DNA of 64,000 bases from Gemmatimonadota bacterium (GTDB lineage: Bacteria > Gemmatimonadota > Gemmatimonadetes > Longimicrobiales > Gaopeijiaceae), in assembly GCA_015664885.1 (NCBI GenBank), contig DQPL01000064.1, positions 1-64,000 of the forward strand, written 5' to 3'. This document shows positions 1 through 64,000 of this stretch, piece after piece; positions within the stretch are counted from its first letter, which is position 1; each line of letters begins with the position of its first letter. The notes beneath the pieces were generated by a model, which was not told the DNA's origin, ran no database searches, and saw only the letters and a program-made list of their open reading frames with translations. The position numbers and the translations under genes were made by a program.

Positions 1-2
1 CG

Positions 3-497
3 GAAGACGCCGGCGCGGTCGTGGCCCCCGGCCACGGGAAGGTGATCTCGATCTCGGAGGTCGACGAGCCGACGTTCATGGACGGCCCCGCCCGCCGCAT
101 CACGATCTTCCTTTCCATCTTCGACGTGCATGTGCAGCGCGCGCCGGTGAGCGGTCTCGTCGAGCATCGATCGTACAAACCGGGCAAGTATCTGGCCGCC
201 TGGAATGAGAAGGCGTCGGCGGACAATGAACAGTCCTCGATCGGGATCTCCACCCCGCAGGGCAAGGTTCTGGTCCGTCAGATTGCCGGCCTGATCGCAC
301 GCCGAATCGTGTCCGATCCGTCCGAAGGCGACGAGGTGGCACGCGGCGCCCGCATCGGTCTCATTCGCTTCGGCTCGCGTGTCGACCTCTTCATGCCCCT
401 GGATTGGCAGTTGGTCAGTTCCGTCGGCGACCGGGTTCGGGTAGGTTCGTCTGTGCTCGCTCGATTCCCCCTTTCCGATCACGCTCCTGGACGCTGA
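3..497 (+). CDS. psd: Phosphatidylserine decarboxylase, 3' part (5' end outside window)
   Basis: Makes phosphatidylethanolamine from phosphatidylserine at the inner membrane. The reading frame is open from the window edge (E-D-A-G-A-V-V-A-P-G-H-G-K-V), so the GTG at 21 given by the ORF track is internal and the true start lies upstream. The visible part holds the family's SP/APxxGKV region, the FLSIFDVHVQRAP segment, and near the C-terminus RFGSRVDLF. The Gly-Ser there is where family members self-cleave to form the pyruvoyl cofactor and the short alpha chain. The late position of this site fits the short archaeal/alphaproteobacterial-type Psd. The stop is 3 bp before pssA, the preceding enzyme of the pathway, so the two are very probably co-transcribed. 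Confidence 0.9.
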   Translation, partial: EDAGAVVAPGHGKVISISEVDEPTFMDGPARRITIFLSIFDVHVQRAPVSGLVEHRSYKPGKYLAAWNEKASADNEQSSIGISTPQGKVLVRQIAGLIARRIVSDPSEGDEVARGARIGLIRFGSRVDLFMPLDWQLVSSVGDRVRVGSSVLARFPLSDHAPGR

Positions 498-500
498 GGA

Positions 501-1370
501 ATGAGAAGGCCGCGCGCCCCGCGTCGAGAGACGCTGCAGAAAGGGATCATCATCCTTCCGTCTGCCTTCACGCTCGGCAACCTTTTCTTCGGGATCTACG
601 CGATCATCGCCGCCACGCGTGGCGATCTCGTGTGGGCGGGGTGGTTCATCGTCTTCGCCGGCACGCTCGACATGCTGGATGGGAGCGTCGCCCGCTTCAC
701 GCGCACGGGATCCCGCTTCGGCGCCGAGCTCGACTCGCTCGTCGATGTGATCTCGTTCGGGGTCGCACCGGGCTTCATCATCTACGAGATCTTCTTCGTC
801 GACGCTCAGTGGGCGTGGCTTCTGTCGTTCGTGTACATAACGGCCGTCGTGCTACGGCTCGCGCGCTTCAATATCGAGCACGATGGGGAGGCGAAACGCC
901 ACTTCCACGGGTTGCCGTCGCCCGCAGCGGCAGGGACCCTCGCTACCTACTATCCGTTCAGCCAAACGGCCTTCTTCGAGACTTATCTGAGCGACCTTCC
1001 GTGGGCTCAGATCATGGGCGTGGGCATGGTGCTGCTCGGTGTGCTGCTCGTGAGCCACGTGCCCTACGCCAAGGTGCCGAAGATCGGCGTCCGCACCGCG
1101 AAAGGCGCGCTGAACACCGTTTTCGTACTCAGTAATCTCTTCGCAGCGCTCGCCGTGCCCCAGTACTACTTCTTCAGCGTGGGCATTCTCTACCTCTCTT
1201 GGGGCTTGATCAGGTCAGTCCTTCTCGGACTGCTCGACCGACTCCCCAGCGGGGATCCGCTGCTGGAAGAAGACGAGGACAACCTCGACGACCGCGCAGA
1301 GGTTCGCACGCTCGAATATTCCGACTTCAGCGGTCACGATCCCGAACGATCCATGGAGGAAGAAGCTTGA
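501..1370 (+). CDS. pssA: CDP-diacylglycerol--serine O-phosphatidyltransferase
   Basis: Integral membrane enzyme that condenses CDP-diacylglycerol with serine to give phosphatidylserine, the substrate of the psd product just upstream. The 289-aa protein carries a perfect CDP-alcohol phosphatidyltransferase signature, D-G-x2-A-R-x8-G-x3-D-x3-D (DGSVAR...GAELDSLVD), around residues 55-80. Several hydrophobic helices surround it (LGNLFFGIYAIIA, FIVFAG, LLSFVYITAVVL, VLLGVLLV). The tail is acidic (EEDEDNLDD) and probably cytoplasmic. The ATG follows the psd stop by 3 bp with GAGGA just before it. The last codons contain the GGAGGAAG that serves as ribosome-binding site for purS, linking lipid and purine genes in one transcript. 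Confidence 0.95.
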   Translation: MRRPRAPRRETLQKGIIILPSAFTLGNLFFGIYAIIAATRGDLVWAGWFIVFAGTLDMLDGSVARFTRTGSRFGAELDSLVDVISFGVAPGFIIYEIFFVDAQWAWLLSFVYITAVVLRLARFNIEHDGEAKRHFHGLPSPAAAGTLATYYPFSQTAFFETYLSDLPWAQIMGVGMVLLGVLLVSHVPYAKVPKIGVRTAKGALNTVFVLSNLFAALAVPQYYFFSVGILYLSWGLIRSVLLGLLDRLPSGDPLLEEDEDNLDDRAEVRTLEYSDFSGHDPERSMEEEA

Positions 1371-1639
1371 GCCAGTTTCGACTGGAAGTCCGAGTAAAAC
1401 CGCGCCCGGGCATCCTCGACCCCCAGGGCAAAGCCATCCACCATGCGTTGAACTCCCTCGGGTGGGAGGGCGTCGATGACGTCCACGTGGGAAAGGCCAT
1501 CTATCTGGACCTGGTTGCCGACGATGCGGACGCCGCGATGGAAGCGGCGGAAGCGATGTGTCGAAAGCTGCTCGCGAATCCCGTGACGGAAACATTCGAG
1601 GTGTCGCTGGTCGAGGAACCCGTAGGGGCTGAGTCGTGA
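1367..1639 (+). CDS. purS: Phosphoribosylformylglycinamidine synthase subunit PurS
   Basis: Small scaffold subunit of the three-part FGAM synthase (PurS-PurQ-PurL), step 4 of purine synthesis. It helps channel ammonia from PurQ to PurL. The ORF track starts at 1199, but homologous sequence begins at the TTG at 1367 ([12 protein letters not shown]), which overlaps the pssA stop as TTGA and has GGAGGAAG about 6 bp upstream. That start gives 90 aa, near the usual 80-90. The family motifs [25 protein letters not shown] and [13 protein letters not shown] are visible. Its stop overlaps the purQ start (GTGA). Confidence 0.92.
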
Positions 1640-2334
1640 GAGTCGCGGTCGTCACCTTTCCAGGCTCGAACTGCGACTACGACCTCTATAAGGCTGCGCA
1701 GCAGGTAGGCGCCGAAGCCACCTTCGTTTGGCACCGGGAGCGCGGCCTCGATGGTTATGATGCGGTGCTGCTGCCGGGGGGGTTCTCGTACGGTGACTAT
1801 CTGCGCGCCGGAGCAATCGCGCGCATGAGCCCGGTCATGGAAGACGTCATCGAATTCGCCCGGACCGGGGCGCCAGTAATCGGCATCTGCAACGGCTTCC
1901 AGATCCTCTGCGAGGCAGGATTGCTTCCTGGCGTGCTGGTACGCAACGCGTCACTTCTGTTCGCCGGCAAGGACGTTCGGCTCCGGGTGGAGCGCGCAGA
2001 TACGCTCTTCACAGGTGACTATGAGCCAGGCCAGATCTTGCGTGTGCCCATCGCCCACGGAGAGGGGAACTACGAGGCTGACGAAGCAACGCTCAAACAC
2101 CTGGAGGACGAGGGGCACGTCGTGTTTCGCTACGTCGACGCCGAGGGCGAAGCCACGGATGCGGCCAATCCCAATGGGTCCTGGCACAATATCGCGGGCA
2201 TCATCAACGACAACGGCAACGTGCTGGGTATGATGCCTCACCCCGAGAGGGCAATGGAGGAGCTCCTCGGTTCTACGGACGGAATCGGCGTATTCACTTC
2301 GCTCGCCGCGAGCCTTTCGGCTGTCGGGAGCTAA
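1636..2334 (+). CDS. purQ: Phosphoribosylformylglycinamidine synthase subunit PurQ (glutaminase)
   Basis: Class I glutamine amidotransferase subunit that hydrolyses glutamine and supplies ammonia for FGAM synthesis. The 232-aa protein shows the PurQ motifs in order: [26 protein letters not shown], the nucleophile elbow [17 protein letters not shown] (Cys about residue 85), HGEGNY, and the His/Glu pair in [13 protein letters not shown]. The GTG start overlaps the purS TGA by 4 bp, consistent with coupled translation and a stoichiometric complex. About 30 bp separate it from purL. Confidence 0.96.
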
Positions 2335-2366
2335 CTACAACACTTCATCAGGAAGACCTCAATACC

Positions 2367-4667
2367 GTGAGCACGGTCGACGAAGCCGTCACGGAGACCC
2401 TAGTCGCCCCCCGCCCGGGCGATCCCGAAATCACCCCTGAACTCGTCGCGGACCACGGCCTCTCGGTCGAGGAGTACGAGCGCATTCTCGACCTCATGGG
2501 GAGGCAGCTCACCTTCACGGAGTTGGGTGTCTTCAGCGCCATGTGGTCTGAGCACTGCGGCTACAAGAACTCCAAGCGTCTGCTCCGGCTGCTGCCCACC
2601 GAGGCTCCGTGGGTCATTCAGGGACCCGGCGAGAACGCCGGAGTCATCGACGTCGGCGAAGGCTACGCACTCGCGTTCAAGATCGAGTCGCACAACCACC
2701 CCTCCGCCGTCGAGCCGTATCAGGGTGCCGCCACGGGCGTGGGGGGCATACTGCGCGACATTTTCACGATGGGTGCTCGGCCCGTCGCAGTGCTGGACTC
2801 GCTGCGTTTCGGGGACCTGGACAGCGGGCGAGTCCGCTATCTGTTCGGCGGAGTAGTGGCCGGCGTGGGCGACTACGGTAATTGCATTGGCGTTCCCAAC
2901 ATCGGCGGCGAGGTCGTCTTCGACCGTGGCTACGAGGGTAATCCCATCGTCAACGCGATGTGCCTCGGCCTGATGAAGACCGAAGAGCTGATCACGGCGT
3001 CCGCCGCTGGCGTCGGCAACCCGCTCATGACCGTAGGCGCGCGCACGGGTCGCGACGGCATTCACGGGGCCACCTTCGCGAGCGAAGAGCTCAGCGAGGA
3101 TGCCGACGAATCTTCACGCCCGCAAGTTCAAGTGGGGGACCCGTTTACAGAGAAGCTGCTTCTCGAGGCCAGCCTCGAGCTGATCGCGAGTGGGGCCATC
3201 ACGGGCATTCAGGACATGGGCGCCGCCGGCATCACGTCATCGGCCTCCGAAATGGCTGGCCGCGCCGGAAACGGAGTCGAGATCGACATGGCCCTCGTGC
3301 CGGTTCGCGAACAGGGCATGACGCCGTACGAGATCCTGCTCTCCGAGTCGCAGGAGAGAATGCTGGTTGTCGCCGAGAAGGGCCGCGAGCACGAGGTCGT
3401 GAGCATCCTCGAGAAGTGGGAGCTCGAGGCGAAGGTCATCGGTCAGGTCACCGACGACGGCCGTTTCCGGGTACTCGAGGGCGGAGTTACCGTCGCCGAT
3501 ATTCTCGCGCTGCCGCTCACGGACGGTTGCCCGACCTACGAGCGGGAGGGCGTCGAAGGCGAGGACATCAAGCTGCTCCGGGAGACCGATCTGAGCGAGC
3601 ATATGCTGCCACGCGGCAATCTCACTGGACTCTTCCGGAAGCTGCTAGGCTCTCCCAACATCGCATCGAAACGATGGGTCTATCACCAGTACGATACAAC
3701 GGTACGTACCGCCACCGCGGTCCGCCCGGGGGGAGACGCCGGCGTCATCCGGATCCGCGGCACCAGCAAGGCGGTGGCCGCCACCACCGACTGCAACGGT
3801 CGCTTCGTCTACCTGCAGCCCCGTACGGGGGCAATGATCGCGGTCGCGGAGGCCGCCCGTAATCTCGTATGCGTAGGCGCCCAACCGACGGCGATCACGA
3901 ACAACCTGAACTTCGGCAACCCGCTCAAGGCACATATCTACTACCAGTTCAGGGAAGCCGTGCTGGGAATGAAAGAGGCGTGCGAGGCGTTCGAAACCCC
4001 GGTCACAGGGGGGAATGTGTCGTTCTACAACGAGACCGACGGGGTCGCGATCTACCCGACACCGGTCATCGGCATGGTCGGCGTGATCGACGACGCGTCC
4101 AAGATCGTTGGCCAGGCATTTCAGACGGAGGGAGACGATATCGTACTGCTCGGTGAAAATACCGATGAGCTTGGCGGCTCGGAGTACTTGTACGTGACGG
4201 CCCGCCTCGTCGCAGGCGCGCCCCCGTCGCTCGATCTGGGTAAGGAGCGGGCGTTACAGCAGGCGGTGTTGATGATGACGCACGGCCGCCACCTCAGGTC
4301 GGCACGTGACTGCTCGGATGGCGGGCTGGCCTGCACGCTCGCCGAATGCGCGCTCGGAGACGGTGAAGCACCGATCGGCATCTCGGTTGAACTCGATGAC
4401 GACCTGCCGCCGGTCGCCGTGCTGTTCGCGGAATCCCAAGGCCGGATCGTCATTTCGTGCGCCGCGGATCAGACCGTTCATGTCCTGCGCATCGCGAAGG
4501 AGCACGGCGTGCCGGCCGCGAAGATCGGATCCGTAACCACCGGCGGCAGCCCCTTCCGGATCGTCATGCCCGAGGGCAAGATGGAGGCCGACCTGGTCGA
4601 GATGGCAGACGCCTATTTTGGGGCTTTGCCGAGAATCATGGACGCCCCATCGACCGCAGGAGCCTGA
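2367..4667 (+). CDS. purL: Phosphoribosylformylglycinamidine synthase subunit PurL
   Basis: Synthetase subunit that uses ATP and PurQ-derived ammonia to convert FGAR to FGAM. At 766 aa it is the small bacterial PurL type that needs separate PurS and PurQ, both encoded just upstream. Visible motifs are [12 protein letters not shown] (catalytic His), the glycine-rich [10 protein letters not shown] and [20 protein letters not shown] near residues 90-125, GIQDMGAAG, and in the second AIR-synthase-like half [18 protein letters not shown] and DCSDGGLA. The start is GTG with GGAAG upstream. The gene ends 1 bp before the purF ATG. Confidence 0.97.
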
Positions 4668-4668
4668 C

Positions 4669-6093
4669 ATGACGATGCCGTGGGTCGACGAGAGTCCACG
4701 CGAAGAATGTGGCGTGGTTGGCATCAGTGGCATGGACGTGGCGGCGGAGCACGCATTCCTGGCGATGTACGCGTTACAGCACCGAGGTCAGGAAGCCGCC
4801 GGCATGGTGACCTTCGACGAGGAGGGCCTCCACGTGCTGAAGGGCCCGGGCGCGGTGGGTGACGTCTTCGAGACGTGGTCGATCCGAAAGAAGTTGCGCG
4901 GCCGCACCGCCGTCGGGCATCTGCGCTACTCCACGGCCGGCGGCAGCGATCTGGAGAACATCCAGCCGATCACGGCACGCTATGCGAACGGCACCATCGC
5001 GCTGGCTCACAACGGCAACCTCACCAACCACTTCGATCTGAGAAAGCGACTGGTCGACGACGGGGCCATCTTCCGCACCACGTCCGATTCGGAAACGCTG
5101 ATTCACCTGATCGCGAAGTCACGTCATGATACCGTCGACGCACAGGTCGACGACGCGCTCACGCATCTGGAAGGAGCATTTTCGATCGTGCTCGCGATTG
5201 ACGAGACGATTTATGCAGCGCGCGACCCTCGAGGATTTCGACCGCTGGTACTGGGCCGGAAAGACGGCGGAGCGATCGTCACCAGCGAAACGTGCGCTTT
5301 GGACATCCTCGGCGCCGAGTACGTGCGTGACCTCCAGCCCGGCGAGGTCATCCGCATACGCGACGGCGTGGTCAAGCAGCTGCGTTCGTTGCCCCCTGCC
5401 GAGCACCCGTCTCCGTGCATCTTCGAGCTCGTCTATTTCTCGCGCCCGGACTCGCGCCTGTGGGGGATCAGCGTCGACGCGGCACGCCGCGCATTCGGCC
5501 GCCAGTTGGCAAAGGAGCACCCGGTCGAGGCAGACGCTGTGATCGCGGTTCCAGACAGCGCCAACTCGGCGGCTCTCGGTTATGCCGAGGAAAGTGGCAT
5601 TCCGTTCGAGCTCGGCATGCTGCGACACCACTACGTCGGGCGCACTTTCATCAAGCCGTCTCAGGAGGACAGGGACTTCGGCGCGCGCATGAAGTACAGT
5701 CCGGTGCGAGGGGTACTGGAGGGGCGCCGCGTGGTCGTGGTGGACGACTCGCTCGTGCGCGGTACGACGAGCCGATCATTGGTGCGGATGCTGCGGGGCG
5801 CGGGCGCAGACGAAGTCCATTTTCGCATCGGCTCGCCGCCGGTGAAGTGGCCGTGCTTCTACGGAATCGACATGCCGACCAAGGGCGAATTGATCGGCTC
5901 CAAGCTCGAAGTGCCTGAGATCGCCGGGGAGCTCGGCGTCGAGTCGCTCGGCTACCTCTCCTTGCAAGGAATGGTCGATGCCGTGGCGACCGGCGGTCCG
6001 TATTGCACTGCCTGCTTCTCGGGAGACTACCCTACCCCGCTCGTCGATGTCGACAAGGGCTTCGTCTCCGAGGAGGGTCCTGCACGGAAATGA
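4669..6093 (+). CDS. purF: Amidophosphoribosyltransferase
   Basis: Catalyses the first committed step of purine synthesis: glutamine plus PRPP to phosphoribosylamine. The ORF track starts at 4618 inside purL; the ATG at 4669 follows the purL stop directly and has GCAGGAG upstream, giving 474 aa. A short propeptide (about 13 residues, ending SPREE) precedes the catalytic Cys in CGVVGI, so maturation by propeptide removal is expected. The PRPP loop is VVVVDDSLVRGTTS. Cysteines in SETCALDILG, KWPCFYGID and YCTACFSGDYP match the four [4Fe-4S] ligands of the Bacillus-type enzyme, so this is probably the oxygen-sensitive cluster-bearing form. The stop overlaps add (ATGA). Confidence 0.97.
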   Translation: MTMPWVDESPREECGVVGISGMDVAAEHAFLAMYALQHRGQEAAGMVTFDEEGLHVLKGPGAVGDVFETWSIRKKLRGRTAVGHLRYSTAGGSDLENIQPITARYANGTIALAHNGNLTNHFDLRKRLVDDGAIFRTTSDSETLIHLIAKSRHDTVDAQVDDALTHLEGAFSIVLAIDETIYAARDPRGFRPLVLGRKDGGAIVTSETCALDILGAEYVRDLQPGEVIRIRDGVVKQLRSLPPAEHPSPCIFELVYFSRPDSRLWGISVDAARRAFGRQLAKEHPVEADAVIAVPDSANSAALGYAEESGIPFELGMLRHHYVGRTFIKPSQEDRDFGARMKYSPVRGVLEGRRVVVVDDSLVRGTTSRSLVRMLRGAGADEVHFRIGSPPVKWPCFYGIDMPTKGELIGSKLEVPEIAGELGVESLGYLSLQGMVDAVATGGPYCTACFSGDYPTPLVDVDKGFVSEEGPARK

Positions 6094-7115
6094 GCCCTAC
6101 GTCCGAACGGCTACTCCGCATGCCCAAGGCGGAGCTGCACGTGCATTTGGACGGCAGCCTGCGTGCCTCGACCATGGTCGAGCTCGCGGCGGAGCAGGAT
6201 GTGCCGCTTCCGACGGACAACTCGGTGGCGTTGTACGACTACATGGTCGTCGACGATGCGGGCAACCTCGAGGACTACCTCGAGCGCTTCCACCTCACGC
6301 TGGCTTTGATGCAGGACGCCGAGGCGATCGAACGCGTCGCGTACGAGCTCGCAGAGGATCACGCCAACGAGAACGTGCGCTATGTCGAGGCCCGTTTCAG
6401 CCCCATTCTCAACGCACAGGGCGAATTGCAGGCCCATGAGGCGCTCGAAGCCGCGCTCGAGGGCCTGCGGCGGGCCGAAAGCGACTTCGACATCACTACC
6501 GGAGTCATCGTATGCGCCCTACGCAGCCTCGACCCTAGCGTTTCCAGCGAGATGGCCGAGCTCGCCGTGGCGTTCGCCGACCGAGGCGTATGCGCCTTCG
6601 ACGTAGCGGGTGCCGAAGCCGGCAACCCCGTGCGCGACCATCTCGAGGCCCTGCGCACCGCGCAAGGCGCCGGCCTCCCCATCACAATCCACGCCGGTGA
6701 AGGCTTCGGCGCGTCCTCGATACGGCAAGCTATCGAGGACGGTGGGGCGGGTCGGATCGGGCACGGTACGCGGCTGCTCGAGGACGAGTCTCTGCTCGCT
6801 CAAGTCAGGGACGCCGGCATCCCGCTCGAGATCTGCATCACCTCCAACGTACAGACTGGCGTAGCAGCCACGCACGCCGAACATCCCGTTCGGCACTACT
6901 ACGACGAGGGCCTTTCTGTCTGCCTCTGCACCGACAATCGCCTCATGTCCGGCGTGACGCTCACCGAAGAGTACGAGCACGCCCGCGACGACCTCGGCTT
7001 CACGTGGCTCGAGTTGCTGCGCATAGCGAGGATGGCCTTCGAGGCCTCCTACGCCGCCCCCGAGGTGAAGCAGAAGCGTCTGGACGACTTCGACCGGGAC
7101 GTAGTTGGTCTCTAG
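6090..7115 (+). CDS. add: Adenosine deaminase family protein
   Basis: Probably deaminates (deoxy)adenosine to inosine, a salvage step placed at the end of the purine operon. The ORF track begins at 6003, but ATG 6090 overlaps the purF stop (ATGA) and starts the conserved region MPKAELHVHLDGSLR, giving 341 aa. Metal and catalytic motifs are HVHLDGSL, HAGEGFG, GHGTRLLED and CTDNRLMSGVTLTEEY. The last has Asp-Asn where classical adenosine deaminases have Asp-Asp; the metal-ligand Asp itself is kept. As I recall, actinobacterial-type members also have TDNRLMS, so this is a subfamily trait rather than damage. Substrate could also be a modified purine nucleoside. Confidence 0.88.
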   Translation: MSPTSERLLRMPKAELHVHLDGSLRASTMVELAAEQDVPLPTDNSVALYDYMVVDDAGNLEDYLERFHLTLALMQDAEAIERVAYELAEDHANENVRYVEARFSPILNAQGELQAHEALEAALEGLRRAESDFDITTGVIVCALRSLDPSVSSEMAELAVAFADRGVCAFDVAGAEAGNPVRDHLEALRTAQGAGLPITIHAGEGFGASSIRQAIEDGGAGRIGHGTRLLEDESLLAQVRDAGIPLEICITSNVQTGVAATHAEHPVRHYYDEGLSVCLCTDNRLMSGVTLTEEYEHARDDLGFTWLELLRIARMAFEASYAAPEVKQKRLDDFDRDVVGL

Positions 7116-7151
7116 CGGCCTCCGTAGCGACCGAGGCTAGGGCCTCCGCGT

Positions 7152-7293
7152 GGGGGGCGCGCTCCCTGCCCCCCCCCCGCTCGCCCTTTACGGGTTCCGT
7201 GGATTGTGGGCTCGCTTAGCGACGCGACGCGGGGCTCTTGTGCCCGGTAAGTTGGGGGTGCGTCGCGTCGATACCCCAGGGAGCGCGCCCCCC
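7152..7293. repeat. Nested long inverted repeat between add and a lipoprotein gene
   Basis: Outer arms 7152-7168 (GGGGGGCGCGCTCCCTG) and 7277-7293 are perfect 17-bp reverse complements. Inner arms 7220-7230 (CGACGCGACGC) and 7260-7270 are perfect 11-bp reverse complements around a 29-nt loop. The whole lies in the 224-bp gap (7116-7339) between convergent genes, which holds nothing else I recognise. It could act as a bidirectional terminator-like fold or be a dispersed intergenic repeat. There is no T-run beside the arms, so it is not a classical intrinsic terminator. Confidence 0.7.
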
Positions 7294-7339
7294 GCCCAGG
7301 GCTCCACGCTTTGGGCTGGAAAGCGGCCCGCACGGCGCG

Positions 7340-7921
7340 TCACGCTTGGAGGCACAAAGGCCCCGCTACGCGAATCGCCCCCGCCGGACCGAAGTCATAC
7401 GAAGCCGTGCTCGGATTCGTCATCTCGACGGTGTAGCTCCCGGCGCGGAGACCGCTGAAGGAGTATTGACCGTTGGCGTCGGTAGCCGTTGCAGCGGTAG
7501 ACATACCGCCGATGGCAACGGAGACGCCCAAGATGCTGGTTCCGCCCACGGACACCGAGCCGATAATGGCCGATGTGCGGACGTAGGAACCGTCGAAGTT
7601 GGCGGTAACCACCTGACCAGAAGTCGCGATCGTCGCACCCTTGATGGTGGTTGTGAACGTCGCATCAGAGGCGTAGCCCGTGATGGTCAACGTATATGAA
7701 CCATACGGGACGTCGTTGAACTGGAAGGCGCCAGTGCCGTCCGTCGTCGCGGTAGGACCGGACGACAGTGTCACCGTAACGCCAACAGCAGCGACGGCGT
7801 CAATTGTGACCACGCCCGCGATCGTGCCTATGACCGGAGGAGCGACGACTGGGTCGACTCCCTCGTCACAAGCAGCGACTGCCACGAGCGCTGCGAGGGT
7901 CAAGTACTTAAAACGCTTCAT
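7340..7921 (-). CDS. Lipoprotein with two carboxypeptidase-regulatory-like repeats, possibly C-terminally truncated
   Basis: The ORF track starts at 8032, but the ATG at 7921 has AAGGTGAC upstream and begins a clear lipoprotein signal (MKRFKYLTLAALVAVAAC, lipobox Cys 18), giving 193 aa. Two tandem beta-sandwich repeats of the carboxypeptidase-regulatory-like type follow (GTIAGVVTI...YGSYTLTITGY and SAIIGSVSV...AGSYTVEMTNP). They are probably displayed on the outer membrane, but no enzymatic role can be assigned. After the second repeat the last ~20 residues (AGAIRVAGPLCLQA) do not look like the family and run toward the nested inverted repeat, so the original 3' end may have been lost. The 167-bp stretch upstream of the start shows no promoter I would defend. 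Confidence 0.7.
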   Translation of the reverse strand: MKRFKYLTLAALVAVAACDEGVDPVVAPPVIGTIAGVVTIDAVAAVGVTVTLSSGPTATTDGTGAFQFNDVPYGSYTLTITGYASDATFTTTIKGATIATSGQVVTANFDGSYVRTSAIIGSVSVGGTSILGVSVAIGGMSTAATATDANGQYSFSGLRAGSYTVEMTNPSTASYDFGPAGAIRVAGPLCLQA

Positions 7922-8088
7922 TGTCACCTTATTCCGTTGAGGAATGGATGAGGTGCCCGGATTGGGCACATGGGACCGAGGGGCTTCCAAGCAAGGGGGT
8001 GCCACTTCGTGTCCAGGCCTAAGCAACTTCACAGCAACGAGTTAGGGACTTGTCAGTATTCTGAAGCACCGCGGAAAATGGGCAAGTC

Positions 8089-9090
8089 TCAGATTTCTGA
8101 GGTTTCGTTTAGAAAGCCCTCCGCCAACGTGACGAAATCAGCCGAACCGACGTAGACCGGTGTGCGTTGGTGAAGCGACTCCGGGACGACGTCACACAAG
8201 TCCTGTAGCCCAGTAGTGGCGCGGCCCCCGGCCTGCTCGGCGATCATGGCGATGGGGGCGGCCTCATAGAGCAGTCGAAGCTTCCCGGACGGGTTCTCGT
8301 GGTCCGAGGGATACATGAAGATGCCGCCCTGGAGCAACGTGCGGTGGAAGTCGGCCACGAACGACCCGATATACCGTGAGCCGAAGCGACCATCGTTCTT
8401 CAGGTGGCTGATGAGGCGTTGCTGACCTTGGGACCAACGGTCGAAATACGCCTCATTCACTGAATAGACCCGGCGCGGCGGATCCGGAAAGCACATCTGG
8501 GGATGGCTGAGCACGAACTCACCGATCGAGGGATCGAGCGTGAAGCCATGCACGCCGGCACCCGTGGTGTACACCAGCATGGTCGAAGACCCGTAAAGCA
8601 CGTACCCGGCAGCAACCTGCCGAGAGCCGGGCTGGAGACAATCCTCCAATGTGCCTCGCTCGCCGCTGGTGATCTTGCGGTGGATGCTGAAGATGGTCCC
8701 GATCGACACATTCACGTCGATGTTCGACGAACCGTCCAACGGATCGAAGATCACCACGTAGTCCCCGGCGGGGAATTTCTCCGGGATCGGGATGTAGTCG
8801 TCGTTCTCCTCCGAGGCCATGCACGCGACCAGGCCGGTGTGGTCGAGGGCGCGGTACATCACACGGTTTGCGAACTCGTCAAGCTTCTGCACGTTCTCGC
8901 CGTGAACGTTTCGCTTGCCGGCAGCACCGAGGATGTCCACGAGCCCAGCCCTGTTGACCTCGCGCCCGATCACCTTGGCGGCGAGCGCGATGTCTTGCAG
9001 AAGGCTGGTGAACGCCCCGGTCGCCTCTGGGACCAGGCATTCTTGGTCGACAACGAAGCGCGAGATCGTGACCACGTGACTTTCGAGCAT
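8089..9090 (-). CDS. fbp: Fructose-1,6-bisphosphatase class I
   Basis: Hydrolyses fructose-1,6-bisphosphate to fructose-6-phosphate in gluconeogenesis. I chose the ATG at 9090 (MLESHVVTISRFV), giving 333 aa as is usual for class I enzymes; the longer track start at 9138 adds a non-conserved extension. Motifs: KVIGREVNRAGL, GENVQKLDEFAN, the metal-binding SEEND and FDPLDGSSNIDVNVSIGTIF, YGSSTMLVY, and the C-terminal YPSDHENPSGKLRLLYEAAP with AEQAGGRAT. The AMP-site region of allosteric homologues cannot be judged by eye. Confidence 0.96.
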   Translation of the reverse strand: MLESHVVTISRFVVDQECLVPEATGAFTSLLQDIALAAKVIGREVNRAGLVDILGAAGKRNVHGENVQKLDEFANRVMYRALDHTGLVACMASEENDDYIPIPEKFPAGDYVVIFDPLDGSSNIDVNVSIGTIFSIHRKITSGERGTLEDCLQPGSRQVAAGYVLYGSSTMLVYTTGAGVHGFTLDPSIGEFVLSHPQMCFPDPPRRVYSVNEAYFDRWSQGQQRLISHLKNDGRFGSRYIGSFVADFHRTLLQGGIFMYPSDHENPSGKLRLLYEAAPIAMIAEQAGGRATTGLQDLCDVVPESLHQRTPVYVGSADFVTLAEGFLNETSEI

Positions 9091-9174
9091 GTACGCTCTC
9101 GGGACGTGAGGTGAGCGGGCCGGAGCCGTGACGAGCACGGAGACCCCCGAGGATAGAAACCGCTCAGGAGCGCG

Positions 9175-9459
9175 TCAACGCTCTCGACGCACCTGGAACG
9201 TACCGTCGGGCCGAGCGACGAGGGTTACGGTGCCGTCCAGGTCGGTCCGGTACAAGGTCGTGCCCGAGGCGAGCAGCCGACCTAGGACACGGGGCGACGG
9301 GTGCCCGTACCGGTTGCGACGACCTACCGAAACCACCGACACTTGCGGCGCGACCGTAACGAGTGCGCCGAAGCGACTCACCGCGATGCCGGCCGCAAAG
9401 GCCAACGCCGCGGTGGCGACCGTGGGTAACGACCTGATTACGATCGCCTCCGGCCGAGA
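9175..9459 (-). pseudogene. Orphan C-terminal fragment of a ComEC/Rec2-type competence protein
   Basis: The minus-strand frame reads SVVSVGRRNRYGHPSPRVL followed by TTLYRTDLDGTV. This is the pattern that ends the metallo-beta-lactamase-like domain of ComEC/Rec2 DNA-uptake channels (SVGxxNRYGHPxPxVL...RTDxxG). A complete ComEC is 700-800 aa; here only about 75-90 residues remain. The frame is closed by a TGA just downstream of the lapA-like gene, with no membrane domain or HHG metal motif upstream. It may be a decayed remnant, or a small ORF that happens to be kept. The ORF track gives 9175-9405 (76 aa) from a TTG. Confidence 0.55.
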
Positions 9460-9466
9460 TCATGCC

Positions 9467-9781
9467 TCAGTTCTCTGCCCCGCCTCCTTCGAACAATTCA
9501 CGCTGATCGCGGTCGGCGAACCGGCTGCGCTCCTCGCGATCCTCCTCCAGGAGCCGGTCACGTAAGATCCGCCGCACCTTGAGGTCCGACTGAACGCCCG
9601 CCACGAGCATGATCACCATGCCCGTGATCAGGCCACCAAACGCGATGAAGGTGAGTGGGACTCCGTAGAGCGTCTTGATGCCAAGATCCAGCGTGACGCG
9701 CTGGCTCCCGTTCAGCGATGCGAAACCTAGAGAGAGCGCCAGGACGATGAGGATTCCCAGCGCTCCCCAGAATCGGCTCAC
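9467..9781 (-). CDS. LapA-domain inner-membrane protein
   Basis: A 104-aa protein with two predicted transmembrane helices (FWGALGILIVLALSLGFASL and PLTFIAFGGLITGMVIMLVAG), then a charged, probably coiled cytoplasmic tail (KVRRILRDRLLEEDREERSRF). This is the layout of the lipopolysaccharide-assembly-protein-A (LapA/YciS) domain family. In E. coli LapA works with LapB to control LPS synthesis; no lapB is seen here, so only the domain name is safe. The ATG overlaps the miaB stop (ATGA), so it is translated with miaB. Confidence 0.75.
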   Translation of the reverse strand: MSRFWGALGILIVLALSLGFASLNGSQRVTLDLGIKTLYGVPLTFIAFGGLITGMVIMLVAGVQSDLKVRRILRDRLLEEDREERSRFADRDQRELFEGGGAEN

Positions 9782-11160
9782 TTCAGTCCTGCCATCGCCG
9801 GCCCCGCTACCTCCCTTCCCGCGAACGTCGCGCCGGTCGTGGTCTGCAGTTCGACCACCGTGTACTCGCCGGCGCGAGCAGGCTCGCCGTCGAAGACCAC
9901 GACCTTGTTGCGACGGGTTCGGCCAAGGATCTGGCCTTCCCTTCGGCCCTTCCTCTCGATGAGAACCCGCTCGACACGACCGACCTCCGCAGCGTTGATC
10001 TCGGCCTGGATAGCGCGGCTCACCTCGATGAGCCCTTCCAGACGCGCCTGCGCCAGATCCGGGTCGATGAAGTCTTCTTCCGGCAGCTTCGTCGCGGGCG
10101 TGCCTTCGCGCAGCGAGTACTTGTATGTGAACGCCTCGTCGAAACGCACCTCGCGCATCAGGTCGAGCGTGTCCTCGTACTCTTCATCCGTTTCACCGGG
10201 GAACGCCACGATGATGTCCGTCGAGAGCGCGATGTCCGGAATTGCACTGCGCACCAGCTCGACCTTTTCCAGCAGCTTTTCTACCGTGTATCGGCGCAGC
10301 ATGCGTTTCAGGGTGCGGTTGTTCCCGGACTGCGCCGGCAGGTGCAGCTGCTCGCAGACCGCAGCCTCGGTGGCCATCACACCCACTAGCTCAGGGGTAA
10401 CGTCGTTTGGATGCGGCGACGTGAAACGCACTCTCTGAATGCCGTCGACCCGAGCCACGTCGGACAAGAGGCGTGGGAAATTCCAATCGCCCCATTCGTA
10501 GGAGTTCACGGTCTGGCCGAGCAGCGTAACCTCGGTGACGCCGGTCTCCACCAGGCCGCGCACCTCTTTGAGAATCTCTGGGGCGGCACGGTTCTTTTCG
10601 GGCCCCCTCACGTAGGGCACGATGCAGAACGTGCAGCGGTGGTCGCAGCCTCGCTGGATCGGAAGCCACGCAGTGGGCCCCTCCGCTCGGCGCTGCTCCA
10701 GCCCTTGGTAGTTCTCTCCCAGGCTGAGATCGAGCACCGCGAGTTGGGGCCCCCTCTTGCTCGTACGTGCGCCCGGAGCTTCCCGCCTCTGCTCGAGACT
10801 AGCGAGGGTCTGGGGAAGGGCCCGGTATCCGTCGGGCCCCATGACCAGATCCACGTAGGGCGCCTGCTCGAGCAGGGTCTCGCCCAGGCGCTGTGCCATG
10901 CACCCGGTCACGCCGATGACCACGTCGGGGCGTTCGCGCTTGAGTCCGTTGAGCTGCGCGACGCGCCCGAGCACGCGCTTCTCTGCATGCTCCCGGATCG
11001 CACACGTATTGATCAGTACCACGTCCGCCTCTTCGGGCGTGGCGACGATGAGGTATCCGTTACTTTCGAGCACGCCTTCCATCAGCTCACCATCGCTGAT
11101 GTTCATCTGACATCCGTACGTTTCGACGTACGCGCGGCGCTTGGACCCGGGCTCGTTCAT
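9778..11160 (-). CDS. miaB: tRNA (N6-isopentenyl adenosine(37)-C2)-methylthiotransferase MiaB
   Basis: Radical-SAM methylthiotransferase that adds a methylthio group to isopentenyl-A37 of tRNAs. The 460-aa protein has the N-terminal UPF0004 cysteines (YGCQMN, NTCAIREHAEKR, GCMAQ), the radical-SAM triad in RGCDHRCTFCIVPYVRG, the MiaB-type LLGQTVNSY, and a C-terminal TRAM domain (about 390-455). It is paired head-to-tail with mtaB (4-bp overlap), so both A37 methylthio modifications (ms2i6A and ms2t6A) are made from one transcript. RGPEKNR follows the radical-SAM motif where RGxExSR is usual, a mild variation. Confidence 0.93.
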   Translation of the reverse strand: MNEPGSKRRAYVETYGCQMNISDGELMEGVLESNGYLIVATPEEADVVLINTCAIREHAEKRVLGRVAQLNGLKRERPDVVIGVTGCMAQRLGETLLEQAPYVDLVMGPDGYRALPQTLASLEQRREAPGARTSKRGPQLAVLDLSLGENYQGLEQRRAEGPTAWLPIQRGCDHRCTFCIVPYVRGPEKNRAAPEILKEVRGLVETGVTEVTLLGQTVNSYEWGDWNFPRLLSDVARVDGIQRVRFTSPHPNDVTPELVGVMATEAAVCEQLHLPAQSGNNRTLKRMLRRYTVEKLLEKVELVRSAIPDIALSTDIIVAFPGETDEEYEDTLDLMREVRFDEAFTYKYSLREGTPATKLPEEDFIDPDLAQARLEGLIEVSRAIQAEINAAEVGRVERVLIERKGRREGQILGRTRRNKVVVFDGEPARAGEYTVVELQTTTGATFAGREVAGPAMAGLK

Positions 11161-12488
11161 GCTGAAATCACGGAGGGTTGCTGGGACAACGCAATATACA
11201 GATGGTCCGCGTCCCCCTGCAGTGTACCCGTCGGAAGCCGCTCGAGCGTGCCGGTCTGCTCATGGTGGTGAGCCGTGCGAAGTGCACCGCCCACCCCAAC
11301 TCGCAGATAGTCCCCGGTCAGCGCGGTACCCCCGTCACCCTCGACGACCACCTCGGCGGACCCGCCGACGCGTGTCTCCCGATACTCTCTGCCCTTCGCC
11401 TGGGCAATCTCCCTCAGCTCACGGCTTCGCTGCCCTGACACGCGCTGCGGCACCGGATGAGGCAAGCGGACGGCCACGGTCCCGTCACGAGGGGAGAACG
11501 GGAATACATGCAGGTAGGTGAACGGCAGCTCATCGATCAGCGCTCGGGTGGAGTCGTGGTCATGCTCGCTCTCGCCCGGAAATCCCGTGATGACGTCCGC
11601 GCCGAGTCCGAGAGGAGACACACGTTCGGCGAGCTCCAACACCCGCACTCGATATTGTTCACGCGTGTGCCACCGGCGCATGAGCTTGAGCACGGGATCC
11701 GCCCCGCTCTGCAGCGGCATGTGCACGTGCGGAGCGAGGCGTCCCCCAGACGTTGCGAGCAGGTCGATGAGCAGGTCGTCTACCTCCGTGGCTTCGATAC
11801 TGCCCAGGCGGAACCGTGCGTCGGGGACCCGGTCCAGCAACAGGGCCACGAGGCGCGAGAGCGTCCAGGTCGGATCCAGATCCTTCCCGTAGTGCCCGAT
11901 GTGGATGCCAGTCACGACCAGTTCGGGATGCCGCCCGGACAACAGCAGCGCCTCGGCCACTACCTGATCCGGCGCCCGGGAGCGCGACTCGCCCCGAGCC
12001 AACCGCGTGGCGCAGAACGAGCACTTGCGGTCGCATCCATCCTGCACCTTGAGCCACCCCCGCGTAGCGCCCCGGCGCGTCCGCAGCAGCTCGCCGCCGA
12101 TCGGTTCGGTGTCGATGCGGTCCAAGGCTGAACGCAGCTCGATCTGCACCGGCGTCGCCGGCTCCAACGCGCCCGCGACGGCAACCGGATCATGTCCCTC
12201 GATGACCGCAACAACCCCGGGCATCGCGCGGTATTCGTCGGCCTTGAGCGCCGCCGAGCAGCCCGCCACCACGACCTGCGCCTCTGGCTTCTCGCGTACC
12301 AGGCGCCGGATGAAGCGGCGGGCGCCCGCATCCGCCTTGTTGGTCACCGTGCAGGTATTGACCACGTAGATGTCTGCGTCCGAGCGCCTGAGCATGGTCT
12401 CGCCGCCACGCGCTTCCACCTCTTGGCGCATCCGCTCAGTGTCGTACTGATTGGCCTTGCAGCCGAAGGTGTGATAGAAGACGCGCAT
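11157..12488 (-). CDS. mtaB: tRNA (N6-L-threonylcarbamoyladenosine(37)-C2)-methylthiotransferase MtaB
   Basis: Radical-SAM methylthiotransferase that converts t6A37 to ms2t6A37 in tRNA. The 443-aa protein shows HTFGCKANQYDTE, VVNTCTVTNKAD (the MtaB rather than MiaB version), VVAGCSA, the radical-SAM CxxxCxxC in QDGCDRKCSFCATRLARG, TGIHIGHYG, LRLGSIE-like RLGSIEATEV, and HMPLQSGADPVLKLMRRWHT. RimO is unlikely because the motif set is MtaB's. The ATG at 12488 is followed by MRVFYHTFG. The stop overlaps the miaB start by 4 bp. Confidence 0.9.
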   Translation of the reverse strand: MRVFYHTFGCKANQYDTERMRQEVEARGGETMLRRSDADIYVVNTCTVTNKADAGARRFIRRLVREKPEAQVVVAGCSAALKADEYRAMPGVVAVIEGHDPVAVAGALEPATPVQIELRSALDRIDTEPIGGELLRTRRGATRGWLKVQDGCDRKCSFCATRLARGESRSRAPDQVVAEALLLSGRHPELVVTGIHIGHYGKDLDPTWTLSRLVALLLDRVPDARFRLGSIEATEVDDLLIDLLATSGGRLAPHVHMPLQSGADPVLKLMRRWHTREQYRVRVLELAERVSPLGLGADVITGFPGESEHDHDSTRALIDELPFTYLHVFPFSPRDGTVAVRLPHPVPQRVSGQRSRELREIAQAKGREYRETRVGGSAEVVVEGDGGTALTGDYLRVGVGGALRTAHHHEQTGTLERLPTGTLQGDADHLYIALSQQPSVISA

Positions 12489-12536
12489 GCTGGGATGGGT
12501 TATGTGGGCCTAAGGATCTCCGGAACCGTCGGCCGC

Positions 12537-13721
12537 CTAATAGCCGGTTACGCGCAGTGAGAACGTGGCACGCCAAAATTTTTCGGTGAGTGACGAGTCG
12601 GAACGCTCACCCCTTTCTAGCGCGAAGTCCGCCCCTGCCAAAGTGATCCCCCCTGTCTGATTCAAGATGAACCCGAAGCCACCGGCCAAGGTCGTCTCGG
12701 TCGCGCCCCCACTCCCGAAGGAAAATGGGAGACTACTCTTCCGGTAGCCGAATCGGAGCGGTGCGGTGAGACCAAGGAGACGCGCCCGCGACAACTCGAG
12801 GCCCACGCCGAATCCGTTCGTGGTCCCCACCGTAGAGGGCGTGCTCAGGTCGTCAGCGATATCTCCCCAATCGGCGCGCACTACACTCGCCGTTATGAGC
12901 AGTCCGGGTGCCAGCACTACGCTGGTCCCCAACCGGTACTGAAACGGAAGGTCGAACGAACGGTGGCTCCCGTCCGTCCCCTCCGATCCGGTGGCGTTGA
13001 GGGAGCCGGTCCAGGTCGCGCTACCTGCGACGCGGACAATGGTGCCCAAGTCCGCAGCGAAGCCCGCTGTTAGGGACGCGCCAGAATAGCTCCAGCGGCC
13101 GCCGACCTCGTAGAGCTCGAGATTGGCGGTGGCGGACGCGTCGCCAAAGTCACGAATCAACCGGCGCGTGAGCGAGCCCGCGTACCGACCCACGGAGAAG
13201 CCTACGCCAAGTCGGTCGCTGAGCCGCCTCGAGTAGCCGAAGTTGACGAGGGAGACGGCGCCGTTCTGCTCGAAGAAGTCGCTGGCGTCCGTGGGGCCGT
13301 CGAGCAAGTCCACTGTCACATCTCGTTGGCCGTCGAAGCGTTGATCGAGGAAGGAACCGAAGTTGGCGGTAAACATGCCCGAAAAGAGCGGGTATCCGAT
13401 GCCGAGCAATGGGAAGCGGTTGCCCTGAAAGCTCCCGCTCTCGTCCTCACCGCGCTGGTATTCGACCCAGGACGGCTGAGCCACGAGCACCGCCGCGGGG
13501 ATGACGAGCAAACCGGCCGCACCTGGATCGCTCGGCAGAATGGCGTGTCCGAAGAGCCCGATGCCGAGGTTGCCCAACGCCCGTCCGCGCCCGTCGATCG
13601 ACTCTGCCGGCAGGCCGAGCCCCGCCGCGTTGTAGAGCGATTGCGCGCACAGCGGCGCCGCGCTCAAGGACAGCGCCGCAGTCAACAAGAAGACCCGTGT
13701 GTGCTCGAGCAGGGACCTCAC
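12537..13721 (-). CDS. Predicted outer-membrane beta-barrel protein (FadL/PorV-like), unassigned
   Basis: A 394-aa protein with a Sec signal peptide (FLLTAALSLSAAPLCAQ, cleavage after AQ near 26). The rest alternates short amphipathic strands and Gly/Asp turns and ends in LRVTGY, an aromatic C-terminus typical of outer-membrane barrels. The early RGRALGNLGIGLFG with PSDPGAA resembles FadL/PorV-type porins, but I cannot assign a substrate. Its start overlaps the stop of the upstream lipoprotein gene (13718-13721), so the two are probably made together and may form one outer-membrane unit. Confidence 0.6.
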   Translation of the reverse strand: MRSLLEHTRVFLLTAALSLSAAPLCAQSLYNAAGLGLPAESIDGRGRALGNLGIGLFGHAILPSDPGAAGLLVIPAAVLVAQPSWVEYQRGEDESGSFQGNRFPLLGIGYPLFSGMFTANFGSFLDQRFDGQRDVTVDLLDGPTDASDFFEQNGAVSLVNFGYSRRLSDRLGVGFSVGRYAGSLTRRLIRDFGDASATANLELYEVGGRWSYSGASLTAGFAADLGTIVRVAGSATWTGSLNATGSEGTDGSHRSFDLPFQYRLGTSVVLAPGLLITASVVRADWGDIADDLSTPSTVGTTNGFGVGLELSRARLLGLTAPLRFGYRKSSLPFSFGSGGATETTLAGGFGFILNQTGGITLAGADFALERGERSDSSLTEKFWRATFSLRVTGY

Positions 13722-15025
13722 GGTAGCTCCACGGATCGGCCAATGGTTACGATCAGCTTGAGGAAGGGAGCGTTTTCGTCCCCTGGGCCATTGAACGACG
13801 CGAACGTGATCGAGACCGGCTCGAACACCGAGAGCAGCGCGAGCGTCTCAGGAGGATCGAAGCCCGCCGCGTCCGTGCCTGATACGAGATTCCGCGCAAA
13901 GATCGTGATCGGAATCTCGACATCCTGCCCAGCCTGGTCCCCGAAGAACTCGGGCCCGATGAGGCGACCCGCAAAGCCGACCAGCGAGTTCCCAAGCGGA
14001 GCCTTCGGCAACGCAACCCGGCTGAGCACAGGCCGCACATCGATCGCGACAGTATCAGTGGGCTGGAACGCATCTTGGGTTCTTCGGGTCCGCAATACCA
14101 CCGCCGCGTAGTTGAGCTCGGAGGAATGCAGCGTCACTGGGCACGCGACCACCGCACAAAGCGCCTCCGGGCCGTTGAGCTGCGTCGGCACTCGTATGTC
14201 GAGCACCGTTCGCCACGCCGGCGCCCCGCCGACCCGAATGCCGTCCGGGGGAGGCTCCGGGAACGGGCTATAGATGAAGGTGATCTCCTCGCGCGGAGCG
14301 ACGAGGAAGAACGTCGAGTCGGGGTTCAGACTCGGGCGCGTGTTGAGCCGTAGTACGGCCGTCGCGATCTGGATGCGCGCGCCCTCCGTGAGCAAGTCGA
14401 TGCGCGCACCTCGGCTCACGTCCGACGTATCGGCCCAGGCAGCCACCTGCGCCGAGTCGAGCTCGAACCAGACGGAATCACCGGTCGCCGGGTCCCATTC
14501 GGCGGTACCCAGAGGCACCACTGGCCCAGCACCTTCCTCCGGCCACGGCCGCCGATCGTTGATCGTGTCGACCGCGGTGGTCCAAGTGACCGTGCTCACG
14601 TCCCAGGGGTGCTGGATCGCTCCCAGGCGCAGCAGCACAGGTCCCTCGTTGGTGCTCGCGATGGTATCGAGGAACGCGACCACGCGACCACCGATGAAGG
14701 TGAGCGACGAGTCGGGCCGCGTGGTTCCCGTGGTATCCCTCACGGAAACCGTAGTGGGATACGCCCCGAAACGCAGCAGCGTGCGGGCGTCGAGCGTGCC
14801 CGCGAACGAATTGGCAAGCACGCCGGCGCCCAGCTCCGAAGGGGATCCATATCCACCGATCACTTCCAGGTTGGACGCGAAGTCCTCCCACGGGATGTGC
14901 AACTCCAAAGTGATCGGCTCGTCGGGCAGCAGGCTCTCGTCGAGTGAAGTGGGCGTTTGTTCTGCGCAGGCAACGACGCCGAGCGCCGCCAAGGCGAGCA
15001 ATGATCCAATGAGCTTACTGCGCAC
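13718..15025 (-). CDS. Large putative lipoprotein coupled to the barrel gene
   Basis: The track ORF begins far upstream inside cdd. The likely start is GTG 15025 (12 bp after the cdd stop, GAGACGAG upstream), which opens a lipoprotein signal (RSKLIGSLLALAALGVVAC, Cys 20) and gives 435 aa. The mature part has beta-rich segments such as ARTLLRFGAYPTTV, GPVLLRLGAIQHPWDV, TAVLRLNTRP and AAVVLRTRRT. These spaced LR(L/F) strands suggest repeated carbohydrate-binding-like/DNRLRE-type units, though I do not claim a named family. Two cysteines (CAVVAC) may form a disulfide. Overlaps the barrel gene by 4 bp. Confidence 0.6.
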   Translation of the reverse strand: MRSKLIGSLLALAALGVVACAEQTPTSLDESLLPDEPITLELHIPWEDFASNLEVIGGYGSPSELGAGVLANSFAGTLDARTLLRFGAYPTTVSVRDTTGTTRPDSSLTFIGGRVVAFLDTIASTNEGPVLLRLGAIQHPWDVSTVTWTTAVDTINDRRPWPEEGAGPVVPLGTAEWDPATGDSVWFELDSAQVAAWADTSDVSRGARIDLLTEGARIQIATAVLRLNTRPSLNPDSTFFLVAPREEITFIYSPFPEPPPDGIRVGGAPAWRTVLDIRVPTQLNGPEALCAVVACPVTLHSSELNYAAVVLRTRRTQDAFQPTDTVAIDVRPVLSRVALPKAPLGNSLVGFAGRLIGPEFFGDQAGQDVEIPITIFARNLVSGTDAAGFDPPETLALLSVFEPVSITFASFNGPGDENAPFLKLIVTIGRSVELP

Positions 15026-15036
15026 GTTTTCTCGTC

Positions 15037-15444
15037 TCAATCGTGTTGCCCGCCAGGCCATTCCGGCAGACCCTCGAAGGGTGAGGGCAGAAGCTCGCCC
15101 AATGTCCACTGTTTTCGAAGACCACCGGCCTCCGACACCACAATCAGGTCCGATGCGAACTCCGCCAGGACCTGACGACATGCCCCGCACGGCCCGACTG
15201 GCCGCTCGCCGTTGGTTACGATCGCTACCGCGCGAAAGCTCTTCACACCCTGGGCGATCGCACTCGCCACCGCCGACCGTTCCGCACATACAGTCAGACC
15301 GTATGACGCGTTCTCGACGTTGCATCCCACATGCACGGATCCGTCTTCCGCGAGCAACGCCGCACCCACCTGGAACCCCGAGTAGGGCGCATGAGCCTTT
15401 TCAGAGACAGCTCGAGCCTCGTCGATCAGACGCTCAAGATCCAT
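15037..15444 (-). CDS. cdd: Cytidine deaminase
   Basis: Deaminates cytidine/deoxycytidine to uridine/deoxyuridine in pyrimidine salvage. The 135-aa protein is the small homotetrameric type. Zinc-site motifs are complete: CAERSA (ligand Cys 53, proton-shuttling Glu 55) and PCGACRQVL (Cys 86 and Cys 89). The N-terminal AHAPYSGFQVGAALL and GCNVENASYG are typical substrate-binding segments. It overlaps alr by 11 bp. Confidence 0.96.
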   Translation of the reverse strand: MDLERLIDEARAVSEKAHAPYSGFQVGAALLAEDGSVHVGCNVENASYGLTVCAERSAVASAIAQGVKSFRAVAIVTNGERPVGPCGACRQVLAEFASDLIVVSEAGGLRKQWTLGELLPSPFEGLPEWPGGQHD

Positions 15445-16561
15445 CTAGACCCTTCCAAATCCGGGGAATACGCGGCGTGAGGCCGGTCAGCACTTCGTAG
15501 CTAATGGTACCGGCCAGTCCAGCTACCTCGTCCAAGGTGATGCGAGCGTCGCCGTCGGTGCCGATCAACGTCGCGATATCGCCGCGCCCGACATCTGGGA
15601 CACCGGTGATGTTTACCACCGTCACGTCCATGGAGATCCGTCCAATGATGGGGGCGCGAACGCCGCGTAGCAGCACATGTCCCCGATTGCCGAGAGCTCG
15701 AGAGAGCCCGTCTCCGTATCCGATCGAGAGCGTGGCCCACCGCTCGGCGCCTTGCGCGTGGTAGGTAGCGCCGTAACCGACGCTGTCCCCGGGCGCCGCC
15801 TCTTTGATGTGCACGACACGCGCTCGCAGCGCGACCACGGGTTCTGGCACCACGAGCCCCGTGCCTATCTCACCGCCATACAGGAAGATGCCCGGACGTA
15901 CCACCGCTACCGCATACTCGGGCAAGCGCAATGCGGCCGAACTGTTCAGTACGTGAACCACGACGCCTTCAGGTGGGCGGAGGCGCTCGAGCGTGCCTTG
16001 CAGCCTACGCCACTGTTCGTGCACCGACTCCGGCCCCTCGTTGGCGGAGTGCAGGTGCGTGTAGCAACCGACCCAGCGCAGCGTGCCACCGGTGGCCTGC
16101 GAAACGTGTGGACCCCAAGTGTCCACGGCACGCCAATCGAGGCCGGACCGACCCATCCCCGTATCGACCTCGAGGTGGACGCCGGCGCGCGACCCGAGAG
16201 ACTCGGCCATGTCCGCGGTCTCTCGAAGCGCGTCGAGACTGGAGATCCCAACCTGCAACTCCGACTCCAGCGCAGTTAAAAGCGAGCCTTCGGGCACCGG
16301 GCTCACCACCACGACCGGGCGTGTGACGCCCAGCGCGCGCAGTTGCGCGCCCTCTTCGGCGGTGGCCACCCCAAATCCCCAAGGGTCCGTGCGCTCCAGC
16401 ACCTGCGCCGCCTCGGTGACACCCAGTCCATAGGCGTCCGCCTTCACCATCGGAAGCAGGCGCGCGTCGGGACCGATCGACGACTGCACGGTCCTGGCGT
16501 TATTCAGGAGCGACTGAGCGTCGATTTCGGCCCAAGCTCGGGCGGTTGGATTCGTTGACAT
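15434..16561 (-). CDS. alr: Alanine racemase
   Basis: PLP enzyme interconverting L- and D-alanine for peptidoglycan. The 375-aa protein has the PLP lysine in MVKADAYGLG (Lys 40), EVDTGMGRSG, NSSAALRLPE, VRPGIFLYGG, the second-base tyrosine region SVGYGATY and GRISMDVTVV. The ATG lies 50 bp from the divergent mazG ATG; 16562-16611 must therefore hold any promoters for both. With cdd it forms a two-gene unit, although the functions are unrelated. Confidence 0.96.
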   Translation of the reverse strand: MSTNPTARAWAEIDAQSLLNNARTVQSSIGPDARLLPMVKADAYGLGVTEAAQVLERTDPWGFGVATAEEGAQLRALGVTRPVVVVSPVPEGSLLTALESELQVGISSLDALRETADMAESLGSRAGVHLEVDTGMGRSGLDWRAVDTWGPHVSQATGGTLRWVGCYTHLHSANEGPESVHEQWRRLQGTLERLRPPEGVVVHVLNSSAALRLPEYAVAVVRPGIFLYGGEIGTGLVVPEPVVALRARVVHIKEAAPGDSVGYGATYHAQGAERWATLSIGYGDGLSRALGNRGHVLLRGVRAPIIGRISMDVTVVNITGVPDVGRGDIATLIGTDGDARITLDEVAGLAGTISYEVLTGLTPRIPRIWKGLDGS

Positions 16562-16611
16562 GAGCCGAGAAAGATGCCAAGAACTAGCCTCACATACGAC
16601 CCCGAGCGCTC

Positions 16612-17403
16612 ATGAGCCACACCCCCGACAACGAAGCCGATCGGCACCACTTTCCAGGGCCCGGAACCCTCGATCGGGCGGTCAGGCTGGTCCGCTTCCT
16701 GCGGGAGAACTGTCCCTGGGATGCTGAGCAGACCGCGGAGTCGTTGATCCCGCACCTGCTCGAAGAAACGCACGAGGTCGTGGACGCGATCCGTGACGGT
16801 GGCCCGGAAGATGTAGAGGGCGAGCTGGGAGACCTGCTGCTCAACCTCGCGTTCCAGATCGTCGTGGCTGAAGAGTCGGGCACGATGGACTCGGACAGCA
16901 TCTACGCACGCCTCGAGGAGAAGATGATCCGGCGGCACCCCCATCTCTTCGGGGAAGGTGAGCGACAAGACTGGGAGGTCTTGAAGGCGGCTGAAAGAAA
17001 GCCGGACGAGAACGTACTGTCGGGCATGGCGAAGGGGCTCGATCCTCTGACCAAATCGTTCCGCATCCAGGAGCGAGTGGCCGCGGTCGGGTTCGATTGG
17101 GAAAGCTACGAGGGGGCGTGGCACAAGGTCAGTGAAGAACTGAAAGAAGTACGGGAGGCGGTCGAAGCCGGCGACGACCAGGCCGTTCAGGAAGAGATCG
17201 GGGATCTCCTCTTCGCGGCCGTGAATCTGGCGCGGCTCGCGGGACCCCACCCAACGACCGCCTTGAGCCGCGCAAACACCAAGTTCCAGGCTCGATTCGA
17301 TCGGCTCGAGCAGATCGCGCTAGAGAGGAGCATCCCGCTTGAGAGCGCAGGTCTCAAAGCTCTGGATGCCCTCTGGGATGAAGTGAAAAGAGAGGAGCTC
17401 TAG
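16612..17403 (+). CDS. mazG: Nucleoside triphosphate pyrophosphohydrolase MazG
   Basis: Hydrolyses (d)NTPs, including damaged ones, to monophosphates and pyrophosphate. The 263-aa protein has the two-domain MazG layout. The N-terminal domain carries CPWDAEQTAESLIPHLLEET and EGELGDLLLNLAFQI; the C-terminal domain carries EELKEVREAVE and EEIGDLLFAAVNLAR. Both EExxE...ExxD metal-binding sets are present. The hinge contains RHPHLFGE and the conserved W-E. It is the only plus-strand gene between 7.1 and 44.6 kb, and it converges with the next gene with a 4-bp stop overlap. Confidence 0.94.
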   Translation: MSHTPDNEADRHHFPGPGTLDRAVRLVRFLRENCPWDAEQTAESLIPHLLEETHEVVDAIRDGGPEDVEGELGDLLLNLAFQIVVAEESGTMDSDSIYARLEEKMIRRHPHLFGEGERQDWEVLKAAERKPDENVLSGMAKGLDPLTKSFRIQERVAAVGFDWESYEGAWHKVSEELKEVREAVEAGDDQAVQEEIGDLLFAAVNLARLAGPHPTTALSRANTKFQARFDRLEQIALERSIPLESAGLKALDALWDEVKREEL

Positions 17404-18476
17404 TAGCCGGCGGCCTTGTCGACGCGGTTCCCCCACTCCGCGGGGGCAGCGCCACGCAGGAAGCAATCGAGATCGTGCAGAATAAGCGCCGTCTCCCGAG
17501 CCCAAAACCCACGTGTCACCGCCGATACGTGCGGTGTGACGAGCACGTTGGGGAACGCCCATAACGGGTGATCAGCGGCGAGCGGCTCCTTCGCAAACAC
17601 ATCGAGTCCGGCGCCTCGCAGGCGTCCCTCTCGAAGCGCAGCCAACAGAGCCTCCTCATCGACCAGCTTCCCGCGTGCCACGTTGATCAGCAGAGCTCCG
17701 CTCTTCATTCTGCGGAACGCATCAGCGTCCATCATGCCGCGCGTCCGCTCGGTTTCCGGGGCCGCCAGGACGAGCACGTCACTCTCGGAGAGGACCCGGT
17801 CCAGGCCCTCGGCACCGTTGACGACATCGATGTTCGACGCGAGCGACGCTCCACCTCCGACAGGCGTCAAAGCCGCATCGTCGGGCCCAGGCTCGCTGCG
17901 CTTGAGAGCGACTACGCGCGCACCGAGGCTCGCAGCGCGTCGCGCGACTTCCTTGCCGATGCCTCCGTACCCGACGATGCCCACGGTCGACGTAGAGAGC
18001 TCGCTGAGCGGCGCTTCATCGCGATAATAGGCGTCCGCGTGCCACGCGGAGGTGCGTTGGTTGGTGACCGCCAAGTCGAGTCCTCGACCAAAGAACAAAA
18101 TCATGCCGATCACATACTCGGCAATGGGCTCCGCGTGGATGCCGGCGGAGTTGGTGAATATCACTTCGCTGGAAAGCATCACGGGCGTTAAGGACTTGCC
18201 CACGCCCGCGGCGCCCGAGTGGACCCAACGCAGCGCCCGGCCCGCTTCGATGAGCTCGGCAGCGATGCCGTAGCCGAAGTAGATCTCTGCGGACGCGACG
18301 GCGTCGAGCACGGCCGCCGTAACCCGACCACGTCCGTCACCTGAGCCGTCCGTCTCTTCGTCGATCACGACGAGCTCCCAAGCGTCCGGCAACGCGGCGC
18401 GAATCCGCTCGGGGACCCACGGCGGCATCGCCCAAATGGGACGCCGGTCCATCATGTCCAGCACAGCTCTCGGCAT
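17400..18476 (-). CDS. D-isomer-specific 2-hydroxyacid dehydrogenase
   Basis: NAD(P)-dependent oxidoreductase of the D-2-hydroxyacid dehydrogenase family, 358 aa. Cofactor motif GYGGIGKEVARRAASLGARV; the end of the second Rossmann strand reads ALKRSEP instead of an acidic residue, which suggests NADP(H) rather than NAD(H). Catalytic residues are in NVARGKLVDEEAL (Arg), VFAKEPL (Glu) and TPHVSAVTRG (His). Substrate is unclear: glyoxylate/hydroxypyruvate reductase or a phosphoglycerate-dehydrogenase-like role are both possible, but there is no ACT domain, so it is not a classical serA. The stop lies 10 bp after the asnS region on the same strand. Confidence 0.85.
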   Translation of the reverse strand: MPRAVLDMMDRRPIWAMPPWVPERIRAALPDAWELVVIDEETDGSGDGRGRVTAAVLDAVASAEIYFGYGIAAELIEAGRALRWVHSGAAGVGKSLTPVMLSSEVIFTNSAGIHAEPIAEYVIGMILFFGRGLDLAVTNQRTSAWHADAYYRDEAPLSELSTSTVGIVGYGGIGKEVARRAASLGARVVALKRSEPGPDDAALTPVGGGASLASNIDVVNGAEGLDRVLSESDVLVLAAPETERTRGMMDADAFRRMKSGALLINVARGKLVDEEALLAALREGRLRGAGLDVFAKEPLAADHPLWAFPNVLVTPHVSAVTRGFWARETALILHDLDCFLRGAAPAEWGNRVDKAAGY

Positions 18477-18485
18477 GTCGAAACG

Positions 18486-19772
18486 CTAAGGGTAGAGCCG
18501 GTTCATGAGCCGCGGAAACGGGATCATCTCGCGGATGTGGTGGCGGCCCGTGATCCACCCGACCGTGCGCTCGAGCCCGAGGCCGAATCCTGAGTGCGGG
18601 AAGGTGCCGTATCGGCGCAGGTCGAGGTACCACTTGTACGCCTCTTCGGGCAGACCCTCTTCCCGGATACGAGCAAGCAGTCGGTCGTGGTCGTCCTCTC
18701 GCTGACTTCCGCCGATGATCTCCCCGTACCCCTCAGGTGCCAGCAGGTCGTTGCAGAGAACCGTTCTTGGATCGTCCGGGTTCTCCTTCATGTAGAAGGC
18801 CTTGGCGCCCTTCGGATAGTTGTATACGAAGAGCGGACGATCCTGATCTTCCATGAGCGCCGCTTCGTCCGGTGCGCCCAAGTCCTGCCCCCATTCAGTC
18901 TTGGAGCCCTTCTGGTTCAGCTGCTCCACCGCTTCGGTGTAGCTGATGCGGGGAAAGGGCGTCTTGATGCGCTCCAGAGCGGTGGTATCACGCTCGAGCA
19001 CTTCGAACTCGTCGGCGCAGTTCTCGAGGGCTCTCTCCACCAGATACGAAACGAACTCCTCCTGTAGGCGCATGTTGTCGTCCGAGTCCGCAAACGCGAC
19101 CTCGGGCTCGATCATCCAGAACTCGGTCAGATGTCGCCGCGTTTTCGACTTCTCCGCCCGGAACGTTGGCCCGAAGCAGTACACTTTTTGGAACGCGGGA
19201 CACGCAGCCTCGACATAGAGCTGACCCGTTTGGGCCAGATAGGCCGTCTCGCCGAAATACCCCGTCTCGAAAAGTGTCCCGGCATGCTCACCGATCGAGC
19301 CCGTGAGAATAGGCGTATCGATCCGCGTGAAACCGCGACCGTAGAAAAAGTCGTGTATCGCTTGGGATACCTCGGCGCGCACCTTGAGGCTGGCGCGCTG
19401 CAGCGACGAACGCAGCCAGAGGTGTCGGTGATCGAGCAGGAAGTCGACGCCGTGCTCTTTGGCCTGGATCGGGTACTCGTCGGCCCCGGACAGCAGCGAG
19501 AGTGCGGTGACCCCGAGCTCGTATCCGCCGGGGGCCCGGGCGTCCTCCTTGACCTCGCCTGTTACCGCGACCAACGACTCCTGGCTCAACGAGCCATGCA
19601 AATCCCAAATCGTTTCTTCGATCTGACTCTTGACCAAGACGGTCTGCAAGGTACCCGTGCCGTCCCTGACGACGAGGAACGCGACCTTACCATGTCCACG
19701 GGTCGCCTCCACCCAGCCACGCACGGTGACCGTCTCACCGACATGCTCACCCAACCGCTCGATATCGACCAT
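18486..19772 (-). CDS. asnS: Asparagine--tRNA ligase
   Basis: Class IIb aminoacyl-tRNA synthetase, 428 aa from the ATG at 19772 (MVDIERLGEHVGETVTVRGW). The track start at 19832 adds 20 residues that do not look like the family. An N-terminal OB-fold anticodon domain (about 1-105) is followed by the catalytic core: motif 2 FRAEKSKTRRHLTEFWM and motif 3 GFGLGLERTVGWITG. Asn rather than Asp specificity is supported by the overall AsnRS-type sequence (EAACPAFQKVYCFGPTFRAE). No clear Shine-Dalgarno precedes the chosen start. Confidence 0.95.
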   Translation of the reverse strand: MVDIERLGEHVGETVTVRGWVEATRGHGKVAFLVVRDGTGTLQTVLVKSQIEETIWDLHGSLSQESLVAVTGEVKEDARAPGGYELGVTALSLLSGADEYPIQAKEHGVDFLLDHRHLWLRSSLQRASLKVRAEVSQAIHDFFYGRGFTRIDTPILTGSIGEHAGTLFETGYFGETAYLAQTGQLYVEAACPAFQKVYCFGPTFRAEKSKTRRHLTEFWMIEPEVAFADSDDNMRLQEEFVSYLVERALENCADEFEVLERDTTALERIKTPFPRISYTEAVEQLNQKGSKTEWGQDLGAPDEAALMEDQDRPLFVYNYPKGAKAFYMKENPDDPRTVLCNDLLAPEGYGEIIGGSQREDDHDRLLARIREEGLPEEAYKWYLDLRRYGTFPHSGFGLGLERTVGWITGRHHIREMIPFPRLMNRLYP

Positions 19773-19857
19773 TAGAAGGCTATTGAAGAAGGTTGCTTCG
19801 CAAGACAAGAAGAGTGGAGTCGAGGGCGGCATTAGGGAAGCGCCGCCACGTTGACGC

Positions 19858-21948
19858 CTACCCTACGCCATACATCTCCAGCCGCTCACGATACCGGGAC
19901 TCCAAGAGTTCCCGCATCCGCCTCTGCGCGGGCTCTTGGAGCTCGGGATCCGCGGCCACGAGTTCGCGCGCCGCTCGCTGGGCTTCGATCAAGAGGTCCT
20001 CATCGATCATGAGATCGGCGAAACGCAGCAGGGGATCGCGCCCGTGCTGCTGGCTCCCGAAGAGATCTCCTTGGCCCCGGATGCGCAGGTCCGCGCGCGC
20101 GATCTCGAATCCGTCCGAGGTGTCACGGAAGACCTTGAGGCGCTCCAGTGCCTCTTCTCCCGGCTCCGCGATCATGATGCAGTGGCTCTCGGCGGCCCCG
20201 CGACCCACCCGCCCCCGCAGCTGGTGTAGCTGAGCGAGCCCGAAGCGCTCAGCGTGTTCGATCACCATTACGGTGGCGTTGGGCACGTCGATGCCGACTT
20301 CGATCACGGTGGTGGCGACTACGAGGTCGAGGTCCCCCGCCAAGAACGAACGCATGACCTCGTTCTTCTCCGCGGGCCGGAGCTGGCCGTGCAAGAGCCC
20401 GACGCGTCTTTGGGGGAACGCCTCCTTGCGCAGGCGTTCGAATTCTTCGGTGGCGGAAAGCAGATCCACCTTCTCGGACTCGCTCACCAAAGGATAGACT
20501 ACGTAGGCCTGCCGCCCCTCCGCGAGTTGCTCGTCGACGAAAGCGTAGACAGCGTCTCTGCGGTCTGGGGTCCTCATGACGGTCGTGACCGGCGTGCGAC
20601 CCGGCGGCAACTCGTCGAGCACGCTGAGGTCGAGATCGCCATATAGCGTCATCGCGAGCGATCGAGGGATCGGCGTAGCGGACATGACGAGCACATCAGG
20701 ACGGAGTCCCTCCCTCTCGACCAACGCCATCCGCTGCCGTACACCGAAGCGGTGCTGCTCGTCGACCACTACGAGCCCCAGCCGAGAGAAGCTTACGGTG
20801 TCCTGAATGAGCGCATGTGTTCCGACGACCATCAGAGCCTGTCCGGACTCGATGGACTCGAGGGCCTTTCGGCGCTCGACAGCCGTGAGGCTGCCCGTGA
20901 GCAGCACGACGTCGATGCCCAGCGGCTCGAGCCATTCCGATAGCCTGCGAGCATGCTGCTCGGCGAGGATCTCCGTTGGCGCCATGAGCGCGGCCTGATA
21001 GCCGCCCTCCGCAGCCAGCAACATGGCGAAGACCGCCACCACGGTCTTGCCCGACCCCACGTCGCCCTGCAGCAAGCGGCTCATGCGCCGCTTCGACTTC
21101 ATGTCCTGGTATATGTCTCTCAGCACCGCGGCCTGTGCAGTCGTCAAGGCAAACGGAAGGCTCTCGTGCAGCGGTCGAATCAGCTCATTGCTGCGCTCGT
21201 GCGTGATGCCCTCCTCGACCTCGGTCGCGCACCGTCGGGTCTGGGCCTGCACGAGCTGCAGGAAGAAGAGCTCGTCGTATGCGAGCCTGCGCCGTCCGAC
21301 TTCGGCGTCGGAGAGGCTCGCGGGACGGTGCAATGCCGACAACGCCTCAGAGAGACCCGGCAGCCGGCGCGACGAGCGCTGCGCCCCGGTGAGGTACTCG
21401 TCGTCGTCGGCCCAGGAGAGCAGCTCGTCGAGGTTGCTGCCTAAAATCCTTCGCAGCACCCACTGGGGCACGTCCTCGCTGGCGGGGTAGCTGACGAAGA
21501 TCGTGCCCGTTTCGGGCTCGGTGTCACCGGACCGCCACAGAGTCGAGAACTCACGCGGATGGATCTGACGCCCGTGGAAGAACTTTACCGGCCCGGTCAC
21601 GAGCAGCGTGTCGCCGTTGCGGATCTTGCGATCCAGCCACGGCTGGCCTGGCCAGGCGACCGTGATCATACCGGTTTCGTCTTCCAGCACGACCTGGAAG
21701 ATGCGCAGCCCGCGCCGGGTCGGGATGACTCCCTTGCTGCGCACCCGACCGACCGCGGTCGCGTCCAGGCCGACCTCGAGGCTCCCGATCGGGGTGAGTG
21801 TCGACGCGTCGTCATAGCGCCGGGGGATGTGGTACAGAAGATCTCGCGCCGAGGTAATGCCCATCTTGGCCAGAGCGTCCGCACGCTTCGGCCCTACCCC
21901 CTTGAGGAACTGGGCCGGGCGGTCTAGCTGGGAGAAGCTCACGCCCAC
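19858..21948 (-). CDS. recG: ATP-dependent DNA helicase RecG
   Basis: Helicase that regresses stalled forks and processes Holliday junctions. The track ORF begins inside ftsY; homology starts at VSFSQLDRPAQFLKGVGPKRA, so GTG 21948 (1 bp after the ftsY stop) or GTG 21942 is the start, giving about 696 aa. The wedge/OB domain spans about 50-170. Helicase motifs are QGDVGSGKTVVAVFAML (Walker A), APTEILAEQH, DEQHRFGVRQR (DExH), MSATPIPRSLAMT, and TTVIEVGIDVPNA with QLRGRVGRG. The tail (RYRERLEMYGVG) is intact. Confidence 0.96.
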   Translation of the reverse strand: MGVSFSQLDRPAQFLKGVGPKRADALAKMGITSARDLLYHIPRRYDDASTLTPIGSLEVGLDATAVGRVRSKGVIPTRRGLRIFQVVLEDETGMITVAWPGQPWLDRKIRNGDTLLVTGPVKFFHGRQIHPREFSTLWRSGDTEPETGTIFVSYPASEDVPQWVLRRILGSNLDELLSWADDDEYLTGAQRSSRRLPGLSEALSALHRPASLSDAEVGRRRLAYDELFFLQLVQAQTRRCATEVEEGITHERSNELIRPLHESLPFALTTAQAAVLRDIYQDMKSKRRMSRLLQGDVGSGKTVVAVFAMLLAAEGGYQAALMAPTEILAEQHARRLSEWLEPLGIDVVLLTGSLTAVERRKALESIESGQALMVVGTHALIQDTVSFSRLGLVVVDEQHRFGVRQRMALVEREGLRPDVLVMSATPIPRSLAMTLYGDLDLSVLDELPPGRTPVTTVMRTPDRRDAVYAFVDEQLAEGRQAYVVYPLVSESEKVDLLSATEEFERLRKEAFPQRRVGLLHGQLRPAEKNEVMRSFLAGDLDLVVATTVIEVGIDVPNATVMVIEHAERFGLAQLHQLRGRVGRGAAESHCIMIAEPGEEALERLKVFRDTSDGFEIARADLRIRGQGDLFGSQQHGRDPLLRFADLMIDEDLLIEAQRAARELVAADPELQEPAQRRMRELLESRYRERLEMYGVG

Positions 21949-21949
21949 G

Positions 21950-22873
21950 TCATCGCTCGAAGACTCCCTCCACGAACGCTTGGGGCTCGAAGCTCTCCAG
22001 ATCCTCCAGCCCCTCGCCGGTGCCGACGAGCTTGATGGGAACGCCGTACTCCTCCCGAAGTGCCACCACAATTCCGCCGCGCGCAGAGGAGTCTATTTTT
22101 GCGAGCACGATACCGCTCACGTCGACGACTTGCTTGAAGGCGGCAAGCTGGCGCACCGCGTTCTGGCCCACAGTGGCGTCCAAAACCAAGAGCGTCTCGT
22201 GCGGAGCGCCCTCGATGCGCCGCCGTACCACTCGGTCGATCTTCTCGAGCTCCATCATCAGCCCCGAGTTCGTGTGCAGACGCCCCGCCGTATCGATGAG
22301 CACGACATCGGTACCTCGGGCTTCGGCCGCATCGAGCGCATCGAACGCGACCGCCGCTGGATCCCCGCCCTGCGCACCGCGTACGAAATCGACCCCGATC
22401 CGGTGCGCCCAGATCTCCAACTGTTCGACCGCACCGGCCCGAAACGTGTCCGCCGCGGCCACCATGACCTTGCGGCCCTCTCCCACCAAGAAGTGGGCGA
22501 GCTTCGCCACGGACGTGGTCTTTCCGACGCCGTTGACCCCTACCATCAGAAAGACCGTGGGCCCGGAGTCCGCAGCACGCAGGAACACCTCGTCGGTGTC
22601 CTCCAAGATCGCCCGGATTTCCCCCTTCAGAGCTTCAAGGAGCTGGGCACCTCCCCGGGCTTTGCCTCTCCTCAGGACCTGCTCCGCACTCCCGATGAGC
22701 CGCATCGTCGCGGGTACGCCGAAGTCCGCGGCCAACAGCCGCTCTTCGAGAGCCTCGAGCGAACCCGAGTCCATGCCTCCCGCGACGACACGAACGTCGG
22801 TGAGCGCCAAGTCTACCACCCTCCGCCACAGCCCCTTCTTCCGCTCCAGCTTGTTCTTGAAGAGGCGAGCCAT
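21950..22873 (-). CDS. ftsY: Signal recognition particle receptor FtsY
   Basis: SRP-receptor GTPase that docks ribosome-nascent chain complexes at the inner membrane. I start at ATG 22873 (MARLFKNKLERKKGLWRRV), which overlaps the stop of the upstream VWA gene (ATGA); the track start adds an unconserved extension. The protein has 307 aa and is the short type without an acidic A domain. NG-domain motifs: GVNGVGKTTSVAKLA (G1), DTFRAGAVEQL, DTAGRLHTNSGLM (G3), LAKIDSSARGG (with the usual TKLD replaced by AKID at G4) and GTGEGLEDLESFEP. The G4 change is conservative for the specificity Asp. Confidence 0.94.
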   Translation of the reverse strand: MARLFKNKLERKKGLWRRVVDLALTDVRVVAGGMDSGSLEALEERLLAADFGVPATMRLIGSAEQVLRRGKARGGAQLLEALKGEIRAILEDTDEVFLRAADSGPTVFLMVGVNGVGKTTSVAKLAHFLVGEGRKVMVAAADTFRAGAVEQLEIWAHRIGVDFVRGAQGGDPAAVAFDALDAAEARGTDVVLIDTAGRLHTNSGLMMELEKIDRVVRRRIEGAPHETLLVLDATVGQNAVRQLAAFKQVVDVSGIVLAKIDSSARGGIVVALREEYGVPIKLVGTGEGLEDLESFEPQAFVEGVFER

Positions 22874-24795
22874 CAACGCAGTCCTGTTCGCCTTCGTGCC
22901 ACCCACTCCCCGCAGAGAAGCATGATCAGCAGCAAGTACGGCCATGGAGACGTGCGCAACGGACGCCCCCCCCGCTCTTCCGCGAATGTGGCCACCCCCG
23001 CAGAAATCGGTTCCGGTAGCGTCGGCGTTGGAATCATTTCGGACGAGGTCGCCGCAACGTCGAATCGACCCACTGCCAGCACTTCACCGGCTTCGCTCGA
23101 TGCCCGATAGCTGTACAGCCCCGGAGCCATCACGCCGAGGGACTGCGACGTTCCTCCACGGAACAAGGTGTCGGCGACCACGGAGTCGCCCCTCTGGACG
23201 TTGATGCGCACGCCCGCGGAATCGCCCTGCAACGACCAGACAACAGGATCACCGCGGTCGAACACCCACTGTGCCGGTCGCGGCTCCGGCGGGACCATCG
23301 AGTCGTCGGCGAGCACCCATCCAGCGACTCCCGACCAGAGACGGCGATACGCGTCGCGACCCGCGCCCTCTCGCATCGCCCACCGCCAAAACCCCGAGGC
23401 GAGGCCGAGCGCCCTCCGCCCCCCGCCGTTCCTGTCCAGGTGGAGCGCAGCCGCGGGAGCGCCGATACCTCGAAGCTGCAGGTTCAGGGGAGAGACTACG
23501 GTGATCCCGTCCGCAGGGACTAGGACATCGGTGAGCGGCGGAAGCCCCAGCAGCCTGGCGCCCGACAGCTCACCGACCACCGGCGACGGCGGAATGTCTC
23601 CGGAAGCGTACCACTCCCCTGTCAGGGGCGACGCGGTGCGCACGCCCGCGAGCCCCGCGCCTTCTCGGTCTCCCGCGAGCAGAATCGCGCTGGACGTGCG
23701 CTCGAGGAGTCGGCGGCTCCACGCGTCCACGTCGCCGTGAATGCCGTGAACGACGAGCAGCGCCGCATCACGCACTGCCCGACCCACCGTCGCCGAGTCG
23801 ACGGGGCCCGCTCGGTCCACCGCCGGCCCGATCGACACAAACCGTCCGGGTTCCACAAGTAGGTATCCGACCCCCGGTAGGCCCGTAACGTCCTCGAGCA
23901 CCGACAGCAGAAAGCGGGGTTCCCAGTCTGGCCGTAACGACACCAGCACGAGCGCGCCTTCTTCGTGGCCGACGGTCGCATACGCGATCGCCTCGTCGTC
24001 CGATGCGAAAGCATCGGATGCGGTGGTAACCCGCGCCGAGTAACGGACACGGCCGGCAGCGCCCGGAACCGGAATCTCGATCTCGATGCGTCGACGGAGC
24101 CCGGGGTCGGGCAGATCCACGAGCTGAGAGACCACGACTTCTCCGTCGGCTCGCACCTCTAGTGTCGCGCTATCCACCCCCGTTCCGTGCACTTCCGCGA
24201 TGGCAGTCACCACGCCCTCGGGACGAGCGGCGGCGTCTACGTGCAGCAGCGAGATACCCGCATTGACCAGACCCTCGCCGAACGCCTCGAAGTCGACCTC
24301 TAGAGGCAGCGCCTCCAGCGCGGCACGCACGGCGACACCATCTTCGAAGCGGAGATCAGAGAGTACTCGCACCGCAGCCACGCCTGCCTCGGCGGCTCGT
24401 TCGAGCGTCGGCGCCAGCAAGGTCCGGACCTGGTCGGGAGCGTAGTCGAGCTCCTCAAGAGCACCAGTGTTGTCGCCAAAGGTCACCAGGCCCCAGCCCT
24501 CATCTACGAGCTCAGCCGCCCTCGCCTGAGCCTCCCGCCAGGGGCTCGAGCCGTCGAGCTCAGCCGCCATGCTAAGCGAGGCGTCGAGTAGAACCCACTG
24601 GGTCGAAGCAGCGGTCGAGCCCGTGCCCGGGATGCGGGGATCGAAGAGTAGCGCCAGGATCACGACGAGCGTCACAGCCCGAACGGAGGCCAAGAGGCGT
24701 GTTCCCCGTACAGGCAGCTCAACGCGCTGGTACACCCAAAAGGAGTAGCTGGCCACCGCTGCGGCGAGAACGACGAACAGGAGACCCCGAGTCAT
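22873..24795 (-). CDS. Membrane-anchored VWA-like protein, unassigned
   Basis: A 640-aa protein with two N-terminal transmembrane helices (about 4-20 and 37-52) and one near the C-terminus (YLLLIMLLCGEWVA), so the large central part is probably extracytoplasmic or flanked by membrane anchors. A MIDAS-type DxSxS (DASLS at 71-75) starts a VWA-like domain. Later regions contain a class-I amidotransferase-like or sugar-binding-like stretch (DAALLVVHGIHGDVDAW, AILLAGDREGAGLAG) as seen in large VWA-containing membrane proteins of Bacteroidota and Gemmatimonadota. Function unknown. It overlaps ftsY by 1 bp and starts 16 bp after the M23 gene. Confidence 0.6.
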   Translation of the reverse strand: MTRGLLFVVLAAAVASYSFWVYQRVELPVRGTRLLASVRAVTLVVILALLFDPRIPGTGSTAASTQWVLLDASLSMAAELDGSSPWREAQARAAELVDEGWGLVTFGDNTGALEELDYAPDQVRTLLAPTLERAAEAGVAAVRVLSDLRFEDGVAVRAALEALPLEVDFEAFGEGLVNAGISLLHVDAAARPEGVVTAIAEVHGTGVDSATLEVRADGEVVVSQLVDLPDPGLRRRIEIEIPVPGAAGRVRYSARVTTASDAFASDDEAIAYATVGHEEGALVLVSLRPDWEPRFLLSVLEDVTGLPGVGYLLVEPGRFVSIGPAVDRAGPVDSATVGRAVRDAALLVVHGIHGDVDAWSRRLLERTSSAILLAGDREGAGLAGVRTASPLTGEWYASGDIPPSPVVGELSGARLLGLPPLTDVLVPADGITVVSPLNLQLRGIGAPAAALHLDRNGGGRRALGLASGFWRWAMREGAGRDAYRRLWSGVAGWVLADDSMVPPEPRPAQWVFDRGDPVVWSLQGDSAGVRINVQRGDSVVADTLFRGGTSQSLGVMAPGLYSYRASSEAGEVLAVGRFDVAATSSEMIPTPTLPEPISAGVATFAEERGGRPLRTSPWPYLLLIMLLCGEWVARRRTGLR

Positions 24796-24811
24796 GCCCG
24801 CTGCAAAGCCG

Positions 24812-26125
24812 CTACTGCGCTCCCCCGGGGTGATCCTCGGGCTGGTCGCGGTCTTGGTCGTCGGCGAGCATACGGACCGGCCCAGCGCCCGGGATCGCTT
24901 CGAGCAGCGCGACGTGGGCGGTCATCTCGAACCGCCAACGGAATCGGTTCTCGGACGGAACCGGGTCGTCAGCCGGCAGGTCGACCGAAAGCGGATCGAT
25001 CTGGCGACCGTCGCTGAGAATCTCGTAGTGGAGGTGTGGCCCCCCCGCGAGGCCTGTCATGCCGACGTGTCCGATGATGTCGCTCTGTCGGACCCGTGTG
25101 CCGACGTTCACACCGGCTTGGAAGCGGCTCATGTGGGCATAGCGAGTGATGAAGCCGTTGCCGTGCCTAATCTCGACGGTGTTGCCAAACGTCCCTTTCG
25201 CACCGCGGTAGATCACGACGCCGTCCGACGTCGCCATGATGTCAGTGCCCCGGTCCGCGGCGTAGTCGATGCCCCGGTGCGCACGCCACGTCTTGAGAAG
25301 CGGGTGGAAACGCGAGTTGGTAAACGTTGAGGAGATCCGTCGGTAGGTCAGCGGTTTCAGCAAGAATTCCCCACGAACCGACTCCCCTTCCAGATTGTAG
25401 TAGGAGCCGTCGCCGTCCTCGTTGGGGTCGAACCAGAGCGCGTGGTATGCGGTGTTCGCGGTGACCATCTCCGCGGCGAGCAAGCGACCCGCTCGCATGG
25501 AGCCGTCCGGACGAACTTCGCGCTCGAACGCGAAGCGGTAGGTGTCTCCGACACGGATCTGACGAGAGAAGTCGATCTGCCACTGGAAGACCTTGTCGAG
25601 CTGGTCGATGAGCCGGTTGGCGTCGCCCGGGGACATGGAATTGAGCACGGGGTTGCCGACCACCGCCACCCAAAGACTGGTATTGATCTCGCCGGCGGCG
25701 GTCAGCGTGTCCACGTAGATGGGCGTGCGCACGAGCTCCGAGGACCAGGCACCCTCGACGAGGGAAAGGCGCACGGTCTCGTCACGGCTCGTCGCTACAT
25801 CGACGCCTCGCAAGGATTCGTCTCCCCTGCGGAAGCGAAGCGTCACTTCGGTCCCAGCCCTCATCCGCCGAGGATTCGCATGCTCCCGCAGCGCCAGCAA
25901 CAGCGACGCCCGCTCGTTGTAGCTGACCGAGCCCTCCAACAGCTGCCCGAGCGTCTGCCCGTCTCGCAGCACCGAGATTCGCACGTGCTCCGCGGGCGCA
26001 GCATAGACCGCATCAAGCGTGCCTACATCGGGCGGCTCCTGGTAGCACGACGCCGTCGTGGCGACGCCGAGCGTCACCATCACCAATTTCCAGCGCGCGT
26101 GCTTCCCAGTTTTCACCAAGTACAT
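24812..26125 (-). CDS. M23-family (LytM/NlpD-like) peptidase lipoprotein
   Basis: Likely periplasmic peptidoglycan hydrolase or amidase activator. The 437-aa protein has a basic N-terminus and a signal ending TTASC (Cys 27), fitting a lipoprotein. An OapA/LysM-like segment (LRDGQTLGQLLEGSV, about 50-65) precedes the M23 domain. Zinc ligands are visible: HRGIDYAADRGTDI (His and Asp), and HLHYE at about 364-368; YAHMSRF and GMTGLAGGPHLHYE are standard. The metal site is complete, so it is probably an active enzyme rather than an EnvC/NlpD-type activator. It lies directly downstream of the ftsZ terminator-like hairpin, near the division genes. Confidence 0.88.
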   Translation of the reverse strand: MYLVKTGKHARWKLVMVTLGVATTASCYQEPPDVGTLDAVYAAPAEHVRISVLRDGQTLGQLLEGSVSYNERASLLLALREHANPRRMRAGTEVTLRFRRGDESLRGVDVATSRDETVRLSLVEGAWSSELVRTPIYVDTLTAAGEINTSLWVAVVGNPVLNSMSPGDANRLIDQLDKVFQWQIDFSRQIRVGDTYRFAFEREVRPDGSMRAGRLLAAEMVTANTAYHALWFDPNEDGDGSYYNLEGESVRGEFLLKPLTYRRISSTFTNSRFHPLLKTWRAHRGIDYAADRGTDIMATSDGVVIYRGAKGTFGNTVEIRHGNGFITRYAHMSRFQAGVNVGTRVRQSDIIGHVGMTGLAGGPHLHYEILSDGRQIDPLSVDLPADDPVPSENRFRWRFEMTAHVALLEAIPGAGPVRMLADDQDRDQPEDHPGGAQ

Positions 26126-26143
26126 GCCTCCAAGGTACTACGA

Positions 26144-26171
26144 CCGCCCGGCGGACGTCTCCGCCGGGCGG
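26144..26171 (-). terminator. GC-rich hairpin after ftsZ
   Basis: CCGCCCGGCGGA-CGTC-TCCGCCGGGCGG forms a perfect 12-bp stem with a 4-nt loop between the ftsZ stop and the M23 gene. There is no T-run on the minus strand after it, so it may be a weak or factor-assisted terminator, or an attenuator that reduces dcw read-through into the M23 gene. Confidence 0.6.
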
Positions 26172-26209
26172 CCCGGTCGCCTCAGAATCAGCGAGCGCTA
26201 GGGCACTCT

Positions 26210-27418
26210 CTAGTCCATTTGGCGACGGATGAACGTCGGAATGTCCAGCTCCACGAGTTGCTCGCGCGAGACGGTCTGCTCGGGGAACCTGTTCAGAGGA
26301 AGTACCTCCTCCACACCGCCACCACCTACTGCCATTCGGACCGCCTCGAACTGACGCACCTCTTGCACCTGCGGCTGACCCGGTGCTTGAGCCGGGGCCG
26401 TCATGGCCTGCGGCCGGGGTCGCCGGAAATTGCCCGGAATCACTTTTTCGTCCGCCGTAGTATCGAAGCCCGTGGCGATCACCGTCACGCGGATCTTGCC
26501 CTCCAACTCCGGGTCGTGGACCGCACCGAAGATGATCTCAGCTTCGTCTCCCGCCTCCTCTTGGATAATCGAAGAGATCTGCGTAACCTCGTCAATGGCG
26601 AGGTCCATGCCGCCCGTAATGTTGATCAAAACGCCCCTCGCACCGGCAATCGACACGTCGTCGAGTAGCGGAGAGGAGATCGCCTCCTGGGCCGCCTCCT
26701 GCGCCCGATTGTCGCCTTCACCGAAGCCCGAGCCCATGAGCGCGGGGCCGCGCACGGCCATGATCGTGCGCACGTCCGCAAAGTCGACGTTTACCTCACC
26801 GGTCACGCGGATGAGGTCGCTGATGCCCTGCGTGGCGTTCAGCAGCACCTCGTCCGCCTTCTTGAGCGCGTCGCGGAAGGACGTCCCCTTGGGCACGACC
26901 GCGAGCAAGCGGTCATTGGGAACGAGTATCATGGTGTCCACACTGCGACGAAGCTCGGCCAGCCCCTGGTTCGCCTGGCGCTCCCGCTTTTTTCCCTCGA
27001 ACGAAAACGGCTTCGTCACGACCCCGATCGTGAGCGCACCCATGTCACGAGCAATCTCGGCAACCATGGGGGCGGCACCGGTCCCGGTACCCCCGCCCAT
27101 GCCCGCGGTCACGAACACAAGGTCGGCTCCCTCGAGCGCCCGACGGACGTCCTCTTCACTTTCAGCGAGAGCTTGCCGCCCCACCTCAGGGCGCGCGCCG
27201 GCGCCGAGGCCGCGCGTCAGCTTTTTCCCAATCTGTAGCGTGACCTGGGCGCGCGAGCCCTTCAGCGCCTGAGCGTCGGTATTCATCGAGATAAACTCGA
27301 CGCCCTCCAGGTCCTCGTCGATCATGCGGTTTATGGCATTGCCGCCCGCACCACCGATCCCGACCACCTTCATGCGGGCGTTCCGGACTGGAGTCTCCTC
27401 GAACTCGAAGATCATCAT
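26210..27418 (-). CDS. ftsZ: Cell division protein FtsZ
   Basis: Tubulin-like GTPase that forms the Z ring. The 402-aa protein has the N-terminal [16 protein letters not shown], the tubulin signature [21 protein letters not shown] and the T7-loop region [11 protein letters not shown] with the GTPase Asp. A proline/glutamine-rich linker (about 325-375) leads to a conserved C-terminal peptide ([12 protein letters not shown]) that should bind FtsA. The start ATG is preceded by GGGAGGAGAC, a strong ribosome-binding site, fitting the high FtsZ level needed. It is the last gene of the dcw cluster, 49 bp after ftsA. Confidence 0.98.
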
Positions 27419-27467
27419 GTCTCCTCCCTAGCGGAGTGTTGGAAAAGCGAATGCACTAGCGGCCGCA

Positions 27468-28697
27468 CTAGAAAAATTCCTTCAGCCACGTGCCGAGCTT
27501 GGTGAGCACGCCGGAAGTGATCGTGGAGGCTCCACGGCCGGTTTCTGCGAAGCGGTCCGCGCCCCAAAGCGAGAGACCTGTGGCGATGGCGAAGCGAGGG
27601 CGGCCGACGGAGTCGGCGAGCCCACTGAGGCCCTCGCTCGGCACGCCAAGTCGTACTGGCGATGCAAAGATCTGCTGGGACAACTCGAGGATGCCGGGGA
27701 TGGCGACGGTGCCACCGGTGAGTACGACGCCGGCGCCGAGCTTGTCCAGCAACCCGTGGTCCTGAAGCTCGCCCTGGACCAGACTGAACATTTCGTCGAG
27801 GCGCTGCTCGACGATGTGCGCGATCAACTCGCGCGCGACGGCGCGTTTTTGCCCCGGAGACGGCCCAGGCATCTCAACCGTCTCCCGTGGATCGACCAAC
27901 TGCGCGAACGCCGTACCGTAGTGCTCCTTGGCCTTCTGCGCTTCAGCGTATGGAACCGACAGACCGCGGACCAAGTCGGCGGTAAGCGTGTTGCCGCCGA
28001 ACGGCAGGATCGCCACGTGCTGGACCTTGCCCTCGTAGTATGCCGCCAAGTCGGTGGTCGAGGCGCCGATTTCCACCATCGCCACACCGACTTCCTTTTC
28101 GTCCTCGGTGAGCACGGCACGGGCTCCCGCCAGCGGCTCCAGCACCAGCTCCTGTACGCGGTATCCCGCCCGGTTGACGGCCTTACGGATGTTCGCGGAC
28201 GCGGTGATCGCACACGTGACCAGGAACACCTCGGCCTCCAGCCGGACACCAGCCATGCCGAGTGGATCCTTGATCCCCCGTTGCTGGTCGACCCTGTATT
28301 CCTGCGGGATCGCGTGCAGCATCTCGCGGTCCGGGGGCAGGGCGACGGCACGCGCGACCACGTGCACTCGCTCGATGTCGTCAGCCGTGACGTCTGCCTC
28401 GGAAACCGCGACCACGCCCATCGAGCTCGTGGCTCGTACGTGGTCGCCTCCGATCCCAGCGTAAACACGATCAACGGCCACTCCGGCCATGAGCTCGGCT
28501 TCCTTGAGCGACGCACGCACCGACGCGGTCATCTCCTCGATGTTCGTCACCATGTCCCCGCGCAGACCGCCCGTTCGGGCCTGTCCCACGCCGAGGATGA
28601 TGAGACCCGGCCGCCGCGGATCCCCGATGATCTCACCGATCACGGCGCATGTCTTCGTGGTCCCGATGTCGAGTCCCGCTATGAGATTGGAACGCAT
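27468..28697 (-). CDS. ftsA: Cell division protein FtsA
   Basis: Actin-like ATPase that tethers FtsZ to the membrane. The 409-aa protein has GLDIGTTKTCAVIGE (phosphate 1), the SHS2/1C insertion at about 85-165, MVEIGASTTDLAAYYEG (phosphate 2), GGTVAIPGI (adenosine motif) and an amphipathic C-terminal helix (TKLGTWLKEFF) for membrane attachment. It begins immediately after the ftsQ stop (TAG-ATG). Confidence 0.96.
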   Translation of the reverse strand: MRSNLIAGLDIGTTKTCAVIGEIIGDPRRPGLIILGVGQARTGGLRGDMVTNIEEMTASVRASLKEAELMAGVAVDRVYAGIGGDHVRATSSMGVVAVSEADVTADDIERVHVVARAVALPPDREMLHAIPQEYRVDQQRGIKDPLGMAGVRLEAEVFLVTCAITASANIRKAVNRAGYRVQELVLEPLAGARAVLTEDEKEVGVAMVEIGASTTDLAAYYEGKVQHVAILPFGGNTLTADLVRGLSVPYAEAQKAKEHYGTAFAQLVDPRETVEMPGPSPGQKRAVARELIAHIVEQRLDEMFSLVQGELQDHGLLDKLGAGVVLTGGTVAIPGILELSQQIFASPVRLGVPSEGLSGLADSVGRPRFAIATGLSLWGADRFAETGRGASTITSGVLTKLGTWLKEFF

Positions 28698-29447
28698 CTA
28701 GCTGTCACTCGCTTTTCCGCTGGTGCGGCGGACCACCACTTGGTCCGCAAATCGCAGGTCTATGACTTCAGGCACCTCGCCCGGCGCATTGGAGAGCGCA
28801 TGGGCCAGAGCGTTCAAGCCCTCGCGCAGGCGCTCCGGCGATACGCCGAGAGGCAGCAGGAACACCACATCAGGGTCGACTCCGCGCGCTACGATCGAGC
28901 GGCGCTCGCCCCATCGCACCTCGGAGACCATCTGCAGGAACGCAATGTCGACGCTCATCAAGCGGGCGACCTCGGCCACCAGCTCGCGCGCTTGCCTGGG
29001 AAGCAGCCTCGAACCAGCGGCAGGAGCGCGTCCCACATCAACGAGCGGTAAGTCGAAGGAGTGCTCAGCAGGATCGAGCGGGAGTCGAACGCCGTCACGA
29101 TCGACGGGCTCGACCGTCGGGGTCGAGACCAAGGCCACCGGCACGCGCTCGCCGATCGAGATCACGAGAGTGTGCGGAATCCTGCGCTGGACTTGAACCG
29201 TGCGAACGAGCGGGTGCGTCAGCAACGCTTCCGCCCATGAGTCGAGGTCACCCCAGACCGAGGTCTCGGGACCGACCCGCATCGTCTCCAGCACAGCCGA
29301 CCGCTTGAGGTAGCGCAGTCCCTCGATCTCGATCTCGGTGACGCGGAACGCCTCCATCCCAGCCAGCACCTCGGGAACCTGCGGACCCCAGGTCCACGCG
29401 GCGCCGAGCAGAACGGTCACGAGCAGAATGCGGAGCTCTCTACGCAT
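28698..29447 (-). CDS. ftsQ: Cell division protein FtsQ
   Basis: Bitopic divisome protein bridging early and late proteins. I prefer ATG 29447 (MRRELRILLVTVLLGAAW, 249 aa), which overlaps the murC end by 8 bp; the ORF-track start at 29468 adds only 7 residues and is also possible. One transmembrane helix (about 6-22) precedes a POTRA domain (FRVTEIEIEGLRYL to VISIGERVPVALV) and the FtsQ/DivIB beta domain with RWGERRSIV. The region between murC and ftsQ holds no murB or ddl, unlike many clusters. Confidence 0.9.
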   Translation of the reverse strand: MRRELRILLVTVLLGAAWTWGPQVPEVLAGMEAFRVTEIEIEGLRYLKRSAVLETMRVGPETSVWGDLDSWAEALLTHPLVRTVQVQRRIPHTLVISIGERVPVALVSTPTVEPVDRDGVRLPLDPAEHSFDLPLVDVGRAPAAGSRLLPRQARELVAEVARLMSVDIAFLQMVSEVRWGERRSIVARGVDPDVVFLLPLGVSPERLREGLNALAHALSNAPGEVPEVIDLRFADQVVVRRTSGKASDS

Positions 29448-30852
29448 GGACGCTCGTCTCCAGTCCATCGAGCACTCTCTGTCCGACGTCTTCTATCGAG
29501 CCCGCGCCGAGCGTCACTAGCACATCACCTCGGCGAAGCTCGCCCAGCAGGGTTTCGGCGAGCGCGTCGACCTCGGGCACGTAGCGAACGTCGCTCTGAC
29601 CCGCCCGCTGCAACGCCGTCACCACGGTCTCCCCAGTGATCCCTGCAATCGGGGCTTCGCGGGCTGGAAACACGTCGGTGATGTACACGAGGTCGGCCAA
29701 CGCCAGCGAGACCCCGAACGCATCCGCGAAATCACGCGTTCGCGAGTACAGGTGCGGCTGGAACGCCGCTACCACGCGGGCGCCGGGGAACATCGAACGC
29801 ACCGCCGCCAGCGTCGCTTCAATCTCGGTCGGGTGGTGCGCGTAGTCGTCGATCACCGCTACGCCGTTGGCTTCCCCCAGCCGCTCGAAACGGCGTCTCA
29901 CACCACGGAAGCTCGCGAGCGCCTCGAGGATCGGCGCCCATTCGGCGTCCAATGCCCTAGACACGGCAGCTGCCGCGAGCGCGTTGCGCAGGTTGTGCAC
30001 ACCCCCGATCGACAGCGTCAGCTCGCCGACGGCGACGCCGTCTTCCACGACCCTGCATCTGGTCGACATCGACGTGACGCTCACGTCGACAGCCCGTAGC
30101 ATGGAGCCGGCCGACGTTCCGTAGGAGTAACCCGAAGCGCCCGCTCCAGACAGCAGCGCCGCGGAACCCAGATCGTCGGCGCACGCCACCACCCGACCCC
30201 CGTTGCGCATGCCACGAAGAAAGGTCCGGAAACCCTCGCGCACGCCTTGCAGGTCGCCGTAGATGTCGAGGTGATCCGCCTCGACGTTGGTGACCACGGC
30301 TACGTCGGGCGTGAGCGTGTGGAACGAGCGATCGTACTCGTCGGCCTCCACGACAAACAGGTTGTCGGAGCCGAAGCGGAGATTGCCCGACCAGCCCGGC
30401 ACGCGCCCACCGACCAGACCCGTCGGATTCTTTCCAGCTCTGGCGAGGACCTCAGTGGCCATCGCGGTGGTTGTCGTCTTGCCGTGAGTCCCAGCAATCG
30501 CGACCAGGACCCCGGCGTTCACGCATGCACCGAGCGCCTGTCCGCGCTTGAGCACCGGGATTCCGAGCGCACGCGCGCGCAGCATCTCGGCATGGTCTGC
30601 TGGGACCGCGGACGTCACCACCAGCGCGGACGCCTGCTCGACGTGGGAGTCGTCGTGACCCACGTGAACGTGCGCGCCGAGAGCGCGTAAGTCGTCGAGG
30701 GCCTGGCTCTCTTTCAGATCGCAGCCCGTGACCTTCCCGCCTTGACGCAGGAGAAGCTCGGCAAGCGCGAACATGCCCACGCCTCCGACGCCGACGAAGT
30801 GCACGGGATGCTCCGCTGAGAGCGAGCGGAGATCGACGGTCGACCCTGTCAT
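29440..30852 (-). CDS. murC: UDP-N-acetylmuramate--L-alanine ligase
   Basis: Adds L-Ala to UDP-MurNAc, the first peptide-stem step. The 470-aa protein has the Rossmann HFVGVGGVGMFALAELL, the ATP loop AIAGTHGKTTTTAM, VEADEYDRSF, TNVEADHLDIYG and DDYAHHPTEIEATLAA, and the C-terminal RTRDFADAF and GAGSIEDVG. MurC rather than Mpl by length and motifs. Its ATG overlaps the murG stop (ATGA). Confidence 0.97.
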   Translation of the reverse strand: MTGSTVDLRSLSAEHPVHFVGVGGVGMFALAELLLRQGGKVTGCDLKESQALDDLRALGAHVHVGHDDSHVEQASALVVTSAVPADHAEMLRARALGIPVLKRGQALGACVNAGVLVAIAGTHGKTTTTAMATEVLARAGKNPTGLVGGRVPGWSGNLRFGSDNLFVVEADEYDRSFHTLTPDVAVVTNVEADHLDIYGDLQGVREGFRTFLRGMRNGGRVVACADDLGSAALLSGAGASGYSYGTSAGSMLRAVDVSVTSMSTRCRVVEDGVAVGELTLSIGGVHNLRNALAAAAVSRALDAEWAPILEALASFRGVRRRFERLGEANGVAVIDDYAHHPTEIEATLAAVRSMFPGARVVAAFQPHLYSRTRDFADAFGVSLALADLVYITDVFPAREAPIAGITGETVVTALQRAGQSDVRYVPEVDALAETLLGELRRGDVLVTLGAGSIEDVGQRVLDGLETSVHA

Positions 30853-31994
30853 CCGACGCCCGCCCGTGTCGCGAGCAACCGCTCGACATCGGCGGCAATC
30901 TCACTGGCTGCGTCGGGCCGTGCGCGACTCAGGGCCGCGGCGCGCATGTCGGCGAGCGTCGCCTCGTCCTCGGCAAGACGAACAACCTCGGCCCACAATA
31001 GTTCACCGGTGAGGTGGGGCTGGCTCACTACCACTGCGGCGCCCGCCTGCGCGAGCGCCATCGCGTTGTGTGCTTGGTGGTTCGCCGCCGCCGTCGGAAG
31101 CGGCACCAGCACCGCCGGCAGGCCCTGATTCAGCAACTCTGAGGTGGTCATGGCTCCCGACCGGGTAACCGCCAGGTCGGCGGCAGCGAGTGCGGAGGGC
31201 ATGTCCTCGATATAGGGGAGCACGTGCACCCACGGTGGGTCGCCCAATCGCGCGAGCCTCGCGGCCACTACGTCGTGGTGCTTGGAACCGGCAGACCACA
31301 GAAGCTGAAGTCGCTCGGGCCGGCTGAGCCCATTCGCGACCACGCCTTCGATCGCTTGAAGGATGAGTTCGTTGAGCGCAAGCGAGCCTTGGCTTCCTCC
31401 GGTTACCAGCCCGACGAGGGCGTCGGCGGGTAGCGCGAACAGGCTTCGAGCCTCGGCCCGACTGCGTGGCGAAGCGGCGCGCACCGGGTTGCCACTCTGA
31501 CGTACACGGTCCCTCACGCTCCTGGGCAACCGCTCGATCGCCTCGGGGAAAGCGATGTGGATGGTGTCCGCAAATCGACTGAGCGCCCGCGTCGCCAAGC
31601 CCGGGACAGAGTTCTGCTCTTGCAGCAGCAGCGGCACGCCCAGCATGCCTGCGACGAGCCCCGCGGGGGTTCCCGCGTAGCCGCCGGTCACCACGACGGC
31701 CTCCGGTCGTAACCTGCGAAAGAGTTGTGCGACGCTATAGAGCGACGAGCAAAGCGCGGGAACGACACGCCAGCTCGACGCGAGCCGCGCGCGATCGATC
31801 CCCCGAACGGGCAGCAAGTGGTGATCTTCTCCGCGCTCCGGAAGGATGCGGGCTTCCAGCCCCCGAGTGGCGCCGACAAAGACCACGCGCACGTCGCTTC
31901 GCTGTGCCCGAAGCGCGTCTGCGATCGCCAGCGCGGGGTAGAGATGGCCGCCAGTCCCGCCGCCCGAGAAGACGACCACAGGACGCTCATGCAC
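30849..31994 (-). CDS. murG: UDP-N-acetylglucosamine--lipid I GlcNAc transferase
   Basis: Peripheral inner-membrane glycosyltransferase making lipid II. The ORF track starts at 32042, deep inside ftsW; the GTG at 31994 (VHERPVVVFSGGGTGGHLYPAL) overlaps ftsW by 8 bp, has AAGGCGG upstream and puts the donor-loop GGGTGGH near the N-terminus as in the family (381 aa). Other motifs: GGYAGTPAGLVAGMLGVPLLLQEQN, TGGSQGSLALNE, and the UDP-GlcNAc region DLAVTRSGAMTTSELL. Confidence 0.94.
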   Translation of the reverse strand: MHERPVVVFSGGGTGGHLYPALAIADALRAQRSDVRVVFVGATRGLEARILPERGEDHHLLPVRGIDRARLASSWRVVPALCSSLYSVAQLFRRLRPEAVVVTGGYAGTPAGLVAGMLGVPLLLQEQNSVPGLATRALSRFADTIHIAFPEAIERLPRSVRDRVRQSGNPVRAASPRSRAEARSLFALPADALVGLVTGGSQGSLALNELILQAIEGVVANGLSRPERLQLLWSAGSKHHDVVAARLARLGDPPWVHVLPYIEDMPSALAAADLAVTRSGAMTTSELLNQGLPAVLVPLPTAAANHQAHNAMALAQAGAAVVVSQPHLTGELLWAEVVRLAEDEATLADMRAAALSRARPDAASEIAADVERLLATRAGVG

Positions 31995-33165
31995 GGGCCG
32001 CCTTACCGCCCGGAGCTGAGCGGGCCACAGAGATGAGGACACCTATCGCGGCGAGTGTTACCACCAGACTCGAACGCCCCCAGGAAACCAGCGGCAACGC
32101 GAGCCCGGTCGGTGGGACCAAGCTGAGGCCGACGGACATGTGCAGCAGGGCATGCAGCGCGATCAGGTTGGTGAAGCCGAGCGCCAGCAGCTCGCCAAAG
32201 AGATCCGGCGCGCGGCTCGCGATCCGGAAACCGACGAGTACGATGCCCATGTAGAGCGCGACCAAAAAGATGACCCCGAGCAGGCCCCACTCCTCGCCAA
32301 TCATCGCGAAGATGAAGTCGTTGTGGGCTTCGGGCAGGAAACCGAACTTCTGCCGCCCCTCCCCAATGCCTACGCCGGTGAGACCACCGGATCCGAGCGC
32401 AACGAGCGACTGACGGACCTGGAAGCCCGCACCCGTGGGATCCAGTGCCGGGTTCAGGAAGGCCTCGATGCGGTCGGCGCGGAAGCCCACCGAGAGCTGT
32501 TTCTGAAGAAACGGCACGATCAGCAGACCGAGGAACAGGAAGTGAGTGATACGCACTCCGGCCGCGAAGACGATCATGACGCCGAGCAATCCGATCAGCA
32601 TGGCGGTCGAGAGATCCGGTTGGAGCGCTATCGGGATCAGCACCAGTGACCAGATCACGAAGAACGGGGCGAGTCCTTTGCGCAGCGACCGAAACTGCGG
32701 TGCCTTCTTCACTGCCATCGCCGCGGTCCAGACGATGAAGGCGATCTTGGCAAATTCCGAGGGTTGCCCCCTTATGGCACCAAGCTGCAGCCATCGACGT
32801 GAACCGTTGATCACCGGCGCGATCGCTTCGGTTCCGGGCAGCACCAGCACGACGAGCGACGCAACGCTCACGCCCAGCAATGGCCAGGACCAGCGCTGCC
32901 ACCAGCGATAGGGCATCAGCGCGCACAGGATCAATACGAGCAGCCCCGCCGCCGCCGCGGTCAGTTGGCGCAACAGGAAGTACGTGTCGGGAAGCCCCTC
33001 CCTCATCGCGAGGACCGACGAGGCGCTGTAGAGCGTCACGAGACCGAACGACAGCAATACGACGGTCAGTCCCATCAGCGTCGCACCCTCCCAGCCCCTC
33101 CCCAACCCAGAGTCGGGCAGGAGGACGGGTCCTGCGGGCGCGATGTCCATCGGGCGGGCTCTCAT
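31987..33165 (-). CDS. ftsW: SEDS-family peptidoglycan polymerase FtsW
   Basis: Septal lipid II polymerase that works with FtsI. The 392-aa protein has about ten transmembrane helices. SEDS motifs are GSRRWLQLGAIRGQPSEFAK, QPDLSTAML (the catalytic Asp region), EAHNDFIFAMIGEEWGLLG and PPTGLALPLVSWGRSS. The last usually ends GGSS; here Gly is replaced by Arg. The long N-terminus before helix 1 (about 30 residues) is cytoplasmic. Overlaps murD by 4 bp. Confidence 0.95.
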   Translation of the reverse strand: MRARPMDIAPAGPVLLPDSGLGRGWEGATLMGLTVVLLSFGLVTLYSASSVLAMREGLPDTYFLLRQLTAAAAGLLVLILCALMPYRWWQRWSWPLLGVSVASLVVLVLPGTEAIAPVINGSRRWLQLGAIRGQPSEFAKIAFIVWTAAMAVKKAPQFRSLRKGLAPFFVIWSLVLIPIALQPDLSTAMLIGLLGVMIVFAAGVRITHFLFLGLLIVPFLQKQLSVGFRADRIEAFLNPALDPTGAGFQVRQSLVALGSGGLTGVGIGEGRQKFGFLPEAHNDFIFAMIGEEWGLLGVIFLVALYMGIVLVGFRIASRAPDLFGELLALGFTNLIALHALLHMSVGLSLVPPTGLALPLVSWGRSSLVVTLAAIGVLISVARSAPGGKAARA

Positions 33166-34517
33166 GCCGAAGCGCGCGCGAGCGCCGTGAAGACCCGCCC
33201 CCGCTCTCCGTAGTCCTGGAACTCATCGAAGCTCGAGCAAGCCGGTGAGAGCAGGAGAACGTCGCCCGCTCGAGCGACGGCCACAGCCCGTCGCACGGCG
33301 CCCTCGAGCCCCCCCGCGACCATTTCGCTTCCCGACGACTCGCTCGTGATCCGCGCGCCAGCGTCGCCGTAGGCGATGACCGCGCGCACATCAGCGCCGT
33401 CAGGAACGAGTCGGGAAAAGTCCTCTCCCTTGTCCTTTCCGCCCACGAGCAGCACGACCGGCCGATCAAGGCTCTGAAGGGCAGAGCGGGTCGCGGCCAC
33501 GTTGGTCGCTTTGGAATCATTGACCCAGAGCACGCCGTCGAGGTCGGCCACCGGCTCGAGGCGGTGGGGAAGCGGGAGCGCCGTACGAAGGCCGCTCCTC
33601 AGTCCCTCCAGATTCGCCCCGGCGAGCCGCGCGGTGATGGACGCGGCCAGTGCGTTGGCAAGGTTGTGCCGACCGAGAAGTGGCAGCTCGTCGGTCGTGA
33701 CTAGGTCGTCGGACCTGCCGTCGGTGCGCAACGTCAGCACGCTCTCGGCGACGAACGCGTGCGTTCCCGGGTGCTCCAGCTCACCGAAGAAGAAGCGTGT
33801 ACCGGGGGTCTCCGCCATCAGAGACGTGACGGCGGCATCGTCCGCGGGGAGGACCCAAACACTGCCCGCGTCGGCGCGGTTGAGGATCCGCGCCTTGTCG
33901 GAATAGTACGCGTCGAGGTCGGGATACCGGTCGAGGTGGTCGGGCGACAGGTTGGTGACCACCCCGATATCCGGCCGGAACGTGTCGACGTCGGCGAGCT
34001 GGAAGGAACTCATTTCCAGTACGTACCAATCTGGAGACTCCCTACGCAGAGCGAGCTCCGAGGCCGCTGGCGCGAGTCCGCCGCCCACATTGCCACCCAC
34101 AGCCGCGCGCAGCCCACCCGCCTGGAGCAGGTGCGCCACCAAGAGCGTCGTCGTCGTTTTGCCATTGGTTCCCGTGACCGCGATCAGTGGTGCAGAGAAG
34201 AACCGAACGGCAAACTCAGGCTCGGAGATCCACCCAACACCACGATCCGAGAGCGCTCGAAGCACCGGAGCACCCGGGGGGATTCCTGGACTGACGACGA
34301 CGAGGTCGGCTCCCGCCAATCGCTCGAGGTCGTGCCCTCCCAACTCGATCCTGGCGCCTGCTGTTCGCAGTTCGGCTCCACCAGCTGCAAGCGCGGGTTC
34401 AGTACGCAGATCCGAGACATAGACGTCTCCTCCTCTATTGAGGGCCAACCGGGCCGCGGCCATGCCGCTGACTCCGAGGCCGATGATCGCCACACTCACT
34501 CCACTCAATTCGCTCAT
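33162..34517 (-). CDS. murD: UDP-N-acetylmuramoylalanine--D-glutamate ligase
   Basis: Adds D-Glu to UDP-MurNAc-L-Ala. The 451-aa protein has IIGLGVSGMAAARLAL, the ATP loop AVTGTNGKTTTTLLVAHLL, EMSSFQLADVD, TNLSPDHLDRYPDLDAYY, NDSKATNVAATRSAL and LLSPACSSFDEFQDYGERG. These are clear MurD signatures. A 37-bp gap separates it from mraY, one of the few real gaps inside the cluster. Confidence 0.97.
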   Translation of the reverse strand: MSELSGVSVAIIGLGVSGMAAARLALNRGGDVYVSDLRTEPALAAGGAELRTAGARIELGGHDLERLAGADLVVVSPGIPPGAPVLRALSDRGVGWISEPEFAVRFFSAPLIAVTGTNGKTTTTLLVAHLLQAGGLRAAVGGNVGGGLAPAASELALRRESPDWYVLEMSSFQLADVDTFRPDIGVVTNLSPDHLDRYPDLDAYYSDKARILNRADAGSVWVLPADDAAVTSLMAETPGTRFFFGELEHPGTHAFVAESVLTLRTDGRSDDLVTTDELPLLGRHNLANALAASITARLAGANLEGLRSGLRTALPLPHRLEPVADLDGVLWVNDSKATNVAATRSALQSLDRPVVLLVGGKDKGEDFSRLVPDGADVRAVIAYGDAGARITSESSGSEMVAGGLEGAVRRAVAVARAGDVLLLSPACSSFDEFQDYGERGRVFTALARASA

Positions 34518-34554
34518 TCCCCATTTCCATTTCGCTTGGCCGCATCATATTCGC

Positions 34555-35661
34555 TCACCTGATTTTGAGAGTTCCGAACGCGAGCATCGCGAACAGGATT
34601 CCGAGGATCCAAAAACGGGTAACCACTTTCGGCTCAGGCCAGCCGAGCTTTTCGAAGTGGTGATGGATGGGGGCCATTCTGAAGACGCGCCGGCCTTCCC
34701 CGAACCGCGCGCGCGTGTACCGGAAGTAGCTCGTCTGCACGATCACCGAGAGCATCTCCATGACGAAAACGCCGCCGACGATCACCAGCAGGAACTCAGC
34801 CTTGAGCAGGATCGCCATGACCCCAATGGCGCCGCCCAACGCAAGGGAACCGGTGTCGCCCATGAAGACCTCGGCCGGGTGTGCATTGAACCACAGGAAG
34901 CCGATGGCGGCCCCTGCGAGCGCAACCGCGAAGATGGCGAGCTCACCGGCTCCGGGTAGCGCGAAGAAGCCCAGATAGTCCGCCCACTCGGAGCGGCCCG
35001 CGATATAGGCGAAAATCCCGAATGTCACAGCCGAAATCGCGGTGAGTCCGGCAGCGAGTCCGTCGAGGCCATCGGTGAAGTTCACCGCGTTCGAGGTGCC
35101 GGAAACGACGAGCCCCGAAAAGAGCACGAAGGCGAACGGAATGAAGTTCGCCTGCACGTCCGAGAAAAAGGGCACCGACGTCGCTGTCGATGAGTGCGGC
35201 GAGATGGGGTACAGGATTAGGAACAAGCCAAGTCCGAGCCCGAACGTCCACTGCCCGACCATCTTGTAGCGCGCGATCAGACCCCTGGTCTTGCCTTGTA
35301 CCACCTTCAGGTAGTCGTCCAGGAAGCCGATGGCGCCCATCCACAGGAGCGCTACCAGCGCAATCAGGACGTACGCGTTGGTCAGGTCTGCCCACAACAG
35401 CGTCGAAACGGACGCCGCCAGGATGATCAAGACGCCACCCATAGTTGGTGTCCCGGCTTTCGCTAGGTGCGACTCGGGCCCCACATCACGCACGACTTGG
35501 CCCACATTCGCGAGCCGAAGGCGGCGAATCACCATGGGACCGAAGACGAAGGCGATGAGCAGCGAGGTCACGACGGCTCCCGCGGCTCGAAACGTCAGAT
35601 AGCGGAAGACGTTGAAGACCATGTGCACATCGGAGAAGCCTGGCAGGAAGTGGTAAAACAT
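34555..35661 (-). CDS. mraY: Phospho-N-acetylmuramoyl-pentapeptide-transferase
   Basis: Integral membrane enzyme making lipid I from UDP-MurNAc-pentapeptide and undecaprenyl phosphate. The 368-aa protein has roughly ten helices, with GTPTMGGVLI, FLDDYLKVVQGKTRGL, NAVNFTDGLDGLA (catalytic Asp), FMGDTGSLALGG and MAPIHHHFEKLGW. The ATG shares one base with the murF stop (TGATG). Confidence 0.97.
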   Translation of the reverse strand: MFYHFLPGFSDVHMVFNVFRYLTFRAAGAVVTSLLIAFVFGPMVIRRLRLANVGQVVRDVGPESHLAKAGTPTMGGVLIILAASVSTLLWADLTNAYVLIALVALLWMGAIGFLDDYLKVVQGKTRGLIARYKMVGQWTFGLGLGLFLILYPISPHSSTATSVPFFSDVQANFIPFAFVLFSGLVVSGTSNAVNFTDGLDGLAAGLTAISAVTFGIFAYIAGRSEWADYLGFFALPGAGELAIFAVALAGAAIGFLWFNAHPAEVFMGDTGSLALGGAIGVMAILLKAEFLLVIVGGVFVMEMLSVIVQTSYFRYTRARFGEGRRVFRMAPIHHHFEKLGWPEPKVVTRFWILGILFAMLAFGTLKIR

Positions 35662-37058
35662 CAGGCCTCCGCCGGAGCCGTAGGTGTGTCCGCACCGAAG
35701 TCCTGCTCGAGCGCGGGCAGGATGCCCTCCAGCGCGACGCCACGGGACGCCTTCAGCAGCACGACTTCGTCCCCCTCGAGGCGCTCGCGCAGGGCGGGAT
35801 AGGCGCTCTGCCAGTCGTCGGCGCGCAACACGCGGTCGGCGGCCGTGGTAGCCGCGGTGGTGGCAGCAAAGGCGCCGGTCGCGACGATGAGGTCGATGTC
35901 GAGTGAGAGAGCGAGCCTGAGCATTTCTTCGTGGAGCCGCGCCCCGGCCTCGCCCAACTCCAGCATAGTGCCGAGCACGGCGACGGTCCGGGATGCGGTG
36001 GACTGGCCTTGCAGCAGGTCGAGCGCTGCCCGAACGCTCTGCGGGTTGGCGTTGTAGCAGTCGACGACCACCGTCAGACCCCCAATCCGACGGACCTCGC
36101 CGCGCAGCGCTCCGGGCTCGGCGCTCGAGATGCCGCGCACCGCATCCTTCGCGTCGACGCCAAGCAGCTCCGCAATCGCGAGGGCGATCATGGCGTTCGC
36201 GACCGAATGGCGTCCGGGCAACGCGAGCGTGACGCTCTCGCCATGCCAGTGGAAGCGGTGGCCTCCCAATACATGCGATTCGACGTGTTCAGGCCGAAGC
36301 GCCGGGTCGGCGCGCTCACCCCAACCCGCAACCCGCAGCGAGGGGCAAATTGCACGCGCGCCCTCGACCAGCGCAGCCGGATCGTCGCCAACCAAGCAGG
36401 TACCACGGCCAGCGACCGCGCGCAGCAGATCGAGCTTCTCGGTCAGCACGCCGTCCAACGAACCGAGCTTCTCCAGGTGGCTCTCGCCGACCGTCGTAAC
36501 AACGCCGATATCCGGCTGGGCGATCGCCGCAAGCGTCGCGATTTCGCCGGGTTCATTGCTGCCGAGCTCGAGAATCACCACCTCCGCCTCACTCGGCGTC
36601 GCCAGCAGCGTGAGCGGCATGCCGATGCGGTTGTTGAAGTTGCCGGAAGTCGCATGAACCCGGCGCGCGCCATCGATCGCGACGCGGGCCAGGTCCTTTG
36701 TGCCCGTCTTGCCAGAGGACCCGGTGATTGCGACGACCGGAACATCGAGCGCCCGGCGCCGGTACGCGGCCAGGGCGCCGAGCGCGACCAGCGTGTCTTC
36801 GACCGAGTACAGATGCTCGGGCGCCTCGACCGTGACCGAGCGGGACACGACGGCGCCAATGGCACCACCCGCGAGCGCGTCGACAACGAAGTCATGACCG
36901 TCGAAATGCTCACCGGTCAGCGCGACGTAGAGGTCTCCTTCGGCAATAGAACGCGAGTCGGTTGAGACGCCGGAGTAGGCGACTCCATCGTCGGCCCGCT
37001 CTGCGCGTAGGCCGAGTGCTTCGCGCACTGAGCGGTCGGTCCAAGCGAAGCGGCTCAT
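35661..37058 (-). CDS. murF: UDP-N-acetylmuramoyl-tripeptide--D-alanyl-D-alanine ligase
   Basis: Adds D-Ala-D-Ala to complete the muramyl pentapeptide. I start at ATG 37058 (MSRFAWTDRSVREAL), which overlaps the murE stop (ATGA), giving 465 aa; the track start adds 8 residues. Motifs: GVSTDSRSIAEGDLYVAL, ITGSSGKTGTKDL (ATP loop), NFNNRIGMPLTLL, ELGSNEPGEIATL and DCYNANPQSVRAAL. No ddl gene lies in this window, so the dipeptide is supplied from elsewhere. Confidence 0.96.
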   Translation of the reverse strand: MSRFAWTDRSVREALGLRAERADDGVAYSGVSTDSRSIAEGDLYVALTGEHFDGHDFVVDALAGGAIGAVVSRSVTVEAPEHLYSVEDTLVALGALAAYRRRALDVPVVAITGSSGKTGTKDLARVAIDGARRVHATSGNFNNRIGMPLTLLATPSEAEVVILELGSNEPGEIATLAAIAQPDIGVVTTVGESHLEKLGSLDGVLTEKLDLLRAVAGRGTCLVGDDPAALVEGARAICPSLRVAGWGERADPALRPEHVESHVLGGHRFHWHGESVTLALPGRHSVANAMIALAIAELLGVDAKDAVRGISSAEPGALRGEVRRIGGLTVVVDCYNANPQSVRAALDLLQGQSTASRTVAVLGTMLELGEAGARLHEEMLRLALSLDIDLIVATGAFAATTAATTAADRVLRADDWQSAYPALRERLEGDEVVLLKASRGVALEGILPALEQDFGADTPTAPAEA

Positions 37059-38530
37059 GCGACGCCCAACTCCTCGAGGCACTCTCGCACGACGACCCTC
37101 TCGTCGAACGGGACGGCCTCGGTCCCGAGCTCCTGGTACCTCTCGTGCCCTTTTCCAGCGAGCAGGACCGTATCACCGGCCTCCGCCGTTTCGAGGGCAA
37201 AACGAATCGCTGCCCGTCGGTCAGCGAAGCGCTCGTATGCGCCTTCGGCCAGCCCCTCGGCGAGATCGTCGAGAATTCGCTCAGGATCTTCGGTCCGCGG
37301 ATTGTCCGACGTCAGCACGATTACGTCGGCGGCGCGCGCAACGGCCTGTGCCATCGGACGACGCTTGGCGACGTCACGGTCGCCGCCGGCGCCGAAGACG
37401 ACGATGAGGCGTCCGGTCGTGAGCGGGCGCACCGCTGAGAGTGCGCCGTCTAATGCGTCCGGAGTATGAGCGAAGTCGATGAGTACCGAGAAGGGCTCCG
37501 TCATCAACGTCTCGAGGCGACCCGAGACCTGCGGGACCGTATCGAGTCCGGCGGCTATCTCGTCGATGGTGAGCCCACCGGCCGCACCAACCGCTGCGGC
37601 CGCAAGCGCATTTTCGATATTGAAGCGAGCGAGCAAAGGCAGGCGCACCTCACGCCGGCTCTCATCGATCACGAGCGTAAACTTGGACCCGCGGGGCCCG
37701 AGTCGAATCGCCTCCGCCCTCACGTCGGCCTCGGCGTCCAACGCGAAGGTGCGCAGCAGGCGACCCCCGGTTTCGAGCTTCTCCCACGCGGGATCGTCGC
37801 GGTTGACGACCAGGGTCCCGTCCGGTGCCACGAGCTCCACCAGACGCGCCTTGGCGCCGAAATACTCCGCCATGTCCTTGTGGTAATCGAGGTGGTCCTG
37901 CGTGAGGTTGGTGAAGACACCGACATCGAGTTCGACGCCGTCGAGCCGATGCTGTTCGAGTGCATGTGAGGAGGCTTCCATGACGACGGCCTCGACGCCT
38001 CCGTTGGCGAGCTTCCAAAGCCACACGGCGACCTGAACCGGACCGGGCGTGGAGAGGCCTTCGGTGTCCGGCCACACGCCCTCGGCATCGACGACCCCCA
38101 GCGTACCGATGGCGGCGGCAAGTCCCCGGCTCGCCATCAGATGGCGCACCAGCAGCGCGGTGGTCGTCTTTCCGTTCGTGCCTGTGACGCCGACCATGAA
38201 CATGGCTTCGTCGGCAGAGCCGGTGACCGCTCGCGCCACCAACGCCGCAGCACGACGGCCGTCGGCCACCACGAGCTGAGGGACGTCTGCGTCCACCGGG
38301 CGCTCCACCATGACTGCCACGGCCCCGTTAGCAACTGCTTCGGCCACGAAGTCGTGCGCGTCCGCGGTGGCTCCCTTCCATGCGAGGAACAGATCGCCGG
38401 GCTGGACCTCACGGGAGTCTTGGCATACTCCCAAAACGGTGACGTCCCCCGGGCCGCGCAGCTCCCGAAAGAGGCCGACCGACCGGAGGACATCGCCTAC
38501 CGCGTCTAATGTCCGCGCGGGCTTAATCAT
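37055..38530 (-). CDS. murE: UDP-N-acetylmuramoyl-tripeptide synthetase (meso-diaminopimelate type)
   Basis: Adds the third stem residue. The 491-aa protein has GVCQDSREVQPGDLFLAW, GVTGTNGKTTTALLV, EASSHALEQHRL, TNLTQDHLDYH, DFAHTPDALDGALSA and SDNPRTEDP. The DNPR motif marks meso-diaminopimelate-adding enzymes, so the wall should be the Gram-negative A1-gamma type. The ATG at 38530 has AAGGAGG upstream inside the ftsI end; the TTG at 38533 used by the track is too close to that site. Confidence 0.96.
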   Translation of the reverse strand: MIKPARTLDAVGDVLRSVGLFRELRGPGDVTVLGVCQDSREVQPGDLFLAWKGATADAHDFVAEAVANGAVAVMVERPVDADVPQLVVADGRRAAALVARAVTGSADEAMFMVGVTGTNGKTTTALLVRHLMASRGLAAAIGTLGVVDAEGVWPDTEGLSTPGPVQVAVWLWKLANGGVEAVVMEASSHALEQHRLDGVELDVGVFTNLTQDHLDYHKDMAEYFGAKARLVELVAPDGTLVVNRDDPAWEKLETGGRLLRTFALDAEADVRAEAIRLGPRGSKFTLVIDESRREVRLPLLARFNIENALAAAAVGAAGGLTIDEIAAGLDTVPQVSGRLETLMTEPFSVLIDFAHTPDALDGALSAVRPLTTGRLIVVFGAGGDRDVAKRRPMAQAVARAADVIVLTSDNPRTEDPERILDDLAEGLAEGAYERFADRRAAIRFALETAEAGDTVLLAGKGHERYQELGTEAVPFDERVVVRECLEELGVA

Positions 38531-40517
38531 CAATCCTCCTTCGCACTTTCAGCCGGATCGTGTCGCCCCGAAGTACGTGAGTGCCCGCCGCGGGCTCGGT
38601 CCCGAGGATCTCTCCGGGCCGCGCGCGAGAGACCCTCAAGCCCAACGCGTGTAGCCGGCGGACCGCAACCCGTGAAGGGAGGCCGGAGACGTCCGGGATC
38701 GGCACCACGGACCCCAATCGGGGCGACTCGTCCGTGGGGAGCCCCACTGGGAAGGCCATGTCCTTCGCCGACGACACAGGCGCGGTAATCGGCACCGACG
38801 CGAAAAGGGCAGCTGGTCGCGCCACCGGAGTGGTCGACACCCGTGTCGCGTTCAGCAACGCGGCGCGGTCGAGGGGTGTCGCTCGTGCTGCCAGGGCAGC
38901 CTCCATCGTGGCACGTGTTACAGGCGCCGCCACAGCGCCACCGTAGTATGCGCCCTCGGGGCGATCGAGCTTCACGAAGACCACGAGCTGCGGGGCCTCC
39001 GCAGGGAAGTAGCCCACGAAGGACGAGAAGTAGGCCCCGGCCTCGTAACCGACGTCGGCAGAGTAGAGACGACTCGTCCCGCTCTTGCCCGCTACACGGA
39101 AAGAGCCCAGGCGCGCCGACTTTCCGGTTCCGTCTTCTACCACGTCCTCGAGCACACGGCTCACGGAGCTGGCGACTCGAGGGGAGATGACCTGGCGAAT
39201 CACGCGCGGCTCGAATCGCTCGAGCACTGTGCCGTCGCTGTTACGGATTTCACGGACCAGGCGGGGCTGCATGAGCCGGCCGCCGTTCGCCAACGCGCCG
39301 TACGCCATCGCCATCTGTAGCGACGTTACCGAGACTTCGTACCCGATCGCGAGTGACGCCGGAGATTGTCCTGTCCACAGGTCGGGCCGACGCAGCGTGC
39401 CGCGGACTTCACCCGGAATCTCGATGCCAGTCAGACCACCGAAGCCGAAGTCGCGCAGGTTCTCATACTGTTGCGCGCGTGTCATGGGCTGGGCGGCTTG
39501 CGCGATCCCCACGTTGGAGGAGACACGCAGCGCGTCGGCGACGGTCATGCGGCCCTGGTGATGCCGCGTGATCGTGCGACCCGCGAAGGTCCAGTCCCCA
39601 TCCGCAACGTCGATGGTGTCGTCCAGCGCAATAATGTCGTGCTTGAGGAGGCCCGCCACCGTGAACGGCTTGAGCGTAGAACCGGGCTCGAACGGCGTAT
39701 TGATCGCCGAGAGCGACGCGAACCGGCCGTCGAGGATCGATACGAACGCCAGGACCTCACCCGTATGCGGATCGGTGATGAGTACGTCCCCGCCACGAGC
39801 TTCCGTTCGCTCGATCGCTTCCTTGAGAGCCTCGAGCGCGATCTCTTGCAGATCCATATCGAGCGTGAGCACGACCTCGCCGCCGGGACGCGGCGGTTCG
39901 ACGAGAATGCGCTCGCCGGGGATCTCACGGCCAACGTTGTCCCGCGCCACGACGACCTGGCCGGGGTGACCGCTCAGCAGTTCCTGGAACGCCTGCTCCA
40001 CACCCCCGCTACCAGTGTTGTCGCGGACCAGGCCCAGCACACCGTCTGAGAGGTCTCCGAGCGGGTGATAGCGCTGAAGCTCGCGCGTGACATGAATCCC
40101 ACGGACACCGTTCAGCTGCTGTCGTACCGCGGGCGGGTACCGGCCCGGAACCACGCTCCAGCGCCTTTCGGGACTCGTCAACTGTGTCGCCAAAAGGGAT
40201 GAGATCCCGAGCGCGTCGCTTAGGAGGGAGCGCGCCGCTTCCACGTTGATGAGCTCGTTCGGAGCGATGCCGACGCTGAAGCGCTCGCGCGACACCGCGA
40301 GCGGCGTGCCGTCCCGGTCCAGCACGCTTCCGCGCGCCGCGACGATCTCCTCGTCCCTTCGGTGTTGGGCCTCTGCGACCGCGCGCCACTGCTGCGACTG
40401 TACAACCTGGATCTGGACCGCGCGCACGCAAATGATCGCGGCCGCAGTGAGCCAGGCGCCAAGCAGAACTCTTCGCCGCCAAGGACGGGGCCGCGCTACC
40501 GGGTCTTTCGGAGTCAT
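38523..40517 (-). CDS. ftsI: Septal peptidoglycan transpeptidase FtsI (PBP3) with PASTA domain
   Basis: Class B penicillin-binding protein cross-linking septal wall. Real start ATG 40517 overlaps the ftsL stop by 4 bp; the track extends 108 codons too far upstream. The 664-aa protein has one N-terminal helix (about 17-34), a pedestal domain (ARGSVLDRDG at 61-70), then the transpeptidase: STLK (Ser 280), SSN (333-335) and KSGT (478-481). A PASTA-like domain follows (about 595-660, PDVSGLPSRVAVRRLHALGL). PASTA on the septal transpeptidase is common in Gram-positives and some other phyla rather than in Proteobacteria. Confidence 0.96.
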   Translation of the reverse strand: MTPKDPVARPRPWRRRVLLGAWLTAAAIICVRAVQIQVVQSQQWRAVAEAQHRRDEEIVAARGSVLDRDGTPLAVSRERFSVGIAPNELINVEAARSLLSDALGISSLLATQLTSPERRWSVVPGRYPPAVRQQLNGVRGIHVTRELQRYHPLGDLSDGVLGLVRDNTGSGGVEQAFQELLSGHPGQVVVARDNVGREIPGERILVEPPRPGGEVVLTLDMDLQEIALEALKEAIERTEARGGDVLITDPHTGEVLAFVSILDGRFASLSAINTPFEPGSTLKPFTVAGLLKHDIIALDDTIDVADGDWTFAGRTITRHHQGRMTVADALRVSSNVGIAQAAQPMTRAQQYENLRDFGFGGLTGIEIPGEVRGTLRRPDLWTGQSPASLAIGYEVSVTSLQMAMAYGALANGGRLMQPRLVREIRNSDGTVLERFEPRVIRQVISPRVASSVSRVLEDVVEDGTGKSARLGSFRVAGKSGTSRLYSADVGYEAGAYFSSFVGYFPAEAPQLVVFVKLDRPEGAYYGGAVAAPVTRATMEAALAARATPLDRAALLNATRVSTTPVARPAALFASVPITAPVSSAKDMAFPVGLPTDESPRLGSVVPIPDVSGLPSRVAVRRLHALGLRVSRARPGEILGTEPAAGTHVLRGDTIRLKVRRRIDD

Positions 40518-40798
40518 GGCCTCGACACTCCCGAAAGCGTAACCAGCTCTGCTCCTTCGGGGACGTGCATTCCAAGGCGGTCCCGCGCCTCGGGCACCAC
40601 TCGTGCGCGCGACTCCAGCACCATGACGTCGCGCTCCAGTTCGGCCCGCTCCGCCGAGGCCACCGAGACCTGTCGGTGTAGGTCGTCGAGCACAGCGAGT
40701 GATTCCAATGCCCGGCTCTGGCGCCAGGTTACCATCCCGAGCGCACCGAGCAGGACAGCGAAGACCACCGCGCCGCGTCCAAGCATGCCCGGTTCCAT
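40514..40798 (-). CDS. ftsL: Cell division protein FtsL
   Basis: Small bitopic protein of the FtsQLB complex that activates FtsWI. The 94-aa protein has one helix (GAVVFAVLLGALGMVTW) followed by a leucine-heptad coiled coil (LESLAVLDDLHRQVSVASAERAELERDVMVLES) and the conserved ARDRLGMHVPEGAELVTL end. Identification rests on this layout and on its place between rsmH and ftsI, since FtsL diverges quickly. TGATG overlap with rsmH. Confidence 0.85.
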   Translation of the reverse strand: MEPGMLGRGAVVFAVLLGALGMVTWRQSRALESLAVLDDLHRQVSVASAERAELERDVMVLESRARVVPEARDRLGMHVPEGAELVTLSGVSRP

Positions 40799-41727
40799 CA
40801 GGCGGCCCTCCGCCAGGCCCGCAGTCGAGCGCTGCGCGCACGCGGGTTCCGGCCGATCTCGTCTTCGTCCGGACGTATAGGCTTGCGCGTGAGCGTCTTA
40901 CCCAAGGGCACGCCTCGGCAGGTGCAAAGCGGGAGCTCTGGCGGGCAGATACACGCCTTGCTCCACTCGCGGAACGCGTTCTTGACGACGCGGTCCTCGA
41001 GTGAGTGGTAGGCGATCACGACCAAGATGCCTCGATCGTTCAACGCCTCCCGAATGGCAGGTAGTCCCATTTCCAACGACTCCAACTCTTCGTTTACGGC
41101 GATCCTGACGGCCTGGAAAATCCGGGCTTTGTCCCTCTGCGAGGGCGAGCGCCGCAGCGTCACGGACAGCGCCGCGACCAGATCGTCACTCGTCTCTAGG
41201 GGAGCAGACGCGCGTCGCTTCAGAATCTCTCGCGCCAGTCGCCGTGCCTTGGGCTCCTCGCCGTAGTCACGGAAGACCGACGCGAGTCGGTCCTCGCTGG
41301 CCGTAGCCAGCAACAGAGCGGCGTCGCTGCTCTCCGTGGTATCCATTCGCATATCCAGTGCCAAACCGCGCCGGAAGGCGAATCCCCGGCCTTCCTCGTC
41401 GAGCTGATGAGAACTCACGCCCAGGTCGAGTAGGGCACCGTCCAGGCCACGGTCGCGGATCTCGACGTCCGTCAGCGCGCGGTCGAAGCGGCGATGCAGG
41501 AAGCGCACTCTTTCGCTGTACTCGCCGAGCGCTACGCGAGCCTCTGCGAGAGCATCGGGATCCCGGTCCACGGCCAGAACTCGGCAGCCCCCGCAATGCT
41601 CGAGGATCCGCCGCGCATGCCCTCCCCCACCGACCGTAGCATCCAGGTAGAGCCGCTCCCCCTCGGGGTTGAGCAGTCCCACTACTGCATCGCAGAGCAC
41701 CGGCTCATGGTAGTCGAAGCCGGTCAT
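40798..41727 (-). CDS. rsmH: 16S rRNA (cytosine(1402)-N(4))-methyltransferase RsmH
   Basis: SAM-dependent methyltransferase (MraW) acting on C1402 of 16S rRNA. The ATG at 41727 (MTGFDYHEPVLCDAVVGLL) overlaps the mraZ stop by 4 bp and gives 309 aa; the track ORF runs upstream into mraZ. Motifs: YLDATVGGGGHARRIL (SAM), LDLGVSSHQLDEEGRGFAFR, KARIFQAVRIAVNEEL, and VIAYHSLEDRVVKNAFR. The C-terminal CICPPELPLCTC is typical. Confidence 0.96.
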   Translation of the reverse strand: MTGFDYHEPVLCDAVVGLLNPEGERLYLDATVGGGGHARRILEHCGGCRVLAVDRDPDALAEARVALGEYSERVRFLHRRFDRALTDVEIRDRGLDGALLDLGVSSHQLDEEGRGFAFRRGLALDMRMDTTESSDAALLLATASEDRLASVFRDYGEEPKARRLAREILKRRASAPLETSDDLVAALSVTLRRSPSQRDKARIFQAVRIAVNEELESLEMGLPAIREALNDRGILVVIAYHSLEDRVVKNAFREWSKACICPPELPLCTCRGVPLGKTLTRKPIRPDEDEIGRNPRARSARLRAWRRAA

Positions 41728-42155
41728 CCGAAGAGCCTGTGCGCAAAATGTTCGAGGTCGCCCGCGTCTACGTGGACGGCCTCCGCATACGTCGAGGGGT
41801 TCCAAAGCTCCACTCGGTCGAGGTTGCCGCTGAGCAGTACCGTGCCCGAGAGCCCCGCCGCCGCCTGGAGTCCGGCAGGCACGAGGATCCGCCCTTGTTT
41901 GTCCGGCGCGACCTCTACCGCGTTGGAAACGATTGATCTGACCTGGTTCCAGGCCTGCGCATCGTTTCGTCGGTATTCGAGAAGCCGCTCCTGCACGCTT
42001 ACCCACTTGGAATCTGGGAAGAGCGTCAGGTACGGCTTCTCCCACTGCAGGAGCACGAAGCGGCCCGAGTCAGCCTCTCGGCGAAACGCCGAGGGGAGGC
42101 TGACCCGCCCCTTCTCGTCCATCTGATGCTCGTACTGCCCGACGAATCCGTTCAC
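41724..42155 (-). CDS. mraZ: Transcriptional regulator MraZ
   Basis: First gene of the dcw cluster; a double AbrB-like DNA-binding protein that controls its own operon in E. coli. The 143-aa protein has GQYEHQMDEKGRVSLPSAFR and the second repeat VEVAPDKQGRILVPAGL, each with the D-x-K/Q-G-R core. I prefer GTG 42155, 8 bp after AAGGA; TTG 42158 (track) is also possible. Putative MraZ boxes lie at 42179-42202. Confidence 0.94.
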   Translation of the reverse strand: MNGFVGQYEHQMDEKGRVSLPSAFRREADSGRFVLLQWEKPYLTLFPDSKWVSVQERLLEYRRNDAQAWNQVRSIVSNAVEVAPDKQGRILVPAGLQAAAGLSGTVLLSGNLDRVELWNPSTYAEAVHVDAGDLEHFAHRLFG

Positions 42156-42178
42156 CAACCGTCCTTCGTGGTGAGAAG

Positions 42179-42202
42179 TGGGATAAAGTGGGATACTATG
42201 GT
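42179..42202 (+). promoter_or_regulatory. Putative MraZ operator: TGGG repeats with 10-bp period
   Basis: TGGG at 42179, TGGG at 42189 and TGGT at 42199 stand exactly 10 bp apart (TGGGATAAAGTGGGATACTA). The E. coli MraZ site consists of TGGG-type direct repeats with 5-nt spacers, the same period, located between promoter and gene. Here the repeats read on the plus strand, opposite to mraZ, and lie in the 5' untranslated region just after the predicted start of transcription. Confidence 0.65.
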
Positions 42203-42205
42203 GTC

Positions 42206-42235
42206 AGTATACGCCCCGGTGGTGCGGGGCGTCAA
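42206..42235 (-). promoter_or_regulatory. Predicted housekeeping promoter of the dcw cluster
   Basis: On the minus strand TTGACG (42235-42230) and TATACT (42211-42206) are separated by 18 bp, close to the sigma70 consensus. The spacer contains a perfect 7-bp inverted repeat, CGCCCCG-N6-CGGGGCG (42212-42231), which could be an operator. Transcription would begin near 42199, at the first MraZ repeat. Confidence 0.7.
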
Positions 42236-42448
42236 GGGTGTTTTATTACAAACTTTTGAGGTCGCGAGGCGGTGCCGAATAGAGCGAATGCCCACTCAGG
42301 ACAGGCACGATCACCGAATCAGCCAAAAACACACTTTTTTGATTTTCCGAACGAAACCCGAAGGTGCCACGCAAGGTGGTGGGTCGAAGTGGGAGCGATT
42401 AGGGCCAGCGGCCGGCGAGGGAGGGAGAGGCTCGAGCCCGGATGTGTC
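42236..42448. other. Intergenic stretch upstream of the dcw promoter
   Basis: This is the larger part of the 365-bp gap 42156-42520. It contains AT-rich patches (TTTTATTACAAACTTTTGAGG, CACTTTTTTGATTTTCCG) that are unusual in this GC-rich sequence and could act as an UP-element or curved DNA for the dcw promoter. Small ORFs across it (for example 42126-42518 plus) show no protein-like sequence. I see nothing else. Confidence 0.5.
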
Positions 42449-42484
42449 AAAAAAAAGCGCCCCGGGGCCGAAGCCCCGGGGCGC
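42449..42484 (-). terminator. Strong intrinsic terminator of the TPR gene
   Basis: On the minus strand GCGCCCCGGGGC-TTCG-GCCCCGGGGCGC forms a perfect 12-bp stem capped by a UUCG tetraloop and is followed by eight T. It lies 37 bp after the TPR gene stop and insulates the dcw promoter from read-through. Confidence 0.93.
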
Positions 42485-42520
42485 TCAAGCCCGGCAGTTG
42501 CCGCTATGCGACCCGTGAGG

Positions 42521-44260
42521 TCAGCGACCTCGTTTGATGATCGCGTCCTGAATCTCCACGTAGGTGTTCGCATTGGCGAGCAGCTCGCTGAGATTCACGT
42601 TCACCGACGCCGGGTAGGCCCCAGATTGGTTGAACAGGTTGATCGCCGCCTGGAACTGCGGCAGAGTAGCCTGCGCAGTGGGCAGCGTCTGCGGCGCCTG
42701 CTCCAACACGGCCGCCTGGTACACGCTGAAGCCGTGCCAGAAGTTGAGCTGGCTGACCATCGCTTCACTGAGGTCGGGCAGCTCCTTGGCCGCCGCCATC
42801 CCCGCGATCGCGTACTGATAGTTCTTTTCTTGGTAACCCCTTTGGTACGCGTCAGCGAAGATCATGCGCGCTACCTGCTCCGCACGAGCGGGGTCATCGG
42901 CAACAGCTTCCTTCAAGACCGTAACCGCATCCTCGATGCGACCGGCCTGGATCAACCAGTTGCCTTGGCGAAGCGTGGCGCTCGGATGCGAGGGGTTGAT
43001 CTCGCGGACACGATCGAGCGCTGTGATGGCTTCATCGAGTTGCTCGTTGCGCTGTAGCGCATCTGCGTAGATCGACCAAAGCACGTCTTCCTGCGCGTGA
43101 GTCTGCAGCACCCGGGCGCCGACTTCGACCGCGCTGGCGACCTCGTCCAACTGGATGTACGCCGCGATGATGTTGCGAAGATGCCCTACGGGCGTCTCTG
43201 CGCCCTTGCCCTCGAACACCTTCTCGTACGCATTAATCGCCTCTCGGTAATAGCCCTGGGCCTCCGGCGACACGCCGCCCCCATTCTGGGCATCGAGCGC
43301 CGCATTCTGCTCAGCGTCGAGAGCCGCGGAGAACGCGAAGCCACCGTACTGCTCCCAAAGGTCGATGTTCTCGGCATCGACATCGAGACCTATCTGGATG
43401 AGCTGCATGCCGCCCACCGGGTCACCCGCCCTCGCGAGGTCGTAGGCAATCCTCATGCGAACCGCTGCGTTGGCCGGGTTCAATTCGAGGTAGCGACCGT
43501 AGTACTCACGGGCGTTGTCATCGTCATCCCGAAGAGCCGACATGTATCCAGCCAACTCGAGCGCTTCCTGATGGAAGGGCTCGAGGGCCAAGACCTTCTC
43601 CATTTCCCCTAGCGATTCCGTGTAGTTGTCCTGCTCATACAGAATCCGCCCACGCAAATACCGAGTGGCGACGCCGTCGGGGTTGAGCACGAGCGCCTGG
43701 TCGCAGTTCCTAAGCGCATTCTCCCACTGCCGGCTGGCGTAGTAGTCTGCGCAGATGCCCTGGGCACGAATCTGCTGCACGTACCGGTCGAACTCGTTGA
43801 AGATGTGCTGAGCCGCAATCTCGTCGTCCTTCTCTCCCACCGTGACGTCGGAAACCGCGAACTGCTCGCTCGAGGCGATATCCCAGAAGACCACATTCTT
43901 CAGCGCCCAGGACTTGTCAGGCAACTCGTCGTACTCGGCACACAAAGCGACCTGCGCCTCGATCTGCGAAGCGAGCTGTCGCGTCAGGATACAGTTCAGG
44001 TCCTGGATCTTAGTATCAAAGCGCTTGGCTTGATCCTTGATTTCCTTTTCTTCGATCGGCTCGTGCGTCGCAAGCGTGTTGATGAGCTTGCGCAGCTCTT
44101 TCGACGCGTCCTTGCCGAAGTCATCATCCGCATCCCCCAGCGGCATGAAGTAGGGGATGAGGACGCGAAAGCGGCCCTGCGCTTGCGCATGAAGGGCCAC
44201 CGGGCCCACGACCAGGGCCACGAGGACAAGGCTGAGTGACAGCTTCAGGGGTCGCACCAT
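42521..44260 (-). CDS. Secreted TPR-repeat protein, unassigned
   Basis: A 579-aa protein with a Sec signal peptide (LSLSLVLVALVVGPVALHAQA). An N-terminal domain of about 150 residues (RFRVLIPYFMPLGDADDDFG onward) is followed by several tetratricopeptide repeats (for example NALRNCDQALVLNPDGVATRYLRG, AREYYGRYLELNPANAAVRM, AITALDRVREINPSHPSATLR). It is probably a periplasmic or outer-membrane-associated scaffold. The ribosome-binding site is GAGGAGAAC. It is a single-gene unit with its own promoter (44423-44452) and terminator. No function can be named. Confidence 0.75.
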   Translation of the reverse strand: MVRPLKLSLSLVLVALVVGPVALHAQAQGRFRVLIPYFMPLGDADDDFGKDASKELRKLINTLATHEPIEEKEIKDQAKRFDTKIQDLNCILTRQLASQIEAQVALCAEYDELPDKSWALKNVVFWDIASSEQFAVSDVTVGEKDDEIAAQHIFNEFDRYVQQIRAQGICADYYASRQWENALRNCDQALVLNPDGVATRYLRGRILYEQDNYTESLGEMEKVLALEPFHQEALELAGYMSALRDDDDNAREYYGRYLELNPANAAVRMRIAYDLARAGDPVGGMQLIQIGLDVDAENIDLWEQYGGFAFSAALDAEQNAALDAQNGGGVSPEAQGYYREAINAYEKVFEGKGAETPVGHLRNIIAAYIQLDEVASAVEVGARVLQTHAQEDVLWSIYADALQRNEQLDEAITALDRVREINPSHPSATLRQGNWLIQAGRIEDAVTVLKEAVADDPARAEQVARMIFADAYQRGYQEKNYQYAIAGMAAAKELPDLSEAMVSQLNFWHGFSVYQAAVLEQAPQTLPTAQATLPQFQAAINLFNQSGAYPASVNVNLSELLANANTYVEIQDAIIKRGR

Positions 44261-44290
44261 GCTTCGTTCTCCTCGGGGTCTCCCCCAACT

Positions 44291-44312
44291 ATTATCTGTC
44301 CATTATCTGTCC
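44291..44312. repeat. Perfect tandem repeat of 11 bp
   Basis: ATTATCTGTCC occurs twice without a gap, in the untranslated leader of the TPR gene about 30-50 bp before its start. In the transcript it reads GGACAGATAAT twice, each copy with a GGA that could pair with ribosomal RNA. Confidence 0.8.
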
Positions 44313-44422
44313 ATCGAAACGGACTCGCCCGGACCGGGACGGGACGCTCTGAACCAGAACTACTAGATGTTTCCTGGCTGGACCGCGGGTCTCCCCGAAA
44401 CCGCCAGCGCATATAGCCTGAT

Positions 44423-44452
44423 ATTTTATGCACGATGGACGCCTAGGGTCAA
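44423..44452 (-). promoter_or_regulatory. Predicted promoter of the TPR gene
   Basis: Minus strand TTGACC (44452-44447), 18-bp spacer, TAAAAT (44428-44423). Same spacer length as the dcw promoter. It predicts a leader of about 155 nt that contains the tandem repeat. The rest of the 359-bp gap 44261-44619 shows nothing I recognise. Confidence 0.6.
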
Positions 44453-44619
44453 CGCTGCCGACCCCAGCATCCCGACTCCCCGAAGCCCTGAGCGGAGAAT
44501 CAAGAACCATATACCTCTATTGTGCGCAGACCTTACATGTTCCGTGGCGATCGCGCCATAGGTATCCATTCCCAGCTAACTTTGGCGTGCGTCGAACTCC
44601 CCGGAGCCAGGAAGAACCG

Positions 44620-44781
44620 ATGCCAGCCTCGCGTTTCGATCCCCGTCTAGTGCGGCGCCAGAGACGTGTAGTCATGGCCGTTCTGGTCCTGTTCGCGTCC
44701 GCATGCAGCGCAGGGCGAAGCTCGACCTCCGCCGATTCCTCCGGGCCACCGGGCACCGCGGAAGCCGGGTGGCGCCTATGA
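44620..44781 (+). CDS. Short putative lipoprotein, probably a gene fragment
   Basis: ATG 44620 with CAGGAAG upstream opens a basic N-terminus and a lipoprotein signal (RRVVMAVLVLFASAC), then a Ser/Gly/Ala-rich linker and a stop after 53 aa. The next reading frame begins at the overlapping ATGA. The two pieces may be one frameshifted gene, because the linker would run directly into the folded-looking sequence of the next entry. Confidence 0.45.
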   Translation: MPASRFDPRLVRRQRRVVMAVLVLFASACSAGRSSTSADSSGPPGTAEAGWRL

Positions 44782-45093
44782 CAGGTGCCGTTCGTATCTC
44801 GGTGGGTGAGATCGTGCTGATCGACCAAGACCCCTGGGGACTCGACGCGACTGTTGGCTCGGCGATGGGCCTGTCAGAACTCGTGGCGGCGGGCCTCCTA
44901 CGCCGGCCGGATGTGCACTTCGTGGAGCAGCGACGTTTCGCGGCAGCAGCAGAGGCGGAGCGCCGCGGAGAGCACCCGCCGGGAGCTCCACGCGGATGAC
45001 GACCGTGGCATCCGAGCCCGGTTCAGCAGGAGAGTCTCCGCACGCCTCGAGCACGATACAGCAGAGCAGCAATGTCAGCCGCCGGAGGCGCAT
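44776..45093 (-). pseudogene. 5' fragment of a lipoprotein gene, facing the previous fragment
   Basis: The minus-strand frame from ATG 45093 begins with a convincing lipoprotein signal (MRLRRLTLLLCCIVLEAC, then GDSPAEPGSDATVVIRVEL). After about residue 35 it runs into the antisense of the CsgG-like fragment and becomes Arg/Pro-rich with no protein character. Only the first ~100 bp (about 44990-45093) is therefore likely to be real coding sequence. Confidence 0.4.
44778..44999 (+). pseudogene. N-terminal fragment of an unknown extracytoplasmic protein (CsgG-like pattern)
   Basis: A 73-aa frame reading GAVRISVGEIVLIDQDPWG, then SELVAAGLLRRPDVHFVEQRRFAAA, and ending abruptly at GAPRG. The pattern 'small amphipathic domain, then L...rpDVxFVExRRF..A..aER' resembles the start of CsgG-like surface lipoproteins, but the rest of such a protein is missing. 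The coding signal stops where a minus-strand lipoprotein frame begins (about 44990), suggesting a rearrangement point. It overlaps the short lipoprotein frame by 4 bp. Confidence 0.45.
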
Positions 45094-45217
45094 CGGAAGC
45101 CTTCTCTGGGATTCGCGGTGGACGGAATGGGCCCGGGGTGAGACCGAAGATAGGGCGCGCTATTATGCCCGAACCAGGACGCCTTTCGCTGAAAGCCTGT
45201 CTCAGAGTTAACATGCG

Positions 45218-45235
45218 CCCCCTCACAAAGGGGGG
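45218..45235 (+). promoter_or_regulatory. Hairpin covering the ribosome-binding site of the metallo-hydrolase gene
   Basis: CCCCCT-CACAA-AGGGGG forms a 6-bp stem in which the 3' arm is the purine-rich ribosome-binding site located 5 bp before ATG 45240. In mRNA this would mask initiation until melted, so translation of the downstream operon may be controlled at this point. Confidence 0.5.
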
Positions 45236-45239
45236 ATCC

Positions 45240-46091
45240 ATGAGCAACCTGATACGTCGAGCACTCCTGAGCAGCGTCTTCGTTGCGACCGCGCTGACCG
45301 GAGCTCAGGCACAGAGCAGCCTGACCATCGAACAGGTCAAGGACGGGCTCTATGCGATCATCGGTAGCGGTGGAAACGTCGGCGTGCGGGTCACCCCGCA
45401 AGGCGTGATCCTGATCGACGACAAGTTTCCGCGGAACTTTGCCGAGATTCAGGAGCTCGTGAGCTCGGTGAGCGATCTACCCGTGAGATACGTGCTCAAT
45501 ACCCACCATCACGGGGACCACTCTGGTGGCAACGTCGAGTACATCGACATCTCCGAGGTCATCGCCCACCAGAATGCTCGCGACAACATGGTGAGGGGCA
45601 ACCAGGACGCGCCGCCAAGGGTGGTCTTCACCGATCAGACGGCTGTCTATCTCGGAGGCGTGGAGGTACGAGCGTTCTACATGGGTCGGGGGCATACCAA
45701 CGGCGATGCCGTGATCTACTTCCCCGACCTGAGAACCGTGCACGGCGGTGATCTTCTGCACCGCATCGCGCCATTCATCGACTATGGGAATGGCGGTAGC
45801 AGCGAAGGTTGGGTGGGCACCCTGAACAATATTCTGGAGCTCGACTTCGACACGGCCATCCCGGGGCACGGCGCGGTAATGAACCGGAACGACGTCGTGG
45901 ACTTCCGCAATCAAATGGAGGCGGTTCGCTCGCGCATGGCGGAGTTGATCAGGTCGGGCATGCCCAAGAGCGAAGCGTCGGAGCGCATCAAGACGCAGGA
46001 CCTGAGCTGGACCATGCAGGAGAACGGCCTCTTCATGGGTCGTAGCATTCCGGGTTTCTACGATGAGGTCGCGGCTGAGGTGCGGAACTAG
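45240..46091 (+). CDS. Periplasmic metallo-beta-lactamase-fold hydrolase
   Basis: Track start 45072 is too long; ATG 45240 follows AAAGGGGGG and begins a Sec signal peptide (ALLSSVFVATALTGAQAQ). The 283-aa protein has the full metal motif HHHGDH (His 89, His 91, Asp 93, His 94), a later GRGHTNGDAVIYFPD, HGGDLLH and the C-terminal GHG. It is a zinc-dependent hydrolase with unknown substrate (ester, lactone or beta-lactam-like). It sits 2 bp before a PQQ dehydrogenase and a cytochrome c. Metallo-hydrolases of this fold are known partners of quinoprotein dehydrogenases (quinoprotein-relay/SoxH-like group), so a joint pathway is likely. Confidence 0.82.
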   Translation: MSNLIRRALLSSVFVATALTGAQAQSSLTIEQVKDGLYAIIGSGGNVGVRVTPQGVILIDDKFPRNFAEIQELVSSVSDLPVRYVLNTHHHGDHSGGNVEYIDISEVIAHQNARDNMVRGNQDAPPRVVFTDQTAVYLGGVEVRAFYMGRGHTNGDAVIYFPDLRTVHGGDLLHRIAPFIDYGNGGSSEGWVGTLNNILELDFDTAIPGHGAVMNRNDVVDFRNQMEAVRSRMAELIRSGMPKSEASERIKTQDLSWTMQENGLFMGRSIPGFYDEVAAEVRN

Positions 46092-46093
46092 CC

Positions 46094-47842
46094 ATGAAGA
46101 CCAGACGCCTGCTTTGCGTTTTCATCGTGATGCTGTCGGTGGCGCCGGGCGTTACGGCGCAAGCGAACGACTTCAACACAGTTTCCGAGGATATGCTGCG
46201 TGACCCACCACCGGGTGATTGGTTAAACTGGAGAAGGACGGACGACGCATGGGGTTATAGCCCGCTCGATCAGATCACCTCGGACAACGTCGCTCAACTT
46301 CAGTTGGCGTGGTCGTGGGCCATGGACGACACGGGCGGGCAGGAAGCGGCGCCCCTGGTTCATGACGGCGTCATCTACCTGCCGAATCCACGCGGGGTCA
46401 TTCAGGCGCTCGATGGCGCCAGCGGTGACCTGCTCTGGGAGTATCGCCCTGGCGTCACGCCACGACTGGACGGTACGCCCACTTCGGACAACTCCGGACT
46501 GCCGGCCGGTGCTTTCGCGGGTGTCGGACGTGGAGTGCAGAAAAACATCGCCATCTATGGCGATATGCTGTATGCGGCCACGGGGGACGCGAGCATCGTC
46601 GCCGTGGACGCGAGAACGGGAAGAGAAGTCTGGAGAACCGCGGTGGCTGATCCGGACCTGGGGTACCACTACGTGGCGGGGCCCATCGTCGCTGATGGCA
46701 CGCTCATTACCGGGATCAATGGATGCGACCGCTACAAGGAAGACGTGTGTTTCATCACCGGTCATGATCCACTTACAGGTGAAGAGCTGTGGCGCACCTC
46801 CACCGTGGCCCGCCCGGGGGAGCCGGGTGGTGACACCTGGAGCGATCTGCCGTTGATGTTCAGGGCAGGAAGCGACGCTTGGATCGCAGGCAGCTACGAC
46901 GCGGAAACCGGTTTGGTCTACTGGGCGACCGCACAAGCCAAGCCGTGGGCCAGAGCGCAACGCGGCACCGCCGGGGACGCGCTCTACACCAACTCGAGCC
47001 TGGCGCTCGACCCCAAGACAGGGGAAATGGTCTGGTACTATCAGTACCTGCCAGGCGACACCCACGACATGGACGAGGTCTTCGAGAGCTTGTTGATCGA
47101 CGTGGGTGGGCGAAAGTCGTTGTTCAAGATGGGCAAGCTGGGAATCCTATGGCAGTTGGATCGCACCACGGGCGAATTCATCCACGCCACCGACATCGGG
47201 TACCAGAACATCCTCGACGTCGATCGGGCGACCGGCAGGGTCCGGTATCGGCCCGGCATGGTCCAGGAGCTCGGCATCGAGATCCACATGTGCCCGAGCA
47301 CATCGGGATTCAAGAGCTGGCGCGCGATGGCCTACAGCCCGCAGACGAGATTCCTGTACATCCCCATCACGCTCAACTGCGAGCGCGCGACGTTCGGGCC
47401 GGTCGATCGGATTCCTGGGGGTGGCGGCACAGGTCCGGTGCGACGCATCAACACCGAGCATCCGGCAGCGGAGGGAAACCTGGGTGAGCTGCTGGTCATG
47501 GATGTCACCAACGGCGAGATCAAATGGCGCCATCGCACGCCCTCACCGATCAATACCGCGGCGCTCACCACCGCGGGAGGCTTGGTCTTCGCAGGGGACT
47601 GGGATCGGCACATGTACGCCTATGATGCGGCAACCGGCGACATCCTGTGGCAGACGCGCTTACCCACTTCCGCTCAGGGCTTCCCGATTTCGTATTTGGC
47701 GGACGGCAAGCAGTACGTGGCAATGCCCGTGGGGATTGGCGGCGCGAGCTGGTCCACGATGCTACCCAATGACCTGTCACCCGAAATTCGGCGCCCGAGC
47801 AACGGCAATTCCATCCACGTGTTCGCGCTGCCGAAGCGATGA
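46094..47842 (+). CDS. PQQ-dependent dehydrogenase (quinoprotein alcohol dehydrogenase family)
   Basis: Periplasmic eight-bladed propeller enzyme that should oxidise an alcohol or related compound using PQQ. The 582-aa protein has a Sec signal (LLCVFIVMLSVAPGVTAQA), the N-terminal DWLNWRRTDDAWGYSPLDQI, tryptophan-docking repeats (GDLLWEYRPG, GEELWRTST, GEIKWRHRTP, GDILWQTRLP), and GDTHDMDEVFESLLIDVGG, the usual blade before the active site. I see no vicinal Cys-Cys pair of methanol dehydrogenases in the expected blade, and no fused haem domain. Electrons would go to the separate cytochrome encoded next. No PQQ synthesis genes are in the window. Confidence 0.9.
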   Translation: MKTRRLLCVFIVMLSVAPGVTAQANDFNTVSEDMLRDPPPGDWLNWRRTDDAWGYSPLDQITSDNVAQLQLAWSWAMDDTGGQEAAPLVHDGVIYLPNPRGVIQALDGASGDLLWEYRPGVTPRLDGTPTSDNSGLPAGAFAGVGRGVQKNIAIYGDMLYAATGDASIVAVDARTGREVWRTAVADPDLGYHYVAGPIVADGTLITGINGCDRYKEDVCFITGHDPLTGEELWRTSTVARPGEPGGDTWSDLPLMFRAGSDAWIAGSYDAETGLVYWATAQAKPWARAQRGTAGDALYTNSSLALDPKTGEMVWYYQYLPGDTHDMDEVFESLLIDVGGRKSLFKMGKLGILWQLDRTTGEFIHATDIGYQNILDVDRATGRVRYRPGMVQELGIEIHMCPSTSGFKSWRAMAYSPQTRFLYIPITLNCERATFGPVDRIPGGGGTGPVRRINTEHPAAEGNLGELLVMDVTNGEIKWRHRTPSPINTAALTTAGGLVFAGDWDRHMYAYDAATGDILWQTRLPTSAQGFPISYLADGKQYVAMPVGIGGASWSTMLPNDLSPEIRRPSNGNSIHVFALPKR

Positions 47843-48366
47843 TATCGCGACCCAGGTCATCATTTTTCGTGCTCGGACTGCTGGCTACGGCCACCGCGTG
47901 CGCCGGACCCTCAGTCGCCCAGCCCGGAAGCCCAGCGGCCCAGTCCGGAGGCTCGTTGGCCGAATCCGGAGGCGCTGAATCCGCAGTCGGGGAGTCCGGA
48001 AGCGCGTTGGCCGAGTCTGTCTGGGCCGGCATCTATTCGCAGCAGCAGGCCGAACGTGGCGCAGCCCACTACCTGGAAACCTGCTCGTCCTGCCACTCGG
48101 AAGATCTGCGTGGCAACAGCAATGCGCCGAGCTTGATCGGATCTAGCTTCATGTTTCTCTGGGGGGATCGATCTCTTGGTGACCTGTTTACGAGCATCCA
48201 AACGCTGATGCCGACCAACGCGCCCAACAGTCTGCCACCTCAGAGCTACCTCGACATCCTGGCCTTCATCATGGAATCCAACGGGTTCCCGCCTGGTACG
48301 AGCGAACTCGTGGCTGACCCCGCATTTCTCGGCCAGATCATGATCACCGCGAGGTCCGGGCTATAG
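47839..48366 (+). CDS. Cytochrome c lipoprotein, probable electron acceptor of the PQQ dehydrogenase
   Basis: A 175-aa protein whose ATG overlaps the dehydrogenase stop (ATGA). The N-terminus is a lipoprotein signal (VLGLLATATAC, Cys 21), followed by a flexible Ser/Gly/Ala/Glu linker of about 40 residues with near-repeats (AQSGGSLAESGG, GESGSALAES), then a cytochrome c domain with one CSSCH haem site (82-86) and a likely Met axial ligand in LMPTNAP. The linker would let a membrane-tethered haem domain reach the periplasmic enzyme. Similar domains end soluble alcohol dehydrogenases as fusions; here the cytochrome is separate. Confidence 0.88.
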   Translation: MISRPRSSFFVLGLLATATACAGPSVAQPGSPAAQSGGSLAESGGAESAVGESGSALAESVWAGIYSQQQAERGAAHYLETCSSCHSEDLRGNSNAPSLIGSSFMFLWGDRSLGDLFTSIQTLMPTNAPNSLPPQSYLDILAFIMESNGFPPGTSELVADPAFLGQIMITARSGL

Positions 48367-48374
48367 GAGATTCC

Positions 48375-49226
48375 GTGGGCCCACTGGGCCGAGCCTTCCT
48401 GGTGCTCGCCCTGGTGACCGTCGCCTGGTCGGCGCAGCCCGCCGACATGGCGGCACAGTTTCCGTACCATCTGTCCAAACGCGACGCGATCGCGTTGCCC
48501 GCGTTGGCGGCCGCGGGCGCTCTCTCGCAGGTAGTAGCCAATTCGGTGAGCGGTCTCGAGCGCTCGCAGTTGAAGGCCCTGAACCGTGCGGACGTCAACG
48601 GCTTCGACCGATGGGCGACCCGGCAGTGGTCCGAGTCCTGGCAAAGCCGAAGCGACCGTCTTCGCCTCATCGCATGGTCGAGCTCTGCCGGCGCGATTGC
48701 CATCGCCGACCTTGAGGGTGGCTTCTTCACGACACTCGTGATGGGCCTCGAGGTGGGCCTGGCTGTCGGCAGTATCACGCAGTACACCAAAGCAGCAACA
48801 CGACGGATGCGCCCTTATGCCTACAACTCCGACGTGAGCGTCGACGAGAGGTACGTCAAGGCTACGGCGGAAGGAGACGCGCGCCTCTCGTTCTTCTCGG
48901 GGCACGCGTCGACAGCCTTCGCCTCTGCGGTCTTCGCCTCAACCGTATTGGATCACATCTATTCCGACGCGTGGTGGACGAAGTGGGTCTGGGTAGGCAC
49001 ACTCGCCGCCGCCTCGGGCACAGCCTACGCGCGCACCAAGGCCGGAAAGCACTATCCGACGGACGTGCTCACCGGAGCAGCAGTCGGAAGCGCGGTCGCC
49101 TTCTTCCTGCCGAAAATGCACGAGCGACATGGAACCGCAGCACCTGAAGCAGGCGACGGCCGGGTCAGCGTGGCGCTCTCCTCGGGAGGACTTGGCCTCC
49201 GAATCGGGGTCGGGCCGGGTCGCTGA
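48375..49226 (+). CDS. PAP2-family phosphatase
   Basis: A 283-aa protein with a GTG start and a clear TAGGAGA ribosome-binding site. PAP2 motifs: KAATRRMRP (KxxxxxxRP), FSGHAS (the SGH motif) and ARTKAGKHYPTD (SRxxxxxHxxxD-like, with Ala instead of Ser). Hydrophobic helices fit the membrane-embedded lipid-phosphatase type, with a possible signal sequence. It may dephosphorylate undecaprenyl pyrophosphate or phosphatidate; the sequence does not decide. It follows the cytochrome by 8 bp, so it is probably co-transcribed, although a functional link is not obvious. Confidence 0.85.
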   Translation: MGPLGRAFLVLALVTVAWSAQPADMAAQFPYHLSKRDAIALPALAAAGALSQVVANSVSGLERSQLKALNRADVNGFDRWATRQWSESWQSRSDRLRLIAWSSSAGAIAIADLEGGFFTTLVMGLEVGLAVGSITQYTKAATRRMRPYAYNSDVSVDERYVKATAEGDARLSFFSGHASTAFASAVFASTVLDHIYSDAWWTKWVWVGTLAAASGTAYARTKAGKHYPTDVLTGAAVGSAVAFFLPKMHERHGTAAPEAGDGRVSVALSSGGLGLRIGVGPGR

Positions 49227-49361
49227 CGCTCGGCGCGCCGCAGCCGCAGGCGAACTGAGCCTCGCGCCTAGACTGCGCGCTTGCGAAACGCAACAGCCCG
49301 GCCCAGGTTGCGCGATGGGCCGGTGGGTAGGGGTGATTGACACGCTCCAAGGAGGCGAACC

Positions 49362-49865
49362 ATGGGCATGTTCGGTCGCGCAATCTGCGGAGCGAAAGCA
49401 GGCGCCGTCGCCGCCGCGGGGGTAGCTCTCTCCTTCTTCGTCCTCGACCTGATACAGTTCCAGCCCCTGGCCACCGCGGGTGCCCTGTCGGGGGCCGCCT
49501 TTGGGCCCACCGCGGGTGTTGAGTTGGATCTCGCCAGCGTGTCGGGAGTCATCGCCGGCCTGGCCACCGCCTTCCGCATCGCCACCTTCACCGTGGTGCA
49601 CTTCCTCATGTTCTCTCTAGTGGGGATCTCGGCCTCGCTGATCTTCGACTGGAGGCAACCTGTCGGCCTCAGGCCCGTGTTGGTCGTGGCGGCCCTTTGC
49701 GCGGCGGCGTTCTCCGGTACCATCGCCATGTCGGGCTCGGTCGTGGCGTTGGAGTATCTCGGGCCGTCGGCGCTGATCGCGGCGAGCTTCCTGGCCGGCG
49801 TGCTCCTCTGCGGGTATCTCCGTCTTGCGGCTATGCCCGAGCCGGAAGAGACACCGACGGACTAG
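49362..49865 (+). CDS. Small multi-pass membrane protein, unknown
   Basis: A 167-aa hydrophobic protein preceded by AAGGAGG. About four helices are visible (KAGAVAAAGVALSFFVLDLI, VVHFLMFSLVGISASLIF, VLVVAALCAAAFSGTIAMSG and ALIAASFLAGVLLCGYL). No motif recognised. Its end overlaps the permease end on the other strand by 4 bp. The 135-bp gap before it (49227-49361) shows nothing I recognise. Confidence 0.7.
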   Translation: MGMFGRAICGAKAGAVAAAGVALSFFVLDLIQFQPLATAGALSGAAFGPTAGVELDLASVSGVIAGLATAFRIATFTVVHFLMFSLVGISASLIFDWRQPVGLRPVLVVAALCAAAFSGTIAMSGSVVALEYLGPSALIAASFLAGVLLCGYLRLAAMPEPEETPTD

Positions 49866-51147
49866 GCAGGCTCCACGGGGTCGTTCGCTTCCACGGGCAG
49901 CACCGCGTTCAATACCAGCGAGCTCAACCCACCCGTGATCAGCCCCGATCCGAAGAACGTGCCGACCCAGTCCGGCAGGCTCTGCAAAACGTCGGGCCGT
50001 AGCTCGATTCCGAGTCCCAGCCCAAGCGAGACTGCCAGGACGATCATGTTACGCTGATCGAGCACGACGCCTCGATGCAGGATCGCCGCGCCGCTCGCAA
50101 AGATCACGGAGAACATGATGAGCCCTCCGCCTCCAATGACCGGTGCCGGAATCGTGGCGAAACCGGCGCCGACGACTGGTACGAGGCCGAAGACCACCAG
50201 GATTACTCCCGAGATCGCGGTGACGTGGCGGCTCACGACCCCGGTGAAGTTCACGAGGCCCACGGTCTGTGAATACGAAGTGTTCGGAAACGCGCTGAAG
50301 AGCGCCGCCAGACCGCTCATGACACCATCGGCGACGAGCCCGCCCCTCAGCTCCTGGGTCGTCGCGTCGCGGTCCACCGCAGCGAGTGTGCCTGAGATAT
50401 CCCCGATCGTCTCCATGGCGCTGATCACGTAAATGAACGCCATGAGCAGGATGGCGTCGACATGGAACTCCAGGCCGAAGGCCAGCGGTCTGGGCGCGGC
50501 GAGCAAGCCGGCGTCCGAGACCGCAGAGAAGTCCACCCTGCCCAGCGCGATCGCGAGCGCGTACCCGGTGACGACACCTACGAGCAAGCTCGCATGGCGG
50601 AGGAAGCCCTTCCCGAAGCGGTTGAGCAGCAGCGTCACCAAGAAGACCACGCCGGCCATCAACAGGTTCACCGGTGCCCCATAGTCGGCCGCTGCCACGC
50701 CACCGGCCGCGTAGTCCATGCCTACCGGAATGAGCGTGAGCCCAATGAGCATCACGACGATTCCGTTCACCAACGGCGGGAAGAGAGTCCGCAGGCGGCT
50801 GATCGAGAAGCCCAGCAGAATCTCGACCACCGAGGCAACCAGGCACGCACCGAAAACCGCCGCCAGTCCGTATTCACGGCCGATCACGATGATGCCGGTC
50901 ACAAAAGCGATGCTCGTCCCCATGATGACCGGAATGCGTCCGCCGACCGGCCCGATGGGGTACGCCTGCACGAGGATCGCAATGCCCGCCATGAAGAACA
51001 CGGCCTGCATGAGCAACGCGGTGTCTGCCCCGAGAGGCTGAGCGCGCCGGCCACCAGTAGCGGCGGCGTGATGTTGCCCAGCAGCATCGCCACCAGGTGC
51101 TGGAACCCGAGTGGCACGGCCTCGCGCAGGGGTGGCCGATCGTCCAC
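49862..51147 (-). pseudogene. Uracil/xanthine permease (NCS2 family) split by a one-base frameshift
   Basis: Purine or uracil importer of the inner membrane. The main frame (49862-51016) lacks its first ~45 residues; these are found in another minus-strand frame from GTG 51147 ([21 protein letters not shown] and GALSLSG). Adding one G to the CCCC run at 51028-51031 (plus strand) restores the join, giving SLSG-ADTALLMQAVF as expected. The repaired protein would be about 428 aa with NCS2 features such as GLQHxxAM-like [22 protein letters not shown] and roughly 12-14 helices. It is either a real inactivating mutation or a sequencing error. The divergent neighbour is a molybdo-hydroxylase subunit fragment, fitting a former purine-use locus. 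Confidence 0.85.
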
Positions 51148-51246
51148 CCCCTATACGACGTGCTTGCGTCCGTTCTGGCCCATTCTCAGCTTAGCCCTCG
51201 CCGCTCCACCCTCGTCTCTCCGCTATCCCTAGGACATCCGCCCACC

Positions 51247-51525
51247 TTGACTCACGAACGGACCATCCCCTCCCCCATCAGAATCACCATCAACGGCGTG
51301 CCGCGCGAAGGCTCAGCCGAGGCACGGATGCTCCTGAGCGATTTCCTTCGTCATGAGCTACGCCTCACCGGGACACACGTGGGGTGCGAGCACGGCGTCT
51401 GCGGTGCCTGCACGGTTCTGCTCGACGGCGTCTCTGTGCGATCGTGCCTCATGTTCGCGGTCCAGGCCAATGTCCGTATTCAACTCGAGCGGCCCTTACG
51501 AATTCCAGGGGAGCGTCCCTCCTGA
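51247..51525 (+). pseudogene. Truncated [2Fe-2S] subunit of a molybdenum hydroxylase (CoxS/XdhC type)
   Basis: From TTG 51247 the frame reads [21 protein letters not shown], then [22 protein letters not shown] and [11 protein letters not shown]. The four plant-ferredoxin-type ligands are intact (CEHGVCGAC plus SC). In the family the next part should be the second, all-helical [2Fe-2S] domain with LQCGFCTPG; here homology stops at about 51469 and the frame ends soon after with unrelated sequence. The missing half and catalytic partners are not in the window. Divergent from the permease gene, 99 bp away. Confidence 0.85.
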
Positions 51526-51910
51526 GGACTGCGACAAGCTCTGGCTGTACGTGGAGGCTGATGACGGACCGGGCGTCCACAGCCGTTATCTGCTGGACGG
51601 GTGTGGCGAGCACACGCTGAACATCGACATTGCCAACAATATCCAGGTCACTGGCACGGTCACATTGGATGGTAGCCCCTACGTGGGGCAGATCGGCGTG
51701 GCCGTGGGCCAGATGCCCCCCGACCTTGAAACCCATCGAATACGGTCCACAGGGTCAAACGTGGCGGGTGAGTACGCTTTTTCCGCGAGCTTCGACCCGG
51801 CGTACTGCGACGACCTTTGGGTGTGGTTGATCGGAGACACCGTCGACCACTTGGAGAAAATTCCAGGGTGCGGACCGCAGGGCGTTGACGTGGACGCCGT
51901 CTCGCTCTAA
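51470..51910 (+). pseudogene. C-terminal part of a secreted repeat protein fused to the previous fragment
   Basis: In the other frame, starting at the join (ATG 51470 is available), the sequence is clearly protein-like for 146 aa: [40 protein letters not shown], then GTVTLDGSPYVGQIGVAVG and SFDPAYCDDLWVWLIGD. Two half-repeats (EDCDKLWLYV...LDGCGEHTL and AYCDDLWVWLI...IPGCGP) show paired Cys and Trp, suggesting disulfide-bearing carboxypeptidase-regulatory-like domains of an exported protein. There is no signal peptide, so this looks like the tail of a larger gene moved here. It ends with a 4-bp overlap of the next gene's stop. Confidence 0.65.
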
Positions 51911-52839
51911 TACACCGGCGAGCACTCGCTGCCGGTCAGCTCCCCGCGAATCCACGCCGCAAGCGTCTGCCACTCCGTATCATTTCGGTTCTGCCACCGC
52001 CTCACGCCGTTGTGGGCATACGAACCGCCACCGTCCGGGTGCAGGGGCTTCAGCAGGAAGCGACTCCCCTCGGGATCGCCGGGCACGATCAGTCTCTGGA
52101 GTGACTCGAATCCCTGTCGGGCTTCCGCCACCGTCAACACGCCACCGCTGGCACTGCGTGGGGCGAACCCTGCCAAGCCGGCCGCATGACACGAGGTGCA
52201 CGGGAGCTGCCCGTATTTCCCGACGCTGAGCACCCCCGGGTGGACGCAACTGCGATAGTACTGGAAGTCGACGGCCACCAGTGCGTCTGCGGGCGTGAAC
52301 TCCGCCGCAGGGAGGGCACGGATCCAGTCGAGTATGACTTGATACTCGGGGTCCTGAGTCGAATCCCAGTGGGCGCCGCCCGTGTGACGCAGCCCGCCAG
52401 CTCCCACTGCCAACGGCTTCCGTAGAAACCTGCTGGACTCTGGGTCGGAGGCATTGACCAGTTGGGTCACGACCTCGTAGTTGCGGCGAGACTGTTCCTC
52501 TGTCCAGGCCCCTCCATCCGGTGTTTCGGTCGGCTCTTCGAGGGAGAAACGAACGCTCGTTTGCCACACGTGGCACATGACACAAGCGGCGTTGCCGTCC
52601 GTCGACCCCGGGTAGCCACGAGACCTCAGGAACAGGGGCTCGATGTTCGTCCGGTAGTAGTCGAACGGATCCTGCGGCATCGCACCGTCGGGGGACGGCT
52701 CGGTGGACGCCTGGAGCGGCTCGGCCGACCCCAAGCCCTCGGAGGTCGGGCCGAGACCAACAAGAATGCCGACTCCAGCAATCAGGGAGAAGCCGGCCGC
52801 CCATCCCCCCAAACCACGCCCTCTAGTGTTCGGGTTCAT
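51907..52839 (-). CDS. Secreted two-domain cytochrome c-like protein
   Basis: A 310-aa protein with an N-terminal hydrophobic signal or anchor (AGFSLIAGVGILVGLG). There are two haem-binding sites, CVMCH (86-90) and CTSCH (214-218). Each is followed by the same pattern: SRFLxKPL, then GGxxHxGG/NGxxxW, then D-E-x-Q...WIRA/G, so the protein arose by internal duplication. Such CxxCH domains ending in WIRxG occur in Planctomycetes/Acidobacteria-type cytochrome proteins of unknown role. It overlaps the YVTN beta-propeller gene by 4 bp, so the two are probably one electron-transfer or sensing unit. Confidence 0.75.
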   Translation of the reverse strand: MNPNTRGRGLGGWAAGFSLIAGVGILVGLGPTSEGLGSAEPLQASTEPSPDGAMPQDPFDYYRTNIEPLFLRSRGYPGSTDGNAACVMCHVWQTSVRFSLEEPTETPDGGAWTEEQSRRNYEVVTQLVNASDPESSRFLRKPLAVGAGGLRHTGGAHWDSTQDPEYQVILDWIRALPAAEFTPADALVAVDFQYYRSCVHPGVLSVGKYGQLPCTSCHAAGLAGFAPRSASGGVLTVAEARQGFESLQRLIVPGDPEGSRFLLKPLHPDGGGSYAHNGVRRWQNRNDTEWQTLAAWIRGELTGSECSPVY

Positions 52840-53945
52840 GGCTTGCCACCACCTCCGTCGCGGATCTCCACACGGTCCAGCGGAAGGACCGCCGTGTCGA
52901 TGCGCTTGGGTCCGGCGCCCACGGTCATTTTCGCCACGATCTTGAGTTCCTGGAGGTCGACGGCCACCGTATAGTCGGCGCCCGAGACGGCCACATACAT
53001 GTACCGACTGTCCGGTGTCGGCGTCATCCAGTTCGCCGCGGGCCCCACCTCGACCGCGCCGATGTACTCGAAATCAGGCAGAGACCAACCGTAGATTCGG
53101 CTGTCCAAGCGGCTTGACGCCCAGACTGCGGAGCGATCCGGCAGCACTTCCAAGCCATGCATCGGAGCGCCCTGGTTGGCCTCGGCACTCTGCTTCCACG
53201 CTGGCAGACGCGGCGGGTAAATGATTTGCTCCGTCTCCCCTGTCGCCCAGTCGATCACCCAAAATCCGTTGACCGCGGCGCCTTGCGCCAGAATCTTGTC
53301 CGTCGACCCGTCCTCCGCGGCAAGGAACATCATGGGTCGGACGCGGTGGATCTCGCCGCTGGGCGCGGGCAGCGAGATTTCCCTCACCACTTCATCGGTG
53401 CTGGCGTCGATGACCTGAATAGACCCTTCGTTCCGGCCGTTCAAACCGGCAACTACCCACTTTCCATCGGGGCTCACATAGACGTTGTGAATCCCGGTCG
53501 GCACCCGGATGCTCCCAAGCTTCTCGTGGGTGTCTAGATCGATCACATCGACGAAGGGTCGGTTGGCGATCCCCACGTAGATCTTACGGTTGTACTTGTT
53601 GTAGGCGGCCTTGTTCGGACGAGCCGTAAGCGGGATCTGCTCGACCAGCTTCAATGTGACCGTATCGAAGACGTCGAGCGTGTATTCTTCTTCGTTCGCG
53701 CAGTAATAGTAGAGCCCATCTGGATGCGCGAAGATATTATGAGCCCGCGGACAGCCCTCGAGGTACCCGACCACCTGGTTCAGAGCCGGATCGATGATGG
53801 CGTGCACGTTTCCGGCATTGTTGCTCTGCAGCATTCGTATCGCGACCCCTTCGTAGGAGTCGAGCCGTTCCACCTTTTGAGCGCCGAGCGGCGATCCCGC
53901 GAACGTCAGGCCTGCCAAGATCAGAAACATCATGGTGGCTCGCAT
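52836..53945 (-). CDS. Periplasmic YVTN/cytochrome-D1-like beta-propeller protein
   Basis: From ATG 53945 (MRATMMFLILAGLTFAGSPLGAQ, Sec signal) the protein has 369 aa; the track start at 54026 adds an unlikely extension. Repeated blades read YYYCANEEEYTLDVFDTVTLKLV, KIYVGIANRPFVDVIDLDTHEKLG, KWVVAGLNGRNEGSIQVIDAST and MYVAVSGADYTVAVDLQELKIV, the YVTN-type pattern. No haem or copper motif is visible. It may bind a ligand or act as partner to the overlapping cytochrome c protein; the enzyme activity, if any, is unknown. Divergent from the gene at 54112. Confidence 0.75.
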   Translation of the reverse strand: MRATMMFLILAGLTFAGSPLGAQKVERLDSYEGVAIRMLQSNNAGNVHAIIDPALNQVVGYLEGCPRAHNIFAHPDGLYYYCANEEEYTLDVFDTVTLKLVEQIPLTARPNKAAYNKYNRKIYVGIANRPFVDVIDLDTHEKLGSIRVPTGIHNVYVSPDGKWVVAGLNGRNEGSIQVIDASTDEVVREISLPAPSGEIHRVRPMMFLAAEDGSTDKILAQGAAVNGFWVIDWATGETEQIIYPPRLPAWKQSAEANQGAPMHGLEVLPDRSAVWASSRLDSRIYGWSLPDFEYIGAVEVGPAANWMTPTPDSRYMYVAVSGADYTVAVDLQELKIVAKMTVGAGPKRIDTAVLPLDRVEIRDGGGGKP

Positions 53946-54111
53946 GCTTTGCACCGTCACCCCCGGATCGGGAACTTTGTAGACTGCCACTTCTCGGTCA
54001 CACGGTAGACGTCGATATTCCGCCAAGCAAGTGCGCAGCTAGGCGCCTATGACCCAGCGAGCAGATCGACGCGAGCTCCATCGTGAGACCCTTCCAACGG
54101 AGGCCAGGTTG

Positions 54112-54663
54112 ATGAAGCGCCTACTGTTCCTCCCTTTCACCGCAGTTCTTCTGCCGTCCGCGCTGTGCGCCCAATCCGCCGACGCCGATATCGAGCGGAC
54201 GCTGCTCGCCGCGCCCGCGTCATTGCGTGTCGAGGCGACCATCCTCGAGCTCCGTCCTGATGGCAGCACAGCAGTGCTCCGCAAGGGCAGCAACGACCTG
54301 ATCTGCTGGGACAATGAAGGCCGGCCCGGTCAAATGGCTCCCTTCGACATCCAGTGCACCGCCAAAGCCAATCGTCCGCGATTGGAGCAGAACCATGCTT
54401 TCGAGAGCGCGGGAGGCACAGTGGCTGAAATCCTGGCTCGCTTCGAGCGGGCCGAGGCGGACGGAACTCGTGCCTTGTCTGTGTGGGGAAGCATCTACTA
54501 CCACGTGTATGGGGACTCCGCCCAGGATTACCGAAACCACACCGTGGTGGCCGTGCCGTACGCCACCCGAGACCTCGGCTTCCCGATTGCCCGCGGTCCG
54601 GCCATGCTTTGGCTCATGGAGGCAGGTACGTCCGGCGCGCATCTCATGGTTTCGGGACGATGA
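54112..54663 (+). CDS. Small secreted protein, unknown
   Basis: ATG 54112 with GGAGGCCAGG upstream begins a Sec signal (RLLFLPFTAVLLPSALCAQ), giving 183 aa; the track start at 54049 is 21 codons longer. The mature part contains LICWDNEGRPGQMAPFDIQC (two cysteines that may pair), then VWGSIYYHVYGDSAQDY, and ends with RGPAMLWLMEAGTSGAHLMV. I do not recognise a family. The 83-bp divergent gap with the beta-propeller gene could hold both promoters. Confidence 0.65.
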   Translation: MKRLLFLPFTAVLLPSALCAQSADADIERTLLAAPASLRVEATILELRPDGSTAVLRKGSNDLICWDNEGRPGQMAPFDIQCTAKANRPRLEQNHAFESAGGTVAEILARFERAEADGTRALSVWGSIYYHVYGDSAQDYRNHTVVAVPYATRDLGFPIARGPAMLWLMEAGTSGAHLMVSGR

Positions 54664-54840
54664 GTTCGCGCGAGGGCTAGACCGTTAACAGCTTAACTTG
54701 CGCGATCCACGCGGCGAGATCGCTTCGTTTCGGACGAGGTTGCGGAGCGCTGGTCCTTTGAGGACACTCGCACAGTCTTGCCCAAAGCAAATTCTGCATG
54801 GCGACGTAGCTTTAGATCCTCTTCATCCACGAGGATATTG

Positions 54841-55356
54841 ATGATCGTGTCCAAGGTCGAGGTGCGGAAGGGAGACATCCTGATCCTGCACACCGGGTGG
54901 CACCGATACGCGCAATTCGGCGAAGAGGCGGACGAGGAGCGCTACATCCGCATGCACCCGGGTCCGCATCGCGACCTAGTGCCGTGGCTGCTGGAGAAGG
55001 AGATCAAGATCTGGGGATTGGACCCCGTCTCGACGGACCACCCCATGAACCTCCCCATTGGCCGCTTCCTGGGGAAAGGCCAGTTCGGGCAATGCGATCG
55101 CGTGCGCGTGAAGGCCGAGCAGATCTTCGGCGGGGCCGAAGAGGTCGATCGGCTCTTTCCGGAAGAGGACTACCAGATCACCCACAACGCGCTCTTCCCG
55201 CACAACTGCATCCACATCGAGAACATGGGCGGAGAAATCGCGGCGCCCGAGCTACAGAATCAGCGCCTCACCATTGGATGCTTTCCGTGGAAATTCAAAG
55301 GCGGTGAAGCGGCCTTCGCGCGGACCGTGGCGTTCGTGGGAGAGTTCGGAAACTGA
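54841..55356 (+). pseudogene. Cyclase-family protein (kynurenine formamidase-like) lacking its N-terminal half
   Basis: The frame from ATG 54841 reads VEVRKGDILILHTGWHRYAQ, GLDPVSTDHPMNLPIG, then HNALFPHNCIHIENM, the second half of the cyclase family (Zn-dependent hydrolases such as kynurenine formamidase). The N-terminal HxGTHxDxPxH metal motif should lie about 60-90 residues earlier, but no plus-strand frame in 54664-54840 contains it. The protein (about 171 aa) therefore lacks its active site. It ends with a CTGA overlap with the amidase, so the pair was originally one operon. Confidence 0.75.
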
Positions 55357-56759
55357 GCGATCTAGCGGCCCTCAGCGCCACGGAGCTCGCTCGGCTGGTT
55401 GCTACGGGCGAAGCGTCACCGGTCGAGGTCACGCAGGCAGCACTCGACCGGGTCGACCGGTACAACCCGACGCTGAACGCGGTGGTTACGCTCAACGAGC
55501 AGGCGCTAGACGACGCGCGAGACCTGGAAGCGTCGCTCGCCTCGGGCGCGAGGCCGGGACTGCTCTGCGGTGTCCCGGTAGGCATCAAAGACATCACCGA
55601 CGTGGCCGGTCTGCCCACCACGTTCGGGTCGCCGCTCTACGTCGACAACGTTGCAAACGCGGATGCTCTCGTGGTCGAGAGGCTGCGCGCCGCGGGTGCC
55701 ATCATCATCGGAAAGACCAACACCCCAGAGTTCGCCGCGGGCGGCAACACGTTCAACGAGGTCTTCGGGCGCACGCGCAACCCTTGGAACTCGGCGTTGA
55801 GCGCGGGCGGCTCGACCGGAGGTGGAGCCGCGGCGCTCGCGAGCGGCATGATCGGCGTGGCGGAGGGCAGCGACCTGGGCGGGTCGCTGAGGATCCCGGC
55901 ATCGTTTTGTGGCCTGGTCGGCATTCGCCCCTCGCCGGGACTCGTGCCCACCTACCCGAGCGCCTGGCCCTGGGACGACCTGGCGGTGACGGGCCCCATG
56001 GCGCGCACCGCCGAGGACACGGCGTTGGCGCTTCAGGTCATGGCGGGGCCCGACCCACGTTCCCCGATGAAGCAGCCGATCGAAGGACGGGACTTCGTGG
56101 GGGCAGTCGCCGACGCGCGACTCGATGGCCTGAGGCTCGCGTATTGCCCGGACATCATCGGCTTGGGTATCGATGCGTCGGTGGAGGAGCGCTGCCGTTC
56201 CGCCGCATTCGGTCTCGCCGGGGGCAGTGCGAAGGTCGAAGAGGCCGATGTCGCCTTCTCGGACGGCCGCAAAGCGTTCCTGCACCTGCGCGGCGTCTGG
56301 ATGGTGGCCCACATGCGGGATCACATGGACCGACTCGCCGAGCTGGGTGACAACGTGCGCGGCAACATTGAAGCTGGACTGAAGGTGACGACCGAACAGG
56401 TCGCCTGGGCGCATGCGGTTCGGGGACGCATGTGGGCCTTCTTCCAGCGATTCTTCCAAGAGCACGACTTCCTGCTGACGCCGTCGATGGCCGTTTCGCC
56501 GTTTCCGGTAGAGCAGAACTACCCGGAGACCGTGGGTGGGCGTGCGATGAAGACCTACGTGGATTGGATCGCCCCGACGTTCACGCTGAGCCTTACCGGC
56601 CTGCCCGTCGCTTCGGTCCCATGCGGAATCGACGCCACCGGTCTGCCGGTCGGACTCCAGGTTGTGGGTCCGCCGCTCGGTGAGGAGCGAGTCCTCGGGC
56701 TGTGCCGACTCATCCAGGAGGCGTACCCGATCGGGGGGCCTGAGTTGGCGGCGTTGTAG
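55353..56759 (+). CDS. Amidase (amidase-signature family)
   Basis: Hydrolyses an amide; possibly an indoleacetamide, aryl-acylamide or peptide amide. The track starts at GTG 55482, but upstream codons (SDLAALSATELARLVATGEA, then SPVEVTQAALDRV) are the normal family N-terminus. The only initiator-like codon there is CTG 55353, overlapping the cyclase stop as CTGA. From it the protein has 468 aa. Catalytic triad of the family: Lys 79 in GVPVGIKD, cis-Ser 154 in AGGSTGGGAA (usually GGSSGGS), nucleophile Ser 178 in GSDLGGSLRIP. All three are present, so it should be active. With the cyclase it suggests catabolism of an N-acyl or amide compound. Confidence 0.9.
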   Translation: MSDLAALSATELARLVATGEASPVEVTQAALDRVDRYNPTLNAVVTLNEQALDDARDLEASLASGARPGLLCGVPVGIKDITDVAGLPTTFGSPLYVDNVANADALVVERLRAAGAIIIGKTNTPEFAAGGNTFNEVFGRTRNPWNSALSAGGSTGGGAAALASGMIGVAEGSDLGGSLRIPASFCGLVGIRPSPGLVPTYPSAWPWDDLAVTGPMARTAEDTALALQVMAGPDPRSPMKQPIEGRDFVGAVADARLDGLRLAYCPDIIGLGIDASVEERCRSAAFGLAGGSAKVEEADVAFSDGRKAFLHLRGVWMVAHMRDHMDRLAELGDNVRGNIEAGLKVTTEQVAWAHAVRGRMWAFFQRFFQEHDFLLTPSMAVSPFPVEQNYPETVGGRAMKTYVDWIAPTFTLSLTGLPVASVPCGIDATGLPVGLQVVGPPLGEERVLGLCRLIQEAYPIGGPELAAL

Positions 56760-56799
56760 GCCAGCGGCGGAGACCGGTCGAGTCCAGAGCCACCTGCAA

Positions 56800-56936
56800 C
56801 CCGCCGCCGTTGCCGGTCGTCCGATGCTCCGGTACCGTGTCGTTCCAGTTTCGACCTCCATGGACTAGACCGATGACGACGCCTCGCGCATCCCTGCTTA
56901 CGCTGCTGCTCACCCTGACCGCCACTCCCCTCGCAG
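56800..56936 (+). repeat. Leader/signal-peptide cassette, copy 1
   Basis: Contains GCTCCGGTACCGT (56826-56838) and GGACTAGACCGATGACGAC (56862-56880, including the start codon of the S9 gene). Copy 2 lies at 59038-59162 before the second S9 gene with the same two blocks, nearly the same spacing (36 versus 35 bp), and similar sequence between and after them. Confidence 0.85.
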
Positions 56937-58978
56937 GGCAGCAAACGGAGGACGCGCCTGCTGGCCCAACCCTCGAAGACCTCTTCACGGTCTCGAGTCT
57001 TGGAAGCATCCAGGTATCACCGGATGGTCAGGCCGTGCTGTACACGGTGAACACAGCCGATCTCGAAGGCAACGAAACCGACACGGACATCTGGATGCTC
57101 ACGCGCGACGCATCCGGATGGGCGGAGCCCCTGCAGCTCACCCAGAGCGACAAGAACGACACTAGCCCCCGGTGGCGCCCAGACCACACCGCGTTCGCCT
57201 TCCTTGCTGCGAGGCAGGGCGACGGAGGGAGGCAGCAGGGCGAAGCGGGGAGGGGACAGGGCGCAGGCAGAGGCCCACAGCAGAAGCTCTATCTCATGGA
57301 CACTCGAGGTGGCGAGGCTCAGGAACTGTTCTCGCACGAAACCTCGATCTCCTCCTTCCAATGGTCCCCCGATGGGGCCTTCATCACGTTCCGGGCGACC
57401 GAACCCGAGCCGCAAGACGAGAAGGACCTCGCGGAGCTCGGGAGAGACATCAACGTCGAGGACGACCCCGGCCGCCCCAACCATCTCTGGCTATTGGACG
57501 TGGCAGCCGGCGAGGCTCGCAGAATCACTGGGGGTGATGGCTTCACGGTCGGACCGTTCGACTGGAGTCCAGACGGTACCCACATCGCCTTTTCAGCAAC
57601 ACCGACTGGCCGGCCCATGGACTCGTGGAAAAGCGACGTCTATGTGATCGAGGCGCACGACTCGACCGCTACACCGAGCAAGCTGACCGACAACCCCGGC
57701 CCCGACGCGAATCCACAGTGGTCCGTCGACGGACAACACCTGTACTTCTCGGGGCAGCTCACCGACCGGTACCAAGTGGCGATGACGAGGCTGTTTCGCA
57801 TGTCCGCGTCGGGGGGTGACCGCCGGGAAGTGTCGCCGAGGGCCGACATGCAGGCAGGCGGCTTCACGCTTTCCGCGGACGGTCGGGGCGCATACTTCAG
57901 CGCGACCACAGGAACCACACGCGGCGTGTTCTACATGTCGCTCGACGATCGCCAGCCGGTCCGGCTCACGCCCGACCACGGTGTGTACGGATCGTCGAAC
58001 GTTTCGAGCGACGGCAGCCTGATCGTCTACACTTATGAGAGTCCAACACAAAGCGTCGAGTTACACGCAACTCCGATTTCGCAGCGCCCCACGGCAGAGT
58101 CCGTGGTGGCAGGCGTCGCGCTGACGTCGCACAACGCACACACCGCCGCGTGGGCGCTCGGCGAGACGGAAGTGCTGCGCTGGAAGGGCGCGGACGGACG
58201 GGACGTGGAAGGCGTGGTCGTCTATCCACATGATTGGACACCCAACGACGGGCCCCGGGCCACGGTGGTCAAGATCCACGGAGGGCCGTCGGGCGTGTTC
58301 GTGCAGAACTTCCAGGCCTCTTCATCCAGTTCAGACGCTCAGCGCTACGCGGCGGACGGGTACGTGGTCCTCATGCCGAATCCCCGAGGTTCGTCCGGGT
58401 ACGGCGAAGCCGGTCTGCAAGCAGTGGTGGGTGACTGGGGCGGCCTCGACTTTCAGGACATCATGACCGGCGTGGACACCCTGATAGCCCGAGGCGTCTC
58501 CCACCCGGACTCGCTGGGCGTGATGGGGTGGAGCTACGGCGGATTCATGACGGCATGGACGGTGACCCAGACGTCACGGTTCAAGGCGGCCGTGGCCGGC
58601 GCTGCCATCACCGAGAACATCGCCATGTGGGGCACCCAAGACATCCAGCACGTCTTCGAAGCGTACTTCGGCGCCGGGCCCTACGAGCCCGGCATGTGGG
58701 ACGTATATCAGAAATCCAACCCGCTGGCGTTCATCGAGAACGCCACCACGCCGACCATGATCCTGCACGGCGAGAACGATCCACGCGTTCCGCCGAACCA
58801 GGCGCTCATCTTCTACCGTGGCCTCAAAGCCAACGGCGTGGAGACCAAGCTGGTGTGGCTCCCGCGCACCGGTCACGGCCCTCGCGAGCCGGGTCTCCGG
58901 TATGAGACGGCCCGACATCAGAAGGAGTGGATGGACCGGTGGATTCGGATGAAGCTCTCGGTGCCGATCACGGATTGA
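56873..58978 (+). CDS. Secreted S9-family prolyl oligopeptidase-like peptidase
   Basis: The track start is 21 codons too early; ATG 56873 lies inside the leader cassette and begins a Sec signal (ASLLTLLLTLTATPLAGQQ), giving 701 aa. An N-terminal beta-propeller (about 40-430; IQVSPDGQAVLYT, FQWSPDGAFITFR, FDWSPDGTHIAFS) restricts access to the alpha/beta-hydrolase. Catalytic residues: Ser in GWSYGGFM, Asp in GENDPRVPP and His in RTGHGP. Likely acyl-aminoacyl- or dipeptidyl-peptidase in the periplasm. A polar insert (QGDGGRQQGEAGRGQGAGRG) in the propeller is unusual. First of two S9 genes in tandem. Confidence 0.93.
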   Translation: MTTPRASLLTLLLTLTATPLAGQQTEDAPAGPTLEDLFTVSSLGSIQVSPDGQAVLYTVNTADLEGNETDTDIWMLTRDASGWAEPLQLTQSDKNDTSPRWRPDHTAFAFLAARQGDGGRQQGEAGRGQGAGRGPQQKLYLMDTRGGEAQELFSHETSISSFQWSPDGAFITFRATEPEPQDEKDLAELGRDINVEDDPGRPNHLWLLDVAAGEARRITGGDGFTVGPFDWSPDGTHIAFSATPTGRPMDSWKSDVYVIEAHDSTATPSKLTDNPGPDANPQWSVDGQHLYFSGQLTDRYQVAMTRLFRMSASGGDRREVSPRADMQAGGFTLSADGRGAYFSATTGTTRGVFYMSLDDRQPVRLTPDHGVYGSSNVSSDGSLIVYTYESPTQSVELHATPISQRPTAESVVAGVALTSHNAHTAAWALGETEVLRWKGADGRDVEGVVVYPHDWTPNDGPRATVVKIHGGPSGVFVQNFQASSSSSDAQRYAADGYVVLMPNPRGSSGYGEAGLQAVVGDWGGLDFQDIMTGVDTLIARGVSHPDSLGVMGWSYGGFMTAWTVTQTSRFKAAVAGAAITENIAMWGTQDIQHVFEAYFGAGPYEPGMWDVYQKSNPLAFIENATTPTMILHGENDPRVPPNQALIFYRGLKANGVETKLVWLPRTGHGPREPGLRYETARHQKEWMDRWIRMKLSVPITD

Positions 58979-59037
58979 GTCGAGAGCTGCCGGGCTGACG
59001 CGGGGGGCCTGGCGCGCGCCAATGGACTAGCCTCTAG

Positions 59038-59162
59038 CCCGCCGCCAGCCGTTGCCGGCAACCCGGCGCTCCGGTACCGTTTCGTTCCCGTTCCGTCCTC
59101 CAGGACTAGACCGATGACGACTCCACGCGCCGCCCTGCTCACGCTACTCCTGACCCTCGGAG
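59038..59162 (+). repeat. Leader/signal-peptide cassette, copy 2
   Basis: GCTCCGGTACCGT at 59068-59080 and GGACTAGACCGATGACGAC at 59103-59121 are identical to copy 1. The signal-peptide codons after the ATG are also alike (MTTPRA-LLTLLLTL), whereas the mature proteins differ. It shares its 3' part with the start of the second S9 gene. Confidence 0.85.
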
Positions 59163-61945
59163 CCGCTCCGGCGGCAGCTCAAGAAAAACGACCTCTGGAC
59201 CACACGGATTTCGACACGTGGAATCGCATCCAGAACGATGTCGTCTCGGCCGACGGCCGTTGGCTCGTATACCGTCTCGTACCCGGAGACGGCGACGCGA
59301 TCATGATCGTTCGCAGCTTGAACGATGAACGCTCCCTCACAATAGACCGCGGCGCGCGGCCGGAGTTCACGAGGGATGCGCGGTATCTGATCGCGCTGGT
59401 CGAGCCGACGGAAGAGGCCGTCGACGCAGCGCGGGAGAAGAAGCGCGGCGACAACGCTCAGCCTCATGACTCACTGGTAGTCATCGACCTTTCCGACCTA
59501 TCCGTCACTCGGATGGCGGACGTGGACTCGTTTCGACTCTCTGAAGACGACGGTAGTTGGGTCGCCTACCTACTCGAGACTGACGAGGACGACGACGAGG
59601 ACGAGGACGAAGATTCCGAGGAGTCGGCAGCAGAGGAGGAGGATGAGGAGGACGCGGAAGCGCCCCGCACCGACGATGGCGCGACACTCGTCGTTCGAAC
59701 TCTGAATTCGGGAATCGAGCGGCGCTTTGAGTCGGCGGTGGAGTACGCGTTTGCCGCTGACGGTTCGGCCCTGTTCTACACGGCCTCAGGCCAGGACGGC
59801 GCCTCGGACGGCGTGTTCCGCGTGGACCAGGGCGGGGCCTCAGTGACCGTGAGCATGGGCGAGGGGCGCTACGTGCAGCTCGCGGTCTCCGATGACGGTG
59901 CGGCAGCCTTCCTTACCGACCGGGACGACCGGGACAACGAAGCACCGGACTTCGCGCTGTACGTCGCAACCGACGGTGAAGCATCGGCGCGCGCGAGCCT
60001 CGGCACGACCGGTCTGCCCAGCGGGTGGGCTCCCAGCGACGAGGGCAGCGTGTCTTTTTCAGAATCCGGCCAGAGGGTGTTCTTCGGCACGACTGATGCG
60101 CCCGAGCCGGAGCCAGAAGACGAGACTCCGGAAGACGAACGAGTCGTGGTCGACATATGGAACTGGAAGGACCCGTACCTACAGCCTATGCAGCTGCTGC
60201 AGCGCTCTCAGGAGGAGGACCGCACCTACCAGGCGGTTCTGGACCTGCAGAGTGGGCGCGTCGTCCAGCTCGCTACCGAGGGCATCCCTTCTGTCTCCGT
60301 GGCCGACCGGGGCGACGGGTCAGTCGCGCTCGGGACCAGCAACCTCGAGTACCGCCAGCTCGTTTCCTGGGATGGACGCTACTCGGACGCCTACGTGATC
60401 GATGTCGAAGATGGCTCGACGCGGCAGGTCGCCGAGATGATACGTGGCCAGGCGCGCCTTTCTCCCGGTGGCAAGTACGTGACGTGGTGGGACGGCTTCG
60501 AGACGGCTTGGTTCGCGGTCGAGGTCGAGAGCGGTCAGAAGACCAACCTCACCGAGAATCTCGGCGTGCCGGTCCACGATATCCTCGACGACCATCCGGA
60601 CGCGTTGCGCTCGTACGGATCCGCGGGTTGGACCGAAGGGGACAGGGCATTCATCGTCTACGATCGCTTTGATGCCTGGGCGCTGGACCCGAGCGGGCGT
60701 GCAGCACCGCGCAACCTGACCGAGGGCGTGGGCCGGCAGTCCGATGTCCGCTTCCGCGTGATCGATCTGGACCCGGACGAGCCTTACGTGCCGACCGACT
60801 CGGACGTGTACCTCACCGCCTTTCACTTGTATACCAAGGCGAGCGGCGTCTACCGGGACCGCTTCGATGGAAACACAGCGCCCGAGAGACTAGTCATGGA
60901 CGACGTGCGCTTCGCGGCCATCCGCAAGGCCGAGTCCGCGGATGTCATCCTCTATGAACGATCGACCTTCGAGGAGTTTCCGGACGTCTGGGTCGCCGAT
61001 GCGGACTTCGCAGGCGCTCGCAAAGTGACCGACGCCAACCCTCAGCAGGACGAATACCTCTGGGGCACCGCCGAGCTCGTGGAGTGGACGTCGACCGACG
61101 GCATACCGCTGCAAGGCATTCTCTACAAGCCCGAGGGCTTCGACGCCTCGCAGGAATACCCGATGATGGTGTACTTCTACGAGCGCAACTCGGACGGGCT
61201 GCACTCCTACACGGTGCCCGCAGCGGGTAGCTCCTCGATCAACCGCAGCTCCTACGTCAGCCGCGGCTATCTGCTCTTCGTGCCGGACATCCCCTACGCG
61301 ATCGGGTATCCGGGGGAGAGCGCCCTCGATGCGGTGGTTCCTGGTGTCCTGGGTCTGATCGCCGAGGGCTTTGTCGATCGCACCAAGATCGGCGTGCAGG
61401 GGCACTCTTGGGGTGGCTACCAGATCGCGTACATGTTGACGCGTACCGACCTGTTCGCCGCCGCCGAGGCGGGGGCTCCCGTGGCCAACATGATCAGTGC
61501 ATATGGCGGTATCCGCTGGGGTACGGGCATGAGCCGCATGTTCCAATACGAGCGCACGCAGAGCCGGATCGGCGGGTCGCTGTGGGAGCAGCCGCTCCGC
61601 TTCATCGAGAACTCTCCGATCTTCACGGCGGACAAAATCAAAACGCCGCTGCTCATGATGCACAACGACCAGGACACGGCCGTACCGTGGGAGCAGGGCA
61701 TCGAGCTCTTCGTGGCGCTCAGGCGGCTCGGCCAGCCGACCTGGATGCTCAACTATAACGGGGAGCCGCACGGGCTGCGAAAGTCGCAGAACCGGAAAGA
61801 CTGGGCGATCCGCATGCAGCAGTTCTTCGACCACTACCTCATGGACGCGCCAGCGCCGGTCTGGATGGAGGAAGGCGTGCCAGCCGTCCTAAAGGGCAAG
61901 GAACTCGGCCTGGGACTCACACAGAAACGCGTAATCTCCGAGTAA
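59114..61945 (+). CDS. Large secreted S9-family peptidase (DPP IV/acylaminoacyl-peptidase-like)
   Basis: A 943-aa protein with Sec signal (AALLTLLLTLGAAPAAAQ). Propeller domain to about residue 660, then the peptidase: Ser in GHSWGGYQIAYM, Asp in HNDQDTAVPW, His in NGEPHGLRK. The long propeller carries a very acidic insert at about 155-185 (TDEDDDEDEDEDSEESA), seen as a low-complexity DNA patch; such loops may bind calcium or keep the protein soluble in salt. Only the leader and signal peptide resemble the neighbouring S9 protein. Likely a periplasmic oligopeptide-degrading enzyme. Confidence 0.93.
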   Translation: MTTPRAALLTLLLTLGAAPAAAQEKRPLDHTDFDTWNRIQNDVVSADGRWLVYRLVPGDGDAIMIVRSLNDERSLTIDRGARPEFTRDARYLIALVEPTEEAVDAAREKKRGDNAQPHDSLVVIDLSDLSVTRMADVDSFRLSEDDGSWVAYLLETDEDDDEDEDEDSEESAAEEEDEEDAEAPRTDDGATLVVRTLNSGIERRFESAVEYAFAADGSALFYTASGQDGASDGVFRVDQGGASVTVSMGEGRYVQLAVSDDGAAAFLTDRDDRDNEAPDFALYVATDGEASARASLGTTGLPSGWAPSDEGSVSFSESGQRVFFGTTDAPEPEPEDETPEDERVVVDIWNWKDPYLQPMQLLQRSQEEDRTYQAVLDLQSGRVVQLATEGIPSVSVADRGDGSVALGTSNLEYRQLVSWDGRYSDAYVIDVEDGSTRQVAEMIRGQARLSPGGKYVTWWDGFETAWFAVEVESGQKTNLTENLGVPVHDILDDHPDALRSYGSAGWTEGDRAFIVYDRFDAWALDPSGRAAPRNLTEGVGRQSDVRFRVIDLDPDEPYVPTDSDVYLTAFHLYTKASGVYRDRFDGNTAPERLVMDDVRFAAIRKAESADVILYERSTFEEFPDVWVADADFAGARKVTDANPQQDEYLWGTAELVEWTSTDGIPLQGILYKPEGFDASQEYPMMVYFYERNSDGLHSYTVPAAGSSSINRSSYVSRGYLLFVPDIPYAIGYPGESALDAVVPGVLGLIAEGFVDRTKIGVQGHSWGGYQIAYMLTRTDLFAAAEAGAPVANMISAYGGIRWGTGMSRMFQYERTQSRIGGSLWEQPLRFIENSPIFTADKIKTPLLMMHNDQDTAVPWEQGIELFVALRRLGQPTWMLNYNGEPHGLRKSQNRKDWAIRMQQFFDHYLMDAPAPVWMEEGVPAVLKGKELGLGLTQKRVISE

Positions 61946-61980
61946 GACGGAGAGCGGCGCTGAGCACGGGGAGCGGGACC

Positions 61981-63114
61981 ATGTCGACCGATCGCAGGGA
62001 GTTCCTTCGACTCACGGCAGCCACCGCAGGCACACTGGCGCTGGGAATCACCCCCCACGCACTCGCGGCCTCACCCATCCCGCGCCCGGTTCCCCCCGCA
62101 AAGAGGGCGATCAGGATTCTCATCCTCGGAGGCACCGGATTCATCGGGCCCTACCAGGTGCGTTACGCGCTGGAACGAGGCCACACGGTCACGCTCTTCA
62201 ATCGCGGACGCACCAACACACATCTGTTTCCCGGTGTGGAACGCCTCGTGGGGGACCGCAACGGCCAGCTCGCCGCGCTCGCGGGGCGGACCTGGGATGC
62301 CGTAATCGACAACTCCCGCGCCAACCCGGAATGGGTGCGCCTATCGGCCGAATTCTTGAAGGACTCCGTCGACCGATACTTCTACGTCTCCTCGCGCTCG
62401 GCGTACGCCGATACCAGCCGGGTGCCCATGACCGCGGACGCCCCGACGTTCACGTACGAGACGGCCGGTATCAGCCGGGATGCCGAGCCCCTGCCGTACG
62501 GCTTGGCGAAAGCGCTCTCCGAGAGAGTGGCTCAGCGGATCTTCGTGGGACGTGTGAACATCGTGCGGCCCGGGCTCATCATCGGCCCCGACGACGAGTC
62601 CGACCGCTTCACTTACTGGCCCGTGCGCATCCAGCGCGGCGGTGAGGTGCTGGCGCCGGGTGATGGGTCGGATCCCGTGCAGATCATCGATGTGCGCGAC
62701 CTTACCGAGTGGATGATCCGCATGGCCGAGGACGGCACGGCCGGCGTGTTCAACGGCATTGGGCCCGGGACGCCACGGCCGATGGCCGAGCTGCTCTACG
62801 GGATTCGGGGCGTGACTACCGCCGAGACGACCTTCACCTGGGTGAACCTCGAGTTCCTCACCGAGATCGGGGTTCGACCGTACTCCCACATGCCTGTCTG
62901 GCGCCCTCCCACGGAAGGATACGAGGGCTTCGCGCGATTCGACCTCACGCCCGAGATCGAAGCCGGGCTGACATTCCGGCCTCTCGCGGTCACCGCCCGA
63001 GACACACTCGAGTACCATTTCTCCCGATCACCCGAGCGGCAAGCAAACCTGCGGGCCGGCATCTCCGCGGACCGCGAAGCCGAGGTGCTGGCTGCCTGGC
63101 ACGCCCGACGCTAG
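61981..63114 (+). CDS. Tat-exported NAD(P)-dependent epimerase/dehydratase-like protein
   Basis: A 377-aa protein whose N-terminus has a twin-arginine signal (DRREFLRLTAATAGTLALG). After it comes an extended short-chain dehydrogenase fold: LILGGTGFIGPYQVRYALE (Rossmann), the Tyr/Lys pair in YGLAK (YxxxK), VSSRSAYAD (Ser), and VRPGLIIGPDDESDR. Substrate unknown; sugar-nucleotide epimerases are normally cytoplasmic, so a Tat-exported version, presumably loaded with cofactor before export, is unusual. A second arginine-rich site that would suggest a false Tat call is not seen. Confidence 0.82.
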   Translation: MSTDRREFLRLTAATAGTLALGITPHALAASPIPRPVPPAKRAIRILILGGTGFIGPYQVRYALERGHTVTLFNRGRTNTHLFPGVERLVGDRNGQLAALAGRTWDAVIDNSRANPEWVRLSAEFLKDSVDRYFYVSSRSAYADTSRVPMTADAPTFTYETAGISRDAEPLPYGLAKALSERVAQRIFVGRVNIVRPGLIIGPDDESDRFTYWPVRIQRGGEVLAPGDGSDPVQIIDVRDLTEWMIRMAEDGTAGVFNGIGPGTPRPMAELLYGIRGVTTAETTFTWVNLEFLTEIGVRPYSHMPVWRPPTEGYEGFARFDLTPEIEAGLTFRPLAVTARDTLEYHFSRSPERQANLRAGISADREAEVLAAWHARR

Positions 63115-63131
63115 CGACGAGGCCAAGGAGC

Positions 63132-63419
63132 GTGCTACCGGAGTGGGTGGACTCCGCCGCATTGAGCAGAGTCGTGCGCATCGATCTGGGCCTTGAGGGT
63201 GCGTGGAGCGAGACAGTCTGTTGCGTCTGGGACCCGGAGCACGGCTTCCGCGGTGTCCCGACTGGTTTCGCGGTGCATCACGAGTTGCGTCCCGCACTCG
63301 AGCTCTACATGCCGGAGGGCCGGATCGGCATTCATTGCGCGCTCGAGATCGACGAGACCTTCGCGATCGACATCGAGCGCTTGCGGCAGATCGCGCAGCA
63401 AGTCGAACAAGCGGTTTGA
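63132..63419 (+). CDS. Small conserved-looking protein of unknown function
   Basis: From GTG 63132 the frame gives 95 aa: RIDLGLEGAWSETVCCVWDP, then VHHELRPALELYMPEGRIGI and ETFAIDIERLRQIAQQVEQA. It has no signal peptide and a C-terminal helix. The start is uncertain: AAGGAG lies only 1 bp before this GTG, and GTG 63147 has GGAG 3 bp before it. I know no family. It follows the epimerase-like gene on the same strand. Confidence 0.5.
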   Translation: MLPEWVDSAALSRVVRIDLGLEGAWSETVCCVWDPEHGFRGVPTGFAVHHELRPALELYMPEGRIGIHCALEIDETFAIDIERLRQIAQQVEQAV

Positions 63420-63451
63420 CCAACGGCGGCGCGTAGACTGAGAATCTACGC

Positions 63452-63855
63452 CTATGGGTCCGGCGGCCCGTCCAGGAAAACGGTATCGGCGGCTAGCTCC
63501 TCGAAGCACAAGTTGACCGTGCGCCCTTCGGTACGGGTCCTGTGAACCGTGCCTGCCGTACCGTCACAGCTTGCCAGGGCTCGAGGCGAAGGGTCCGGCC
63601 GTCCGCCAAATCGACGAGAAGGCAGCCCTCGACGACCAAGAAGAGCTCATCCGAGGTTGGATGGTGATGCCAGGGGTAGTCCCCGTCGAAGACAACAAGT
63701 CGCAGGCAGTGCTGGTTCACACGATTGACCACGATGTTGCTGTAACCATCGGCCGCCTCAGTACTCTCGACGACCAGGTCTATTACTCGGAGAGGAGGAT
63801 ATCCCACAGGCTCGTCCCCGTACGACTCGGCAGTGACAGAGGGGTCGTCTACCAT
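63452..63855 (-). pseudogene. Cupin-domain protein split by a one-base frameshift
   Basis: From ATG 63855 (MVDDPSVTAESYG) the frame shows a cupin (NQHCLRLVVFDGDYPWHHHP, TSDELFLVVEG) with metal-type histidines. The track frame ends at 63493 with unusual sequence. If one base is added at about 63555-63558, the expected second motif appears (VTVPAGTVHRTRTEGRTVNL, then CFEELAADTVFLDGPPDP) and the gene ends at 63452, giving 134 aa. Either a mutation or a sequencing error. The start lies 1 bp after the SnoaL-like stop, so the two were co-transcribed. Confidence 0.75.
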
Positions 63856-63856
63856 G

Positions 63857-64000
63857 CTAAAACATCGTGTTGGAGTGAGCCGCCTCTTCCGGAACGATCT
63901 GAAGCACGTCCCAATGCTCCACGATCCACCCATCCGCATCCAACCGAAAAATGTCGATCCCGGCCCAATCACTGTCTTTGTCCGTGGGCCATTCCTGATG
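63857..64000 (-). CDS. SnoaL-like (NTF2-fold) protein, C-terminal part; runs off the window
   Basis: Not in the ORF track because the start lies beyond 64000. The minus-strand frame reads [39 protein letters not shown], ending SNTMF. 'DIFRxDxDGxIVEHWDVxQ' is characteristic of SnoaL-like proteins (polyketide-cyclase/NTF2-fold family). It ends 1 bp before the cupin ATG. Confidence 0.85.

Follow-up and report, generated by a model that had tools for sequence, protein, structure and literature searches.

PQQ-dependent dehydrogenases of the sorbose/alcohol type are represented by the Pseudogluconobacter alcohol dehydrogenase (4CVB), sorbose dehydrogenase (4MH1), and Devosia DepA. All three are homologous over their full length to the dehydrogenase considered here, share its catalytic Asp, and likewise lack a vicinal Cys–Cys. 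DepA is 91% identical to 4CVB (PMC10975547). A putative lanthanide-dependent "third clade" of sorbose dehydrogenases has been described in marine Acidobacteria and Gammaproteobacteria (PMC11996626); with its exclusive D-x-D motif, the same phyla, and many copies per genome, it resembles the enzyme of our locus, which presumably belongs to it. Cytochrome partners are not treated in that paper, whose text was found to contain no mention of "cytochrome". A haem c serves the same kind of propeller in Type II quinohaemoproteins and polyvinyl-alcohol dehydrogenase (PMC6472588) but is fused to it, whereas at our locus it is encoded separately, as a predicted lipoprotein. Finally, the ped cluster of Pseudomonas putida (PedE/PedH, cytochrome c550 PedF, and the SoxH-like PP_2678; PMC12997753) brings together, as does our locus, a PQQ dehydrogenase, a separate cytochrome c, and an exported metallo-beta-lactamase-fold (MBL) protein. 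However, PedF is periplasmic while the cytochrome described below is a predicted lipoprotein, and, unlike in the ped cluster, the MBL protein scores far under the SoxH-relay cut-offs and the dehydrogenase has no vicinal Cys pair.

The window, a stretch of 64,000 nucleotides from a Gemmatimonadota contig, carries three adjoining genes on the forward strand: an MBL hydrolase (45240–46091), a PQQ dehydrogenase (46094–47842) after a 2-bp gap, and a cytochrome c (47839–48366) with a 4-bp overlap. This layout is exactly as given in the initial annotation, where the trio was read as a single module that could hydrolyse an extracytoplasmic ester or lactone, oxidise the alcohol thus set free, and feed electrons into the respiratory chain. 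The three products match the Pfam families Lactamase_B (3.3e-17), PQQ (4e-63), and Cytochrome_CBB3 (1.4e-7). Comparison with the congener by YN00 gives dN/dS values of 0.045 for the MBL and 0.068 for the dehydrogenase, indicative of purifying selection; for the haem region of the cytochrome, a cruder method gives 0.28. A promoter scan at the locus detected nothing exceeding chance. Eight bp 3′ of the cytochrome gene, on the same strand, starts a gene for a PAP2-family phosphatase (48375–49226, Pfam search), which is absent from the initial annotation. It was considered as a fourth member and rejected as a mere neighbour outside the unit, since nothing next to the trio in the congener (region L019) matches it.

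The dehydrogenase is an exported propeller protein of 582 aa (PF01011). Its best five matches among solved structures, including 22vi, 9m2c, 4mh1, and 4cvb, have E values from 3.8e-96 to 5.2e-90, with the four named spanning about 1e-96 to 1e-91, and by this homology it is a sorbose/alcohol-type PQQ dehydrogenase of the 4CVB group. It contains no CXXCH and hence is not a fused quinohaemoprotein, so that its description as a haem-free member of the PQQ family holds. Several residues of the PQQ site are retained. Trp263 (46880–46882), presumably the counterpart of the PQQ-stacking Trp243 in MxaF, is invariant in an alignment of relatives; the catalytic Asp325 and the Asp327 that completes the D-x-D lanthanide motif (D325-M-D327, 47066–47074) are each found in 84/84 aligned sequences, as is Lys348 (47135–47137), presumably the counterpart of the family's active-site Arg331/Lys. 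The alignment check on PQQ ligands that the initial annotation asked for thus does not count against the enzyme: the catalytic Asp, the stacking Trp, and the Lys are kept, although the Glu/Asn metal ligands of methanol dehydrogenase are replaced.

Assignment to the methanol/ethanol type (MxaF/XoxF/PedH, TIGR03075) was rejected: the score is 370.9 bits against a cut-off of 480, the Glu177 position is variable, Asn261 is replaced by Gln, and there is no Cys–Cys. The protein is devoid of any adjacent Cys pair; it has instead a conserved non-vicinal one, C211 and C219 (46724–46750), present in 83/84 and 84/84 aligned sequences, respectively. Two differences set it apart from the solved 4CVB-type enzymes. 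At the positions of its Q281, K283, and W285 they have G, G, and A (Q281 itself is kept in 82 of the 84 sequences), and two residues past the catalytic Asp the window enzyme has Asp in place of Glu, where the solved Ca enzymes bear D-x-E. Because of this D-x-D motif, described in PMC11996626, a lanthanide is predicted to be the metal of the dehydrogenase.

The association of the dehydrogenase with a cytochrome is conserved across three phyla. In the 20-member clade that contains the window enzyme, all 20 have the cytochrome, ten as a separate gene directly downstream and ten, all from Acidobacteriota, as a domain fused to the C-terminus of the dehydrogenase; the fusion has a single origin (100/100 support). 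Of 37 close relatives, 26 have a cytochrome homologue, either encoded directly downstream or as a fused domain, and in the other 11, from soil and freshwater Acidobacteriota, none was seen nearby. The window cytochrome is homologous both to the C-terminal haem domains of the ten fused relatives and to the haem domains found at the N-terminus of dehydrogenase paralogues from its own genome. A structure model of a fused homologue, built from an alignment of 10 near-identical rows, reached a mean pLDDT of only 40.7. Conserved pairing together with fusion argues that the dehydrogenase and its separately encoded cytochrome are a real module, and supports the electron-transfer half of the initial reading.

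The cytochrome itself (175 aa, PF13442) is a monohaem protein with a single CSSCH haem-c attachment site (aa 82–86, 48082–48096) and a presumed axial ligand, Met124 (48208–48210), in the MPTNAPNSLP context; the MP motif is present in 16/16 separate cytochromes. Its N-terminus bears a predicted lipidated Cys21 (TATA-C-AG, 47899–47901), recognized by a PROSITE-like lipobox pattern, a match with small residues at −3/−2 that is weaker than the strongest type. A low-complexity Ser/Gly/Ala/Glu linker of 40 residues follows (47902–48021), encoded in part by a 15-bp repeat in three copies. The membrane-tethered haem protein with a long flexible linker has therefore been recovered as a predicted lipoprotein. 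The lipobox pattern occurs in the cytochromes of the window, G001, L039, and L040, which are the four Gemmatimonadota members of the clade (support 98/95), and in 0/12 other separate cytochromes; the protein is thus probably lipid-anchored in this lineage only. The claim that it differs from the usual soluble or fused haem partners holds for these four members but not beyond them, since the nearest relatives have apparently soluble versions and fused ones. A literature search found no report of a lipoprotein cytochrome as a quinoprotein acceptor, most subscription journals being outside its coverage.

The first gene of the trio encodes a 283-aa MBL-fold hydrolase (PF00753) with a Sec-type signal peptide and a binuclear metal site. 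Its HxHxDH motif (H89–H94, 45504–45521) belongs to a complete HxHxDH/H/D/H ligand set (H89, H91, D93, H94, H152, D171, and H210), invariant in an alignment of 13 homologues, so the protein is what it was first taken for, an exported metallo-hydrolase. The structure model has a mean pLDDT of 77, and the best solved matches, with 17–23% identity, are 8d2z, B1 beta-lactamases, and chlorothalonil dehalogenase. Subclass B1 was nevertheless rejected, as the score is 65.4 bits against a cut-off of 200 and an invariant Asp171 stands at the GGD position where the second-site ligand Cys is expected.

The relation of this hydrolase to the pair can be explained in several ways. In the scheme first proposed, the MBL would cleave an extracytoplasmic ester or lactone, the dehydrogenase would oxidise the freed alcohol, and the cytochrome would take the electrons, all as one three-gene unit. 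The tight same-strand spacing retained in the congener and the strong purifying selection speak for such a unit (the trio in the congener represents one inherited event), as do further exported MBLs, of another type with about 50% identity, which in L039 and L040 lie 0.8–2.6 kb upstream of the pair, and a cytochrome joined to an alpha/beta-hydrolase-like domain in L064. However, MBL orthologues with 75–85% identity occur in six genomes with no such dehydrogenase or cytochrome in the stretches examined (about 4–12 kb per side; the G162 locus is at a contig end). Genus g24 retains the MBL, yet one member has a broken dehydrogenase and in two none was found next to the MBL; in most relatives of the dehydrogenase, no MBL directly adjoins it. 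The tight trio is limited to the present species, its congener, and one genome in which the dehydrogenase is broken. Since the MBL has orthologues away from the pair, and most pairs lack an MBL, a conserved three-gene operon was rejected, and the idea of a conserved module largely fails for the hydrolase. The "hydrolyse, then oxidise" half of the initial reading, with its putative ester or lactone cleavage, is therefore weak, and the whole scheme unlikely; the MBL gene looks like an occasional, optional neighbour of the pair and not a fixed partner. The same lack of conserved linkage weighs against the reverse order, in which the dehydrogenase would turn an aldose or diol into a lactone and the MBL would open it as a lactonase. 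Sugar-oxidising quinoprotein chemistry is known, MBL-fold lactonases exist, and the nearest solved relatives of the dehydrogenase are sugar/alcohol dehydrogenases, but Pfam and NCBIfam profile searches gave the MBL no lactonase family match, and this order seems improbable. Alternatively, the MBL might be a SoxH-like "quinoprotein relay" accessory acting on the system and not on a substrate, as PP_2678 adjoining pedH in Pseudomonas putida (PMC12997753). Its top NCBIfam matches are indeed the quinoprotein-relay zinc metallohydrolases 2 and 1, but their scores (TIGR04559, 73.2 bits; TIGR04558, 68.8 bits) are well under the cut-offs of 280 and 300, so membership was rejected. Moreover, the enzymes for which a relay-type MBL has been described carry two neighbouring cysteines in the active site (PMC12997753). 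The window dehydrogenase lacks these, making such a role quite improbable.

A different doubt concerns the dehydrogenase, which might be an "empty" propeller that has lost PQQ binding in a host unable to make PQQ. The initial annotation suggested looking for pqq genes, and neither pqqC nor pqqE was found in the genome; pqqC is also missing from the congener, in a search that scores it above cut-off in 34/298 genomes of the phylum. The enzyme is, furthermore, related to the acido-empty-quinoprotein group A (TIGR04528), though its 289.5 bits do not reach the curated score of 650, and the methanol dehydrogenase Glu and Asn metal ligands are replaced. Yet these two ligands are missing from the solved subfamily too, both Asp residues of the D-x-D motif, the stacking Trp, and the Lys are all invariant, the cytochrome partner is conserved, and the same genome holds canonical paralogues with intact PQQ sites. 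PQQ scavenging is also on record for Gemmatimonadetes (PMC12124388), and with about 40 dehydrogenase paralogues and no pqqC or pqqE this organism probably scavenges its PQQ. A candidate PqqU-like receptor (G000:C5:75480–77459, E 6.6e-74) has Phe at the Tyr99 position of the Y99, R304, R365 signature, and its Arg365 position is not clearly alignable. The empty-quinoprotein reading is accordingly disfavoured and, judged from the conserved residues, very improbable.

As a whole, the locus is best explained, and in our judgement probably so, as a two-gene electron-transfer unit with a lipid-held cytochrome, imported PQQ, and an optional MBL. From homology and gene context we infer PQQ and metal binding, electron transfer, the membrane tether, and PQQ import. 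In the periplasm, the propeller protein would take up imported PQQ together with a metal, predicted to be a lanthanide, and would then oxidise a hydroxyl of an alcohol, polyol, or sugar. Since its active site has no vicinal disulfide, electrons would be handed over directly to the small cytochrome c dedicated to it, whose downstream gene is a further difference from the solved 4CVB-type enzymes, and from there to the respiratory chain. In the Gemmatimonadota lineage, an N-terminal lipid and a flexible linker of 21–40 residues would hold the cytochrome to a membrane; in gammaproteobacterial and other relatives it is apparently soluble and periplasmic, and in one Acidobacteriota clade it is joined to the C-terminus of the dehydrogenase. 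The upstream exported MBL would be inherited alongside the pair in this genus, yet independent. The more specific proposal of a lanthanide-type enzyme with direct transfer to a cytochrome attached in three ways (soluble, fused, lipid-tethered), relying on PQQ made by others, is put forward only tentatively.

The individual ideas have all been published before: sorbose-type enzymes that use lanthanides, their multiplicity within single genomes, the import of PQQ by Gemmatimonadetes, and partner cytochromes. This limits the surprise. The locus nevertheless names a specific candidate acceptor of electrons for a class of predicted lanthanide enzymes that is abundant yet uncharacterised, and cofactor scavenging becomes testable in a genome that holds about 40 of these dehydrogenases but neither pqqC nor pqqE. 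The naturally occurring forms of one pair (soluble, lipid-tethered, and fused) also offer a ready comparison for electron exit from quinoproteins without a vicinal disulfide. The linker of the cytochrome is itself variable, with 40 residues in the window against 26, 23, and 21 in three relatives.

Of the three adjoining genes, two encode a PQQ dehydrogenase of the sorbose type, predicted to use a lanthanide, and its dedicated, probably lipid-tethered cytochrome c; the hydrolase in front of this pair is not a fixed part of the unit. All three lie on the plus strand of a 3.96 Mb genome (99.3% complete, its nearest named relatives being Gemmatimonadota): the exported metallo-hydrolase MBL (45240-46091, Lactamase_B), the dehydrogenase PQQ-DH (46094-47842, PQQ family) and the monohaem lipoprotein cytochrome (47839-48366, Cytochrome_CBB3). 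The layout described in the initial annotation is confirmed, with a 2 bp gap between MBL and PQQ-DH and a 4 bp overlap between PQQ-DH and the cytochrome. Protein identity to the congener G001 is 92% for MBL, 91% for PQQ-DH, and 64% for the cytochrome, and the dN/dS values of 0.045 for MBL and 0.068 for PQQ-DH mark genuine genes under constraint. The lower figure for the cytochrome is partly due to its linker, of 40 residues in the window and 26 in G001. A PAP2 gene follows 8 bp 3′ of the cytochrome, and no counterpart of it was matched in the congener region. Divergent from the trio, a minus-strand frame (44776-45093) is a truncated counterpart of a gene for a 351-aa lipoprotein in G001 (67% identity over 33 residues).

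The top solved relatives of PQQ-DH are sorbose/alcohol-type PQQ dehydrogenases (22vi, 9m2c, 4mh1, 4cvb, and 7wmd; E 1e-90 to 1e-96). This type outranks the methanol/ethanol type, with the TIGR03075 score (370.9 bits) falling below the cut-off of 480. Across all 84 aligned sequences, D325 (the catalytic Asp), D327, W249, K348, E331, and cysteines 219, 400, and 429 are invariant; 83 of them retain C211, and 82 retain Q281 and K283. W263, which we take to be the counterpart of the Trp that stacks on PQQ, never varies in alignment A1. The site of the methanol-dehydrogenase Glu ligand varies among the relatives (D, G, S, T, E, and others), the Asn ligand is replaced by Gln, and PQQ-DH has no vicinal Cys pair. 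In the 4CVB study, three of the four calcium ligands reportedly differ from the methanol-dehydrogenase type, and its lack of the vicinal disulfide reportedly led to the proposal that an associated cytochrome c gains direct access to PQQ. The D325-x-D327 motif of PQQ-DH is read as a sign of lanthanide binding. A third clade of sorbose-type dehydrogenases, consisting exclusively of D-x-D members, has been described, and we infer that PQQ-DH belongs to it; according to the same paper, a few organisms, mostly Acidobacteria and Gammaproteobacteria, have many sorbose-type genes, and some genomes encode up to 70 lanthanide-type enzymes (PMC11996626).

Scanning 84,980 species genomes yielded 80 loci, from which 37 proteins with at least 64% identity, the window and congener counted, made up the close set. 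A homologous monohaem cytochrome gene lies directly downstream in 16 of the 37 and is fused C-terminally in 10; 11 show neither. All ten fusions belong to Acidobacteriota (Holophagales, Thermoanaerobaculia, and Candidatus Multivorans) and form a single clade (support 100/100), and in the 20-member clade uniting them with the window, every member has the cytochrome. In the nearest own-genome paralogues (contig C11, about 50% identity), a related haem domain is fused at the opposite, N-terminal end (L023:8964-11072, minus strand; L024:3996-6212, plus strand). That the two domains are found fused in nature, at one end or the other, speaks well for a joint function. From this strong genomic evidence, which includes a cytochrome at 26 of the 37 close relatives, we infer, in keeping with the initial annotation, that electrons would pass from the dehydrogenase to the cytochrome.

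The lipid tether predicted from the lipobox pattern is a genuine and apparently derived feature of a Gemmatimonadota lineage rather than of the module in general. This pattern is confined to the cytochromes of the window, G001, and two further loci (L039 and L040), together a supported Gemmatimonadota clade (98/95), and is missing from all 12 other separate cytochromes; two Gemmatimonadota cytochromes outside this clade (L065 and L068) likewise lack it. Most of the 12 carry a usual signal-peptidase-I-like motif (AQ or similar) close before the haem domain. The four lipobox cytochromes have linkers of 40, 26, 23, and 21 residues.

Conservation of the whole trio did not hold up. Around six true MBL orthologues with 75-85% identity (in G286, G216, G146, G004, G032, and G162), the stretches examined, about 4-12 kb on each side, contain neither a related dehydrogenase nor a related cytochrome; the G162 gene lies at a contig end. 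Within genus g24, an intact MBL gene in G024 is followed by a dehydrogenase relative with a frame break and a stop (L020:4679-6217), and the cytochrome gene is missing; two further genomes have MBL alone. The window and G001 have downstream flanking genes in common, so their arrangement represents one inherited event. Nevertheless, a second exported MBL type (about 50% identical) lies 0.8 and 2.6 kb upstream of the dehydrogenase-cytochrome pair in L039 and L040, L049 and L065 encode longer exported MBL-containing proteins close to it, and L058 has a partial MBL-like match. In L064 (5607-6929), immediately 3′ of a close relative of the dehydrogenase, cytochrome c shares one frame with an apparent alpha/beta-hydrolase-like domain; a second cytochrome lies upstream. 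Judging by these cases, hydrolases may tend loosely to lie in the vicinity of such pairs. An exported MBL within a PQQ cluster is already known, PP_2678 beside pedH (PMC12997753). The window MBL has a complete binuclear metal-ligand set, and a model of its fold (mean pLDDT 77) resembles, at 17-23% identity, 8d2z (an uncharacterised Burkholderia protein), B1 beta-lactamases, and chlorothalonil dehalogenase, matches that point to no particular substrate; as a quinoprotein-relay hydrolase, it scored below curated cut-offs. Of the initially proposed pathway of ester or lactone hydrolysis, alcohol oxidation, and respiration, the electron-transfer part stands as a prediction, and the three steps as a whole are a weakly backed possibility. 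An exported family of about 350 aa with a ‘PDLQGNW’ motif several times adjoins PQQ dehydrogenases (L020:2626-3714, L039:3801-4913, L040:4548-5927, L021:9584-10600, and L038:11363-12433); two members tested gave no Pfam match.

By a manual tally of listed open frames, the genome has about 40 PQQ-dehydrogenase-like reading frames; D-x-D is retained in 12 of 13 own-genome sequences aligned, and several of the 13 still have the Glu, Asn, or vicinal Cys typical of canonical enzymes. The pqq genes sought as a check on the initial annotation did not emerge: a phylum-wide model search found pqqC neither here nor in G001, the same model exceeding its cut-off in 34 of 298 phylum genomes (including G032 and G038), while the best pqqE score was 106 bits vs. 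a cut-off of 381, and the best PqqB-like protein (C31:45844-46710) reached 125 bits vs. 245. The importer PqqU has been reported in 183 Gemmatimonadetes, and only 23% of its carriers have PQQ biosynthesis (PMC12124388). The best PqqU relative here is a TonB receptor (C5:75480-77459; E 6.6e-74 to E. coli PqqU), which scores 249 bits against 62 for the next match. It departs from the PqqU signature at two of its three residues (Phe at Tyr99; Arg365 not aligned), and PQQ import is predicted as likely.

Further along the window, a plus-strand frame (51097-51525) resembles a cut-short 2Fe-2S subunit of the xanthine-dehydrogenase type running into unrelated sequence. Finally, a contig labelled Kordia sp. 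NORP58 (Bacteroidota; NVVR01000064.1) is 99% identical to the window dehydrogenase and is probably misbinned in that record.
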